Below, piece by piece: positions 1-64,000 of a stretch of 64,000 bases of DNA. Position 1 is the stretch's first letter, and every line of letters begins with the position of its first letter. The DNA is from Lepraria neglecta. Its lineage: Eukaryota > Ascomycota > Lecanoromycetes > Lecanorales > Stereocaulaceae. A program made the position numbers and the translations under genes. The stretch lies in assembly GCA_033220425.1 (NCBI GenBank), contig CM065646.1, positions 4,161,501 to 4,225,500 on the forward strand, in the 5' to 3' direction. A model generated the notes under the pieces. It did no database searches, was not told the origin of the DNA, and was given only the letters and a program-made list of their open reading frames with translations.

Positions 1-1816
1 CACGAATTCCTCAACAGGCAGCTCCGTCCACTCATCTCGCCACGCATCATAGAGGGCCGGACCAAGAAACATGTACTCTATGGCACAACCTTGGCTCACT
101 AGTTTGCGCAGGACGAATAATATTTCTCCGCCCTCGAGGTAAATAATCAAGTCTCCGTTCTGGACACCCTCTGCAACGCAGGCCCTTTCATCGAACTTAC
201 GTCTCGATTCAGAAGTGTTGCCTCCAGATCAAGTCTCTTTCGTGGACATATGGTCGCGTGTCTATACAGCCCAGAAGCCACAAATGCGTCAAAATCTTCC
301 TCTATGCCGAAATGTATGAAATCCTGGCTTAGATTATGAATATCCGGAAATGCCCCCAGTATAGTCCTTCCACCCTGCTAAGAGAGAAGCTGGATCAGGT
401 TCGTCCACATGCTCGACAACTCCAACCCCACTCGAGAGTAAGTTTGTTGATCTGGCTCAGATCTTGCCGCTTTGCACGTAGCTGGCGTGAGCCTCTGTTA
501 ATCAACGCCCGAGGCATCTAGTGGCGAAAATCTGTTGCCCAACTTGGCAAGTCGGGATTCCCGTTCAACCTGCACTCACAAATTTGAAGCGATCCTAGCT
601 CGACATCTCGGTTGATCAAGTATTTCACTAAGTCCTGATAGACTACGGAAACATACTTTTCGTAGTCTATTGGAAACTTCGCTGTGCGGTCACAGCCACA
701 GCCTCTTCCATCAGTTGAAGCCCAAGATGTGATGTCCATTGCCATACCAACATACGCATAAACCCTGTCCCGTGGGTTAGTTACCTCAAACAAAGTTCCG
801 TCCAGAAGCATTCTGAACCAGAATAGACCGCACTGAGTGCACAAATTATGCCAAGAATAAAGCATGTTTTCCGGCGATGCGGTAATCTTCACTACTCTCA
901 CAGCTAGCCTTTCGAACGGCTCGAACGGAACAGCTGCATCCGAGTGAGTCTGAAGTCCTCGCACTCGGCTGAATTGGTCGAGGAAGTTCGTGAACGTATT
1001 CTAGTCCTCCACAAAGCTTCCACAACGAACAACCAAATGTCTGGCCCCGAAAACTTCTTGACGTATCTAGGTCCTGCGGAATCACGGACAATGATAGAGC
1101 TGTTGTAGGGCATGATAGGACACTCGGAATTGACGGAGATATTCAGAACTGTGACTGGAATTCACAAGTTCTTCTTGGCAACGCTCCCAATCGAAAGTTC
1201 TGCGCAGGAATCGAAAGGCGTGGTACGTCAAGGGCGATTATGGCTCAGCCAGACCACTACATATTTTGACTTCTTGTAGATTTCCAATATGTGTCGCACA
1301 TGCTCTCCGTTCTCAACATCGTTATACTAACTGATGGGAAAGGGCATCGATCCAAAGGAAGCGGGGCTCATCATTTATTCAAAAGTGGTATAAAGCAGAA
1401 GCCAGGTTCGCAGAGAGTCCAACGAGGATATCTCCACAATGAAGAGGGTGCGTGAAGATATGGTTGTCGCCCCAGAAATAAGACAAAGCTGTATACTCAA
1501 CAAATGCACCATACTCATGCACCCCAAGGCCTTCCCCAAACTCCTTAGAAGAGACTATGTCAGCGGTCAGCAACCCACATCTTAAAGGATCCTGCAAAGA
1601 TCCTGGTTCCAGGCGGATCAGTCTCGTTTGCCATGGGTAGATAGACTTGTAAATGTGACTAGCTGCTTCATGCGGCTGCAGGACAGGCTGCGAGCCTGTG
1701 TGTTGTGCTGCGGCGTTATAGTCGTCAACACTGCTCTCCAAGGATGTGAGTTTCTCTTCTTTCAGCCAGCAATCAGGACCGCAACTCATCACTGAAGTCA
1801 GACCCCTCTTTAGCAA
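1..1816 (-). pseudogene. Decayed HET-domain (heterokaryon incompatibility) gene
   Basis: On the minus strand, pieces of a HET protein appear in the correct order but in changing frames. The N-terminal part (1379-1816) has YPWQTRLIRLEPG and YTALSYFWGD. It reaches a stop, and the expected RFLWIDAL piece (about 1338-1370) lies in another frame. The 'CINQ' motif is degraded to SHQ and followed by TAA. KKSKYVVVWL (about 1250-1290) is in a further frame. The domain end NPRDRVYAYVG and LPSWATDF are at 518-964. A C-terminal GDLIIYLEGGE segment lies at about 120-180, so the gene reaches or passes the left edge. HET proteins trigger non-self recognition cell death when hyphae fuse. Introns cannot explain the frame changes inside core motifs, so this is very probably a pseudogene. 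Confidence 0.8.
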
Positions 1817-2378
1817 TTATTCTCGCTCGATGGGTTTAGTAGGCCGTAATGGACAGCGCGTAAGAGCTGTGTAGCCAGTACGTGCTGCTCGGAGGCTCTG
1901 CATATCTCGATGTAGTAGAGATGAAAGGTGAAGAAGCTGGTGTGATTTTTTACACGTGCAAGCCACGAGCGACGCCGAGGGCGCTAAATTCGTGATAAAG
2001 TTTGGGGGCCGGAGATTGGTCGTTGAGTAAGTCAAACCACACCTGTTTGCTTTCCTTTTACCTGCTGAACATACTCTTTGCGTCTTGCTGGAACCTTCTA
2101 GGAATGCCGAAGCTGTGACTACAGCTACAAAGAAAGTCGCGAACATTGATATCTCAAGTTCCCCATTGCACGCTCCTTCCACACCTGCCTCACACGGAGG
2201 CCCCACCGCGCCTTCCTCAACGCAGTCCACCCCTCGATCAGTGAAACCGAGGAGCGATATCAACAAGCAGATCTATCAATTCGCCCTTGGGTACCCTCAG
2301 ACACCTCCTGAAACAAGCCCGGTCCTTGAATACGGCAGATCTGAGCTGCAGACCGGGTTGTCTGGCGTGGGAGAAAAG

Positions 2379-4729
2379 ATGGGAGGCTTCATATTCAAAT
2401 GGTGCGTGTAGGAAGCGTTATTTTGGCTTCGGTGAGATGGAGAGCTTTACAGGGGCTTGTCAAGACCGTTATGCCCGGGGTCAAGCGCAGCCTCCCAAAG
2501 CTTGCTCTGTAGAAGCGCCTACTTTCGTAGCTTGCTAACGCCTGTTTCTTCAACCTAGGGAGCACCGTGCAAGCGAGGTCTACGTGACGGGCACTTTTGA
2601 CGATTGGGCGAAAAGCGTGAAGCTGGAAAAGAAGGGAGACTACTTTGAGAAGCTTGTGGAGTTGCCCCTATCTAAAGAGAAGATATACTACAAGGTGCGT
2701 TCATTCACGGCTTCACAAGTAGAATCACCACCTGCTGGTTATCTTCAAACCAAGGTGAAGTATCAAGGCTGTATCAGCATTTCTTTGGCCATGTCAAAGG
2801 CTGCACATGCTGCACGCTCTTTGGTTTCGTCTATTCTTTCCCGGCTTTAAGCTTATGCTGCAAGCGCGACCCGGCGGCTGGTGTTACACCGAAGGCGAGC
2901 GAGGCAATTACTGACACCCCACCCAACTTCCTCTCATCATTTACAGCAGACCTTTTTGGTCATATGGCTTGCAAAGAAATAAGCTCGATTTATTTTCTGC
3001 AGAGCAAAGCTTGTTCTCATTCACCTATCTTCGAATACTGAGACTGACCATCAACTTTTCCCAGTTTGTCGTTGATGATACTTGGACCACAGACCACACT
3101 GCCCCTCAAGAAACTGACTCAGGAAATAACGTGAATAACGTGCTTCTGCCAGAAGACATCACTGGACCCCATTCATCTTCGAGTTTCGCAGCTGCAGGTA
3201 TCATGTCCGGTGTAACACCTCAATCTACTACGGCAGGCTTGGCGGGCAATGTGCCGAAAGAGTCAGAACGCGACCTGCCAGGCGATATGCCAGGGACCCT
3301 CCCGGAAACGCCATTCCATGATGCATCGGAGTTCAGCGTTGATCCCATACCAGCAACTTTTGGTATGGGGAATCCCGTTCAACTTGCACCTGGCGAGAAG
3401 GTGCCTCACCCCAACACCTTAACTTCCAATACTGTTCAGTCAACCGTTCGTGATGATCCCTCGCTCGCAAAGAGTACAGGAGACTTCGAGCAGACATTTG
3501 GTGTAGCCCCTCTTCCTGCAACAGCCGGTACCGGAAACCCTATCTCGTTGAAACCTGGTGAGAAGGTACCTCATCCAAGCACTTTCACTGGTAACACCAT
3601 AAACACGAACGTGACAACCGACCAAGCATCATATGAGAACAACACAGGTGCACCCCAGCTACCAGGTGTTGTGACCCCAGACAAGGAGCGTGCAGCGAAG
3701 GGCGGAATGTTCGATATGCCAGGCATTACAGGGAACATGATCCCAGAATCTAGCCTATCAATGGGCGGGACAGCTAAGTCAGAGCCCGATCCAGGTGTTA
3801 CGATCCAGTCTGCCGGAGCAAATAGCACCACTGCAGCACTAGCGGGCCAGGTACCCTTAGAGCCAAGAGGCGTTCCTGAAGTCGTTCAAGAGAGCCAACA
3901 TGAGGCTGGTGTAGGGCCAGAGGCTAGTGGCGATCGAGAAGCAGTTAGGGAGAAGACGGCTATGGAGAAAGAGCTGGAGAGCAAAGTCCCTGAGGAGCCA
4001 GCTACTTCCGAGGGTACTGGTGGTAAAGCTGTCGGTATGGCAGCAGGAGGCGCTGCAGTCGGCGGTGTAGCTGCTACAACATATTCTCATGGACTTCCAT
4101 CGTCTGTGCAACGGTCAATTGGGGAAATGAACAAGGGCTCAGCTATCGCTCCAGCGGTTCCAGACGTCGTTCAAGAATCGATCACCGAGTCCCACGTATC
4201 ACCCGAGGCAGCAGGTGACAAGACTATGGTTAGAGAGAAGAGTGTTATGGAGCAACAGCTGTTGAAGGAAGTCCCAAGGGAAGACGATGTGGGAGCGCCA
4301 GCACCATCTTCAAGCGCTGCCTTGGCCGAGACTGCTCCAGCCCCGACTGGCTCTGAGAATGCACCACCACCCATTTCCAAAGACTCTGCTCCCGTCACTA
4401 CTGCTGCAGCACCTGCTCAAACACCTGCAACTGGAAACGCAATGAAGCAAGCTATACAGAACCAGCCCGATTCCCGAGACATCTCACCTATGTCTAGACC
4501 TATCGATCCCGCTCAGAATCAACCCTCTGTTACAACAGGTGTGGGCGCAAGCTCCACTCCAGCGACCTCGCAACCCCAAGCGTCGACGCCGTCCAAGGCT
4601 CCTGCTGCAGCGAAACCAAGCCCTGCATCAACCAGCTCTGCTGCTGCTTCTACGGACAAGAAGTCTAAGCGTTCGAGTGGGTTTTTCGGCAAGTTGAAAG
4701 CTAAGTTCAGCGACAAGGATAAGAAATAG
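2379..4729 (+). CDS. CBM48/AMPK glycogen-binding-like protein of the CRP1/MDG1 family
   Basis: Three exons, 2379-2401, 2559-2694 and 3065-4729, encode about 607 aa. The joined N-terminus MGGFIFKW-EHRASEVYVTGTFDDW continues through KIYYK-FVVDDTWTTDH. This is the E-set/CBM48 fold of yeast Crp1 and Mdg1, known respectively for cruciform DNA binding and a link to pheromone signalling. Intron 1 (157 bp) has a CTAAC branch site. Intron 2 is long (370 bp), but the join restores a conserved strand. The start is the only in-frame ATG before the domain. The remaining ~500 residues are low-complexity and probably disordered. They contain two copies of a roughly 39-residue unit (PATxGxGNPxxLxPGEKVPHP) and two copies of a PxVVQES...VREKxxMExxL unit. 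The basic C-terminus is FFGKLKAKFSDKDKK. The exact biochemical role is not shown by the sequence. Confidence 0.87.
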
Positions 4730-5117
4730 GTGGAAAGGCGGTATGGATGCACAGGCGGTAATTCATGGACCATGGATAGGGCGGGGGACGAAGCGAGCAT
4801 TTGAACTCCATTCAAGGATCGGGGCTGGTTAATGCATTTTATGTGATACCTCTGTCGTTCTAGCTCTGCTATAGCTATCTGTTTCTCTGTCAATTCTAGC
4901 TCGCTCTGGATCACGAATAGCCTTATTTAGGATCGAAGCCATAGCCATCACTTAATACTTAATGTCCCATATGTGATTGCTTGTAGATCGCTAAACTAGG
5001 GATGCTTTTCTTGTCATAAACCAAAAGTATCAAAGTGCACCAGCGCCAAGCCTTTTATATCCAACCTCTGAGTCTCGGAACCCCAAACACTTTATTCTGC
5101 AATCACATCGAATAACG
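4730..5117. other. Intergenic, no gene seen
   Basis: Spacer between two co-oriented genes. It holds the 3' region of the CBM48 gene and presumably the promoter of the SPF27 gene. No convincing ORF or RNA structure seen. Confidence 0.6.
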
Positions 5118-5808
5118 ATGCCCCTAATAACAGCCTACCACGATTCGCTCCCATGTAATTCCCCCTCCCCATTCCCCTCCCCATCCCCCCGTCCCCTTCA
5201 CCCACCTCCCGTACTAACAAAACACAGACATCGACCGCCCTCCCACCCCCACGTCCACCTCAACCGCACACGCCCTAATCCGCTCCTCCCTGTCCCCAGA
5301 TACCTCCTCGAAAACACACCCCCTCCTCCCCGAACCCCCAGACATCTCCCACTCCCCCCTAATCCAATCCGAGCTCTCGCGCATCGCCTCGAAAACCCCA
5401 CTCACAGGAATCGACCTATCCCGCTACGAAGCCACCCCCTCCCTAGACGCAGACACCGACCCAGCACAAGCGAGAGAAACGCTAAAGGCAGCATACACGA
5501 ATGCCTCTTATTTGACATTGAGGTTACAAGCGCTGGAATTGCTGGAGAAATTCGGGAAGAATGCGTGGTTGGTGGGGAATAGTCAGTTAGAGGATATCTT
5601 ACGGGATATGGAGAAAGAATTAGTAGAGACGAGGGGGAGGGTGGAGGGTGTGAACAGGGAGAGGAAAGGTGCGCAGGAGGGGGCCAGGGGAGCGTTGGAA
5701 GGCGCGGAGGGAGCGTGGAGGAGGGGAGTGGGGGAGTTAGTTGAGGTTGGTGTTGCGGTGCAGGGGGTTGAGGGGGAGTATAGGGAGGAGTTACGGAGAA
5801 GGGGATGA
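5118..5808 (+). CDS. Pre-mRNA-splicing factor SPF27 (BCAS2/Cwf7 family)
   Basis: Two exons, 5118-5154 and 5228-5808, give 205 aa. The first exon encodes MPLITAYHDSLP. The 73-bp intron has GTAATT, a CTAAC branch site and CAG, and splicing restores the family signature LPYID. Conserved SPF27 segments follow: GIDLSRYE, LTLRLQALELLEKFGKNAWL and VGNSQLEDILRDMEKEL. A Glu/Arg-rich coiled-coil tail ends in a WRRGVGELVEVGVA-like helix. SPF27 is a core subunit of the Prp19/NineTeen complex that activates the spliceosome in the nucleus. The length is normal for fungi. The first half of exon 2 is extremely C-rich and the end very G-rich, so the reading frame is easily missed. Confidence 0.9.
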
Positions 5809-6478
5809 AGGGCAGTTACAACATGTGGTGGATTTTTCAGGCTGTTGCTATCTGTCGCTGCGTGAGCTTCAGCAACGGGTCAGTGATTGGGGATGAAGTG
5901 GGGAAAGACTCGAGAGCGAGCTACGATGGCCTAGAGCTTGCGAGAACTTCTGTGGTCCGGGAACAACATAAGGGAGTCAGGCTTCGAGGAATGTCACCAG
6001 GTGGCCAGAACGAGTCTTATAAGAAATTTCCCCAATTTCATAGACGCCGACTCCCAATATCTATATGTTCTCTCTTAAGGGCTCTGTCTATGTATCCTTC
6101 TCTGACCCACAACAAAGTGCCCTTTGCTAGACATAAAGCGTGAAGCGTCGTCTTGTTACCGGACGGCTAAGCGAATGATCAAATAATCAAACAAACAATT
6201 CAGCCTCGTCTGTCCCTCAATACATTTGGAAAAGCGTACAATGCATACCAACGAGATATGCAACTTGTCAAGTAGCTCATCCTTGTGACTCCCCGCCAAT
6301 GCCGACACCTCAGTCTCCAGTCTGTTTAATGCTAGATCTTCCTCTGATCATACGTTATACGGCCCGAGAATGCCGAATTCCTCGAAATTGCCCCACTGGG
6401 CTCTTTGGAGGTCGTCAAGGTCGTTTGTGCGGTGGCTTGTATGTCTCAGTATGGAACAGCTTCCTAAAGCGCCCAGAG
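5809..6478. other. Intergenic, no gene seen
   Basis: Between the SPF27 gene and the 3' end of the decayed DUF3176 gene. Short open frames show no recognisable domain. Confidence 0.5.
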
Positions 6479-8733
6479 CTAGATTTTGGCGTGTCGGCTG
6501 GACCCAATGGCAAATAGACAAGATAGAACTTGTCGTTGTCGTCCTTTCTCAACTGCACTTTTGTTTTTTCTGCTGCTGTCTCCATTTGCCGTCCGTAAAG
6601 CAAATGATGAGACCTCATAGTCGGGATTGCTGAGACCGTGGAAGAGAGTTGCTAGGCTACTCGACTTCCACGCTATCATGGGATTCTTGCTACTCGACAT
6701 AATGGCGACGATGACGAGCAGGCACGAAGAAAGGACTAGTAGCACCAGTAGTATCATCCACGGCCAATTGACGAAGACACGGACTTCCAATTGGTGAGCT
6801 TTTCCCTGAATATAGCTTGATGACATACCCCGCATAGCATCAGTCATACGCTCGGCCACGTTGCTCATGACGCCACCAAGGTCGTCAGCGAGCCACAATA
6901 CCTGGGCAATAATACCCAGAAATTCAAGCTGACCATCTGAGGTCCCATTAAAATATGTCATAGAAGATGTCTGCAAAAGATCGCTGAGAAAGACTGAAAG
7001 CAGGTCAGCAGCATCTCGGTCGACATAGAAGGTGGAGGTTCCCTCTGGTGCTGTGCCATTCCCGGCCACTGAAGGATCGAGAACGTAGCCGCCAGTTTCC
7101 GTTGTAGAGGCCACTTTGGTTGTGCCAAGTCGAAACAATCTTGATGCATAACCCCATTAAGAATTTAAGTACTCAGTGTTTGAACACAAAAATACAAAGC
7201 GCAGCCAGTGATGTTAGGCAATATATCTTCTCGGGGCGAGCTAGTAGGTGCGCTGCTGTTGGACACAGCGCGACCGAAAGCAAGAAACGGATTCACAACA
7301 CCTGGGAATTTTTGGGGATTCCCAGTCGTTACACTCATATTCTGGGAAATTTGACCTCCAGGGCTTGAAAAGCTAAAGCCACTCGCGTTCAACGTCATGT
7401 TCAGATTTGTATCATAAATCGCCGATAGCCGCCCCGGGTAGTCGGCCTCTATCGATAGTATTGCATCTAGGTGGTCATGTATCCATTCTAGATCAGTGAC
7501 TAGTATATTGTAGTGACAAGTCGTATTGAATTGTACAGATTCGGTACCGTTGTGGAGAGCAGGGCAGTTAAAATCTCTTGGCATAGTCGAATTCCCGCCG
7601 TAGCAAAGCTCATCAATTGCAAATACTGGTGTGATTTTCGCAGTAAGGTCTCCGCATGTGCTACAGAAGGCAAGAGTTGTAAAAGGCTCAAAGGTGCAGT
7701 TGCCAGTGGCGCAATTGTTCTCGATCGTCGAAGTCGTGGCGCCCAGAGTGAGTAGGGCATTATATATCCCAGCTTGCATACTCGTCGGCAAGCCAGCCGC
7801 TACTCAAGATCAGCTAAAAGTCCCTGAAAATCGGGTGCAGATGACTACGAGCTAGCATGAGCTGATAGACAGGGCGAAACATGTTGAAAAGCCTTCACTA
7901 ATGTTTGATGAGCTCGAGTGAGAAATGAATGGCTGATATACCGCGTACAAGCCACCAATTGAATTTGTTTTCGAAGTACCCATTGACCCAATCGAGAAGA
8001 CCACTGCTCCAATCATTGTAATCTGCTCCGTCAAGGGGAATTGACCAGATCTGAGTTCGCGGAACGCTCGGGCTAGCGACTCCAAGTCGCAAGGTTCGAC
8101 CATAAGGGTAGCTCAGAACTTGCTGAGTAAAGGGATCCACTGCCAGAGAAGCGTTAATAACCAGCGACCCAGCCAAGGCAATGAGGGCACGGGACTTGAT
8201 ACGAAAAAGTAAGGTCAGGGTTCCGAAGGGACCTCAGCTTGCTTCATTAATGCTATAGAAGTCGACGAACTTCCTGATTTGCGGCGAAATAACAGCCACT
8301 TGGACTGACCCATGCATTGGAGTACCGCTAGTAACATGGAGCTCTGAGCGCGAGAATTAGCCAGAAATTAGCAAGAAAAACTCGACCCAAATCTAATAAA
8401 AGCATTCTGATGTTAAGCTCATTCTGGGACATACTTTGGCTATCGTAGCAAGGGACGGACACCATGGCGTTCAGAGTGATGCTGTAAGGCCAATTTGGTA
8501 GCGGTTGGCCATCGTACATCGCAAGACCGACTATAATGGTGGTGGTAATCCCTAAGCTCAACATGATGCCCGCTATCTCCCATAGCCACCAATCCCAGAG
8601 TCGAGACTTTCGTCCATGTGCTATATCCTGCATCTCTCCAGATCCCTCTGGTATTTCGACCACCTCGCCTGCGAGGGCCTTTTGCTCTTCAGCACCATTT
8701 TCATGTAGTAGTCTTTCGGTAGCGATCCCCATA
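6479..8733 (-). pseudogene. Disrupted DUF3176-family membrane protein gene
   Basis: DUF3176 is a fungal multi-pass membrane family of unknown function. Conserved blocks appear in order on the minus strand: WWLWEIAGIMLSLG with PLPNWPYSITLNA (about 8445-8630), SMLLAVLQCMGQSKW (about 8290-8345), RKFVDFYSINEAS then stop then GPFGTLTLLFRIKSRALIA (about 8170-8270), CATGNCTFEPFTTLAFCS (about 7660-7720), and the last membrane helix WPWMILLVLLVLSSCLLVIV with the WKSSSLATLFHGL tail (about 6625-6770). Lesions: a frame change after QSKWLLF, an in-frame TGA where the family has ASRGP (a CGA-to-TGA change fits), a TAA after QTLST, and a frame change in the following ILNGVMHQ..STWHNQS segment. The best start is the ATG at 8733; an apparent earlier start is only GTG. 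Confidence 0.75.
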
Positions 8734-9656
8734 TCGTCCACGTCCACTGCTCTATCTAAGCCGGAGGCTGCGGGAAGCGCATTGTCTTCGGTGGACGGTG
8801 GTTTTGGGCTTTGGTGGCTGGAGTCTGGCAGTCAGCGTTGGAAGAAGCGGTAGCCATGGAAGTGAGCAGACAACAAGCAGACGGCACAGGATGAAGCACA
8901 ATACAATTTCGAGAGATCGAGGCAACTGGAGAGGATCAAGGGAGTACCCCGCTTTTGCAGGACAATGGTCGAGATTTCGTAGCCTTGTCTGAAGACGCTA
9001 ATTAAGCCACCTGCAGCTACCTTCGGACCCATCCTCTATCGGGAGAATCAATATGCAGGAAAATGCACAGTTATCGGGCTCCTGACAACCAACCAAAAAA
9101 GGCAGGCCAAGAAGATTGTACGTTCTCATTGAGGTTTTCTGACTAAGCTGCGGAGATTTAGTGGCTCGAGGCGAGGAGGCTGACAATTCATTGTACTATC
9201 AAGAGTGTTAGAGATTTTTGCCCAAAAGGCTGTTACTGCCTTCTGGTGGCCTGAGCTGTCATTTTTCACGCGAAAGTGGACGCCTTCAATCTCAGCCGAA
9301 ATATCGGATGGCCAATCACATCTCCCAGTGCCTTCGAACAATCACATGTTATACTGCAGTCCTGCTCGCCTACTGGAAACAGGCAACCAGACAGTGGCTC
9401 TTCACTTGAAGAGGGAAGAACTGAAAACCATGCTGAATCAGACAGGATCCATAGCTCATTTGTTTGTTGTTAGTCGGTAGCTTCGGCATTTACCTTATCG
9501 AGTCGATGAGGATGGCTTAAAGAGGATAGGATGTCAATGCCGAGCCAGTTGTCCGTGCTTCGAAAAGATCACGCAAGTTTCACAGCCCCAAGCAGTCAGT
9601 TGGGAGCCCATCTGAGGGCTGATGGGCCTCTTGACTATATTGTTCATCTTGCCTGT
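8734..9656. other. Intergenic, no gene seen
   Basis: Only short unconserved open frames on both strands. No domain, tRNA or clear repeat recognised. Confidence 0.45.
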
Positions 9657-10125
9657 CTAGCTGCCTCGATTTGGTTGGATGCTCTCAGGGTCTATGAAAG
9701 GGGCTTGTTTGCATCCGGAAAAGGAAGGCTTCCAGAAGGCGCCTAGAAGCTTCTCGATGGCCTTCCCCACAGCGTCCGTGCGCAAACGAGCTGGCCCCCA
9801 AGGATTACCTGCATCTTCAACGGCATCAGCGATATTGACAGCACCACCCATCTGGTACCAGTCAATCTTCTTGATTCCTTGAGGCCGTCCCTTCTATTGT
9901 CAATTATGTAAAATAATGGGGCCAACGCCGGAGAAGACCCTCGTAAGGCCTTCTCTGAGTGGCTAACTCGTAGCTGATTCATGCATACCTTAAACTCTGA
10001 AACGGCTTGATAAAGTAAACAGCGTCATACCGTAGAGCACAATAGGCTGCGACTGCTGTCTGGAGAAGGTAGTTCTGCAGATCTGTGAACAAAACTACGT
10101 CGATTGGCGTCTTGCTGCGTTGATC
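9657..10125 (-). pseudogene. Unrecognised two-exon coding-like fragment
   Basis: The minus strand reads well as protein across a likely intron. The first exon (about 9992-10122) encodes KTPIDVVLFTDLQNYLLQ followed by AYCALRYDAVYFIKPFQSLR. An intron with GTATGC follows, ending CAATAG near 9897. The second exon encodes PQGIKKIDWYQMGGAV, AVEDAGNPWGP and TDAVGKAIEKLLGAF. No in-frame ATG precedes the first exon, because a TAG lies shortly upstream. I do not recognise the family. It is either the decayed remnant of a gene or an unusual small gene with another exon. Confidence 0.4.
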
Positions 10126-10384
10126 ATCACTACTTCTTTTTGACCCCTACCAATGACTCTGACCCCTCCTCATAGCAAAAACAACTTTCCATCATCAACC
10201 ACCACTCCTTAGTAGTACAACGCTCCTTCCTACTTCCACCTAGCTAATTGCGACTCTCGAACATCACGGTCCTTTTACCTAAACTACTTTAATTCTTCCA
10301 CACTTACCTCGCAACATCCTGAATTCAACGCCAGCTACATCCCATCTCCAACCCTTGGCACACCACCACCTACACCCCACCACA
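10126..10384 (+). promoter_or_regulatory. Pyrimidine-rich leader/promoter of the PKA regulatory gene
   Basis: A C/T-rich stretch with many CTTCC and CACC runs precedes the ATG at 10385, as is common just upstream of start codons in ascomycetes. No exon for a dimerisation/docking domain is visible in it. Confidence 0.5.
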
Positions 10385-11575
10385 ATGGCTGAGTCCACCT
10401 TCCCAGGCGCCAGCAATCCCTTCGGCGGCGGCGGCAGCTTTAATCCAGGCCGCTCAGGCAGCATGCAAAATGTGCACGAAGAAGACGAAAACGACACCAT
10501 CACCTCCCCCACCAATACCGCCTCCGCTACTGCCCCATCTTCAGGCTCACCCTTCGGCCAATCCTCAAACTTCAGCTTCTCCACCCCTTTAGGCTCAGGT
10601 CTACCCTCCGCCTTTCAATCTCCTGGCGCAGAAGATCAAGGGTTTCCAAATAATTACAACATGATGCGCCGCACCTCCGTCTCCGCCGAATCGCTCACCC
10701 CCTCCTCGCATCAAGATAGTAATTGGAAGCCACCGTACCATCAAAAAACACCCGACCAATTAGACCGCCTACGCAAATCGGTATCAAATAACTTCCTCTT
10801 CAGCCACCTCGACGACGACTCGGCCAATCTCGTCCTCGGTGCCCTGGTCGAGAAGCCTATCCCTGCAAAAGACATAAAGGTCATCACGCAAGGAGATGCA
10901 GGCGACTACTTCTACGTCGTAGAGCGTGGTGTCTTTGATATCTACGTCAATCCCTCCGGTCACGTCCTCCCGGGTCCTCAAGGAATGGGCAATAAAGTAA
11001 ACACCATTGGTCCGGGTGGTAGCTTTGGCGAGTTAGCATTAATGTACAACGCCCCTCGTGCCGCTACAGTCGTCAGCACAGAGAAAGATTCTACACTATG
11101 GGCCTTAGACCGTGTAACATTCCGCCGAATCCTTATGGACAGCGCCTTTCAACGCCGCCGCATGTACGAGTCCTTCCTCGAAGAAGTTCCCCTCCTCTCC
11201 TCCCTCACGTTATACGAACGCTCCAAAATCGCCGACGCCCTCGACACTAAGAAGTTCGCCCCAGGCGAGACAATCATCCGCGAAGACGACCCGGGAGAAG
11301 CCTTCTTCCTTCTCGAATCCGGCGAAGCGGAGGTGTTTAAGACTGAATCTGGGGATAAGGTTCTCAAGGAGTATGCGAAGGGTGATTATTTCGGTGAACT
11401 GGCGTTGCTGGATGATAAGCCGAGAGCGGCGAGCGTGGTAGCTAAGAAAGATGCGGGCGAGTGCAAGGTGGCATATTTGGGGAAACAGGGGTTCCAGAGA
11501 CTGTTGGGGCCGGTGGAGGGGATCATGCGGAGAAACGATTATAGTGGTGTGAGTAAGGAGGGAAGTGGGAGCTGA
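10385..11575 (+). CDS. cAMP-dependent protein kinase regulatory subunit
   Basis: Single exon of 396 aa. It has two cyclic-nucleotide-binding domains, at about residues 145-260 and 265-385. Each carries a phosphate-binding cassette: FGELALMYNAPRAATV and FGELALLDDKPRAASV. The inhibitor site RRTSV lies at about residue 97 and has Ser at the phospho-acceptor position, so it is a type II-like substrate site. The protein holds the PKA catalytic subunit inactive until cAMP binds. The ATG at 10385 sits in CACAATGG; an in-frame TTG at 10355 is not a plausible start. The N-terminal ~90 residues are low complexity (AESTFPGASNPFGGGG...). I do not see the RII-type dimerisation/docking helices usually found at the N-terminus, nor an upstream exon for them. 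Confidence 0.93.
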   Translation: MAESTFPGASNPFGGGGSFNPGRSGSMQNVHEEDENDTITSPTNTASATAPSSGSPFGQSSNFSFSTPLGSGLPSAFQSPGAEDQGFPNNYNMMRRTSVSAESLTPSSHQDSNWKPPYHQKTPDQLDRLRKSVSNNFLFSHLDDDSANLVLGALVEKPIPAKDIKVITQGDAGDYFYVVERGVFDIYVNPSGHVLPGPQGMGNKVNTIGPGGSFGELALMYNAPRAATVVSTEKDSTLWALDRVTFRRILMDSAFQRRRMYESFLEEVPLLSSLTLYERSKIADALDTKKFAPGETIIREDDPGEAFFLLESGEAEVFKTESGDKVLKEYAKGDYFGELALLDDKPRAASVVAKKDAGECKVAYLGKQGFQRLLGPVEGIMRRNDYSGVSKEGSGS

Positions 11576-11990
11576 GTGGGAGACGATGTGGCAAGAACGG
11601 GAGACAAGGGAGTGGTATCGGACGGATATGGAGTTGAGGCGTCGATGGGCGGGTGTTTAGAGGGACATTGCACGAGTAGTGGCTAGACTGGCGGGCTTCA
11701 TACCATTTGCTTTTACAGGAATGTCTTGATCTTGATTTGATTGAGGTAGCTGTTTTCTTTACTATCATTACTACTAGCCTTTGCTTTGCAGGAGTTCTTG
11801 GACTGATCCATGCCTGAGGATCGATGGGCGGGCTTGGTTGCTGGTCTACCTGTATATGAGCTTCAATCCATCACATCACATCTATCATTCACCAGATTAT
11901 TGTATTACTCCCAGGCAATCGGAGCAGGGCACGACCCTTTCTTTTAACTGCATCCAGTCAAAGCCTGGCCATCTGTGTAGCATACGTTAT
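11576..11990. other. Convergent 3' intergenic region
   Basis: Between the stop codons of the PKA regulatory gene (+) and the BiP gene (-). No gene seen. Confidence 0.6.
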
Positions 11991-14288
<2,298 letters not shown>

Positions 14289-15484
14289 CTCGAAGGATGT
14301 TGCTTCTTCCTCTTGGGGTGAGAAGAGATTTGTGCTTGGTCTGTTTCAAAAAAACTCTGAACAAAGCAGAACAAATTATTGAGTAGACGAGTAACCGACG
14401 AAATAAGGACGAAACGAAGACAACACGCAGGATATATGACTAGGAAATGAGATCACTTATCTGCTTGTCCTTACACTGGTGAGTCATATTGAGGGAGGAT
14501 CGATCTGAAGATGTGGTCTCTTCCTACCTTCCACCTTCTGAATACAGAAGATGCCAGATCTCTTCATGCTCTCAGGTCTGTTCATTGGTCACTCGCTTGA
14601 TGGCTGAATCCTAATGCTGACTAAGGTCTCCCGGCTAATACTTTTTCCGAGCCATCTCAAATTCTCCAGTCCAGTTTAGGATCCAGCTGTAATGCAGCAC
14701 CGTCTCTTGGGAGACTCTGTGGATTGGCCGGCATGGAGATTCCGTAACCGAATCGAAGACCTAGAAGCCTGTTATACCTACCGTCTATGATCTAGCCCTA
14801 GCGCTTTTACGGCGACGAAGCCGCCTTCTGCGTCCGCTCTGTCTATCTTCTGGTAAGGTTCGTGATCTGATGACAATGACAGTCACGTGGATCACATGCA
14901 TACTCTCGGAAACTTCTTGATTGGAGAGTTCCAGACCGCTTCCAAGAATTCACTTCGTACCTGATCAATAGTGTAACGCAGGGAAATAAAACTACCGACA
15001 GAGCCCCAGTTTAAGGGCGATGGTTGAAGCATCGGGCTCAAGGAGGACGACTAGATCATCCACGGGGAGCTTTCGACGATATTTCCTGCATCTAGAATTG
15101 GTCAAATGCAGCACGGCTCGAAACACCTGCAATGCTCCTTCAACGTGCTCGAACGTGGGGACGTGAACACTTGTCCAGCGGGTCATTTGGAAAAGTGGTT
15201 TTGGTATTCTTATTACCCCCATAAAACTGCCCCTCAAAGCCAACAAAGCTCCAAGCGCAGGGGCCAAGCAGCGTGCCAGGCTATGACTGGATATTTCTAG
15301 GTTTGAATTACGTTTTGAGCGGATGTGAATTTTTCAAAGCAGCAAGCAGTAAGATGTGGGAATTTTGGGGCGTGCTTGGCGGAGGTTTCCCCGAGCGGAG
15401 GAGATTTTGCTGGAAGGTTCTCGGATTCGCCATCCGCCTTTGCCGCTGCTTTTTCAGCTACAAGTTCTCACTTACTCATAAGTT
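14289..15484. promoter_or_regulatory. BiP upstream region
   Basis: No gene recognised. On the minus strand (the BiP sense) there are CCAAT boxes (ATTGG on the given strand near 14583, 14714 and 14921). A CACGTG core flanked as TCACGTGG lies at 14883-14890 and resembles fungal unfolded-protein-response elements. The CCAAT-N9-CCACG spacing of a classical ERSE is not met, so the UPR assignment is tentative. Confidence 0.35.
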
Positions 15485-15571
15485 GCCGTTAACTGGAAAG
15501 CGCATACGGCTGAGAGCGGTCCCTATGATGTGTGACCTCAAAAATATTCTCATCGCTTTCCAGTTAACGGC
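15485..15571. repeat. 18-bp perfect inverted repeat, hairpin or MITE-like
   Basis: GCCGTTAACTGGAAAGCG at 15485-15502 is exactly matched by its reverse complement at 15554-15571, with a 51-nt spacer. No coding sequence lies inside and no obvious target-site duplication flanks it. It could be a small hairpin element or a long palindromic regulatory structure upstream of the gene at 15873. Confidence 0.7.
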
Positions 15572-15872
15572 ATAGTAACATGACGTGATGAGAAAAGTTT
15601 GATTATGCCATTACTAGGCGGCATTGCCAATGCCTTGGGCGGGCTTTATTTAAAGGGATGCTCTTGCTCTGGATTGACTGCTAACATACAATAATCAAGA
15701 CATCCACATTTACTACTGAACAAGCCAAAAATCAGGCAGATCAAAGACATTCTACCTACGCACCACAATTCGTCAGCGACACCTCGATTCTCAAGAATCT
15801 CCTCCTGCGCTCCAAGTAGTGAGGGCCACCAGATTCACTACAAGCAAACACCGCAGACTACAAACCTCAAAC
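15572..15872 (+). promoter_or_regulatory. Promoter/leader of the GRGGxGN protein gene
   Basis: Contains a CCAAT box (GCCAATGCC near 15625) and a TATA-like TTATTTAAAGG near 15646, about 220 bp before the ATG, followed by a C/A-rich leader. Confidence 0.5.
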
Positions 15873-16301
15873 ATGCCCTCATCCTACGCAATCCACGAGC
15901 CCGCACCTCACCACCCACAAGCCATGGGCTTCGGCCGTGGCGGTGCAGGCAACCGCACTCGTCCTATGCCACCCAACAACATCTTCGCTCCTCTCACCAC
16001 CGCTGAAACCCACAAGCTCCACTCCGAATACAACAGCAATCACGGCATGCCCAACTTCTCAACAGGGCGCGGTGGCTCAGGCAACATGCACAACGCCAAC
16101 GAGGAGAGGCGCATATTCAGCTTCGACGAGGAATTAGCTAAGCAGAACAAGGATGCTGTACCTATCTACCACATCGGACGCGGCGGACAAGGCAATGCTG
16201 TCAAGGACAGGCGGGACAGCGACGCTGGCAGCGCTAGCAGTAGGGGCTCCGAGAAGAGGGGTAGCCTTGAGTGGGTCAAGGGTCTTGCTCGCAAGGCATG
16301 A
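15873..16301 (+). CDS. Small GRGGxGN-repeat protein (DUF3602/Par32-like)
   Basis: Intronless, 142 aa. Three spaced copies of the GRGGxGN motif (GFGRGGAGN, GRGGSGN, GRGGQGN) identify the fungal DUF3602 family, which includes yeast Par32, a phosphoprotein that regulates ammonium transporters downstream of TORC1. The rest is polar and probably disordered, with a Ser-rich stretch (SDAGSASSRGSEKRGS) before a short basic end EWVKGLARKA. The start is the ATG after CTCAAAC at 15873; an in-frame GTG upstream is not used. Cytosolic location and phospho-regulation are inferred from the family only. Confidence 0.8.
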   Translation: MPSSYAIHEPAPHHPQAMGFGRGGAGNRTRPMPPNNIFAPLTTAETHKLHSEYNSNHGMPNFSTGRGGSGNMHNANEERRIFSFDEELAKQNKDAVPIYHIGRGGQGNAVKDRRDSDAGSASSRGSEKRGSLEWVKGLARKA

Positions 16302-17151
16302 GCACCTCATCTCCACCAAACCTTCACGGCCTTTTACGGCTTGCATCAATTTTCACTCGGGCAGCTAGCGATCTGAGATTCTACACTTGGGCGGCCAGAA
16401 ATCTTTCATGCGCAAGCATTGTTTTACAGCGACTGCATCTACATCATATCATCTTTGAGCTGGTACCCAGTGAGTACCATCACGGAGTTTCACTGCGGAT
16501 AATTCGACAACCAGATACCCCATTAGCGAGCATGGTCATTAGCATTAAGAGAAAGGTTCTATTGTATATAGTGTATAACAACAGAGGAATGATTATCTAT
16601 TTTTACACTTCACATACGTATCACTCTCCATTGATCATTGCTATGACCCCTCTGATGTTTCAGAATGCATTCAAGACGTAAGTAATTGCCGCATGTCCCT
16701 AGATGTCGCGGATCGCGAGGATTCTTACCCCTCAACGTTGCAGCTTTTTGGGACACTTGAGCGAAGACTTATGCACTTCTTGCTCTCCTCGAGCAGAGAA
16801 CACCTCCAACTCCGCTTACCTTGAGCGGAAAATCCCCGACTTGGGGCTTCTACTAAGCAAAACCGTCTTTATTTTCTAGAAATTTTGAGCAAATCAGGTG
16901 CCCCCAGAGACGCACGATGTCCAACCGGTGAATTATAGGAAAAATGGGCTATATTTGGTGTCAGCCCGTTGGTAATTCTTCAAAGATAGACCTGGATGTT
17001 GCTTCTTCGCTTTTCACATTTTTAAGGGATGACGGCACATTTCTAGGCCATAATTTAGGCACTTACTGGTATCTTGGTAGGCACTCAATCCTGAATTATA
17101 GTATTCCCTTCAACATCTACAGTATCTACCTAACTACAAAACTGAAGCGTC
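16302..17151. other. AT-rich intergenic region, no gene seen
   Basis: Lies between the 3' ends of convergent genes. Several short open frames but no family resemblance, and no RNA gene recognised. Confidence 0.55.
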
Positions 17152-19031
17152 TCAGACCGGGATCGCAGCCCCATCACCTCTAGGATCGCTGCCTGCACTG
17201 TATACATACCTCCCATCCTCAACATGACACCTAATAACCTGTCCCCTCCCAAACAAGCCCCTCTCAAACCCCTTCACAATCTCAACATCGTGTCCCATCC
17301 CCCTCAACGTCTCCGCCACATCCTCTCCAATACCATCCTCAAGGTACACCCTATGGAACACATTCCCCGCATCCGGCATACCAGCCCCAATACAGATCCT
17401 CGGCGCATCTAAGGCGGCCTGCGGATTATATTTGAACGCTAGCATGTTGAGGAGAACTTGTACGTGGCCCTGCGGCTGCATAAAGCCGCCCATAACTCCA
17501 TAGACAGTGTGGAGTGTGCCGTCGTCTGGGTTCGTGAGCATAGCTGGAATGATAGTATGGTATGGTCTCTTCCCCGGAGCGTAGACATTAGGATGTCCCT
17601 CATCCAACGAGAATCCCGCGCCGCGGTTTTGAAGCGTGAAGCCGCAGCCCTTAGGGATGATACAAGTACCGAAGCCGCCGAAATTGCTGTTGATGAAGGA
17701 GCAGCCGTTTCCTTCATTGTCTGTGGTAGCTAGGTAGACCGTATCGCATTGGTTGTGAGCTGGTGAGCCGTGCGTTAGGCGGTTTGATGATTTCTTCGGG
17801 TCGAACAATTTTGCGCGTTCGGCGAGGTATGGGCGAGCTATCATTTCTTTGGTGGGGACTTTAACGACGTTGGAGTCTGTGACGAACCAAGTTGCATCGG
17901 CGAAGCCGATTCGGAGGGCTTCTATAACGGCGTGCAGGTATTCGGCGCCGTTGTGGTCTTTCTCGGTGAAGGTGCGGATGACGCCGGTCTTCTCTAGTTC
18001 TTCAAGGATACCCAGAGCCATAAGAGCGACCATGCCTTGTCCATTGGGAGGGTGTTCCCAGATTTCGACACCGTGAGCGGGGGTGCTTTGGCTGGGTTGA
18101 CCGTCGAGGCCTTTGCTCTGGACGGCGCCTATGTTTTGGCCGTTGAATTTGAGGGAGACTGGTTCGGTGGGTTCGGTGCCTGTGTCGGCGTGGTATTTTA
18201 AATCCTCGAGTGTTATGTGTCCTCCTAGATCCTGCACCACTTTGACTAGCTCTTTCGCAACAGTGCCCTGGTAGAATCCTGGTTTGCCTTGTTTTGCGAG
18301 GAGACGGAACGTGTTGGCCAATGTTGGGTTTGACATGAGTTCGCCTGCTCGTGGGGCTCGCTTGCCGCCTTTTGCGTTGGGATCTGTTTTCAACATCTCG
18401 CCAAAGTTGGGGGAAGCGTGGCGGATCGTCTCTTCGCTGGCTCGCCACTATGACTGGTCAGTGTGAGTGGTTTCCCAGGATCGCTGTGTCTACTCACGAA
18501 TGCCGAAGCTAGCTCGGATACAGGGAATCCCTCTTCGCCGAGTTCAATCGCTGGTGTCAGGACGTCCTTCAGCGAGACCTTGCCGCTGCCAAATTTCTCA
18601 ACTGTGTCCACCCATCCAGCTGCAGCACCAGGAACCGTGACCGAGTGTACACTTGTCATGAGTATGGTACCCTTCTCCCCAGCCTTCAATCCCATGTCCT
18701 CTCTCATCTGCTCCAACGAACCTGTCCCTGAGGACCTGCCGGATCCATTCATCGCTTCCACCTTCTTCGTTTTGGCATTGTAGAATAAGCAGAACATATC
18801 TCCTCCGATACCGGTCGATGAAGGCTCCGTCATATTCAAGGCCGCAGCGACGGCTACGGCTGCGTCTGCTGCATTTCCTCCTGCTCTTAGTATTCTCTGG
18901 CCTGCCTGAGCAGCCAATGGCTGCGTGCACGCCACCATGCCATTGGCACTGTGAACGACACTGCGTCTACTAGGGTAAGAGATGAATTCTGGGTCTGAGG
19001 AGGGATAGATTGCAGAAGCATTGAGAGGCAT
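17152..19031 (-). CDS. Gamma-glutamyltranspeptidase-like Ntn-hydrolase
   Basis: Two exons, 19031-18498 and 18447-17152, joined by a 50-bp intron, give 609 aa. The N-terminal GGT block is clear: SANGMVACTQPLAAQAGQ, GGNAADAAVAVAAALN, EPSSTGIGGDMF and GSGRSS. The second half contains NGQGMVALMALGILEE and the autoprocessing segment NQCDTVYLATTDNEGNGCS. Thr at about residue 414 (in CDTVYL) is the expected nucleophile formed after self-cleavage. INSNFGGFG and GGFMQPQGHVQVLLN follow. The CDT-V-Y form resembles the YwrD/acylase-like branch more than classical glutathione-degrading GGT (GTTH). The substrate is therefore uncertain: gamma-glutamyl compounds or cephalosporin-like amides. No signal peptide is seen, so it is probably cytosolic. 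Confidence 0.9.
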
Positions 19032-19457
19032 TGTAAATGACCAAGCATAAGTTGCTTGGACTGGAACAGGAAATCAATGCTCACGAAGGATGACCTTGAG
19101 AATAGGAGTTGGATGCAGAGGAACGCAAGATCAGGAGCAGAGTGGGGGTGGGGGTGGAAGTGGTCAAACAAACACTTAAGACGTCATTTTAACTATCTAT
19201 TCAAGTCAAGTCAGTCTATCAGTAGCTCTTCGCTATGGAGTTAGACATAGAACAAGACAATGCCAATATCAGGCGAAGAAAATCGAAACGGCTTCGGATA
19301 GACCCGCAAATTCGCAAAGAGGGAAGGACGATATGATGCTGCTGGAAGTTGTTGCAGCGGTGATGAACGTGCCAAGCCGGAAGTTCCCGCCCTATGAAAA
19401 TATTTCGCTACTTGACCAAGACCTTGGCATTGACGTCTTCTTCAAGTTGTACATAGT
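19032..19457. promoter_or_regulatory. Shared divergent promoter region
   Basis: The 426 bp separate the GGT-like gene (-) and the mitochondrial release factor gene (+), so promoters for both must lie here. No clear TATA box was identified. Confidence 0.6.
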
Positions 19458-20803
19458 ATGTTCATAACCCGATGGGGAGGCTCACGACGCTGTATATATG
19501 CTAGTCGACGAAAGGCTGTGCAGGCCTGGCGATATCAAAGCACCACGACCGCAGCAACCCCCACAATCTCCCCTGCTTTGCTGGGGAGAGCCCGAGCTCT
19601 TGCAGCTGAACATGCTCAGCTGTCGAAGAAGCTAAACTGCGAATATGATAAACAGCTAGCCAAGCAAGCGGGCGCGCTCTCTGCTGTCGCCGAGGCCCTC
19701 AATGGGTGGGAAGCAGCCAACAACGTTCGTCCCAGTCTTGACAAACGCATGCCAAGTGACTAACGTACGCCTAGTCCCTGCCAGAGCTCCAACAACTCAT
19801 CAAAGACCCCTCGACGGATGCGGAATTACGGTCCCTCGCAGCAGAAGAACTTGCCACTACGAGTGAAGAGCTCTCGACGCTGTCCAAAGAGCTTCAGGCA
19901 AGTTTGATTCCGCAACATCCATTCGCAGATATGCCATGTCTGGTCGAAATTCGACCCGGCGCTGGAGGAAACGAGGCAGCGCTGTTTGCTGGTGATCTAC
20001 TTCGCATGTACCGCGCGTTTTGCAAACGTAAGGGTCTCCGTGCCAACCTGTTGAAGCTTGATTCCTCAGCATCAGTCAGCTCGGACGATCAGATAGAGGA
20101 GGCGGTCTTGGAAATAGATGCAGCTGGCGCGTATGATATTTTCAGATGCGAGGCTGGAGTACACAGGGTGCAAAGGGTACCGGCTACTGAAAACAAAGGA
20201 AGGACTCATACTAGTGCTGTCTCCGTACTAGTGCTGCCAAACTTTCCTGAGCAAGGAGAGGAAGAGATGGGGGCGGCCAATTTCGACGACCCCTCGAGCG
20301 ACTACTACATCGACCCCGGTGACGTAAGAACAGATGTCATGCGTGCTCGGGGCGCAGGAGGTCAGCACGTTAATACCACAGACTCAGCAGTGCGCCTTAC
20401 ACATATACCGACCAACACCGTCATCGCTATTCAGGACTCCAGGTCCCAGCCAAAGAATCGTGCAAAGGCGTGGCAGATTCTACGAGCCAAACTCGCCCAG
20501 CAGCGACGTGATGCAAGAGAAGAGGAGATGGCACAGCTTCGAGTTAGCGTGATAGGCGTAGCTAGGATGGGTCGAGGTGATAAAATACGGACTTATAATT
20601 GGAGTCAGCAGAGAGTCACGGATCATCGAAGTGGGATCACACTGCATCATCTTGATGACATCTTGGAGGGTGGAGAGAGCCTTGACCAAGTCATGTCTAG
20701 TGTAAAAGAATGGCTAAAGACCAGAGATGTTGAGTCTTTGATCGCAGATGAAGAGGCTGAAAGAGCAAAATCTGAAGGGGTGGCCAGAAAGACACATCAG
20801 TAA
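19458..20803 (+). CDS. Mitochondrial peptide chain release factor 1
   Basis: Two exons, 19458-19724 and 19775-20803, around a 50-bp intron (GTTCGT, GACTAAC branch, CTAG), encode 431 aa. The start is basic and hydroxylated (MFITRWGGSRRCIYASRRKA), as expected of a mitochondrial presequence. Class I release factor features: EIRPGAGGNEAALFAGDLLRMY, EAGVHRVQRVPATE, and the peptidyl-tRNA hydrolysis motif RGAGGQHVN, with GGQ at about residue 315. The IPTN and KIRTYNWSQQRVTDHRSG blocks match RF1 rather than RF2. It ends translation at UAA/UAG in mitochondria. Length and domain order are normal. Confidence 0.94.
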
Positions 20804-20873
20804 AATGAAAATCATCGGCGGTTCCGCCCAGTTGCTTCACACTCCAATGGTCCAAAGTCCAGTCACTCAGAAC

Positions 20874-21312
20874 CTAGACACCGAGGTTTTCCTGAAGGTC
20901 TCTCACAAAGGTGACCTCGTCCTGGGCTTTCGCGCCAGTTCTCTCCCTGAAAGCCCAATAGTCTTGCTCCCTCAACCTCTGGATTTGCAGATCCTCATGC
21001 GCCCATTCGGTTATTGGCCGTTTACTCTCAAGGGCCTCCCTATTCTTCCATGTTCTGGCTTCTCTGACAAGCCTTCGGAAACCGATCATGTTGTTCATTG
21101 TCATAGCGTCGTCTGTCTCAGCATTTGTGACCTCATCCGCCATGAGATAGTCGAACGCGCACCACAAGCTATCGTTATCGGTCCTTCGCCAATGAATCCA
21201 TCAGGCGCGTCCAGGCTAGCATATTGAAGTACTCTAGATGAAATTCCATATTCCATTTTAACGCCTCATCATCCGATAGAATGTCTTGGAATTTGATAGG
21301 ATTCGCGCCCCA
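20874..21312 (-). pseudogene. Decayed unknown gene, copy A
   Basis: Reading minus, ANPIKFQDILSDDEALKW, EFHLEYFNMLAWTRLMDSLA and then, after stops and a frame change, CAFDYLMADEVTNAETDDAM, NNMIGFRRLVREARTWKN and RDLQENLGV. It resembles a second region at 22471-23100, which has EHFNMPAWTHLIDKLVND at the equivalent place and ends RRLYDNLGL. The family is not recognised. The stops and frame shift indicate a broken gene. Confidence 0.45.
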
Positions 21313-22470
21313 TTAGGCGGGAGGAAGGTGGTGTTTGAGCGTCGACCAAACCAACAGCTGTGGAGATTCCGGTGTTAGCACATTTCTACAAGGATACAAG
21401 ACAATGTTATGAGACATGTCTGGGGAACACAGCTAAATCTATTGCCCTCGCAACATGCCCTAGGACTCAACCCGCGTTCCTAATTGTGGAAGAAACCCTC
21501 CGAAAAGTACGTACCATGAAGTCATGGTCGGAGATATCGCCACGATAGGTCTTATGTCGGACTATTTCGATTCAAACGGATAATCTTGTATTAACGGGCC
21601 AAGTCTCGTATAGCGTGCGTCTGGATTGAATTATGTGGTCTGAGGGAAGCTGGCTGCGGTCCATTGTGCTTCGACATCGTTGACGGCGTGGGCGGAGCTT
21701 TCGGCGCACTGTGAGACGAAGTCAGAATCAAGGAAGAGGCCAATGTCTGATAATCTGAATGAAGATATCCGAAGAGCTTATGAATACGGATGAAAGCGCT
21801 GCTAATAAAAGTGATGATAATGATGGGCACGGTTATAAATGGGTTGCTGATACCACGGGAAACAAACCGTCGAAGGTGAACTCCTCAAAGGGCCTAGCCC
21901 ATGCTGGCACCTTCCAACGCGCGTTAAAGTCTGTTCTCTCTTGGGCACAGGTTGGGCCTTACCCGCTTGCCCGTTCGTTCCTTCCACAATCGCACTACGG
22001 AAAATGGGAGTTCAGTACTGGCAAACAGGCTAGAAACATGGGTTGTATTAAGCTCTTCGAGTGGCAAGCGCATCAATATTCTAATGTCCCTACAAGGACT
22101 AGCTTCCACCAGCTCGCTGAGCAGGGAATACTCGAAAAAAAGGATACTGCCTTCAATAATATGTTGCAGTCAATCACTATGAAGGAGCATTCATCTGGAT
22201 CTTTGGATATTGCCTAAAGACCAATGCTGCTCGACTATGACTCAAAATAATGTGGTATTGAGGCAAATTCGCTCCCAATCAAAACAGACATCATGCATGC
22301 ACAAAATCCATCCCCTGCTCGCTCATCCCCATAACCAATGGCAAATTCTCAACAAGAATGCTTGCATGAATAGAACCCACCACCGACCCGCCCAATACCT
22401 TCAACCCTTCAATGGCCCAGTCCAGTCGGTCAAGTTGGACCGATCCCTGCGAGTCCAGCCTTTTACATGC
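21313..22470. other. No gene recognised
   Basis: The longest open frame (21759-22217, +, 152 aa) has no recognisable motif and unconvincing composition, so it is not annotated. Confidence 0.4.
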
Positions 22471-23100
22471 TTACACACTCTTCCTAATGCAGTGTGGATG
22501 GCGCAAGTCCTTGATCCGACCTAGAGCCCAGTCCGAGATTGTCATAAAGCCGGCGTAGCTCGCTGGCCTGTGTTTCGTTCTCCGGCTCAAGCCCATCTCT
22601 CCACTCTTCAAAGCCTTTATCGTACAGTTCTTTGATATAAGACTGCTCAAAGTCAATATCGACCTACGGCTTATGCACAGACCTGGCCTTCCGGTTCTTG
22701 AACAACCTGGCTTGCTTGAGAATCTCGCATATATTCTAGAACATGCATTCCATAGTCATTCGATCGTGCGGGGATTCGTAACGATGCCGTCATCTGACCA
22801 AGGCCTTCTTTGCTCCAACGATCGTGAGCGACGAGCTAGTCGAGCGCAGTCTGCAGGCTGTCGCATTGAGTGTCGTTGACTAGCTTGTCTATCAGATGGG
22901 TCCAGGCTGGCATGTTGAAGTGCTCCATGTAAAACACAACGTCAGAATGAAGTGTAAACCGATCCTCGGCGACAATGTTCTAGGGCCAGGTGTTTTCGAG
23001 CAAGTGTTCAATCATCCAATCGTAGTCCACGATGGAGGAAGTGCCGCGAGGGTTCTTGTATCGAATTATCTCGATCCAGACAGATCTCATTGTGGTGGCT
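22471..23100 (-). pseudogene. Decayed unknown gene, copy B
   Basis: Reading minus: VWIEIIRYKNPRGTSSIVDY, DWMIEHLLENTWP then stop, FTLHSDVVFYMEHFNMPAWT, DSLQTALD then stop, SNDYGMHVLEYMRDSQ, and in another frame DIDFEQSYIKELYDKGFEEW and ASELRRLYDNLGLGSR. It parallels copy A in order and in several residues (EYFNMLAW / EHFNMPAW; RDLQENLGV / RRLYDNLGL). Interrupted by at least three stops. Function unknown. Confidence 0.45.
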
Positions 23101-24297
23101 TGCCAATCTCGGTATAATTTGCTCCGGGTTTATAGCTTCGTCTTTTGGCATGATAAACTTCCACCCCACCCTCGTTCGCGACTTTCGATGACTTTCGCGC
23201 CTATCGATGAGGGAACCAGAGTCAATGGACTAGAAAATGCTTGATACGAAAGTATGGAAGGTTTGTGTATGAGATTGAGGCATGTATGCAAAAGCTGTTG
23301 CTGGAAATACAGAGACTAAGAGGAAGGGAACATGGTGCTATCATAGCAACGAGCTAAAGTTCGAACGTGGTCTTTCCAGCTACTGAAGCCGTGTTGGGCT
23401 CGTGTTATGTGCGTAAATAGGCTCGCCACAAGACTCACCAATTCTATCCGGCGGACAGAGGCCAATCGATCTATTATCGCTCTTCCCATAGTCGTACCAT
23501 GGCTCGGTGTCTCAACCATCGCTGCCTCCTAGCGGCCTATATTTGGTGAAACCTTTGCCACTTATGCTATGCGGCTCTTTTCCCTAACAGAGAACGAGAG
23601 TACGGCTGCATGCCTTCTCAGGTGGTCTGTCGCCACCAAAATATGACATAGCTTACAGCCGAATGTCATGATCGGCGTCTTGTGCTTCGGCATGCCTTGG
23701 CTAACGCTTATGGCTGTTTCATCATCCCCAAGGTCACGTCGAGCACAAAGTTTCTGCTACTATTCTCGGAGGCTTGGTATCACGACTAGACTTATCATCG
23801 TATCGACCCTGGAAGAGTTTGATCCGGAGCTGATACAACATCTGTTCTAGGATAGGCCTTCGGGGGCCAGCTCAAGAAAGGGGAGGAGCTTGTTACGATA
23901 TTGCAGCAAATAGGGGAGAGATGAGAGTTCCATATGCTTCATGTGCACATAGAGTCTTGCGGAGCCAATTTTGCTTATTCGGATGGGTGTCATATCGGGA
24001 GGAAGCAGACGACCTGATTTGACGACTCTTCTGCACTTGTCGGGAATTCGACGGCACGTAAACACAAACACCACCTCCGCTTATCTATAAATTTAGATCT
24101 CCATCTTGAGGACCTGATAACTTGCACCAAATACATATCCCATGGGAATTCGAGATACTTTTGTCAACATAAGCGATCGATTATTCAACATCTTCGTGAA
24201 TGAGTACAAGAGCTCTGGCGCTGGGCTGTAGAACGGCAGTCGGTGTCGTCTGCGGAGTGAACCCGGTGCCGATGAGGTAATGAGTCTCCCGGTAGTA
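23101..24297. other. No gene recognised
   Basis: Short open frames only. One on the minus strand (23847-24074, 75 aa) reads smoothly but matches no family I know. Confidence 0.35.
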
Positions 24298-24327
24298 CTC
24301 AGCTGATTATTCTTGTGTCATCAGTCC
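24298..24327 (+). repeat. Direct repeat, copy 1 (upstream of 24582 ORF)
   Basis: CTCAGCTGATTATTCTTGTG followed by TCATCAGTCC. It matches 24914-24944 at most positions. The pair lies at a comparable place upstream of two similar coding stretches, which suggests tandem duplication. Confidence 0.6.
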
Positions 24328-24581
24328 GCTTCATGGCTTTTGTGCGACTTGAAATCGATCGGCTATGTCAACTAGATTTGGGCATATGACTGAAATTTTG
24401 TGTTACCCGCCTACTTTTTGGACCAACAGTTCCTACCACAAAGCAAAGTCTTCTACTCATCTCTTCGACACCAAACCCAACACGTAGTCCACATCGATAC
24501 CTCTGAGCCCAATACCGCTCTTCAAGAGTACAACTTTTTCGAGCCGTCAAATTCATTATTAACAAAGTGCAAAGTATCGCC

Positions 24582-24788
24582 ATGGATCGAATAGCCAGAC
24601 TCAGAAATATTGCCTACCAAACTGTCTTCAACGATGAATGGACCGAAATCGGCGACATGGTCACCAACAACCCCGACGAGGTCCTGACCCTAGTCGTCGG
24701 TATGCTGTTCCCAGTCAATGGAAATGATGGAAAACGATATCGCGAAAGTCCTAAAGGTTCGGGACGCACAAGTCTTTGCAGAGTATGA
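24582..24788 (+). pseudogene. Truncated copy of an unknown protein gene
   Basis: ATG in a good context (CGCCATGGATCG). It encodes MDRIARLRNIAYQTVFNDEW and NPDEVLTLVVGMLFPVN, then ends after 68 aa. The pattern W-x(n)-N-x-D-[VL]-x-x-L-V-[GA]-M resembles the start of the intact ORF at 25393 (DKVWDDDALTF, NYTDLEILLVAMRFSFLN). Together with the shared upstream repeat, this suggests a duplicated and truncated copy. Function unknown. Confidence 0.4.
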
Positions 24789-24913
24789 TCGAAGCTGAGC
24801 TAAGGAGGAACTTATCATCAGAGCGTGGGACTGTTTCAAACGTCTTAGAAGGTCAAGCATTCTCTTTGATGGTATACACTTGTTTTGACGGGGAGTGTTG
24901 CCTCGGGGCCGTG

Positions 24914-24944
24914 CTCACCTGATTACTTTTGCGTCATCAATTCC
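24914..24944 (+). repeat. Direct repeat, copy 2 (upstream of 25393 ORF)
   Basis: CTCACCTGATTACTTTTGCG followed by TCATCAATTCC, the diverged partner of 24298-24327. Confidence 0.6.
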
Positions 24945-25392
24945 TGGTCAGGGGCTCTGTGTAGCTCGAGGTTGGCGTTAAAGAATATGCTCGATTGGCC
25001 AGACTGGTGAGCTTTGATCTGGTGACGGGCGTACAGACCTTGCGTACAATATCGACTCTGACATCGCAAGGCGTGAGACAAGCCTTGAGGTTGAGTCAAC
25101 GTTTTCTGTGTCACGGATGGGTACCTTATAAACCTCGTCTTCACCATGAAACCAAACATCATCTTACTTCTCTCTCACCAAATCTTCGAACAAAGACATC
25201 GACAGCATCTTACCAACGTTCTCAAAACAGCCATCACAGTCAATCCCTCACTACCAAATCCACTGAGCTCAAGAACCTGCCTCAGCCTCGACGTTTTTCG
25301 GTGTTCTGTAGCTGCCAGCCTCGATAACAGTAAGATTGAAATCGCCTTGAAGGAATGTTTCATAGTGTCTAACGCTACTTTGACTACCACCA

Positions 25393-25895
25393 TGTACACC
25401 AATAACACCGCCGATTATTTCCCCTACAAGGCCTTCATGGACAAAGTATGGGACGACGACGCATTGACATTTAAGCGAAACTACACCGATCTGGAGATCC
25501 TCCTCGTCGCCATGAGGTTCTCTTTCCTCAACCCCAACAACAACAACAAACCAGCAACACCTCATGATATTGCGGAAGCCCTGAAACGTCGCGACCCTCA
25601 ACGTACTCGGGTCTTCGCCAGCGCGACAGGTGCATACATTGAAGATATATACCGAATGCTGCAATTGTTCAAGCATGATTCCAAAAACCCCTTCATGAAA
25701 TGGGAGCTCAAGCTTGAGATCCATGAACATCGCTTGTCTAGAGGCTTGCCTGATGAGTTTGACAGCGAGTTTGCAGGGATTGCGCTTGAATTGAGGAAGG
25801 ACTTCCTGGTCGATGGGTTGTTGAAGGCCTTGGAGAGGAGGAGTGCCTCTGAGCTAGGTGGAGCGGGTTCCAAACCCGCAGAGAAGCAATATTAG
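25393..25895 (+). CDS. Hypothetical protein of a locally duplicated family
   Basis: From the ATG at 25393 an open frame of 167 codons (166 aa) reads MYTNNTADYFPYKAFMDKVW, TDLEILLVAMRFSFLNPNNN, ending in an acidic, helix-rich tail (ALERRSASELGGAGSKPAEK). The frame is open upstream to an ATG at 25146, which would give 249 aa. The 25146-25392 part reads more like a leader, with a TATAA at about 25123 close before it. No signal peptide, membrane segment or known domain. It could be a lineage-specific gene; expression evidence is lacking. Confidence 0.5.
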
Positions 25896-27005
25896 AGCCC
25901 TTGTGAGGCAAGACTGGCCTTTCAACCAGACCCAGTCACCCTTTACCCTTTGAGATGTGGAAACATGATGCAAGCTGATTGCTGAGTTAATTCCAATGTC
26001 ATGCGTGTTTGCCCAGAGTATTTCTATTAGCAAACAAATGCAGCTTCTTTGCCATGACCAAGTACAAGAATCTCATACATTCCAGCCCGTTCAGCAAATG
26101 AGTTGGTGGAGCGTATATCACAATGTAACATGATATAGGTAAACATCCATGATTTTGACTCAGTACTATACAGGGGAGTATATCTCGAGCCATCTCTACG
26201 AAGCTTTTCGCTCATGATAAGCAGGGCAAGAAGCTGATCCTGGCCAAGTATGCAGAGGAGGCCGCGCAGAAGAAACACCCATTGAGGTCACGAGAGGTTT
26301 TGAGATACTTGTAGCTATGAGCTGGGGTCATTGGGTCTTTATCGCAGATACGAAACCGCAAAGTGTTGCGACCGTTCGCATAAATTTATATTAGTCTTCA
26401 GAAAGTGTGCCTCCGTCAAAGAATAGCAATAATTTCTACACGGCATAGCTTGTTTAATGCCCACCACTACTGCTCTCTACATTCTCAAGCCGGTCCCTCT
26501 GATAAAAGACTCCCCCTTCCTCATTTCCCCCACCTTTTGCAAAACCTCCTCGAATGTAATCTTGAACAAAGGCAGCTCGTCGGTCCTATCCAGATGTCTC
26601 GTTCCTCGCTTCTCCGCTACCTGGCGTTGAATACCCCATTTCGTGCACGGAATTAGCTCGTGGTCCTGAATACCTTTCAACTACTTGAAAATACGGATTA
26701 CTAATGTGGCAGGTGCAAAGGCTTTGGTATCTTGATATTTGAGGATCGCCCAAAGCTAGGAAGTAAGAAGTGTAAAAAGTTGGATTTAGTCCATCTTTGC
26801 ATACTATCTACCGCCCATTTTCACTTTCTGTCGTCTCTGAAATCAAGCCAAAATCAAAACAATCTATGGACTTTAATGAAAGACAATTGCAAGCCATTTA
26901 CCGCCAATTATTCCAGAAATCATGTCACTCTATCACATCGCATGCAAAAATCAAACACATCATCCGTCCAGCTTAACTCCAGCGCTAGGAAACGCCTCAG
27001 CTCCC
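25896..27005. other. No gene recognised
   Basis: A 67-aa minus-strand frame at 26477-26680 (HLDRTDELPLFKITFEEVLQ) reads like coding sequence but is unrecognised. Otherwise nothing supported. Confidence 0.35.
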
Positions 27006-27530
27006 TCAGCTATTGGTATGGCCATTGTTATAGCCATTGCTTTGGCCATTGGCGCTGCCGCCACCTCCGTTGGTGTCTCTCGGCTGCCTCAACTTGACCC
27101 ACGTGTCATTTGGTCCTCCAAGATGAACATTAGTTAAAAGCTTGCCGTTTGCAGCGACATCAAACTTAACGCGGTCATCCTTTTTAGCTCCCAGCCCATT
27201 AGCTCTCAGAGCGTCCCGATCACCCAGATAATCCATTTAATCTCCTTCCCAATTGTTGTCTGGCGTAATGTATATCTCCGGCTCGTCGCCGTCGGTTAAC
27301 ATCCGTGTAATTTTGCCATAACTGCCCATTTCCACTTTCGATGGGTAGATTGGTCGGCTGTGGCTTTGCGTTGGAGGATGGATTTGGTGGAGGGCAGTGG
27401 ACGGAGAGGTGAGCTTTCGATAGATGTTCTGAGCGAGGAGGTGGGCTTTGGGTGATTGCTGCAGATCGGAAGGTAAAGGTATGTGGGATTTTGCTTTGGA
27501 GAGTCTGTTGTGCTGGATGATGAGGTCCAT
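27006..27530 (-). pseudogene. Cold-shock-like small protein gene with in-frame TAA
   Basis: A single minus-strand frame runs from MDLIIQHNRLSK through GSYGKITRML and EIYITPDNNWEGD, meets TAA at 27239-27237, and continues in the same frame as MDYLGDRDALRANGLGAKKD, DRVKFDVAANGKLLTNVHLG and a Gly/Asn-rich tail, ending at 27006. The pattern GKI...YITPDN...D-R-x-AL..NGL...DRVKFDV..NGK..TNV is weakly like a cold-shock/OB-fold nucleic-acid-binding domain. The stop cuts that domain, so either this is a recent pseudogene or the downstream half starts at the ATG right after the TAA. The cold-shock assignment is inference from pattern alone. Confidence 0.45.
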
Positions 27531-27565
27531 GTTGGTAGGAGACTCTAACTTTTATATCCATGGAG

Positions 27566-28150
27566 CAGCCAGGGGCGAGGAAAGGTCACGACGAGGATGG
27601 AGCACAATTGGCAGCTTCAAGTAATCTATTCTCGTGTCCGTTTCGAAGTCGTCATCTTCTTTATTGTAGATCGAGGCAGACTTGCTAGTCCAGTAGCTCC
27701 TGCCATATTCACGATCGAGCAGACAGAGGCGAAGAGAAGGCTGTTCAAAGGATGGTGCATGATCGACAGCCTTGTTCCATATATTCTGAGGTGCATGATT
27801 GTGTGGTTCTCATCTTTGGTAGTATGAAGGGCAAATTTGCTTGCTCATTGGTCGTCTTTTCATAGTTGTGATCAGGCAGCCAGCGACGAGGCAAAGATAT
27901 TCCGAAAGAGTAGCATTTTTGGCAGCTTTGTGTCTCGTATTTATATGTGAGCAAACGAGTTGACCTCATTTATGGTTCAGCCAGGGACGTATCTCAACGG
28001 TCGTTAGTTCTTGCCATAGTTGTAACCAGGCAGCCAAACGCCAGAGAAAGCTCTTCTGAGAGTAGAGTATCCACAGCAGCTGATGCGCTATTTCTTTTTT
28101 TTTTTTGTGCGTAAGGAATTTGCCATCCTTGTTGGCATAGATGGAGGCGA
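27566..28150. repeat. Three diverged direct repeats
   Basis: Similar stretches begin GCAGCCAG...CGAGG near 27566, CATAGTTGTGATCAGGCAGC near 27858 and CATAGTTGTAACCAGGCAGC near 28014. The first and third also share the following CATC..TT.TTG..TAGAT.GAGGC. On the minus strand they read as related peptides (ASIYNKEDDDF / ASIYANKDGKF), so they are probably remnants of a duplicated gene of unknown family. Confidence 0.5.
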
Positions 28151-28160
28151 AATTACTCAA

Positions 28161-29372
28161 TAAGTGGTTGTACCGACAACAGGACCATAGTTCGACGTCC
28201 GAGCCTTGCCTGCTACCTCGCAGTCTTCCTTTTGATCAAATGATATCTAAGTCAGTCTACTGATACGGGTACAAATCTTCTGAAACACCCCTCGCCACCA
28301 AGTCTCCCCAGCTTACGGCCGAGTACCATTTTCAGCGTTGCTAGAAATTATTTTCAGTGCCTTTTATTAGGATTGTGAGTGACGGTCCGCAGATCTCGGG
28401 GCCCATAGAAGACATGTTCGCCGCGAATTCTGTCATTGCTGAGCAATGCTCTGTTATTTCTGGAATTTATGAAACTGGAAATTCCACTTCCGAACGTCGA
28501 TTGGGTGTGAAAAAAGCCATTGTTTTGCGCCCTTTGTCACGATACTAAGCAATCTCTCGCTGTTCTCGGAGCTGATGGGAGTCGTGTTCTCCACTTTTCG
28601 CCGCTAGTCTGAGCAATCTCGATGCCACTCGACATGCTCGAACGGCTGAACAGAAGAGACAACGAAATGTCTCAAAGCATTCTTCTTGCCATGAGACCAA
28701 TCTTAGAGTCGTGCCTAAGGGGACAGAAGAATGCCTTGGCCACAGACTCGGTCTTAACGAGCGTCTCAGGCAGAGAGGTCATGAGACACCAAGCCGGTTC
28801 GAAGCAGACTTCGTACCGGAAGACTTGTCTTGAGAGCAATGAGTCGACGGATCAACAGTTAGCAACCTAAGAACAGGACACCTGTCAATTCAGTAGCACT
28901 CCTACATCTGTGTCGGATCGAGGAGGATTTTAGGCCGATGCTAGCAAACGCTGATGTGATTGAGTCTCTCCACGGTTCTTGCTGCTCCTCTGGCGCCCTC
29001 ATGCAGGTTCTCCGCGGTTAATTTTGCCAGTTAGCTTGTCTTGACGCCAAACTTCCTCTTCGCAGCCTCAACTTACACATAGTTCCTCTCGAGCGTAGCC
29101 ACCTAGCGAGTTCTATATCGACAAAACTTACTCTGGTGTTAGGTTCTCAGTTTGAATGAGCATCACAACAAATGATAGAAGCGGACGGTAAAGATAATTG
29201 AGCATGGGGTTCAGAAGATGGTGGCTTTCCGAAATAGTGGCGATAGGGCCGCGTGTAATTGTAGCCTGGTTCAGGCCGCTGTTTGCTGGCAAATATTGGA
29301 TTGTTGTGCTCTCCCCTAGCTTCATTTTATTTCTCTCCGCAGCTCTATAGTCAATCACTGTCCTTCACTACC
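28161..29372. other. No gene recognised
   Basis: Small open frames at 28357-28548 (+), 28622-28870 (+) and 29128-29358 (-) have no recognisable motifs. None is supported as a gene. Confidence 0.4.
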
Positions 29373-29887
29373 TCATGAGCTACCATAGCTACCATGCCCA
29401 CTCATCTGTCCCGCAGGTCTAATAGTCTCATTGCCCTGCCTCACATTGCTCTCCACATCATCATTGCCTGGGTTGGCCTCCTCATACATAGCCTGCTTGG
29501 TCTCAGGTCCACCTGGTCCTTCGAAGTCTCGAGCTTTGGTAGGCCTTGTTGCAGTCAGCATTGCATAACCTGAGGCTAGCATAATGACTTACTGCCCAGA
29601 GCTGGTGATGTCTCCGCCCTCTTCGACTGGGATCTCACGGTTGTCACCAGCTCCTGATGCTGCCGAGCCCACCTGGACGGTGCTACCTGGAAACTTGGTA
29701 GTGGCGCTCGCGTCGACGCCGGATTCGGTGGCTGTTTTGATTGTTAGAGAGACGCAGACTCTGAATTGGATATTGGCATACCAGAATCGCTCGAGCTGTA
29801 GCCGTGTTTGGCCTGATGGCTGTTGAGGTCACGCTCTGCTTGCTGAGCGAGGACTATAGGGTCCTGTCCTTCATATTCTTGAGACAT
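29373..29887 (-). CDS. Small conserved disordered protein
   Basis: Three exons, 29887-29782, 29731-29593 and 29544-29373, give 138 aa. Introns are 50 and 48 bp with GTATGC/GTAAGT donors and CAG/AAG acceptors. The protein starts MSQEYEGQDPIVLAQQAERD and contains TESGVDASATTKFPGS, GSGAGDNREIPVEEGGD-like and GPGGPETKQAMYEEANPGND, ending in a Gly/Ser tail. The splicing pattern and composition resemble a small, hydrophilic, LEA-like protein conserved in filamentous ascomycetes. I recall such a family but no established function. No signal peptide or membrane segment. Confidence 0.75.
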
Positions 29888-30802
29888 GTTTGTATTGTGT
29901 TAGATGATGGTTCCTTGGGGGTTTTGGGTGCTTTCTAGCTGTGATTGAATGAAGACAAGCCATGTTGCACACAATTGGTGGTGAAACCGAAAATGAGCAT
30001 GATGTCAGAGTACTAGCGCTCAGCCCTACGAGCATCGGCTTTGAAAATGTCGCATGTTGAATCCGCATCTTTCCAGGCACAGATATAGTCTCTTTTCAAC
30101 GAAGCTTGGGCAGAATTCAAGACCTCAGGGCACGTACTACTCTGCAGATATTACTCCCCAGATTGATTATAACTGTTAGGAACTTGAGAAGTTGCCCTGG
30201 TCATCCGCGCAAAGGAAATCGTTGCCGGCAGCATGCATGTGTCGAGTGCAGTGGGTGTAGTCCACTATCGTCCCAATCTAAAGACGCTCCATGAAGGCAG
30301 GTATAACCTAGAATACGACCATGCATACTGGATTATGAAAACATTGTTTCCATATGCATTATCAACGTCGCGCTATCCAATAAAGGAAGGTGGTTGCTTA
30401 AGACGGACCTATCATTTTCAGGGGCCTGAGAGAGTTGCCAAATTTGACATTTTCCTTCCTCTAGGATACTGGACCAACTCGTTCTCAGGGTTGAAAATTA
30501 ACCCTGTCCCCCGTTCTCCTTGCTAAGAGGATACTAAGCCCCCTTGCATGGAGGGATTCTTCACGCTTGTTTTGATCACTTTCTCCTTGGAGCCTAAGGC
30601 AGCTAGGTATTCCGAGCTTCTTTCTCTCACCGCGCTTTAATGCTCGCAATATGTATGCTCTAAAGGAATGAAACTTTAGGCTGCCGAGGTACCCAGGGGC
30701 AAGGAGATATAAGGTCTCCAATCTTCCCACATTGTTGCTTGAGCTTTGAATTCTTAAATCAAGCTGGCACGTCCATTTAGTTTTCATTTAAATTTTCGGA
30801 AG
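29888..30802. other. Intergenic; probable sedolisin promoter
   Basis: Divergent spacer between the small protein gene (-) and the sedolisin gene (+). No gene or clear element recognised. Confidence 0.5.
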
Positions 30803-32795
30803 ATGCTGTCTTCCAATCTAATTCCGGGGTTGCTTCTAGCTATTGCAGCAATTGCTGGGGTGCAAGCGGCTCCAGCACCAGCATCTGAGCTTACCGTACT
30901 AGAAAAACTACGCGCAATTCCACATGGTTGGCACCAGGGCCGTGCTCCTTCGGCGTCCCAGCGCCTTCGTTTCCGCATTGCTGTCAGGCAAGAGAACGCG
31001 TATGACTTCGAACAGCATGTTCTTGCTATAAGCGACCCTGACCACCCAAAGTATGGCCAACACATGAAGAGTAGCGAGCTCAAGGAGATGCTACGCCCCA
31101 GTGATCAAGCGTCCAGCGCGATACTGAACTGGCTTGACTCCCAGGGAGTACCGGCCGAGGACATTGAAAACAATAGTGACTGGATTAACTTCTTCGTTCC
31201 GGCGACCGAAGCAGAGCGCATTATGGACACCAAATTCTATTACTATTCGAATTCAATTACCAACATTGAGCGGATCCGTACCCTTCAATACTCGATACCG
31301 CAACACCTGCACCAGTACATTCAGATGATTCAGCCAACCACACGCTTTGGACAGATGCAGCCTCAGCGTTCAACCATCTATGAGCATTTCGACATCGGAC
31401 CATCGAGACAGTCACTTCATCAGTATCCCGGAGAGAGTCTCAATGCGACTTTCTGCAATACGACAATTACCCCTCAATGTCTCCGAGACCTCTATCACGT
31501 TGGAAATTTCCGAGGTAGCACTCATAATGGAGGAAGGATGGGTATCTGCGGCTACCTCAAAGAGTACGCCAAATTTGCCGACTTCGAAGCCTTCACCAAA
31601 GAGTATGCACCGTATGCCGCTAACGAGAACTTCACCTATGTCTTGATCAACGGCGGACTAGCGACTCAGGACGATACTGTAGACGACGACGTTGAAGCCA
31701 ATCTAGACGTTCAGTACGCGTATCCACTGTCTTACCCAACGCCAGGCTACTACTATAGCACTGGAGGCCTTGGCGAGCTTGTTCCGGACTTGGACCAGCC
31801 GAATCTGGCTGATGACCAGAATGAGCCCTATCTGGATTTTCTTCATTATATTCTGAGCCTGCCAGATAACGAGCTGCCAACGACTCTGACGACTTCGTAC
31901 GGTGAAGATGAGCAGAGCGTGCCCGAGGCATACACAAACCAGACATGTAGCTTGTTCGCCCAATTGGGTGCTCGAGGGGTATCGGTCCTGTTCTCTAGTG
32001 GGGATACTGGACCTGGATCAGCTTGTCAGACCAATGATGGGAATAAAACCACACGATTTCTTCCTATCTTTCCGGCTGCATGCCCATTCGTAACGTCAGT
32101 CGGTGGGACTTACCACGTTGAACCTGAGCGGGCTGTGGGATTTTCCTCCGGTGGTTTCTCTGATCGCTTCCCAAGACCTTCATATCAAGATGCAGCTGTG
32201 AAAGAATTTCTGGGTATTCTTGGGGATACCTGGAAGGGTCTTTATAATCCGAATGGTCGAGGGTTTCCGGATGTGTCCGCCCAGGCGTATAACTTTACGG
32301 TTATCGACCACGGCGCTGAGATTCGCGTAGGAGGAACCAGGTAAGAGACCCGCCTTCCTTTGCATTTTAACCTTTGGAGTTTGAATCTGCAGTGGTCTTG
32401 TCCGGTGGAGTTTTGCTGCTCTTCCGCCTGCTGCCCTTGGAATTAGCATATGCAACAAATTGCCTTGTAGAGTCTTGCCCGCTGACGACCTACCTAGCGC
32501 CGCCTCTCCTACATTCGCCGGAATCGTCTCTCTTCTCAACAGTGCTCGTCTTTCTGAAGGCCGCAAGCCTCTTGGCTTCCTGAATCCATTCATCTACAAA
32601 TACGGCTACAAAGGGCTGACAGACATCGTAAACGGTAAATCAAAAGGATGTACCGGTACTGACATCTATTCGGGGCTACCAGCCCCTTTCGTGCCGAACG
32701 CAGGCTGGTCTGCTGTGAGGGGCTGGGATCCGGTGACGGGGTATGGGACACCGAATTTTCCTGTTTTATTGGCTCTGTCCCAGGCTCAACGGTAA
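30803..32795 (+). CDS. Secreted sedolisin / tripeptidyl-peptidase (S53)
   Basis: Two exons, 30803-32340 and 32498-32795, give 611 aa. A signal peptide (IPGLLLAIAAIAGVQAAPAP) is followed by a pro-kumamolisin prosegment (about residues 30-200) with HPKYGQHM and NWLDSQGVP. The mature domain carries the catalytic pair Glu298 and Asp302 in VEANLD. The acidic oxyanion region is SSGDTGPGS, and the nucleophile is Ser513 in GGTSAASPTFAG, created exactly at the splice junction (AG|C). The C-terminal Ca2+-binding end is DIVNG...GWDPVTGYGTPN. These enzymes remove tripeptides at acid pH outside the cell. The intron is 157 bp, longer than most here, with a CTGAC branch motif before CTAG. The residues needed for activity are present. 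Confidence 0.93.
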
Positions 32796-33152
32796 GGGAT
32801 AAAGGGAAATGTAGGTAGAAATGGAATGGCTTTAGACAGACTTCCATAGATTAAGACATTGTGCATTTGCTCTCCTATGAATTCACCCTCTTCCCTTCTC
32901 CTCAACCACTTTGTGAAGCCCCTCAACGGTGATTGGCCCAAGTATCGTAGCAGGCACAGTGCAGAAAATAAGTTGGCCAAAAGATGTAGGAGAGCACCCT
33001 AATCTCGTACGGAGCTAGCGGAGAAAAGACTGACGTCAGTGATTGAATTGGATTGAAAGCCTTGGCACCAAAATTCTACCAAAAAAGCACCTTCAGGATG
33101 TCTATAATCATTAATATATAATAAAATAGCTATCTCCCCATCATTCCAGCAC
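32796..33152. other. Intergenic, no gene seen
   Basis: 3' region of the sedolisin gene and 5' flank of the tRNA gene. AT-rich just before the tRNA. Confidence 0.6.
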
Positions 33153-33170
33153 GTCTTCGTGGCGCAATTG

Positions 33171-33227
33171 GTAAGATAGCCCACGCTGGAATATTTCCGC
33201 AAACACCGCCCGCTGACTAGTTGTTAG
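33171..33227 (+). other. Intron 1 in tRNA-Asn (D loop, 18/19)
   Basis: 57 bp. Begins GTAAGA, has CTGAC at 33213-33217 ten nt before the end, and ends TTAG. This is the same layout as the spliceosomal introns of the surrounding protein genes. It splits the two invariant G residues of the D loop. Confidence 0.75.
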
Positions 33228-33236
33228 GTTAGCGCG

Positions 33237-33290
33237 GTATGCTACCCCCGTTACTCAAAGGACAGGGCTCATAAACTGACTCATTTATAG
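33237..33290 (+). other. Intron 2 in tRNA-Asn (26/27)
   Basis: 54 bp. Begins GTATGC, has CTGAC at 33276-33280, and ends TATAG. Placed between position 26 and the anticodon stem. Confidence 0.75.
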
Positions 33291-33309
33291 TCCGACTGTT
33301 AATCGGGAG

Positions 33310-33365
33310 GTATGTTTCAAAAACAACTATTATTATAATCATTGCGAAACTAATAGAATGAATAG
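33310..33365 (+). other. Intron 3 in tRNA-Asn (variable loop, 45/46)
   Basis: 56 bp. Begins GTATGT (the optimal fungal donor), has CTAAT at 33350-33354, and ends AATAG. Very AT-rich. Confidence 0.75.
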
Positions 33366-33396
33366 GTTGACAGTTCAATCCTGTCCGAGGACGATA

Positions 33397-33402
33397 TTTT
33401 TT
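33397..33402 (+). terminator. Pol III-type T6 terminator
   Basis: Six T residues start four nt after the tRNA discriminator base, followed by further T-rich runs to about 33436. This is the usual Pol III stop signal. Confidence 0.7.
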
Positions 33403-33660
33403 CTACTGGTTTTTTTGCTCTTTTTATTGTTTTTTGAACGGTATGGATGTGCGGGCTGTGTGGGGCTTGAAAGAGCCCTAACCCTACCTACGGACTCTGG
33501 ACTTCTGGGCGCAGTCAGAGTGCACACTTCAGTCGAAGAAAGGGCCAAGAAAAGTTTGCTTTGATGACTTAGAGTTTATTTAGACTATCTATCTATGTAC
33601 ATGTCCTCTCGAGCTCAATGCACGTCTGCTGCTTCTGCGACATCCGAGCTTCCTGACCCC

Positions 33661-35324
33661 TCACCTTGCCATCGTGTAATTCGACGTCCCACTCCCATCC
33701 GTGCAGGCAGTATCAGTAGTAAAACACCCCATCTCCGTCACACTATCAATCCTTCCTAGCATGAATTCTAGAAGCCTGTAGGAAGCCGACGGAGCATACT
33801 GAGGAATCATATGCCCACTCAAGCTGACTTCCACAAAGGTCAAACCTCGCTCCGTATGCGCTGTACCGAACACTCCCGCGCCAGCCAATGTGCTCGGATC
33901 CTCCTGTGTATGATAGGGCACGAAGAACTCGTCTGACGGCTTCGATGTAAAGCCTTGGGCGCCGTTCCATGTCATGTTCTGAATCATCAGGAGAGTTCCG
34001 TTGGCGATGAGAATATAGTCGAGCGCGCCATGTCCGATAATCGTCTTGTTCAAGCGTTCAATCACACCAGGTAGGACGGAAAGACCACTCGGCGGCGAAG
34101 TATCAGTACCTCCCACGAAGACATTGTTGTTCGTACATTCCATCCACATCTCCATCGGCGCGTTGATAGCTTTCTGCACATCGCTTCGATTGAAGTATAC
34201 CGACGCCCCAGCAGGTGTATAGTCGAAGGAGCCAGGAAAGCCTAGAACATCCCAGAGAAGAGGACATGTAGTTGCGATCTGATAGATGTCGAAGCAAGGA
34301 TTTATGAGGGACTCGGCAGCGAAGATGGCGTCCCATACGTCGCACTCGCCGGTTGTATCATTTGACTTTGGAGGATTGGGGAGAGGACCGGCGGGTGGGT
34401 AAACAAGGTAGTCGTTGAGGAAGGCTGTATAGCCACAGGTGTCGGCTTGATTGTGCAGGTAGTTCATGAAGGATGCGTTCAGGGAGAAGAGTGGTGCCCA
34501 GTAGTCTACGTAGGCGACGGCCGGGACTGAGGTGTGTTAGCAATGATACAGCTAGGAAATGGAGCGATCATACTCTGCATCTGAACAGCCTCTGTGCTGG
34601 TGCTTGGGTCATAGATCATGATTGCCTCGGCGTTGTAGTAAGTGGTATCGTTGGTGTTCAACATCGCATCGGCGATGTATGGCACGTAGTATCCTGCATA
34701 GCTCTCGCCCGTGATGTAGACCTTCCGATTATGTAAACCAAAGGTATCCACGAAGTTCTTGAAGAAGCCCAGGAACTGCGCAGCAACATCGGTCTCATCT
34801 GTAGCAGTCACGTTTCCTTGGGAGAAACCTGTCCCAACCGGCTGTTCCACCCAGACCATGTTCGTGAGATTTACCCAGGTCCAAGGATTCTTCACAGGCA
34901 GGAATGTGCCGTACTGCCATAGGAACGGTCCATTTTCTTGCAGTAGTCCTTCGAGAGAACTGCATCCGGGGCCACCATTCAACCAAATCGTGATCTCATC
35001 GTCGGCAGCTGGGTTCGTAGAAGGGAAGTACCAGAAGTAGAGCTCTCTGGTCTCGTTTGCGTTGGAGGAGATAGGTAGGAGCCCGGCATATGACTCGCCA
35101 ATATCGAAAGAGACATCTGGTATAGCAGTCCCATCGACGGCAAATTTTGAGGCATTGACGCTGGCTTGTCGTTTGTTCATTTGAGGGTAGTAATGATCCT
35201 CTGAGTGAGGCCTCGGTGCATTCCGTGGTGGAAGCACAGGCAAGGTTTTTCCAACATGCTGAGCGCTTCTGGCTGCAACAGCGCAGGCGGAGGCCAGAAC
35301 ACTGAGGTACGTAAGACCACGCAT
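33661..35324 (-). CDS. Secreted serine carboxypeptidase (S10)
   Basis: Two exons, 35324-34574 and 34526-33661, with a 47-bp intron, give 538 aa. The ATG at 35324 begins a signal peptide ([20 protein letters not shown]). A propeptide with a KR site (residues 51-52) follows. Conserved blocks: [41 protein letters not shown] and [13 protein letters not shown], with nucleophile Ser208. The catalytic Asp lies in [12 protein letters not shown] and His in [12 protein letters not shown]. Many N-glycosylation sequons support secretion. The enzyme removes C-terminal residues from peptides, usually in acid, vacuolar or extracellular settings. It is convergent with the sedolisin across the tRNA; shared regulation is possible but not shown. 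Confidence 0.93.
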
Positions 35325-36251
35325 TTTGAGAAGTGTATAGCAACAGGTGGGGATTCCAGAGTAACGATTGCAGTTGCACAAAGCTCCCCCGGGGGACTTC
35401 CGGGCTTTTTATTCACTCCCATGGCGATCAGCTATGACCCTGCAGGAAGCAGGTGCAAGGGGCCTCGTCATCGCGTGCCAATGAGCCCCATTGTGAAGCT
35501 AGGGGCAATCATTGCTCCCCTCGGTAAGCACTTCAGCATATCTCAGTGTAGGGCATAAGCAAAGTAGACTCCTTGAGGCAGGTCAAGATACCTGAGTACA
35601 TTGATTGGACTTCGAGACGAATCCCATCGGAAATTGTGGGGCTCATCCCGCAGGCATACTGAAATACCTGCCATTTCTGGATTTTTTCGGGTTTTGCATG
35701 CTGTTTCGGCGCAGATGATGATCGAATTTGGCAGGTGAGCTTTCAATCTAACGGCTGATACCAAGGATGAGCGGCTCGGAAAATCGGCCAGATCTCGGCC
35801 CGGTTTTGAACTACTACCTCAATCTTGTAATTTACGCGAACATTGCCAACGTCTCGGCCTGGACTCGGACGCATTTGAAACGTCCGCATTTGAATTGCTA
35901 GAAATGCAATTTTTCGAAAAAAGATGCTCATAGCTTCTACATGTACCGTTATGTTCCATCCGAGCACTGCAACATCTTCTGGGGAAATACACCTTTGCGC
36001 ACACCACACCATCTTATTGAATTCCACCATCTCCAGCACATAATACCTTTTTAGGTATCAGTCTCACCAGCAACACCAAGAAGCCATAACACCAAGTCTC
36101 AGCCCAAGTCCGAAGGACCTGATTGTAATTAGTCCCCAGAGACTTCTTGGGAGACACCACTTCTCTCGCCCCCGTGCCAAAATTCAAAAAAAGCCAACTC
36201 ATCCTCCATCCAATAGGGCTCCTACGCAGCTCCATCCCAACTTGATTCATC
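35325..36251. other. Intergenic, no gene seen
   Basis: Divergent upstream region of the carboxypeptidase and the 2EXR pseudogene. A C-rich tract near 35390 (CCCCCGGGGG) is the only notable composition feature. Confidence 0.5.
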
Positions 36252-37253
36252 ATGGAATCCTCAAAACATGAAGATTGCCACGAATCAGTCTCGGCTTTGA
36301 CCCGCCATCAATCACACAAGACTGGCTTACAACCACCTCCTTCTCTAACCTTGCCTGTCGAATTGCGAATCGAGATTTACAAACACACTTTAGTCGGCTC
36401 CCGAAAGCCACGCCCTGAGGACGTTTATGAAAACCTCTTATCTGAACGCTGGAGAGATGTTCCCACTCCTCTCCTAGGGGTCAACCAGCAAATTCGGGCC
36501 GAACTTTGCGACTACTTGAAACGGCGTGGTTTCACAATGAGGGTCACAGCCCAAGACATCGAATTCGACAGCTTTTCGCTATCCTGATTTATTGCACAGC
36601 AACGCCGCAAAGACCTCAGTGAAGCACCTCGTCTTTTGGTAGAGATCTGGCCACCCCATCCTGAGCGTCCGGTCGACATTTACTACATCTAGAAAACCCT
36701 ACAAAAGCTCCGAAACGACCTTCATGCTATCTCTCAGGTTAAATACCTTCACCTCATGTTCCTTGAGAACAAAATGGCGACTTGGTCTCATGAAGGCAAA
36801 GCTCGACATTCTCTGCAACACAGCCCATCAAAACAATCATTGGAAGACCCTTGTGAAAGCGACATCGGTTACATCATAGACCTGTTCATCCGCCTCACCA
36901 ACGTATCAAAAGCTGTCGTTAACATTCCTAGTTCCATCATGCATAATGAAGAAGAATTCGATAAACTAGTGGGCCATGCGTATACCACCGAAAACACCAC
37001 GATGGGTATCGAGCCCCCAGATGATGACACCGATAATGATCTGCTCGAAGAAGACATTGAAATTGCTGAACATAGCCTCAAGATGCGAACAGCAAGGACT
37101 GCTAGGGGCAAACTGGACGCTATAACCCACAATGGCCGGTACAAAATGTGGGAGCCTGACTACGAAGCATTTGTAAAAGCGTGGGGACGGAGTTCCAAAA
37201 ATTGGAATATTGGGAGGCCAAGGGCAAGTTCGCGGGAAAGTGGCATTATGTAA
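36252..37253 (+). pseudogene. 2EXR/F-box-like protein gene with two in-frame stops
   Basis: One frame reads through 334 codons. The N-terminal motif LPVELRIEIYKHTLVGSRKP with LLGVNQQIRAELCDYL is the fungal 2EXR/F-box-like domain. The frame meets TGA at 36585-36587 and TAG at 36690-36692. Between and after these it stays coding-like (LLVEIWPPHPERPVDIYY, KTLQKLRNDLHAISQVKYLH, GYIIDLFIRLTNVSKAVVNI) to the stop at 37253. No GT-AG intron in the right place would remove both stops. CGA-to-TGA and CAG-to-TAG changes would explain them. Function unknown even when intact. Confidence 0.7.
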
Positions 37254-38072
37254 AGCCCATCTTACGGGATCCATCGGAAAACTACGAATGGTGGTGATAG
37301 CTTTGATATTGGGAAGAAGCTTGGGAGGCTTACTATGGGGCTGAGGAGTGGGAAGAGCGGGAACATCACAAAAACTACATAGCCTACAGCATGGAACGGC
37401 CGGAAAACATTTGCACTTAAACACCACCTTAAGTGCAGGCAGATCAACTTTCTCATCTTCGACTACCTCGATCGCCATGTTCTAATCAGCGACGATTCCG
37501 GTAATGGGAACTCCAAATCAGCGATACCAGTACAGTACTTCCCTGCAGGCTGTGTCCAAAAGGGAATTTCCTATACTAAATCGAGAATAGGATGAAGCAT
37601 TAGAAAAACAGTGCTTCCTCATGAGCTGTGCCTAAAAGCTGCCGCCAACTTGTGGCTCGGTGGATTGTCAGAAGCGCAGGACATTTTGGGTCACTCGACG
37701 GTGCCCAACACAACTGCGGAGGAGCCGCAAATCCTCTAGGTGATACACAACGCTCAAGTACAGGAGTCAGGGTTCATTTCATATGAAAAAAACAGACGTT
37801 TGGATTGGTCCAAAACACAGGTGGGTGGTGGTAACAAGTAACCTTTCCTACATACTTTGTCCGAGTCAAGGGCCATTCACTGCGCAATCCAGTTTGGAAA
37901 AGCCTTCTCTTGGCTCCTTGAAAGGTGCCGCATTCTCTGGCCCTTTCCCTCTCAAAATGCAAGATCCACGGGTCAAACCCGCAAAGAACGGTATTAGAAA
38001 TCAATTTAGGAGTAATAGCATTGTCAAACAATCAGTCTCGAGAGCCGCATTCTAGCCGAAAAATATATTTCT

Positions 38073-38110
<38 letters not shown>

Positions 38111-38231
38111 ACCAATCTTTAAGCCCGAGCGCCCAAAAATCCTAACGAGATACTAAGTTATTGTGCCATATATGATCAGACACGACTGTTCCCCAATGAC
38201 AAGCAGAAATTATATAGTACAGACCAAAAAA
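37254..38231. other. Intergenic, no gene seen
   Basis: No supported coding sequence. Contains the AC repeat listed separately. Confidence 0.5.
38076..38109. repeat. (AC)17 microsatellite
   Basis: Uninterrupted AC dinucleotide run of 34 nt. Confidence 0.95.
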
Positions 38232-38690
38232 TCAGTTATAAGCCTCGCAAAACTCCTCCTCAGCATTAACATAATTCTGATTATTGAACAACCCCCACCC
38301 CAAATACTGAATCGGCGCAGCCCCACCCCCAAAATTACCCGTCGGGCTCGAACAAGTCTGATAATAAAACTTCGGCACCACACTTGACGGGCAATCCGTA
38401 AACGGATTCGGCTGCGCATTCTTCGCCGTCAAGTCCCAGGTGCAGACTTGGATGTTACTGAGGCAGGGAGTAGTAGAACCACTCGGACTGGTATCCACAA
38501 TAGGCTGTTTCCCTTGATTGGAATGTGAAGCTTGAGCGCAGGCATCGGCGCCGCCGATCAAGAGCGCACCGGTTGTCATGCCGTTGAATAAAGTTTGCAT
38601 ATCGGAATTGAAATCGCGGAGTTGGTTCTGCGTGTCGGTGAGGGCGTAGGATATATCCGCCGTAGAATCGTACCAGAAAGTAGCAAGCAG
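38232..38690 (-). pseudogene. 5'-truncated gene for a cysteine-containing, probably secreted protein
   Basis: The minus-strand frame enters at about 38690 without a start: LLATFWYDSTADISYALTDT, DFNSDMQTLFNGMTTGALLI, then ADACAQASHSNQGKQP, CLSNIQVCTWDLTAKNAQPN, DCPSSVVPKFYYQTCSS and a proper stop at 38232. Regular cysteines and Asn/Ser/Thr content suggest a secreted protein, but the family is not recognised. The upstream end is replaced by a transposase remnant on the other strand, so the gene's N-terminus with any signal peptide is lost. An internal Met at 38600 is an unlikely start. Confidence 0.55.
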
Positions 38691-39065
38691 CGCCTACAGA
38701 AGCGCCTACAGAAGTTCGCCAACGCCGCCCAGATATCCTTTGCCGAACGTGCCCTTCTTGCAGACGAAAATCAACTCTTGTTCAAACAGAACAACGAAGC
38801 CAAAGTTCGCCGATCGACCAAGTCAACGGTGGTAGGGAAGGCGAAAGTGATGAGCTATGAGGACATCAAGGAGGCGCGAGCGAAGCGTGTTGCGAAAGAA
38901 GCCACCGCGGGTAAGGGGAAACGCAGTCGGAAGCATAAAAGTCCTGCGCCAGAGGCTGGTAAGGCCAAAAGGGCACGGAGGAGCGAAGTGGAGGTTGCGG
39001 AGGATGAGATCGCCGCAGCGGGGATGGAGGATCATTGCTCTGTTCTTCAGCTTTTATATGGATAG
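38676..39065 (+). mobile_element. C-terminal remnant of a pogo/Fot1-type transposase
   Basis: The plus frame from about 38676 reads RLQKFANAAQISFAERALL, ENQLLFKQNNEAKVRRSTKS, VVGKAKVMSYEDIKEARAKR and a Lys/Arg-rich end with KGKRSRKHKSPAPEAGKAKR. This is the characteristic tail after the DDE domain of fungal pogo-class (Fot1/Flipper-like) Tc1-mariner transposases. The catalytic DDE domain, DNA-binding domain and recognisable terminal repeats are absent. A 12-bp tandem duplication, AGCGCCTACAGA twice at 38689-38712, encodes RLQKRLQK at the junction. An inactive fragment. Confidence 0.75.
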
Positions 39066-39377
39066 GTTTCTTGAGGTAGAAATACTCGCGCAATCTTCGT
39101 GTGTACGTTTCTGGCATGAAAGACTCCCACTAGCAACAGGCCAGATACCAACCTAGAATTAGGAGTGTCGGGTTGAATGATGGATTAATCTTATTTTAGT
39201 GTTCAGGGTTAAGCCACAGCATCTACCTTGCTCTTTCAAACAAACATAATTACTCGTTTCTATCCTATTCCGGCGCGGTGCACGTCGTTTAAAAGACAGA
39301 TCGGAATGAGGCACGCTTTCTCCAGGCTTTAGCTTGTCATTCAGGGCTGGGAAGATGAATTTACTGCGCTCTGTGCT
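39066..39377. other. Intergenic, no gene seen
   Basis: Might hold the 3' flank of the transposon remnant, but I cannot identify a terminal inverted repeat. Confidence 0.5.
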
Positions 39378-40670
39378 TTACATTAGACCAAGCTTCATCC
39401 TCGCAACCCTCTGATGACGACCCCACTCAACTGCTCTTTCATATTCCTGCTTATCCTTAACCTCAACCAAATCCTTGGGCATAAGACCTTCACTATCTGC
39501 TACTTCCATGTTTGCATTGTACTGGACCAGTTTTGTCACTACTGACCAGAGACTTTCCTCCACCGCTAGGTGTAGTGCTGCCTTGCCATCCTCATTTACT
39601 TCGTTGATAGCCTCCCCGGTGGGATAAACCAGCCGATACGCTATGTCCTCGACCAGTGACTTGATTTTTAAATCGTGGCAAAGATGAGCACAATAATCCT
39701 TTCCGCAATCACATCCTAGCCCGTTCTTGCGCATCCAGTGAAATCTATCCAGCACTAGGAGTATTAACGTCTGCCCATTGATACGCACGTTGACGTCCGC
39801 ACCAAATGTCATCAAATCGGACACCTTTCGCCAGGAATTTTTCTCCACTGCCACAGACAGTGCTGTCTTACCCATATACTCTGCGTTGGCGAGTTCACCT
39901 CGCGCCATATACCCTGCGGTGGCGCCTGTATCTCGCCTTAAAAGGCCTAACAATTCCGAGGTTGTACCTTCCGCCACAATGAGCAACAGAGCCCTCTGTC
40001 CATTGGCTGTTTTGAGGTTCCTACAATGCCTTTCCAAAAGAAACCGGAGCGTGCCCATACTTCTATTGTCCACAGCTAATTCTAGCATTCTCTGTGGGCA
40101 ATCTGGTCGGCCATCCCCACCTTGGTCCAGTAGAAGTTGCACCATCTGGTAATGGTCGTTTTTCACTCCCCACTCCAGTATCGCTGTCGCCTGGGGAAGC
40201 GCTGTACGTTCCTCGCAATCGCACGCATTGATCTCTGCACCAGTCTCTACTAGCATCCGTACAAGCTCTTCGTTTCCTTCCTTCCCTGCCGCCCAATGTA
40301 GCGCCGTCCGTCCGTGTTTATCTCGTACCCTGACCTGCATTTCCGGGGATATTACAAAACGCCGCTAGATAAAGTCAACAACTTTGCGTACCGCCTCGCT
40401 ACTTTCCTTCTGTTTCTCGACATTTATCCTCTTCTCCGATGTTGGCAATGAGAAAGACGGAATGGACTATACCTCTTGAGCCAGCATTAGCAGCGCTTCC
40501 ACTGCTGGGCCATGCCCGTTTCCGGCCGCTAGATGTAGCGGCGTCCGGCCGTCGTTATCTTGCGCCATGATGTCTGCTCCCATCTGGATGTACAGACGTA
40601 CGACCTCCGTGGACCCCTTCTCAGCCGTCGTGTGTAGCGGCGTCTGTCCATGGTTATTTCGGTCGTCCAT
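39378..40670 (-). CDS. Ankyrin-repeat protein
   Basis: Two exons are likely: 40670-40473 and 40364-39378. The 108-bp intron has GTATAG, a TTGAC branch-like motif and CTAG; an alternative acceptor lies at 40335. With the first choice, 394 aa. Clear ankyrin repeats: NNHGQTPLHTTAEKGSTEVV, DNDGRTPLHLAAGNGHGPAV, DKHGRTALHWAAGKEGNEEL and later EDGKAALHLAVEESLWSVV. Diverged repeats lie between. A CDCGKDYCAHLC cluster sits near the middle. The protein begins directly in a repeat and has no other domain, so it may be a shortened member of a larger ankyrin family. It probably mediates protein binding; the partner is unknown. Confidence 0.7.
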
Positions 40671-41527
40671 CGTATACGTTTGAAGAGCTATGACACGGCA
40701 AGATTTGGAATCAATCCGAACCCAAGGAAACTTGGTTGATGAGAGTGAAGCCTCGATCAGTGGTTGAAGGGTGCAACAAGGCTATCGGAGTTTGTGCATC
40801 TGATTGGTGGCCTACACGGGTTTAGGCAGAAGTGGGGATTTTTGTTGGAAGTTGCTCAGGGTCTAAGCCCTATAGGGCGGCTGGCTTCCCCACCAACGAG
40901 ATTTCCCCCACCGTACTCTAATGCGATTTCAAGGGCTCTAAGGGGTATTATAACGCGTGGATACATACTATGAACCTCTAAATAAGACATAATACGTACA
41001 CCACAAATGGAGCGTGTTGTTGTGGAGCTGGAAAAACGGCACACCTAGCACTCTTCCGTCTGCACCTTGAACGTCAGCCTTGCCTGGGAAGGGAACAACG
41101 AGTAAGCAAGTCAGCACGATATCTCATTAAGAAGCTGATTCGTTGATGGAACTTTGCAAGCTAAAAGCCTATGGAAGCGCTTGAGCGCGAAAAGTTCTAT
41201 CGAAGGTCTGCATGCATTATGCTAACCGAGCTGAAAGGAAGTTGTGAATATGGTGCAAGCCGTGTGGGCTGAACTGAACATGAATGAAATGACGGGGAAT
41301 GCAAATGCATCGAGGTGCTCTGCAATATGCAAGCCGTTTGATGCTGTTGTAGCCGACTCCAGAGGAGTAGCGATAAGCATCCCTGACATGTGTTCACAAG
41401 TATCATCGAAATCCTGTCCGCCAAGAAATGAAGCCTTGCAACGCCATCGCTTCTGAGTGCGGTACCGATCACCCCTTTTAAATCGAACTCCTTAGAGCAT
41501 CCTCTGACGCCTCATAGGACGCGCGTA
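40671..41527. other. Intergenic, no gene seen
   Basis: Short open frames without recognisable motifs. Confidence 0.55.
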
Positions 41528-44500
41528 TCACTGCCTTGAAGGAGGCAAGCCGGTATATGGACCGCCCACCCGGTTCTCCTTGCCTTCCCCCGCACCGTTC
41601 ATGTATTGAATTCCATTTGCGCCATAATGACCCGTTACGTCAAAGAGAGGTAGTGCTTGGGCAAATTTTGTTTGAACTTGCTGTTGCGCGCTCCTCTCTA
41701 GCTGCTTCTGCTCCTTCTGCCTTCTCCTCTGGTTGAGATCACCAATAATACCCACAAGCTTTTTCTTCGCCTCATTCTTGATCTCCATCGGCTCGGGACT
41801 CTGCTTGATCGCCTCGATCATCGCTCGGAGCTGGGTTACTGAGTTAAGATGTGGACAACTCCTCTGGTGCCCGTAGTGGGGAAGACCACAGAGATTGCAG
41901 AATTCCGTTCCAGCTAGTTTGAGGGGACAATAGCCCGTTTGGTGATAGCCCCCACAAGCGATACACTGCGTAAGGGTCTCTGCTGGTGCGCCAGCGCTAA
42001 TTATTGAGCCCGGAAGCGGAACACCGTTCGGAGTAAGAGGCGGAACCTTGGCACGCTTGAAGTTGCCAACTATGGAAGTGTCAGCCTGAGCGTCACGGAA
42101 GATCGATATAAAATGGGAAGAGCCTGCCTTTGCCATTGATAGGTGATACTTGCGATCCTTGTGATCCAACCATAGCTTGAGACGGATGTCGTGGAGGCTT
42201 CTCCAGCTCTTGCACGGAATCGTTTGCATCTCCCTCTTCGCCACTAACAACATCGTCCTCAGTCTCATTGTGTGCCTGAAAGTCAGTGTCGCTATCCGAA
42301 TCTTGGTGTCTTTGCTTTCCACCAGACTTCCGATCCCGCACTGGGGATTCGAGATCGCGGTCGCTCTGCTTAGCATAATCCACAGTCTGTAGGTGGTTAG
42401 AAATAGCATACGTAGAGTGGCACGTTGACATACCTGACGCTTACGCCTTCCTCTTCCAAAGTCTACTCGCTTTTCGGCCTCTTCCGCTGCCTCCCGCTCA
42501 CGTTCTTTCAGGATTGCATCCCAAACAGAGGGATCTGGCGTATGGACATCGTCCGAAACATCCTGCATACCATCTTCCAGCACTCCTTTGTCGTTGACCC
42601 ATACCTTAGCAAAACTGAACTGTGATTCAGCGGAATTATCTTTGTCAGTCTGGGTATTCTCGATCTGGCTACGATCAAGCAGCTTATCGACTGAGGCAGG
42701 ATCATAACGTATGTTCTCGGGCTCATCGTCCTTGAATAACGCCTCAGTCCCATGCCGCAATATTGACTCGAGATCCATCCCAGCATCGTCCTCGGCATCC
42801 ATTTGCTCGATAAGGACATGGTCAAGTGCCATCTTCTTCTTGCCAATCTGCAGGATCTTCTCTTCCGCGCTAGCACGAGTGGTCAATTGGAAGACCAGGA
42901 CCTTTTTCTTTTGTCCAATTCGATGGGCACGAGATAACGCTTGGATGTCTTGATGAGGATTGAAGTCTGGATCGAGGATGATCACTGTATCAGCAGTAGC
43001 AAGATTGATGCCTACACCGCCGGCGCGAGTGGACAACAAGAATGCGAAGAGAGGCGACTCCGGAGCGTTGAATTCGTCAATTCGCTTCTGTTTTTGCACT
43101 GAGCTGATGTTACCGTCGAGACGCTGGTAGAAAAGACCGAGACCGTCGAGGAAGTCCTCCACCATATCTAGCATATTAAGAAACTGACTGAAGATCAACA
43201 CTCGGTGGCCTCGCTCCTTTAGCTTCGGCAGCATGATTTCCAGCAACTGTAACTTGGACGAGGCTTCGACAAGGTTACGATGGGCTGCTGCTGGGTTCGT
43301 TGTCCGCTCCTCGATGGTTTGGCTGTAGACGAATGGGTGGCAAAGACACTTCCTAAGTTGCATAAGGATGTTGTTTAGACTCGTGCGCTCTGTCTTCCCC
43401 AAAGACTTCTTGCTGACACCAATGATAGACTTGATGAGATCCGGATTCTTAGCAAGGATCGACTTGTACAGCTTCTTCTGAAGTGTAGTCATCGAGACTG
43501 GTAGGATAATCTGAGCCATTGACGGTAGAAATTTCAGGACTTCGGCCTTGGTGCGGCGCAGAAAGAATGTTCGTAACTTTTCATGTAGTTCGGCGATGTT
43601 TTCTTTCGTCAACGTAGCGTACTTCTCATCCATTTCTTCAGCGTTGATGTTACGGTCAAGGAATTGCAGCAGATTGAAGAGCTCCCTCGCATTATTTTGC
43701 AGTGGTGTGCCTGTCAGAAGAAGCTTGAACGGAGGCTTGAGAGCGTTTAGTGCTACATAGAGGAGATTCTTGTCATTCTTAAGACGTTGGCCCTCATCCA
43801 CTATCATCCCAGCCCAGTGCACCCCACGGAAGATCTTTCGAAACTCGTCGTCCTGTGCCGTGTCGTAAGACGTAACCACAACATGGCAGTTCAGATCTTT
43901 AGTGTCTTTGTGGAAAAGTTCATACTTATATGTAAGCTTCCTGGCTTCAGCTGCACCGAAGTAAGTCACGACACGTAGTGAAGGTGCCCAAGTCTTGATC
44001 TCGCGCCTCCAGTTGGGACAGGTAGAATTTGGAACAACAACGAGGAAAGGCCAGCACCCATGGACCTGCTTGAGGGCTGCGAGGAAGCCAATCACTTGTA
44101 TTGTCTTGCCGAGCCCCATTTCGTCAGCCAGAATTGCGTTTTGTTGTTTGTACCATTGGTAGTACAACCAATTCAGACCGTCCATTTGGTACCCCATCAT
44201 CTCGCCTCCCGTCAGAGATTCTGGCTGCTTCTTCATTACCAGAGATTTCTCGAAATCTTGCTTCCTCATTTGGACAAGGTGAGACTTGAGGTCCTTTTGT
44301 ATTGGTTGACGAATGAAGAAACCCATAACCCAATCGTCATATGCGGCTTTGAAATCAGTCCAGCGCTCGGTATCTTCCTGGCGAGGAGGCTTCATCCAGA
44401 CCACATCTTCGTATCCTAAGCCCTTGAACTTGACCAGTGCTTGATTCACCTCTTTGATGCGCGCCTTGGCGACCTTCTCGGTCGGTTGTCTAACGACATC

Positions 44501-46809
44501 TTTGTAATCCACATCAAGGATAATGTCTACGCGTAGATAGTCCTCAGGGACCGCTTCTTCGGTGCTCATCTTTGGCAGATTGTTGCTGTTGTCCCTCTTG
44601 GCGAAGGCCTTTCGCATGGGCGCAGCTGTGACGCCCCATACCCAAGCACCAGGCATCCACCGAACCTCGAAATAGGACAACTTTTTCCATTTGATGAGGT
44701 ATTCCTTGGCGTCTTCATCGACTTCGTCAGTTGGGAGGCCAGGTTGGTAGTTGTCCAAGTTAGTAGGTCGCCATGCCACAAGCGATTCTACTTTAGCGGG
44801 AGCTTCGGAGCAATCTTTACAAGACCAAGTGCCGCTATATTCTTCAAAGCGGCTAGCAGCTATCTGTTCTTCGGAACCTTCAGCTATTGTTGAATCACCT
44901 CGAGGTGGAAGGTGGTGCAAGTGGCAAGCTCGGTGGCAGTCCTGACAGCGGAAGAGGACGTTCTTATGGTTATTGACCAGGTCTGGTAGAACATCGGTAA
45001 TCGGGTCTCCGCCACCGTTCTCTTCGCGGTCTTTCTGTTCTTCTTTGTTGGACTTTCGGTCTCGAAACACAGAGGTCGAATTGCCTGGTTCATGACACGA
45101 GAAGCAAAGTCCCTGGTCTGGAGCCAGAGAGTCTTTCTGCTTAGAGATATGAATACACCGTCGGCATTGAAGAACAAAGTCTTTGTTCCCAATCTTCGTA
45201 ACGAGATGCTCGCGTGAGTTACGGAAACCAAGGCATTTCTGGTGACATGATGAAGTACACCCTTGACAATAGATAAGGATGCCCTTATCTTCGCTGTCGT
45301 CGGGCTCAAAGCAAGTGTCACAAGTCTGTGAGTGACGGAGCCGAAATTCATCATCGTCAGGAAGTATCTTAAATGACTCCTTGGCACCAACGTACTTGAC
45401 AGCACTGCCTGTTGCAGCAGCCTCTGGTATTTCATCTTCACCAAGCTCCCGCATGTTATGGCGTGATCTCACAGTTCTGCCGGACCTTCTGACACCCTCG
45501 TCCTCGTCCTCGTCCTCATCATCCGACGAGGGGTCTGGTCGGCGGGGTCCACGAAGCAATTTTCTAGTCTTGCTTCGACCCGAGAACCCAGTCGATGATC
45601 GCTTTCGCTTACGAAGCCGGGTTAATCTATCATCGCTGTCATCACTGATAGACTCCTCTAGACCAGCGGCATCAGAATAGTTGATTTTCTTCTGCGCCGC
45701 TCTTCTCGTTTCATGCGAGGGACGGCCTCGAGTCGCTGGACGTGGTTTGCTTCGGCCAAATTCTTCGTCATCCGGATCTGAAATCACTGAGGCTAGACTG
45801 AGCTGAGATCGCGAGTTTTGTAGTCTTGATCTCCTGCCGTTTACGGACGTCCTTGGACCAGTGAGATTACGACGAGGACGACCGCGACGGCGTTGTCTTT
45901 CAGCGACTGTGTTGGAATTCAAATAGTTAAGCTCATCGTCTGAAGTCTCATGATCCAATTCCTCTGAATCAGAACCAGCGGGTTGGTAGTTGAACTCGGC
46001 CAGAAGCGTGGCACCATTATAGAGCCGCATGATTTGATCATGTGTCATCTATGGGGAAGTGATATTAGTTATTGATGTATGCGATGGATCGATATTTGCC
46101 GGCGACGAAAGAATGGGGTGATAGGAACATCGAAGATATTATCAGGGTAAACGTGTGTTGGGTGATGATCAAGCCTGTTGCTAGATATAGAACAAAATGA
46201 TGCTTCGTGATGATGATGATTGAAGTGAGATGTATGTAGAAGAGTTTGTATGCTCAAGATGGTGGCAGGAGGATGTGGGGGAGTGGTGAGGAATAACAAG
46301 GAAGTTGGGATGTTAAATAAGGTGGAAGATGGTAGATATTCAGGGAAGTGAGTGCACTGAGAAGCATAGTCACCATTTGTGGGCAAAGGAGAGATATATC
46401 AACTCACCACTTCTTCCCGTTCATCTTCAAATTGGACAAGGTACTCTCCATCATCATATACCTCCACTATCTCCTTTATCTCAGGCTCCTCATACATCAG
46501 GTATTCCCAAGGGCGTTGAACAGGTGGCACGACAACGGCAAGGCCACGTTTCTTGACAGCTTCCGGACGCAGAGCTTCGCCCTTGGCAAGGAGTGGATTA
46601 TCTGAAACATCGTTTTGGGATACGAAGAGGGGCGAAGAGGATTGCTCGGCGTTCGTAGTGACATCGGGGGTTTCCGCAGTGTTGATTGTAGGATCGATGA
46701 GGTCGACGTCCGACGTGGAACCCCCGCCTGCGAATTTCATCCCTATTTCCTGCTCTTGGGACTTTCCCACGCCGTCGGACTGCACGTCCATCGCGTCTAC
46801 CTCCTCCAT
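41528..46809 (-). CDS. Mit1-like CHD/SNF2 chromatin remodeller
   Basis: Four exons, 46809-46408, 46048-42434, 42386-42150 and 42085-41528, give about 1603 aa. Introns are 359, 47 and 64 bp; the last junction is the least certain. From N- to C-terminus: an acidic start, then PHD-like zinc clusters (CDTCFEPDD...CQGCTSSCHQKCLG...CRRC, and CFSCHEPGN...CQDCHRACHLHHL...CKDC). A chromo-like region (YLIKWKKLSYFEVRWMPG) follows, then the SNF2 ATPase with Walker A DEMGLGKT, box II DEGQ, LLTGTPLQN, STRAGGVGINLATADTV and ALSRAHRIGQ. The C-terminus has zinc knuckles (CIACGGYHQTGYCPL, CNLCGLPHYGH). This matches fungal Mit1, the remodeller of the SHREC heterochromatin-silencing complex (Mi-2/CHD3 related), acting in the nucleus. 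Box II is DEGQ rather than DEAH or DEGH. Confidence 0.92.
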
Positions 46810-47399
46810 CTTCCTTCGCTGTATGCGAAATATGGTGTGCGGATCTAGGCAAAATCTAAAGCGTAGGACAAGGTATTTGTCGAGTGTGTGGAGTGATATT
46901 GTGCCGAAGCAGAAGATTGGAAAGGGGTAGATCTAAGGAAGACAAGCTCAATCGCATAACCCAACGTTAGCGGTTGCTCTGTGAAAGAGTGGACGTGAGC
47001 TCCGCAGGTGTCGACTACCGGAGCTTAACGATTGTACCGGGTAGTGACACTTTTACAGCTCACCCCTCTGGTACAAGTGGCAGTGAAGCATACCGTAGGA
47101 AAAAGAGAGGCAAAGGAAACGAGCTCGAGCTCGAAGGTGGATTGGTGAATTTTCAGAAGAGCTAATGTGGCAGACGCGCATCCCTGTCAGTCCGGCTAAA
47201 CCTCGGCTGAACAACAGTTCGCCGGCTTGTGCAATGACGTGTACTTCCGAGGCTCAGTTCCTTCAAAATTCGGCGAGTTTTCATTGAACGAAAAATAAAA
47301 AGATGGGACATCCGAAATCCTACCTGAAAGCCAATTCTCCAATTCTCCAATTCTCCACCTACTACACCTACTCCACCTACTCCACCTACCAAGACCACA
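46810..47399. promoter_or_regulatory. Divergent promoter region with short tandem repeats
   Basis: Between the Mit1-like gene (-) and the hydrolase gene (+). Just before the hydrolase ATG lie CCAATTCT repeated three times (47331-47356) and CACCTACT-type repeats (47355-47390), probably in the leader. Confidence 0.6.
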
Positions 47400-48539
47400 A
47401 TGATAACGCCAAACCCAATGGCTGAAACCTACCCCACAGCACCGAGAGCGATATCTCAAGAAACGCACTGCATAGCAGGCATACTGACTACAGTATACGG
47501 ACTGGCGGAACTGAATAAAGAGATCAAAGAAGTAGCCTGTCTATGGCTCCTCCACCCGCGACTCCAAACGCAGTCATGCATGGCCCCGATCGCTGCCTCC
47601 ACAATCCACGCCTGGAACGACCGACAGCGCAAGAACAAGACAAAGAAGACAAATCTGATCGCAATATCGTTCGATCAGCGCAACCATGGTACTCGAGAGG
47701 TGGATAACATGGCGAACGAAGCATGGAGGTCAGGGAACGAGAGACATGCGCAGGATATGTTTGCAAGCTATCGTAAGTTTGCCGGATACTATCCGTTTGG
47801 CGCTGACCACCACCAACCTGTGATGAATAGCTGACATATGACAGATGGCACTGCTATGGACACCTCGCAACTCCTCACCTACGCCCCTTCCTACATATTT
47901 CCTATGAACAATTATACGATCACCCAGAATATGGTCTTGGGGATCAGTTTGGGAGGACATGCCGCATGGCAGTGCCTGTTCCACGACCCGAGAATTACTA
48001 CCGCTATAATAATCATTGGCTGCCCGGACTACGTCAGCCTGATGAGCGACCGTGCTCGACTTTCAAAGCTCGATTCGTGGACGAAGAGCTCTCCAAAAGG
48101 CTCAGAGTTCTTTGGCTCCAAGGATTTCCCTAACGGTCTTATCGAAGCGGTGGAGAAGTACGACCCAGCTGCCCTGCTGTTAGGCGACGTTGCATCCCGC
48201 AATGATGACCTCTACAGCCGAGAGCCTTCAGTCATGGAGAGAAGAGGACTGGTTCCTATAATGAAGAGTACTCTGCAAGGCAAGAGGGCACTTAACATGG
48301 CCGGCGGCGCCGACAAGCTAGTTCCCTACAAATGCGCAGAACCATTCCTGCGCTGGCTCAAGAATGCTACTTCTCCCAACGGATGGTTCAAAGAAGGCGG
48401 AGTGGTGTTAGAAGATATAGTCTTCGATGGTGTTAAGCATGAGATGAGCCCAGGCATGGTCAAAGAGGTGCATCGTTTCGTCTGCGAAACATTGGATCAA
48501 CCAGCCACAGAGATTTCTAAGAGGACTTCCAAAATTTGA
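47400..48539 (+). CDS. Alpha/beta hydrolase
   Basis: Two exons, 47400-47772 and 47845-48539, with a 72-bp intron, encode 355 aa. The fold is shown by LWLLHPRLQ, LIAISFDQRNHGTREVD, the nucleophile elbow LGISLGGHAAW (GxSxG), then IIIIGCPDYVSLM. The probable acid is GGADKLVPY, and the catalytic His lies in FDGVKHEMSPGMVKEV. The substrate cannot be deduced; it resembles fungal serine-hydrolase-like proteins rather than classical lipases. No signal peptide or membrane segment, so probably cytosolic. It is encoded divergently from the Mit1-like gene. Confidence 0.85.
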
Positions 48540-49259
48540 TGGATAGGAGAAACCATCACCGACCATCGATATGGCTGGCTCCCTTGTTGCAAGGCGAGGG
48601 TTTGAAACAATCAGCAGCAGGAATTGCAAGGCCGAAGTCTAAGCTATGAGGACCCTTCCAACGCCTTACCACCAAAATGCGACCCCCGCTCGATCCTATT
48701 ACCTAGACTCTAGGCAAGCAAATACTCATGTAGGAACACACGACTTGCATGAATACCAAGAGACTAGAGTGGCAAAGGGTCTGGGCAATCCCACCACCCT
48801 ACAGATTGACAACCTACATTGGCTTCCGCTTCACCACCAGGTTAGAACCGCCCAGAGGATCGGGGGCCTCCTCTGCGCCTCCAAGTCCTGGTACTCGCCC
48901 TCCAGTCCATCAGAACACTCACGTTGCCATTCGTTAGCAACTTATCCCACCAAGATCTGTTCGTGGAGTATCCGCAACAACGAAGATTGGACGTGATCCC
49001 AACACCAGTGACGTTCATACCGTACCTAGAGCATCAGTAGATAGCCATAGACAGCTACATAGCATAGCAACATGTTCTACTCTAATCCTTGGTCACTCTG
49101 CATGCACAGCTTTTGTTGCAATGAATGTATTCAACTAATTATTCTGGCGATACTAATACCCAATCATCTAATCGTGCCTCTAGCGAGTGTTCCACCCCAA
49201 TCGTCCCAATGTACTCATTACACGCTCTCATTCATTGATATCTCCCAGCAAAAGCTCAT
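48540..49259. other. Intergenic, no gene seen
   Basis: Convergent 3' region between the hydrolase and the aspartic protease. Nothing supported. Confidence 0.6.
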
Positions 49260-50891
49260 CTAAGAGCTACCGGCCGGTATTGAAGTGTTCTGCGTAGGCT
49301 CCGAGCGAGACACAGCACCAAAGCGAGTATTGCCTTGATCGAAGATCTAAAACGACAGATCAGTGTATCATCCTTAATTTCTGTGCTCGTATGATAGACT
49401 TACAGCATAAATGCTCTTCAAGAAGACATCGCCCAAGATATCGAACGGATTGTTACCCCTCGACTGGATGCCTCCATACACCATCCCATTGCCCGCATCC
49501 GCAAAACCCAGATCCTCTTTCTGGACGGCGAACTGCTTACCTCCAACAGCAAAGCTAATGACAGGGAGCTGAGCAGCGGTGGTGCTTGAAGGGAAGATAT
49601 AGCCCTGCTGGGTGGAGTCATACTTGCCGCCAGGGATAGCCTTGTAGATAGCCTGGCAGGTCGAGTCATCGATAAGGCAGAGAGTTGTTCCGGTGTCCGC
49701 GATAGCGGTGTTACCTGAGCGTTGAATGGTCTTACCAGCTACCACCGCAGAGGTGCTGTCGAACATCCAGAAGCCTTGGGAGTTATTGACGGGAGTGTAG
49801 TAGGGAGTTTGACCGCCGAGTGCAGCTTGGTCGATATAGCCGAAAGTGTAGAATGATGCCCCTTTGTCAGGATCATTGGCATCTTTGACGCTGCCGAGAT
49901 TGGCGGTGAAGAGCTCGGAGGTCTTGGGGATGTCACTTTGGCTGATCATATTTTCAACGGGAGTCTGCACTGCGTGTGGCTGGACGGTATTGATGCTTCC
50001 AAACGCAAGACCGAGGAGGCCATCACTGGTATCCTGCTGAAACTGGGTCGAGAGGGTGTTTGCCAGCTCAATGGACTGATTTTTGATGATGATACCGCCG
50101 AGGTTCACCACGTCTGTGCCAACGGTGCCGGACGCACTGGAGCCATCACCGTAGGAGATCTGCCAGGTCGAGCCGGACGTGTTCTCGAACGTGCTTGACG
50201 CCGAAGGGTCGAAGATGGTATGGCTGGTGCCTTGTGTGGTAGTGGCTGGCAGCTCGGTGGACCAAAGCTAGACGTGATTTAGTAAAGATTGGACGAAAGG
50301 GAAGGGATATGACCGCACCCAGAGATCAGCTGAGCCAGTATCGAAGTCCAGAGTGAAGGTCTTGGCTGGGGTACCAATTGAGACTTCACAAAGGTATTGG
50401 GAATCATTCTGGGAGTCTTCGGCAGGCACTTCACCAGTCTCATTCCCACTGCGCAGATTTCGGAGTTAGCTTTACTCCTTACGGAAATAAGATAACGTTG
50501 CAAGACATGTCTAGGGAGTTCCGAATTCGGGCGGGAAGACTCCGAAATGTACGTACCTGGTGCCAGTTGCCTTGCTGGTGCCGGCTGGGTGCTGCTTCTT
50601 CTTTTGAAGGACATGACGCATGGCGGTCTTCCCACCGATGGCATTTTGGGGACCAAACTTGCCCTGGTGGTGAGCCACGTTGCCAGAAGTGTATGGGCCT
50701 TCCATCGTAGGTGAAAATCGGTACTTCTTCATGAGGAAGACATAGGACTTGGTGCCTGAGCGCTTATAGTTGGGGTTCGGGATGAGCTTGACTCGATTGA
50801 GTTGGGGGTGGTGGGGGGCCATGTTGACTGTAGTGGTGGATTTGCTTCTACTGATCGATTTCTTGAAAGCCTTGAGACGGGAAAAAACCAT
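49260..50891 (-). CDS. Pepsin-like aspartic protease (A1)
   Basis: Four exons, 50891-50557, 50448-50319, 50267-49404 and 49346-49260, give 471 aa. The introns are 108, 51 and 57 bp. The last exon supplies [16 protein letters not shown], which completes the C-terminal lobe. Catalytic motifs: [10 protein letters not shown] and [10 protein letters not shown]. Flap: [14 protein letters not shown]. Also [14 protein letters not shown] and [14 protein letters not shown]. The N-terminus ([18 protein letters not shown]) is basic and shows no hydrophobic signal peptide from either candidate ATG (50891 or 50822). A propeptide-like segment with [20 protein letters not shown] follows. The enzyme should cleave proteins at acid pH. 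Its location (secreted by another route, vacuolar or cytosolic) is unclear. Confidence 0.9.
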
Positions 50892-51218
50892 GAACACAAT
50901 AGTAAGACGTAGGATTGGATAATAATAGGGAAGCCTTGAGACTCTTTATAGAGCTACGATGCCTTTTGATAGGAAAGGTAATGCAGGATGACGACAGTGA
51001 TGATGTTTGAGAGAACAAAGAAAAGTCAAGGAAAGATGCTTCTTAAATACGGGCCACGGTCCACAGACAGCTCATGAGGAAGGGGCTAATGACCTCTAGT
51101 CTCAAGGCCCCAAGACGGAGACAGCCTACCACCAGTCGCGCCTGACCCCTCTGGCCCATCTCCCGTAAAGCCTCATCGGGAAGGCTCTACGCTCCGGACC
51201 GTTATTGGAGGGAAGCAC
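50892..51218. other. Aspartic protease upstream region
   Basis: Presumed promoter. No clear element identified. Confidence 0.5.
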
Positions 51219-52018
51219 TCAGTGGCTAAGCGTGGCGTTGTGCCTTGCAACTTCCAAGCAAGCTTCCATTAGAGGTGCCAGCAAGGCAAGACCATCGTCG
51301 ATGATCAGCAAGTAGACTGTTACTATCTTTCCCCCGATTGCGTATGCTGTGGATGGCGTCCGCTTTAGAGAGCCTGTTTTTGGACAAATCCAGGACAAGA
51401 TAGACGCCTTCATGCAGGCTTGCATCAGGATGTTCGGGTAGCCCCACCCGAGCTCTCCAGACAAAAGCAAACTCTCTCTTGACCAACTTCTTTGTTTGGT
51501 ATTGTCACTGGACCACTCGCTATCTTCGTCCGAAGGCACCTATCATGACACATTCTTGCGTTGCCAGTGATGTAGCTGATCACTACTCAAAATTGTTGCG
51601 CTGACCTCACTGCTGCCTACAACCAGCCTCAATGACTCATCACAAAGCAGGCTGTGAGCACGCTGAAAGGATCCAGAGGTCTTGTTGAGGTTCGAATATC
51701 GTTGCATATCTAGGCATTCAGGCACCCTCGGCAGGCGAAAGAAGCTTTTTTCCGGCGTCAGCACCTTAATCATGCGGATCAATTCGTCCACGAGACGAGC
51801 TGCATTGTGACATTCCGGAGCTGCATATTCGTGCAGCCCCATCCACAGCGCTTGGCAGATACTTTCTGGTCCAGACCAACGCTTCTGAGGAAGCCGGCGC
51901 TCGGTTTTTCTTTGTCTTCAGATGGCAAGCGGCACTTACACTTCACAGACAAAGCTGTGAATTCAAGCCAAGATGACTTCATACTACTGAAAGCCACAAT
52001 TAACACCTGAGATGGCAC
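51219..52018 (-). pseudogene. Possible decayed gene of unknown family
   Basis: Three adjoining minus-strand frames read like protein: SSWLEFTALSVKCKCRLPSE, then MGLHEYAAPECHNAARLVDE, MIKVLTPEKSFFRLPRVPEC and HSLLCDESLRLVVGSSEVSA, and finally SRESLLLSGELGWGYPNILM. They need frame changes to join, and no good introns were found at the changes. No family recognised. Confidence 0.35.
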
Positions 52019-52166
52019 ACGCCCTCAATCCTCATCCGACTCGCAAAAAATGGCAGAAGACAAAGGCCAGTGCCCCCCACTCGTCGACTCTGAGCCATAG
52101 CCATCGACCGATTCCCTCCATCTTCGCACTCGACTTACTCGCTAGCTTTGCGGCTTCTCAAACACA

Positions 52167-52843
52167 ATGGCCGCAACCCCTACGCTTCTGGGGCTTCCTC
52201 TCGAGATCCGTCAGCACATCTACTCCTACCTCCTCATCAACAAATATACGAAGCGCTTCCTGCGCGACGACGTCAACTTTTCAGCACACGTGCTGTCTCT
52301 CACATGTCGCCAACTCTACATCGAAGCACTTGGATACTCTACAAAAATAACATCTTCTGGATTTCCTTCATCAGCCCCAGTCGCACCGATCCTGAACGCT
52401 TCCCCTCAAAAATCGCGGCACATTCAAAGACAGGCGGGTCGTATCTGGAGAAACACTTCAAGTTTGTACAAAGTCTACAAATTGAGATAGAGATGTTCGA
52501 CGAGAATTGGTGCTCCCCCATACAAGCGGAGCAAGCAGAATGGCTCTGCAGCACTCTTCTTCTGGCGAAGCACGGGCAAGAGAACAAGGAATTGTTGAAG
52601 AGGCTACAGCTTCGAATTCGCGGATCAGTGTCATCAAGCCATCCTTACGAGGACAAATCTCGTGAGCTCACCGAGGAAGAGGCGGCAGAGTGGACCTCTC
52701 TTTTCCAGCCATTGAGAGGGAAGATTGGAACCTTCATGCTCTTCGATCAAGATGTGCCGTTCACTGATGAGGGCGTTGAAGCCCTTCGTCATACTAACGG
52801 AATCGATGATGACAACGAGGTCGCGGGAGAATTTGACTATTGA
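52167..52843 (+). pseudogene. F-box/2EXR-like protein gene with a single frameshift
   Basis: From the ATG at 52167: TLLGLPLEIRQHIYSYLLIN and LSLTCRQLYIEALGY, a typical fungal F-box-like start. At about 52343 the frame must change to continue with YKNNIFWISFISPSRTDPER, SYLEKHFKFVQSLQIEIEMF and GKIGTFMLFDQDVPFTDEGV, ending at 52843. One extra base in GGATACTCTACAAAAAT would restore GYLYKNNIFW. No GT-AG intron fits. It is either a recent pseudogene or a base error in the sequence. Total about 226 aa if restored. Confidence 0.65.
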
Positions 52844-53478
52844 CTACTGGGTTTATCTCTGCCTACCCTTATCAAATGATATGATCTCGAAGCAAGTGCT
52901 ACCAGTCTGCATTCTCGAGTGGATAATCATTGGATCCTCATGAAGGATAACAAACAGTTCAGACTGCTAGCCAAGACTCAAAAGGATTCTTACTATTTTT
53001 CCTTGGAGTACGAGCTGCAACAGTCTCAAATACAATGAAAGCTTAATCACAAACATGGTTGCTTCAATATCGCATTTCGCTATTTATCCTTTCCATTCAA
53101 CGATGGTCTTGCCAGGCTCGCGGTTCGTAAGACAATTCGGATATTTTCCCCAACTTGACATCCAATATACTTAACAGTAGGTAGTAAAGAGTTAGATATA
53201 TTAGGTCTAAGACCCGCGCAAAATCTCAATATAGTAGTCAGTGGCCACACATTCGCAGGCGATCCTTACAGTTCGAGCAGCTACGATCAAAAGCCGAGGG
53301 GCTGCTGTCCAGACGTTTTTGCTACCTGCGAGCCAGTCTCATACGCGAGGTGATCCTTTGACCAATAACTGTGTGGACATGCATGCATGCCAGCGCACAC
53401 TCAGCCTCACCCCACCTTACTCTGCCAGTCCACCACACTACGTCAATAGCGTTTGAGTCACAAACAGTGAAGAACCGC
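52844..53478. other. Intergenic, no gene seen
   Basis: AT-rich at 53100-53230; nothing supported. Confidence 0.5.
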
Positions 53479-56274
53479 ATGAAACCCGATACCCCACAAA
53501 CAAGCCATGGATCCACATCTGCCGCACCAAGCATCATCACTGTCGTCAGCGCCGCTCGCAAGGCTAGTCACGGCCTTCACCAACTCAAGGCTCTCAAAGA
53601 TGCCCCAAAAGGACTGGACGATATCCTGGCCGAATTTACCCGTACTGAGACTGTGCTTCAAGCTTTCCGCAACCTACCATCCAACAACCCAGAGCGTTCA
53701 CCTGACCTGGCCACGGTCCTCAGCATGGCTGAACGGAAGCTCCACGAACTTGATGCTCTAATCTGCTACACTTTGACGAAAGCCTGTAGTAGTGATCGAG
53801 TTGATCGTGTCCAGTGGATACGCAAACGCTTGGAGGGGGAAAATTACGCGGACAGATGAGCGAGATCCAAGTTACGCTAAATACGCTAGTGAACACCACA
53901 AGTTCGTAAGTTAAGCAGCTTTATGGATGGTGGCAACCCATTTCAAGTCAGGTATCGTACCGTCTAAACTAGAGTGGATCAAGTCTGATGTCTTGATAAC
54001 ACAACTCTTCAAGAGGTTTCTTTATTGATACATAAGGGCTTGAAAGAACACCGACAGGCCAGTTCTCAAGTAGTTGCCATAAATGTGTCAGAAGTTCGAA
54101 GACTCGTAGAACACACAACGTGAGCTAATCCGGCTACTGGGCCACGTCCGGCAATTCAACCTTGGAGCTTCCTCTATGGGAAGGACCATGCCTTTAGAGA
54201 ATTCTAAGGTCGCTAGCCAGCTAAACAATCATAGATCTCGTACGGGCTCGAACTATGAATGTAAGATTCGCAAGGTCCACAAACTCGGAATCTGCCAGCT
54301 TGGCTGTCCGTGTAAATGCCACCGGACCCAGCGTGTCAGAACACCGTGGACGTGGCCCAAATGTTTCGGACTGGGCCTTACAACGATTGCCGGTCGTCAT
54401 GTTCTACACAAGTGTAACGTCCAAGAGTGCGAAAAGCCTGCCGCGCCATTTGTCAAAATTGACTATGTCTTGCCAACGTGGTTCATGTTCCGAATGATTT
54501 CTATGTGGTTTATATAATCCCCTCTCTACGGTCCAGAGTTCCTAGTAAAGGTTCCATGCGTGCTGCCTATCCCGTCAAATTAAATCAAACAAACTATGGA
54601 CGGAGCAATCAATGAGCACATGAACCGCTAGCTTGGCACACCTTATCACGTTGATCAATATGGTCGTACACTCCTTGCAGTGTGTGTTCCTATTCTAAAA
54701 GTAAACTGTTCCAATTGACACAAAATTGACATAATACAGTGGGCCATAAACAACCACCGTTGGGACTGTTGTACAGCGGCTTTTCGAGATAGGCATAGAG
54801 TTCTACGAGCCGATTGACAATTCTGGAACATGAGTCGTAGCCCGAGCCGGTTAATAATAAATACTTATAAGAGCAGGACCGGATATGATCAACTATGGGC
54901 CAAATTTGTGCGAAACGAAGACTCGCCGAAGCACCTGCAAGAGGAAGCATTTGAGGCGATCCCGAACGTGGTTTGGGACGGTTACGGTGAAGATCGAGGG
55001 CTCAGCGATCTCCATCTGATAGTATGCGACCTCAGTACTCAACATTTAGACGCACACATCCGTGCCCATCCTGAGAATATTGAGAAATTGGACGTCAACG
55101 GGCAGAGCCCCTTGTGGTATGCAGCACTCGTGGAATCGTCGAACACGTCCGCACGCTCGTGAAACATGGCACTGACTTGAAAGATTTCAGCTTCTCGTCA
55201 TGAATCGACTGTGCTATTCAACCAGGATACTCAGATATGTTGCAAGAGCTTTTAACTTCAGATTTATTGGACAGGAGCCCAGTGAAGGAGAATTTAGAAA
55301 GTGCATGGCCAAGAGCAAATTTTGAATATTTCCCCGGAACAATCGAGGAATACCTGGCAATAGACAGGCTACTCATTGAGCATGGCTTTGACGTCAATTC
55401 CTGAGATAAGGATGGAAGGACTCTCCTGATGAATCTGGTCCAAGAGTTCCTCTGGTTTACGGCAACCCGGGTGAAGCAGCTCCTTGATTACATGCCTGAT
55501 TTGGAACTCACTGATGAATTTGGAAGGACCGCTCTGCAAATGATCGTCGATCTTGCGCCTTTTGCTTTAAGGTCGATACATTTAACATGTTGGTCTAGCA
55601 CGGAGCGCGTGTCGACAACAAACTCGAAGATGGCAGCACCATCTTGCAATCCATCGTAGACCGCACCAGAAGAGAAATGGGGACTGTCGAGCGGTTGTCC
55701 AGAAGAAGCATTGGGTTTATCGAAAGAATCTCTCACAATGACCTCCGCTCCTTAGACCTCGACGCAAGGGACTCTTGTGGATACACAGCCTTCGATATCC
55801 TAGTGATACGGACTGAGAAAAGAAACACGAAAAGTTGATTGCAATTCAGGATCGTTAAATCCACATCTCCCTTTCGCTGACTATCTGAGACTCGAGACCA
55901 TAACGGATGAGAAAGAGGAGGATATGTACAGGGGCCGTGCGCTTGATGAAGAACACAAAGTCCTCCAAGCCTTCGAGGCTTTACTCCAACGGATCCAAGA
56001 GGCGCAAGGTGTTTCACCTGAAGCGAGATATCCACCACCAGAAGATCTCCTCGATGCGGGTGACGAGAACGACTCAGATGACTTAAGACTGGAGCAGCTC
56101 CCCGGAGCATGGCCCGAGCGAGTACGCTTACCTCGCAGCTTACGTTGGACCCTTCCAGATCACGGCCCCAAGCATGCTCGCATCTGCGTACAGAACTATG
56201 CTGGTCTTGCTACTTGGTACGTCGACTCGCTGGAGGATTTTAGCAGAGAACTTGAATTGTGCCCGAGAATCTGA
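53479..56274 (+). pseudogene. Decayed STAND-like/ankyrin fungal gene
   Basis: Pieces in the expected order for a large fungal family. First, an N-terminal helical domain (53479-53859: APSIITVVSAARKASHGLHQ, LKALKDAPKGLDDILAEF, ALICYTLTKAC). Next, a Cys/His motif (54176-54517: CPCKCHRTQRVRTP, CNVQECEKPAAPFVKIDYV, LPTWFMFRMISMW). Then ankyrin-type sequence (54880-55830: RGLSDLHLIVCDLS, NGQSPLWYAALV, DKDGRTLLMNLVQEF, EFGRTALQMIVD, SCGYTAFDILV) and an acidic C-terminal part (55921-56274: EEHKVLQAFEALLQRIQEAQ). Lesions include a TGA at 55402-55404 in FDVNS/DKDGRT, a frame change near 55580, and stops after 53859 and near 55160. These proteins are thought to act in self/non-self recognition; this copy is not functional as read. 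Confidence 0.65.
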
Positions 56275-56849
56275 GCTGAAGACTTGTGAGGTTCTCAAGA
56301 GGTTGAGCAGAATATTTGCACGGAGATCAAGACATTGGAGCTGAGCGCTTGCGCAACTGTGTAGGCTTGGAGTAGTAATCTTGCATAAGAATTTTGAATC
56401 CGAGCACAGTACCTCAAAAAGCTGGCGAAGGTTAAGCGGTCAAGACGCTCAACGATGTACAGTCGTCCTTAAATAAGGATAATCTATTTGAAGTACCGCA
56501 CTCCAGCCTGTCTAAACCTTGTGGTCCAATCGCCGTCCACAAGGAATTCGCTCCGTGTCTGCCACTCCTTAACATCACAGAAGTCGAGCTTGCCCTTCGC
56601 TCCGAGCCTCCCTTGCAAACAGAGAGCATCTATCCTCATTGAGGACGGCAACATGTTTTAGATGAACTTCATGCCATGGGGAATTTGCTCACCACGGTCT
56701 TGCCTGCCCATGGTCGGTATGCCTTGAGCTCCGATTACAAGACGTGAGCACTGACCGTACAGCGAAGGAAATCGCCCCAGCATCCAGAGTCCCAGTGCTG
56801 CGGCGGCATGATCGCCACATCACCAATCAGTCAATTACCCATTTCCTCC
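56275..56849. other. No gene seen; part of a duplicated segment
   Basis: The stretch before 56850 shows scattered similarity to 58900-59200, for example ...ACTGACCGTACA near 56750 and ATACTGACCGTACAACAAAG near 59092. This suggests that the duplication includes flanking DNA. Confidence 0.4.
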
Positions 56850-57122
56850 TTAACCCCTCCTGTTCCACATCCTAATGCCAAAGATCACTGCAACAATGAC
56901 ACCAACACTTGGGATAATAACCCCAATAGCGATGGCGCCGGAAGTACTCAAGTTGCCTCCGCTTCCATCGTTGCTACTGCCACTAGCGCCGACTATACCA
57001 TTGCTAAGGTATTACCATCATTTGGCCCGGACGACGACACCGCCGCCACTGCCGGTGCAAGAGCCAACTGCTGCAATGATGTTGTTGTAGGTGCAATAGA
57101 GATCGGTGTAGAGAGAGACTAA
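56850..57122 (-). pseudogene. Remnant of a membrane-anchored protein (copy 1)
   Basis: The minus strand encodes LSTSGAIAIGVIIPSVGVIV followed by AVIFGIRMWNRRG and a stop, i.e. a C-terminal membrane helix with a short basic tail. Upstream is a Ser/Thr/Ala-rich stalk that needs a frame change to join. Nearly the same helix (GAIAIGVIIPNVGVLVAVVF) ends copy 2 at 59238-59866. Confidence 0.55.
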
Positions 57123-57158
57123 AACAAATCAACCCCATGGTTAGCCTTGACTATGTTT

Positions 57159-58013
57159 TTAACATTGGCTATGGTCTGGGAGTATACCTTCCTTCAAAGC
57201 CGTTGGAAGCGGACGTCGGCTTTGCGTACAACGCAACGTATTGCAGGAGTGGTTGAACAGGTGGTGTTGTGACTGCACGGCATCCGTTCCGACTAAAAGC
57301 ATCTCACTCAGAATACCTGGCTGCAAAATTACGGTCTGACTTTTATTTAGACACAAAGCGTAGGCAAACGTGATTGTTCTCTCTGCAAGCCTTTCAGAAG
57401 CCATCCCTTGGAGGTCGAAGTTAGCGTCCAATGCAGACATCAGGCTGAGCTGAGAAGTAGCTGATGCTACTTCGAAGACAGCCTTTGGTAACTCATTCCG
57501 TTGTCTTGCAAGTCCTTGCCCAATTTGATTCGTGGGGTCCCAGATCGAGTTGTACGTTCTCTCTTTGTGAATGATCTGGCCAGCATCGATATTGATAACG
57601 CTCATACTTTCGGCATCGGCACGCAGCGAAGAGAGACAGTCAAGCCAGATACACAATCCTCCTCTACCTAGAGCATTACATTGCTGTCCTCCGTCTTCGC
57701 TGGGGTTATTGGTGAATTCGGCTTGTCGGCCGTTGAGAAATAGATGGGTAGCGCGATCCATAATGAGATCAGTCCTTCTAGCAGGTTCATGATGTTCTGC
57801 CCCATAAATCGAGAATTCGCCTACCCGAGGAATACCTACTGCCATCCGGAGCTGACCACTGTCACCAAGGCCGTTGCGAGTCAACAAGTTCCATTGATCA
57901 TCATATAGATCCTTCAAGCCGTTGAAGCCTGGCCGAACGTGGGGGCCGCACTTGACCAATGACGTTATGTCACCTACACGTCGAAGAAACATAGTCATGC
58001 CAATAAGACACAT
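57159..58013 (-). CDS. Hypothetical protein, 284 aa
   Basis: A long intact minus-strand frame from ATG 58013: MCLIGMTMFLRRVGDITSLV, HVRPGFNGLKDLYDDQWNLL, GLCIWLDCLSSLRADAESMS, RTYNSIWDPTNQIGQGLARQ and ALDANFDLQGMASERLAERT. No family, signal peptide or membrane helix recognised. The region upstream (58114-58347, -) also reads coding-like (NSLYSASLAIMQRLAAAGVQ), so the frame may be the last exon of a larger gene or the remains of one. Located between the two duplicated membrane-protein remnants. Confidence 0.5.
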   Translation of the reverse strand: MCLIGMTMFLRRVGDITSLVKCGPHVRPGFNGLKDLYDDQWNLLTRNGLGDSGQLRMAVGIPRVGEFSIYGAEHHEPARRTDLIMDRATHLFLNGRQAEFTNNPSEDGGQQCNALGRGGLCIWLDCLSSLRADAESMSVINIDAGQIIHKERTYNSIWDPTNQIGQGLARQRNELPKAVFEVASATSQLSLMSALDANFDLQGMASERLAERTITFAYALCLNKSQTVILQPGILSEMLLVGTDAVQSQHHLFNHSCNTLRCTQSRRPLPTALKEGILPDHSQC

Positions 58014-59237
58014 GCGTGTACTAGTTGTTGCAATTTGGCAATAGGCTGGGAAGGATTTCTAGCTAATGGGGGCCCCCAGGGCCCCATATATGGCCAAAAA
58101 AGACAAAGAACGGCTAGCAACAGGCTTCTGGAATCGTATAAAAAGCAATCAGGCAACGGATTGCAACACGTGTTGCTGGTGCAAGCCTGGCCCCATGGGT
58201 CACTGGCTGTACGCCAGCCGCAGCCAGCCTTTGCATGATTGCTAGTGATGCTGAATAGAGGCTGTTGCCAAATGCTACCCAATCCACCTGTCCTTGCTGC
58301 ATGAACGCTGTACGCTCCATCATGCTAACTGTCAGGCTGCCGGCCATTTTGCCGCTTTGTCACTAGATGTTAGGAGGTATTTAGCCTCTGTCTTTGATAC
58401 TCAAACGATAAAGCGATCAAAAGTGCCAGAAAGAAATGAATGTGTCGCAGATGTAGAAAGCTGTCTTGCCCCGCCCCAGGCAAACTTCATCTAACTAGCG
58501 CTCTACGACCTAGTTATTGGTCCAGAACAACAGCACCTGTTTGGCAAAGAGCATGAGAGTTGACGCTCAAGATTTGCGCTTGGATCCTCTTCTTGGAGCG
58601 TGGATAGAATGACCATCCGCTGGCAGCCGCAAACTCTGCGAACCCAGACGCCTGCACCACATCAGAAACATTGAGCAGAGACTTGCAGAATAGCTGCGAG
58701 CATCATCGCAGTGGTAGTTCGACATGGCCTTGAGCAGGGAACCTGCAGAGTGCTAAAGCATTCGGGCAGAGCACTAGCAATTTCCTTTAGGAGTTGTGCA
58801 AAAGACGTCTAGAGTTTCCACAACTTTGAGCTGCATTTTCACCACGACGGTTAGCGTCTTTGACGGTTTTAACCTATCTATCCTGCATGACACCACACTC
58901 TGTACCCTCAGTTTGTAAAGAACCAACATCAAGCCTACATCTCATCACGAGTCTTTCTCGCAAACAAAGACTATCCTTAGTAAGGGCAAAACTCTGCTGT
59001 TCCACATCGGCTCGAGATTTGCAACCTCCCATGTCCTTGCCCCACCTGCTGGTTCCGTCAGTATGAGATTACTCGATATGCAAGGACTTCAATACTGACC
59101 GTACAACAAAGGACCGAGACTAACATCAGCTCCAATGGCACCACACATCGCCAAACTTCTCGTTCCGTCTCTTCCCCCCTTCCTTCTCCAAAGCTCTAGC
59201 CTAAACAGTGGTTCAATCACAAAAATCTCCTCCCTCC
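58014..59237. other. No supported gene
   Basis: Possible upstream coding remnant at 58114-58347 (-). A GC-rich palindromic run lies near 58068 (GGGGGCCCCC). 58900-59200 is the diverged duplicate of the 56.5-56.8 kb stretch. Confidence 0.4.
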
Positions 59238-59866
59238 TCAACCCCGTCGGTTCCACATCCTGACCCCAAAAACCACCGCGACAAGAACCCCAACATTAGG
59301 AATTATCACCCCAATAGCAATAGCTCCGCCATTGCTAAGCTGCCCTCCTCCTCCTCCTCCTCCCCCCCACCACCACCACCATTACCACTACTATCATGCC
59401 CAGTCGCAACCCCCGCCGCCGCCGCCGACGTCGTAGCAGCAGCGCCCGCCGAATCACCCGACGGCTGACAATTGACGCTATAGGAGCCGATATCCATGCT
59501 CGTGCACGAGCCGGGAGGCGCGAGCGTGGCGTCTTAGGTGCAGTAGGGGCCTTTGTAGACTGTGACTATCAACGTTCGGCAAGCAGTGATCAGCTTTGGT
59601 GGAATTTGAAGAGGGAAGAGGTTTAGGGGGTAAAGGATTGGATTTGTACCTTCACACCCCTCAGTAACATAAGTAGGACTCGTGCTATTGATGAAGTTTA
59701 GCTCGTAGCAAGGGCTATTGGCGGTTTCGATGTCGACGGTTGCGTTGCTGGAGATTATTTGGCAGGCTGTGTCGGTGAAGAATTGGATTGTTGTTGGGGA
59801 GGTAACGAGGGAGACAATGGCGAAGTATACGAGCAATGAATGCAGTTTAGAGCATGTAAGATCCAT
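59238..59866 (-). pseudogene. Membrane-anchored secretory protein gene, disrupted (copy 2)
   Basis: Exon 1 (59866-59650) begins MDLTCSKLHSLLVYFAIVSL, a signal peptide, then ACQIISSNATVDIETANSPC. An 84-bp intron (59649-59566) leads to VTVYKGPYCT and an in-frame TAA at 59536-59534. The same frame continues DATLAPPGSCTSMDIGSYSV and a Ser/Ala/Gly stalk. Within a GGT/GAG microsatellite it shifts, and the membrane helix GAIAIGVIIPNVGVLVAVVF with RMWNRRG follows in another frame. The layout (signal, short Cys ectodomain, stalk, helix, basic tail) is that of a small cell-surface protein. The stop and slippage make this copy non-functional as read. Confidence 0.6.
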
Positions 59867-61202
59867 ATTATTGATGACAGAGCCGGATGAGAAAGTGATG
59901 AAAGATGCATTGACGATTGTACGTAATGAGCGACATAGCGAAAAGGGAGGGTAACGACCAGAAGAAATGGTTGAAGATGGTTGAGAGGAAGGATGCGTGG
60001 GGGCTTGATACGCAGATGGTGTAGCAACCACCATAGGCATAGCTTCGGGTTGTTGCATGGTGGTCGTAGTGGTGGCAGGCGAAGCTCAGGCCTTGTCAAG
60101 CTGCGTTGAGACTTCAGCTCCGACCCTCTGGCGCTGCAGCCTTGTCACATGGTGTTCAATGTCTCGGATGTTTGGTTCGCAGCTTGAGTACCTGGCCGCC
60201 ACCTGCATCGGCATGGCAAGGTTTCAACTCGAATTCCCGAGCTCCGCCTACGTGGGCTGTATAAGTGCGGTTATCGTAGAGATCCTCCTGATAGTCGACG
60301 AGATGTTTCAAATGGGTTGTGGCGGGGCTTCGCTCCATTTCGAATGCAGCTGCCCGTGTCGTAGAGACCATTTCGATATTGGATGAAGCGTTTCACCTCA
60401 ACTTCATCACCAAATTACGCGCCTTCGCAGATGGAGCTGCCCTTTTCACAGAGACCACTTCGACAGCTGAGGCGTTTCAACCAGGTTGTGGTAGAACTGC
60501 GCCCCACCGTGGCCACGACTCCCGTCATTGCAAGGACCACCTTTGTATTTAGTCATTGATGTGTTTCCCGTGCTTTGAAACGAAGGCTTCTGGTGCACTA
60601 ATTTTCGAAACTTCGCAATGGGGCCATTTGGCGGGTATCCTCCAGCTCGACGCTGTGGATTGCCTTGTTTCATGACCGCACAGGAAATAACGGCGTCGTG
60701 CATCACTCTCGGAGATTTCTGAATGTATTTGAATTGCCGTAGCTATTATTGTCAAGCTCGTACAGGTGGCTAGAGTCAACGTGCCCTCGCGTACGACAAG
60801 GGCGCCAGGACGAGCTTATGAACTTTGAAATCTCACCCTCGAGCTCACCTGCCTAACTCTAACGTGCCGCACCGAACCTTGCTGTTAGTGCTCATCCAGC
60901 ACAATTGGCGCCCCCACCACAGATCGGCCCCAAGTCGCCTCTGGCACAGGTGTCTCGAGCTTTGCACTTGGGTTCATAGGGTTCGTTGAAGGGAGTTTTA
61001 TTGATTCGTACCAAATGATCTGAAATACATCCAGCGGATCAAGCAAGCAAGAATCGCATACATCTCCCTGAGGGACACCGAAAGAAAAGAAAGAGATTTC
61101 TCGTTTACCATCATATTGTCAATTTCCCCCAATTTCTCTCATCCTCATCTTTCTATCTCGGTGATATCACCCTTCCAAACCCTGAAGATCAGCGTCAATG
61201 CT
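59867..61202. other. Intergenic with diverged short repeats
   Basis: Two similar stretches, near 60340-60400 and 60430-60490, share GCAG...GGAGCTGCCC...AGAGACCA.TTCGA and GGCGTTTCA/AGCGTTTCA. No gene recognised. The NBR1-like gene's 3' flank begins at its right end. Confidence 0.4.
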
Positions 61203-64000
61203 CTACTTCTTGCCATTCTTCGCAGTTTCAAACTCGTCGTCAAAAGCAATGAGCTCGTACTCCTCGTCGGTCAAGAACGCCTCGTCGCTCTCACTATCAT
61301 CATCCAATTCCAAGCTCTCGACGTCCTCGAGCAGGTTCTTGTCCTCAGCGGTCATTGGTGCTAGGGCAGCTGGGGCAGAAGCCTCGGCTTCGTGGTAGCT
61401 AGAAACTGGGGACTCCTTGTCAAGCTTGGGGAAGATAATCTGGCTCTCATGCTGGGATGCCTCTTCCTTGACCTCGTCTTCGATCTTAGCGTGCTTAGAA
61501 ATGTCATCGATGTGCTCGGACTTGGCTTGCTCCTCGACTTTGACGGCAGGCTCGCGGACATCGACATCGCACCAGAGCTTGTCGCCGAATGGCATGCCAG
61601 TAGTATCCTTGAGGCGCCAGTAGGAGATAGCCTTACCCTCACGCTCGGGAGTCTTCATGGTAACCTTGAAGTCGACTCCCTCGCCAACCTCAACAACACG
61701 ATCGATCACGTTGCTCTTGGTTGCATTGTACAGATCGGCAACATGGGATGGGTGGTTGGAATCAACGTTTAGCATGCCATCACCACCAATGAAGCAGACA
61801 CAGCAGCCTGCAGGCCATGCGTGAGGACCTGGGTTGCGGAGGGTCCAGACGTGCTCGAACTGCATGCATGGTGGCATAGTGGTGCCGTCTTCGGGTGTGT
61901 CACATACGTAGTGAGCTTGAAGCACTGGAGCAGCGATGGGTTGAGCGGCCTCGACTTTAGGCTCCTCCTTGACTACCTCGGTAGGCTTGACTTCAGCAAC
62001 AGTCTGTACTTGGGTAGCAGCATTGGCTGATGGGGCAGCTGGGGTGGTCTCGGTAGATTTGGAGCTGGTCTGTGGGGACTGATCACGATCGCCCATGGTG
62101 CATTTGTGCTCGCCATTTGCATTTTCTCCGAAAGTGGTCACAGCGACATTGCGGACTGGAGTCTTGAACTTGATCAAGGGGTGAGTGCGGTTGTGAACAA
62201 GCTTGGGGAGGGCTTCGCAATTGGCGCAGAAGTCAGTGTCGTGACAGATGGCACACTTGTAGCGATCTCCGGTAATGTATGATTCCTTGTCCTTGCAGAG
62301 TGGACCATCACAGAAAATACCGACGTGGTGCTGGTGGCTCCTAGCCTTCATTGAAATTGGTTCATAGAGAGGCACGAAACGATGGCCTGGGTGGTTCTTG
62401 TGTGCCTTCTTGACGCATGTAGAGCAGTAGTCCCAGTCAGGGCAGTTCATGCACTTGTGACGGACGCCGTAGATGTCCTGCCTTCGTCAGTATACCCCTT
62501 GTTCGAGATAACAACATTGACATACCTTGTCACACCCATCGCAGACAGCCCAGTGACGCATGTTACGTCCCGGAGCACAGAGAGTGGTGGCCAAGATGTC
62601 GAGGGCCGCATCTTTCGAGGCGGGCTCAAAGTTATGGCTAGGATGATGGCCATGCTTCAACCCAACGTGGCATGGTATGCAGAGATCGTAATCCTCGCAG
62701 GCAGAGCATGTGACAAAGTTGGACTCCTCGAAGACTATGAACGTCAGGAGAAATTTCAATACAAGGAGGATATCACTCTTACCTCCAACGCAAGAATTGC
62801 AGGTGCGGCTGAGATCGAGCGGCTCGTGAGACTCTTCTCTCTTCAACTCAGATGTGAATGCGCCCGGAACCTTTTCCTCTGCTTCGACCTTGGGAGCCTT
62901 CTTGGGAGCCTTCTTGGGAGCGATGGTCTCGGTTGTGCTGGCAACGACCTTGCCATCTTTCACGAATCTCTTGATCAGGAAGTGGTCCTCATGTTCACAA
63001 AGGTAGCCCTTCTCAACACACTCTCCACAGAGATCGAAGTCCCCGTGGTCGCAGATGCCACAATGCCAGTGGGCATCTGGAATAGCTTTATCGCACTTGT
63101 TGCAGCAGATAGTGAAGGATGTGCCTGGAATTGGGAAGCTTCGACGATTTGTTATGCTACGCATGGCGTCCAACCTTTTGGAGAAAATGCCATGCTGAGT
63201 GAGGAAGTCGTCACGATCAGTAAAGAATCGGGGCACAGGTGCCTCATCCTCGGCACCCTTGTCAACGAAGTTTTCTTTCTTCGTGGCATCCTTCTTCTCG
63301 GCGAAGGCCGTATTTCTCTTCTCAAAGGCAGCTTTGCCAGCATCAGAGAAACCGCCTTTTTCAGAGATGGGCCAGAAGTACGGCTTCTGTGCTTGCTGAG
63401 TAGTTTCTTGGACCACCTCACGTGGCTGCTCCGAGTCGGCCTTGAGGGATGGCACGAGGGTAACAGCGGAGGGGTTATTTCTCAGTTGCTCGAATGTTGG
63501 AAGGGTTTCGCGTGTGCTGGGCTCGGCCTCGTTTTTGGCAGGATCCGAGATGTAGGGGTGGATGTAGCAGCGGGTGGAGAGACGCTCCGGAAGGGCCGGT
63601 CCTGGCTTCGGCATCTCGACAGGCTTGGGTGTTGCCTTTTCGGTAACCGTAACACGAATCTTCAACTTCTGCTTGGCCTTAGCAGCACGGTATAGCTGCT
63701 TGTAGACAGAAGGAATGCTGCTGTCGAGTGTAATGAACGAGGACGAGCTGTCGGAGTAGCGCTCGAAGACAGTTTCTTGAGTCGCAGGGATAGCGAGTAA
63801 GGTGCAAAGCTAGAGCAAATCGAAGTGTTAGCAGATATTCAACACGCTGACATATTTTATACTATGCGTTGTGCTGGTCTTCGATGGACGGAGAGCTGCG
63901 GACGATGCAAGGCTGCCTAGGCTTTATGAGACGTACCTTGTCTGGCAACGAATTTGCTCCAAGATCCCTCAAAGGAAGCTTGAATTTTCGAACCTCGTCA
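61203..64000 (-). CDS. NBR1-like selective autophagy receptor (5' part missing)
   Basis: Minus-strand exons 64000-63937 (partial), 63809-62783, 62734-62526 and 62477-61203, with introns of 127, 48 and 48 bp. The visible N-terminus is the end of a PB1-like domain (EVRKFKLPLRDLG, then FERYSDSSSSFITLD). Four ZZ-type zinc fingers follow: CCNKCDKAIPDAHWHCGIC, CNSCV...CSACEDYDLCIPC, CDGCDKDIYGVRHKCMNC, and CDGPLCK...CAICHDTDFCANC. Then comes the NBR1/FW domain (FEHVWTLRNPGPHAWPAGC ... YWRLKDTTGMPFGDKLWCDV). The acidic C-terminus contains DEEYELIAFDDEF, where YELI fits an Atg8-interacting motif. NBR1 proteins link cargo to Atg8 for autophagy or vacuolar delivery. The start codon lies beyond the window. 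Confidence 0.92.

Follow-up and report, generated by a model that had tools for sequence, protein, structure and literature searches.

Introns of nuclear tRNA genes are attributed to a single enzyme system, which acts beside the anticodon. The mRNA type of intron is known from other non-coding RNA genes of fungi: it interrupts the U6 snRNA genes of Schizosaccharomyces pombe and other species, and Bhattacharya et al. 2000 reportedly described spliceosomal introns in the nuclear rRNA genes of lichen-forming and other ascomycetes. According to the accessible portions of two papers, spliceosomal introns occur in the rRNA genes of lichen fungi (PMC8527467, PMC6652019), and a 57-nt intron of Cladonia rRNA was spliced from yeast rRNA (PMC8527467). 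Non-canonical introns in eukaryotic tRNA genes are given as rare in the accessible part of a review, the nucleomorph examples measuring 3–24 nt (PMC4090602). No report of spliceosomal introns in tRNA genes was found in the literature searched (open-licence PMC papers, no preprints), and the accessible portions of PMC11386357, PMC11782384 and PMC13149111 do not mention such introns.

We analyzed a tRNA-Asn(GUU) locus in a stretch of 64,000 nucleotides from the lichen fungus Lepraria neglecta, hereafter the window. On the strength of its sequence, this locus is very probably a working nuclear gene that contains three U2-type spliceosomal introns, and it belongs to a set of similarly split tRNA genes spread over the genome. 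What we rate as new is the spliceosomal intron in a tRNA gene; ectopic ones in other non-coding RNA genes are already known. The canonical introns at position 37/38 share with these introns their place in nuclear tRNA genes, and they are found in this genome too, including in eight of the 15 split genes. However, they are removed by an endonuclease and a ligase, lie beside the anticodon only, and need no splice or branch signals. The fungal U6 intron is a closer parallel in that it is a spliceosomal intron in a Pol III gene, but it is a case of one intron in one snRNA gene, whereas we find 22 introns in 15 tRNA genes. Moreover, the U6 gene has three matches in this genome, all of them uninterrupted, which counts against our explanation. 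The bulge–helix–bulge introns of Archaea and nucleomorphs can likewise number several per tRNA and fall in the D and T arms. As far as the accessible text describes them, however, they are defined by endonuclease sites and measure 3–24 nt in nucleomorphs (PMC4090602), while the present introns are 47–63 nt long with the corresponding helix at one of 22 junctions. The lichen rRNA introns, as described in the accessible portions, match in fungal group, in the 57-nt size, in their mRNA-type signals and in having a non-coding RNA gene as host; they sit in Pol I repeats, whereas the present introns interrupt dispersed tRNA genes, many of which are apparently sole copies. The occurrence of spliceosomal introns in lichen rRNA, together with the splicing of the 57-nt intron in yeast, lends support to spliceosomal introns in tRNA genes, to the extent that the accessible part of the source reports it (PMC8527467).

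The tRNA-Asn(GUU) locus and its neighbours

The original prediction held that a complete 74-nt tRNA-Asn(GUU) arises from positions 33153–33393 of the forward strand once three GT–AG segments of 57, 54 and 56 nt are removed, and our analyses bear this out. The joined exons are called by ARAGORN as tRNA-Asn(gtt) of 74 bases with all four stems paired; when flanks are included, the acceptor stem gains one pair and the call extends to 76 bases. G18G19, U33, the T loop and G73 are all present, in agreement with the claim that the stems and invariant bases are intact. In the unspliced window, ARAGORN reports no tRNA and Rfam gives no match at the gathering score.

Exon 1 (33153–33170, 18 nt), delimited by a check of the joined form, runs to G18 and is followed in the D loop by intron 1 (33171–33227, 57 nt, GTAAGA...CTGAC...TAG). 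The remainder of the D arm is supplied by exon 2 (33228–33236, 9 nt), and intron 2 (33237–33290, 54 nt, GTATGC...CTGAC...TAG) falls at the boundary between the D arm and the anticodon arm. Exon 3 (33291–33309, 19 nt) forms the anticodon arm with the anticodon GTT, intron 3 (33310–33365, 56 nt, GTATGT...CTAAT...TAG) lies in the variable loop, and exon 4 (33366–33393, 28 nt) provides the T arm, the 3' acceptor strand and G73, all on the forward strand. The splice motifs that had been claimed for the three segments were thus read in the sequence. The insertion points, given as after positions 18, 26 and 45, are correct in conventional tRNA numbering and correspond to linear nucleotides 18, 27 and 46.

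Upstream of the gene, a TATA-like stretch at 33113–33128 on the forward strand, picked out by eye, may be a Pol III start element, and on the 3' side runs of six and seven Ts at 33397–33416 (forward strand, by sequence reading) resemble a Pol III-type terminator. The locus lies between two convergent peptidase genes, an S53 peptidase aligned to 32783 and an S10 peptidase ending near 33661. With these neighbours, the TATA-like stretch and the T runs, it therefore looks like an independent gene.

The segments had also been likened to the mRNA introns of the window, and three mRNA introns with the same signals confirm the likeness. Spliced alignment with three homologues each placed an intron in the S53 peptidase gene (32341–32497, forward strand, 157 nt, GTAAGA...CTGAC...TAG) and one in a gamma-glutamyltranspeptidase gene (18448–18497, reverse strand, 50 nt, GTGAGT...CTGAC...TAG). 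That of the S10 peptidase gene (34527–34573, reverse strand, 47 nt, GTATGA...CTAAC...CAG) was placed by eye, with Pfam S10 matches on both sides. The S53 protein matches one from Psora testacea at 77% and two further proteins at 88–89%, and the gamma-glutamyltranspeptidase matches one from Cladonia borealis at 84% and one further protein at 98%; these matches by themselves point to a lichen-forming member of the Lecanoromycetes as the most likely host. The S53 intron is three times as long as the other two mRNA introns and the tRNA introns.

Split tRNA genes across the genome

Our split-tRNA finder tests anticodon-loop-like positions for a cloverleaf and allows up to two GT...AG gaps of 40–130 nt per side; it uses GT...AG only and no further intron signal. 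A genome search for similarly split tRNAs, suggested together with the original prediction, revealed that the Asn gene is not a one-off in this genome of 42.0 Mb and 11 contigs. At least 14 further tRNA genes have the same build, giving a total of 15 genes with 22 GT–AG introns of 47–63 nt. The set comprises Asn, initiator and elongator Met, Ala, Trp, Thr, Phe, Gln and Pro, with two genes each for Glu, Arg and Leu; one Arg gene and one Leu junction are provisional.

The Rfam tRNA search gave 29 matches up to an E value of 10, with 63 of 1294 candidates scored, and six of the 29 became clean tRNAs once GT–AG segments were removed. These are initiator Met (L027, one intron after nucleotide 4), Ala(AGC) (L036, intron in the T loop), Trp (L038, intron in the T stem), Thr(TGT) (L032, two introns), Gln(TTG) (L033, intron after nucleotide 3) and the provisional Arg(TCT) (L034), whose D loop lacks the GG of G18G19. 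The Phe gene (L049, two introns) came from a pattern search. The first of two T-arm patterns had 2600 matches, and the three inspected among the 100 listed yielded one split gene, that of elongator Met (L088). The second had 23 matches, of which seven were known unsplit tRNAs and 16 were fetched, resolving into 10 other sites and six split genes: Glu(TTC) (L118), Pro(TGG) (L120), Glu(CTC) (L122), Leu(TAG) (L123), Arg(CCT) (L125) and a second Leu gene (L121 with L134). Among the 13 recognisable tRNA genes reached by this pattern, six are split and seven unsplit. The second Leu gene has four introns in 301 bp and was joined partly by hand, the finder's own best joins scoring 22.2 and 22.1; because its third junction is uncertain, so is its anticodon, read by ARAGORN as TAA. 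Both this hand-finished gene and the Arg(TCT) gene without G18G19 count against our explanation.

ARAGORN folds the joined forms into a full cloverleaf of the expected isotype in 15 of 15 cases, the second Leu gene in its partly hand-made join. Among the first nine genes taken unspliced, five received no call and four received wrong or partial ones. Across the set, the cuts fall in the acceptor, D, anticodon and T arms, with up to four introns per gene and internal exons as short as 5 and 9 nt. Joining restores G3:U70 in the Ala tRNA, which we take to be the alanine identity pair, and A1:U72 and A54 in the initiator Met tRNA, presumably initiator marks under the same identity rules. The Asn introns had been said to avoid the canonical 37/38 site, and this extends to the whole set, since none of the 22 GT–AG introns lies there. 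Canonical 37/38 introns of about 7–39 nt do occur in the genome, also in eight of the split genes themselves (elongator Met, Gln, both Glu, Pro, both Leu and Arg(CCT)), so that two splicing systems would act on one precursor.

Other searches added no genes: BLAST with fungal tRNA queries returned no candidates, a Pro arm pattern contained no tRNA in any of its eight matches, and none scored as tRNA among the five of 31 Ile arm matches and the 12 of 37 Val arm matches examined. Three of the 10 other sites reached by the second T-arm pattern have tRNA-like 3' ends. These 3' halves (L133 with L135 at G000:C8:1751510-1751990, L132 and L128), the first of which carries the C73 of Pro, were not accompanied by any convincing 5' half, and they are either more split genes or pseudogenes.

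The Asn core GACTGTTAATC has 11 matches in the genome, and the window locus is the sole tRNA among them; a plain Asn copy, which had been suggested as something to look for genome-wide, was not among these matches. The Phe core has 34 matches with one tRNA, and the initiator core has 13, which by eye are one tRNA, 11 stretches resembling a dispersed repeat and one unrelated site. Genome patterns of the exact cores thus gave a single tRNA each for Asn, Phe and initiator Met.

Several other tRNA-like sites were seen in the course of these searches. One Met tRNA, which has a different arm but resembles initiators in A1:U72 and A54, lies 6 nt behind a tRNA-Asp (G000:C4:1152178-1152249, minus strand, L021), and a Gly-like tRNA (G000:C8:2264667-2264737, minus strand, L030) is followed by a similar start at the same distance; both look like dispersed tRNA pairs. 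A dispersed repeat containing GGGCTCATAACCC recurs at L102–L108 and L110–L113 (for example G000:C1:3453851 and G000:C5:2826978). At L103 it adjoins a stretch similar to the 3' half of tRNA-His in reverse complement, which may be the primer site of a retrotransposon. Two Cys-like stretches with weak Rfam scores, 334 bp apart (L035 and L037, G000:C5:1909560 and 1909226), are probably decayed.

Splice signals and competing explanations

The splice signals of the 22 introns were compared with a background of 23,941 GT–AG segments of 46–63 nt, drawn from 39 fetched loci and from those parts of the window that lie outside the gene. A CTRAY motif 5–20 nt before the 3' end is present in 19 introns (background 5.0%, p = 2.8e-22), a YAG 3' end in all 22 (background 42.8%) and a GTRNG 5' start in 17 (background 11.5%, p = 1.7e-12). 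All three signals coincide in 16 of 22 introns compared with 0.41% of the background, giving a binomial p of 3.8e-34 that is approximate because the background segments overlap; for the first 13 introns alone, the count is 12 of 13 (p = 3e-28). In 17 of the 19 introns with CTRAY, the branch A lies 9–13 nt from the intron end. Three of 22 introns lack the strict CTRAY and have TTAAC or TTAAT 11–14 nt from the end instead, and five of 22 lack GTRNG; both shortfalls count against our explanation. No two of the first 13 introns share a match longer than 9 nt, and none is a copy of another; in 332 kb of fetched sequence they have no match above 14 nt besides themselves. A common origin of the introns was therefore not seen.

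We also asked where the cloverleaf itself would place each cut when the GT–AG rule is dropped, with the gene ends fixed, the other introns removed and the length kept within 3 nt. The GT–AG cut is among the best cuts for 18 of 22 introns, and it is the sole best in six (initiator Met, Trp, Thr intron 2, Gln, Pro and Leu2 intron 1). At the Asn locus, it is among the best for intron 1 and one of the two best for intron 2, while intron 3 is not fixed by the cloverleaf alone (30.8 compared with 31.1 for two other cuts). Asn intron 3 is one of four cases in which another cut is preferred, which speaks against our explanation; the others are Phe intron 1 (28.2 compared with 31.4), Arg(CCT) (30.5 compared with 30.8) and Leu2 intron 3 (29.2 compared with 30.5). 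For Phe intron 1, the cut was chosen over the finder's first choice so as to yield a TTGGGAG D loop, which we take to be that of other Phe tRNAs.

With three free gaps, many joins are permitted, and a score like that of the Asn locus, encountered genome-wide, would not alone exclude that so flexible a search had produced it by chance. We nevertheless give chance practically no credence. On both strands of the window, minus 400 bp at each end, the finder ranked the Asn locus on top with 26.6, ahead of a runner-up at 17.9, and its best score on one first-order Markov resample of the window was 15.4. At 48 anchor sites made up of Phe-core matches (30 of 34), Pro-like cores (8) and other Asn-core sites (10), 47 scored 16.8 or less, four of them without any solution, and the one exception, at 26.6, is the split Phe gene. 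The remaining four Phe-core matches reached 10.2 at most, and 24 control stretches of 601 bp reached 17.9. Moreover, the introns contain splice signals that the finder never used. The strict intron motif shows no excess over the window (22 occurrences compared with a mean of 32 and a maximum of 42 in 20 shuffles), which counts against our explanation, and the case therefore rests on the motif and the cloverleaf in combination. It is also very improbable that the split genes are decayed or transposon-interrupted pseudogenes beside intact copies that were missed. Such copies might lie beyond the 63 of 1294 Rfam candidates in the inventory and the exact cores used in the pattern searches, and Arg(TCT) and L133 do look imperfect; against this, joining the exons re-establishes pairing over the cut sites in 15 genes, the inserts share only short words (first 13 introns), and the Asn, Phe and initiator cores have no second tRNA, for which reason decay beside a plain copy was rejected.

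The remaining alternatives concern the machinery. Several introns per tRNA and introns in the D and T arms are on record for the bulge–helix–bulge kind, as far as the accessible part of the source goes (PMC4090602), and the host genome uses the endonuclease system at position 37/38. The introns might then be non-canonical ones of the endonuclease kind, such as occur in Archaea and in the nucleomorphs of algae, with cutting and ligation at several sites. In a relaxed register, evaluated without a control, a complete 4-bp helix is seen at five of the first 13 junctions. The strict 4-bp central helix, however, occurs at one of 22 junctions, about the chance level of (6/16)^4 per junction. Bulge–helix–bulge structures at all three Asn junctions had been named beforehand as the observation that would point to the endonuclease instead of the spliceosome, and a helix at a single junction of 22 does not do so; the endonuclease also leaves the GT, the branch motif, the YAG and the mRNA-like lengths of 47–63 nt unexplained, and we reject this origin on the strict count as exceedingly improbable. 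Group I and group II introns were rejected as well: at 47–63 nt the segments are too short for either, and Rfam found no family besides tRNA or U6 in the window and 12 loci. If the introns are spliceosomal, the transcripts could still be capped products of Pol II from which the tRNAs are cut out later, which we consider unlikely. Spliceosomes normally act on Pol II transcripts, and introns interrupt the A box in the Asn, Thr, Phe and both Leu genes and the B box in the Ala and Trp genes. These interruptions count against our explanation, and the genes concerned may therefore lean on upstream elements. On the other side, a run of at least five Ts follows within 35 bp in 13 of the 14 genes with flank (Gln has only four Ts, and Glu(TTC) is not among the 14), and no run of five Ts occurs inside the 22 introns (shuffle mean 2.99, P of none 0.037). 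By eye, the A/T-rich stretches upstream are alike in split and unsplit tRNA genes. The T runs, the T content of the introns and the flanks favour Pol III without proving it, and Pol II appears not to be required, since a lichen intron was spliced from yeast Pol I rRNA according to the accessible part of the report (PMC8527467).

A proposed processing route and its consequences

Under our preferred explanation, spliceosomal introns in Pol III transcripts, RNA polymerase III would start downstream of the TATA-like element, transcribe exons and introns together, and stop at the 3' T run. The spliceosome would read the 5' splice site, the CTRAY branch point and the YAG end of each short intron, excise it by intron definition, and join the exons in the nucleus. 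The cloverleaf would fold only after splicing, and RNase P and tRNase Z would then trim it into what is presumably a functional tRNA. Among the split genes, every one of the four arms is interrupted at least once, so the exons should be joined before the RNA folds and its ends are trimmed. In the genes with an additional 37/38 intron, tRNA endonuclease and ligase would remove that intron, presumably later; since the endonuclease recognises the folded tRNA body, this step should follow the spliceosomal one.

The recurrence of this build suggests a second nuclear tRNA-splicing route, a reading that we consider likely. The spliceosome would be needed for a large part of the tRNA set in Lepraria neglecta, and perhaps in related lichen fungi, including the apparently sole standard-build Asn, Phe and initiator Met genes, with a relay between spliceosome and endonuclease in some. 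Several of the split genes escape ARAGORN and Rfam or are called wrongly by them, so that the number of tRNAs may be underestimated in genomes of this kind. Our findings would open the way to studying whether spliceosomes act on Pol III transcripts at scale, how the precursor is handled before it folds, how non-coding genes acquire introns, and whether translation in lichens is throttled jointly by the introns of rRNA and tRNA. If the proposed route is correct, translation capacity in this fungus would depend on spliceosome capacity, a dependence that could contribute to the slow growth and the tolerance of stress that have been proposed as effects of the rRNA introns of lichens.
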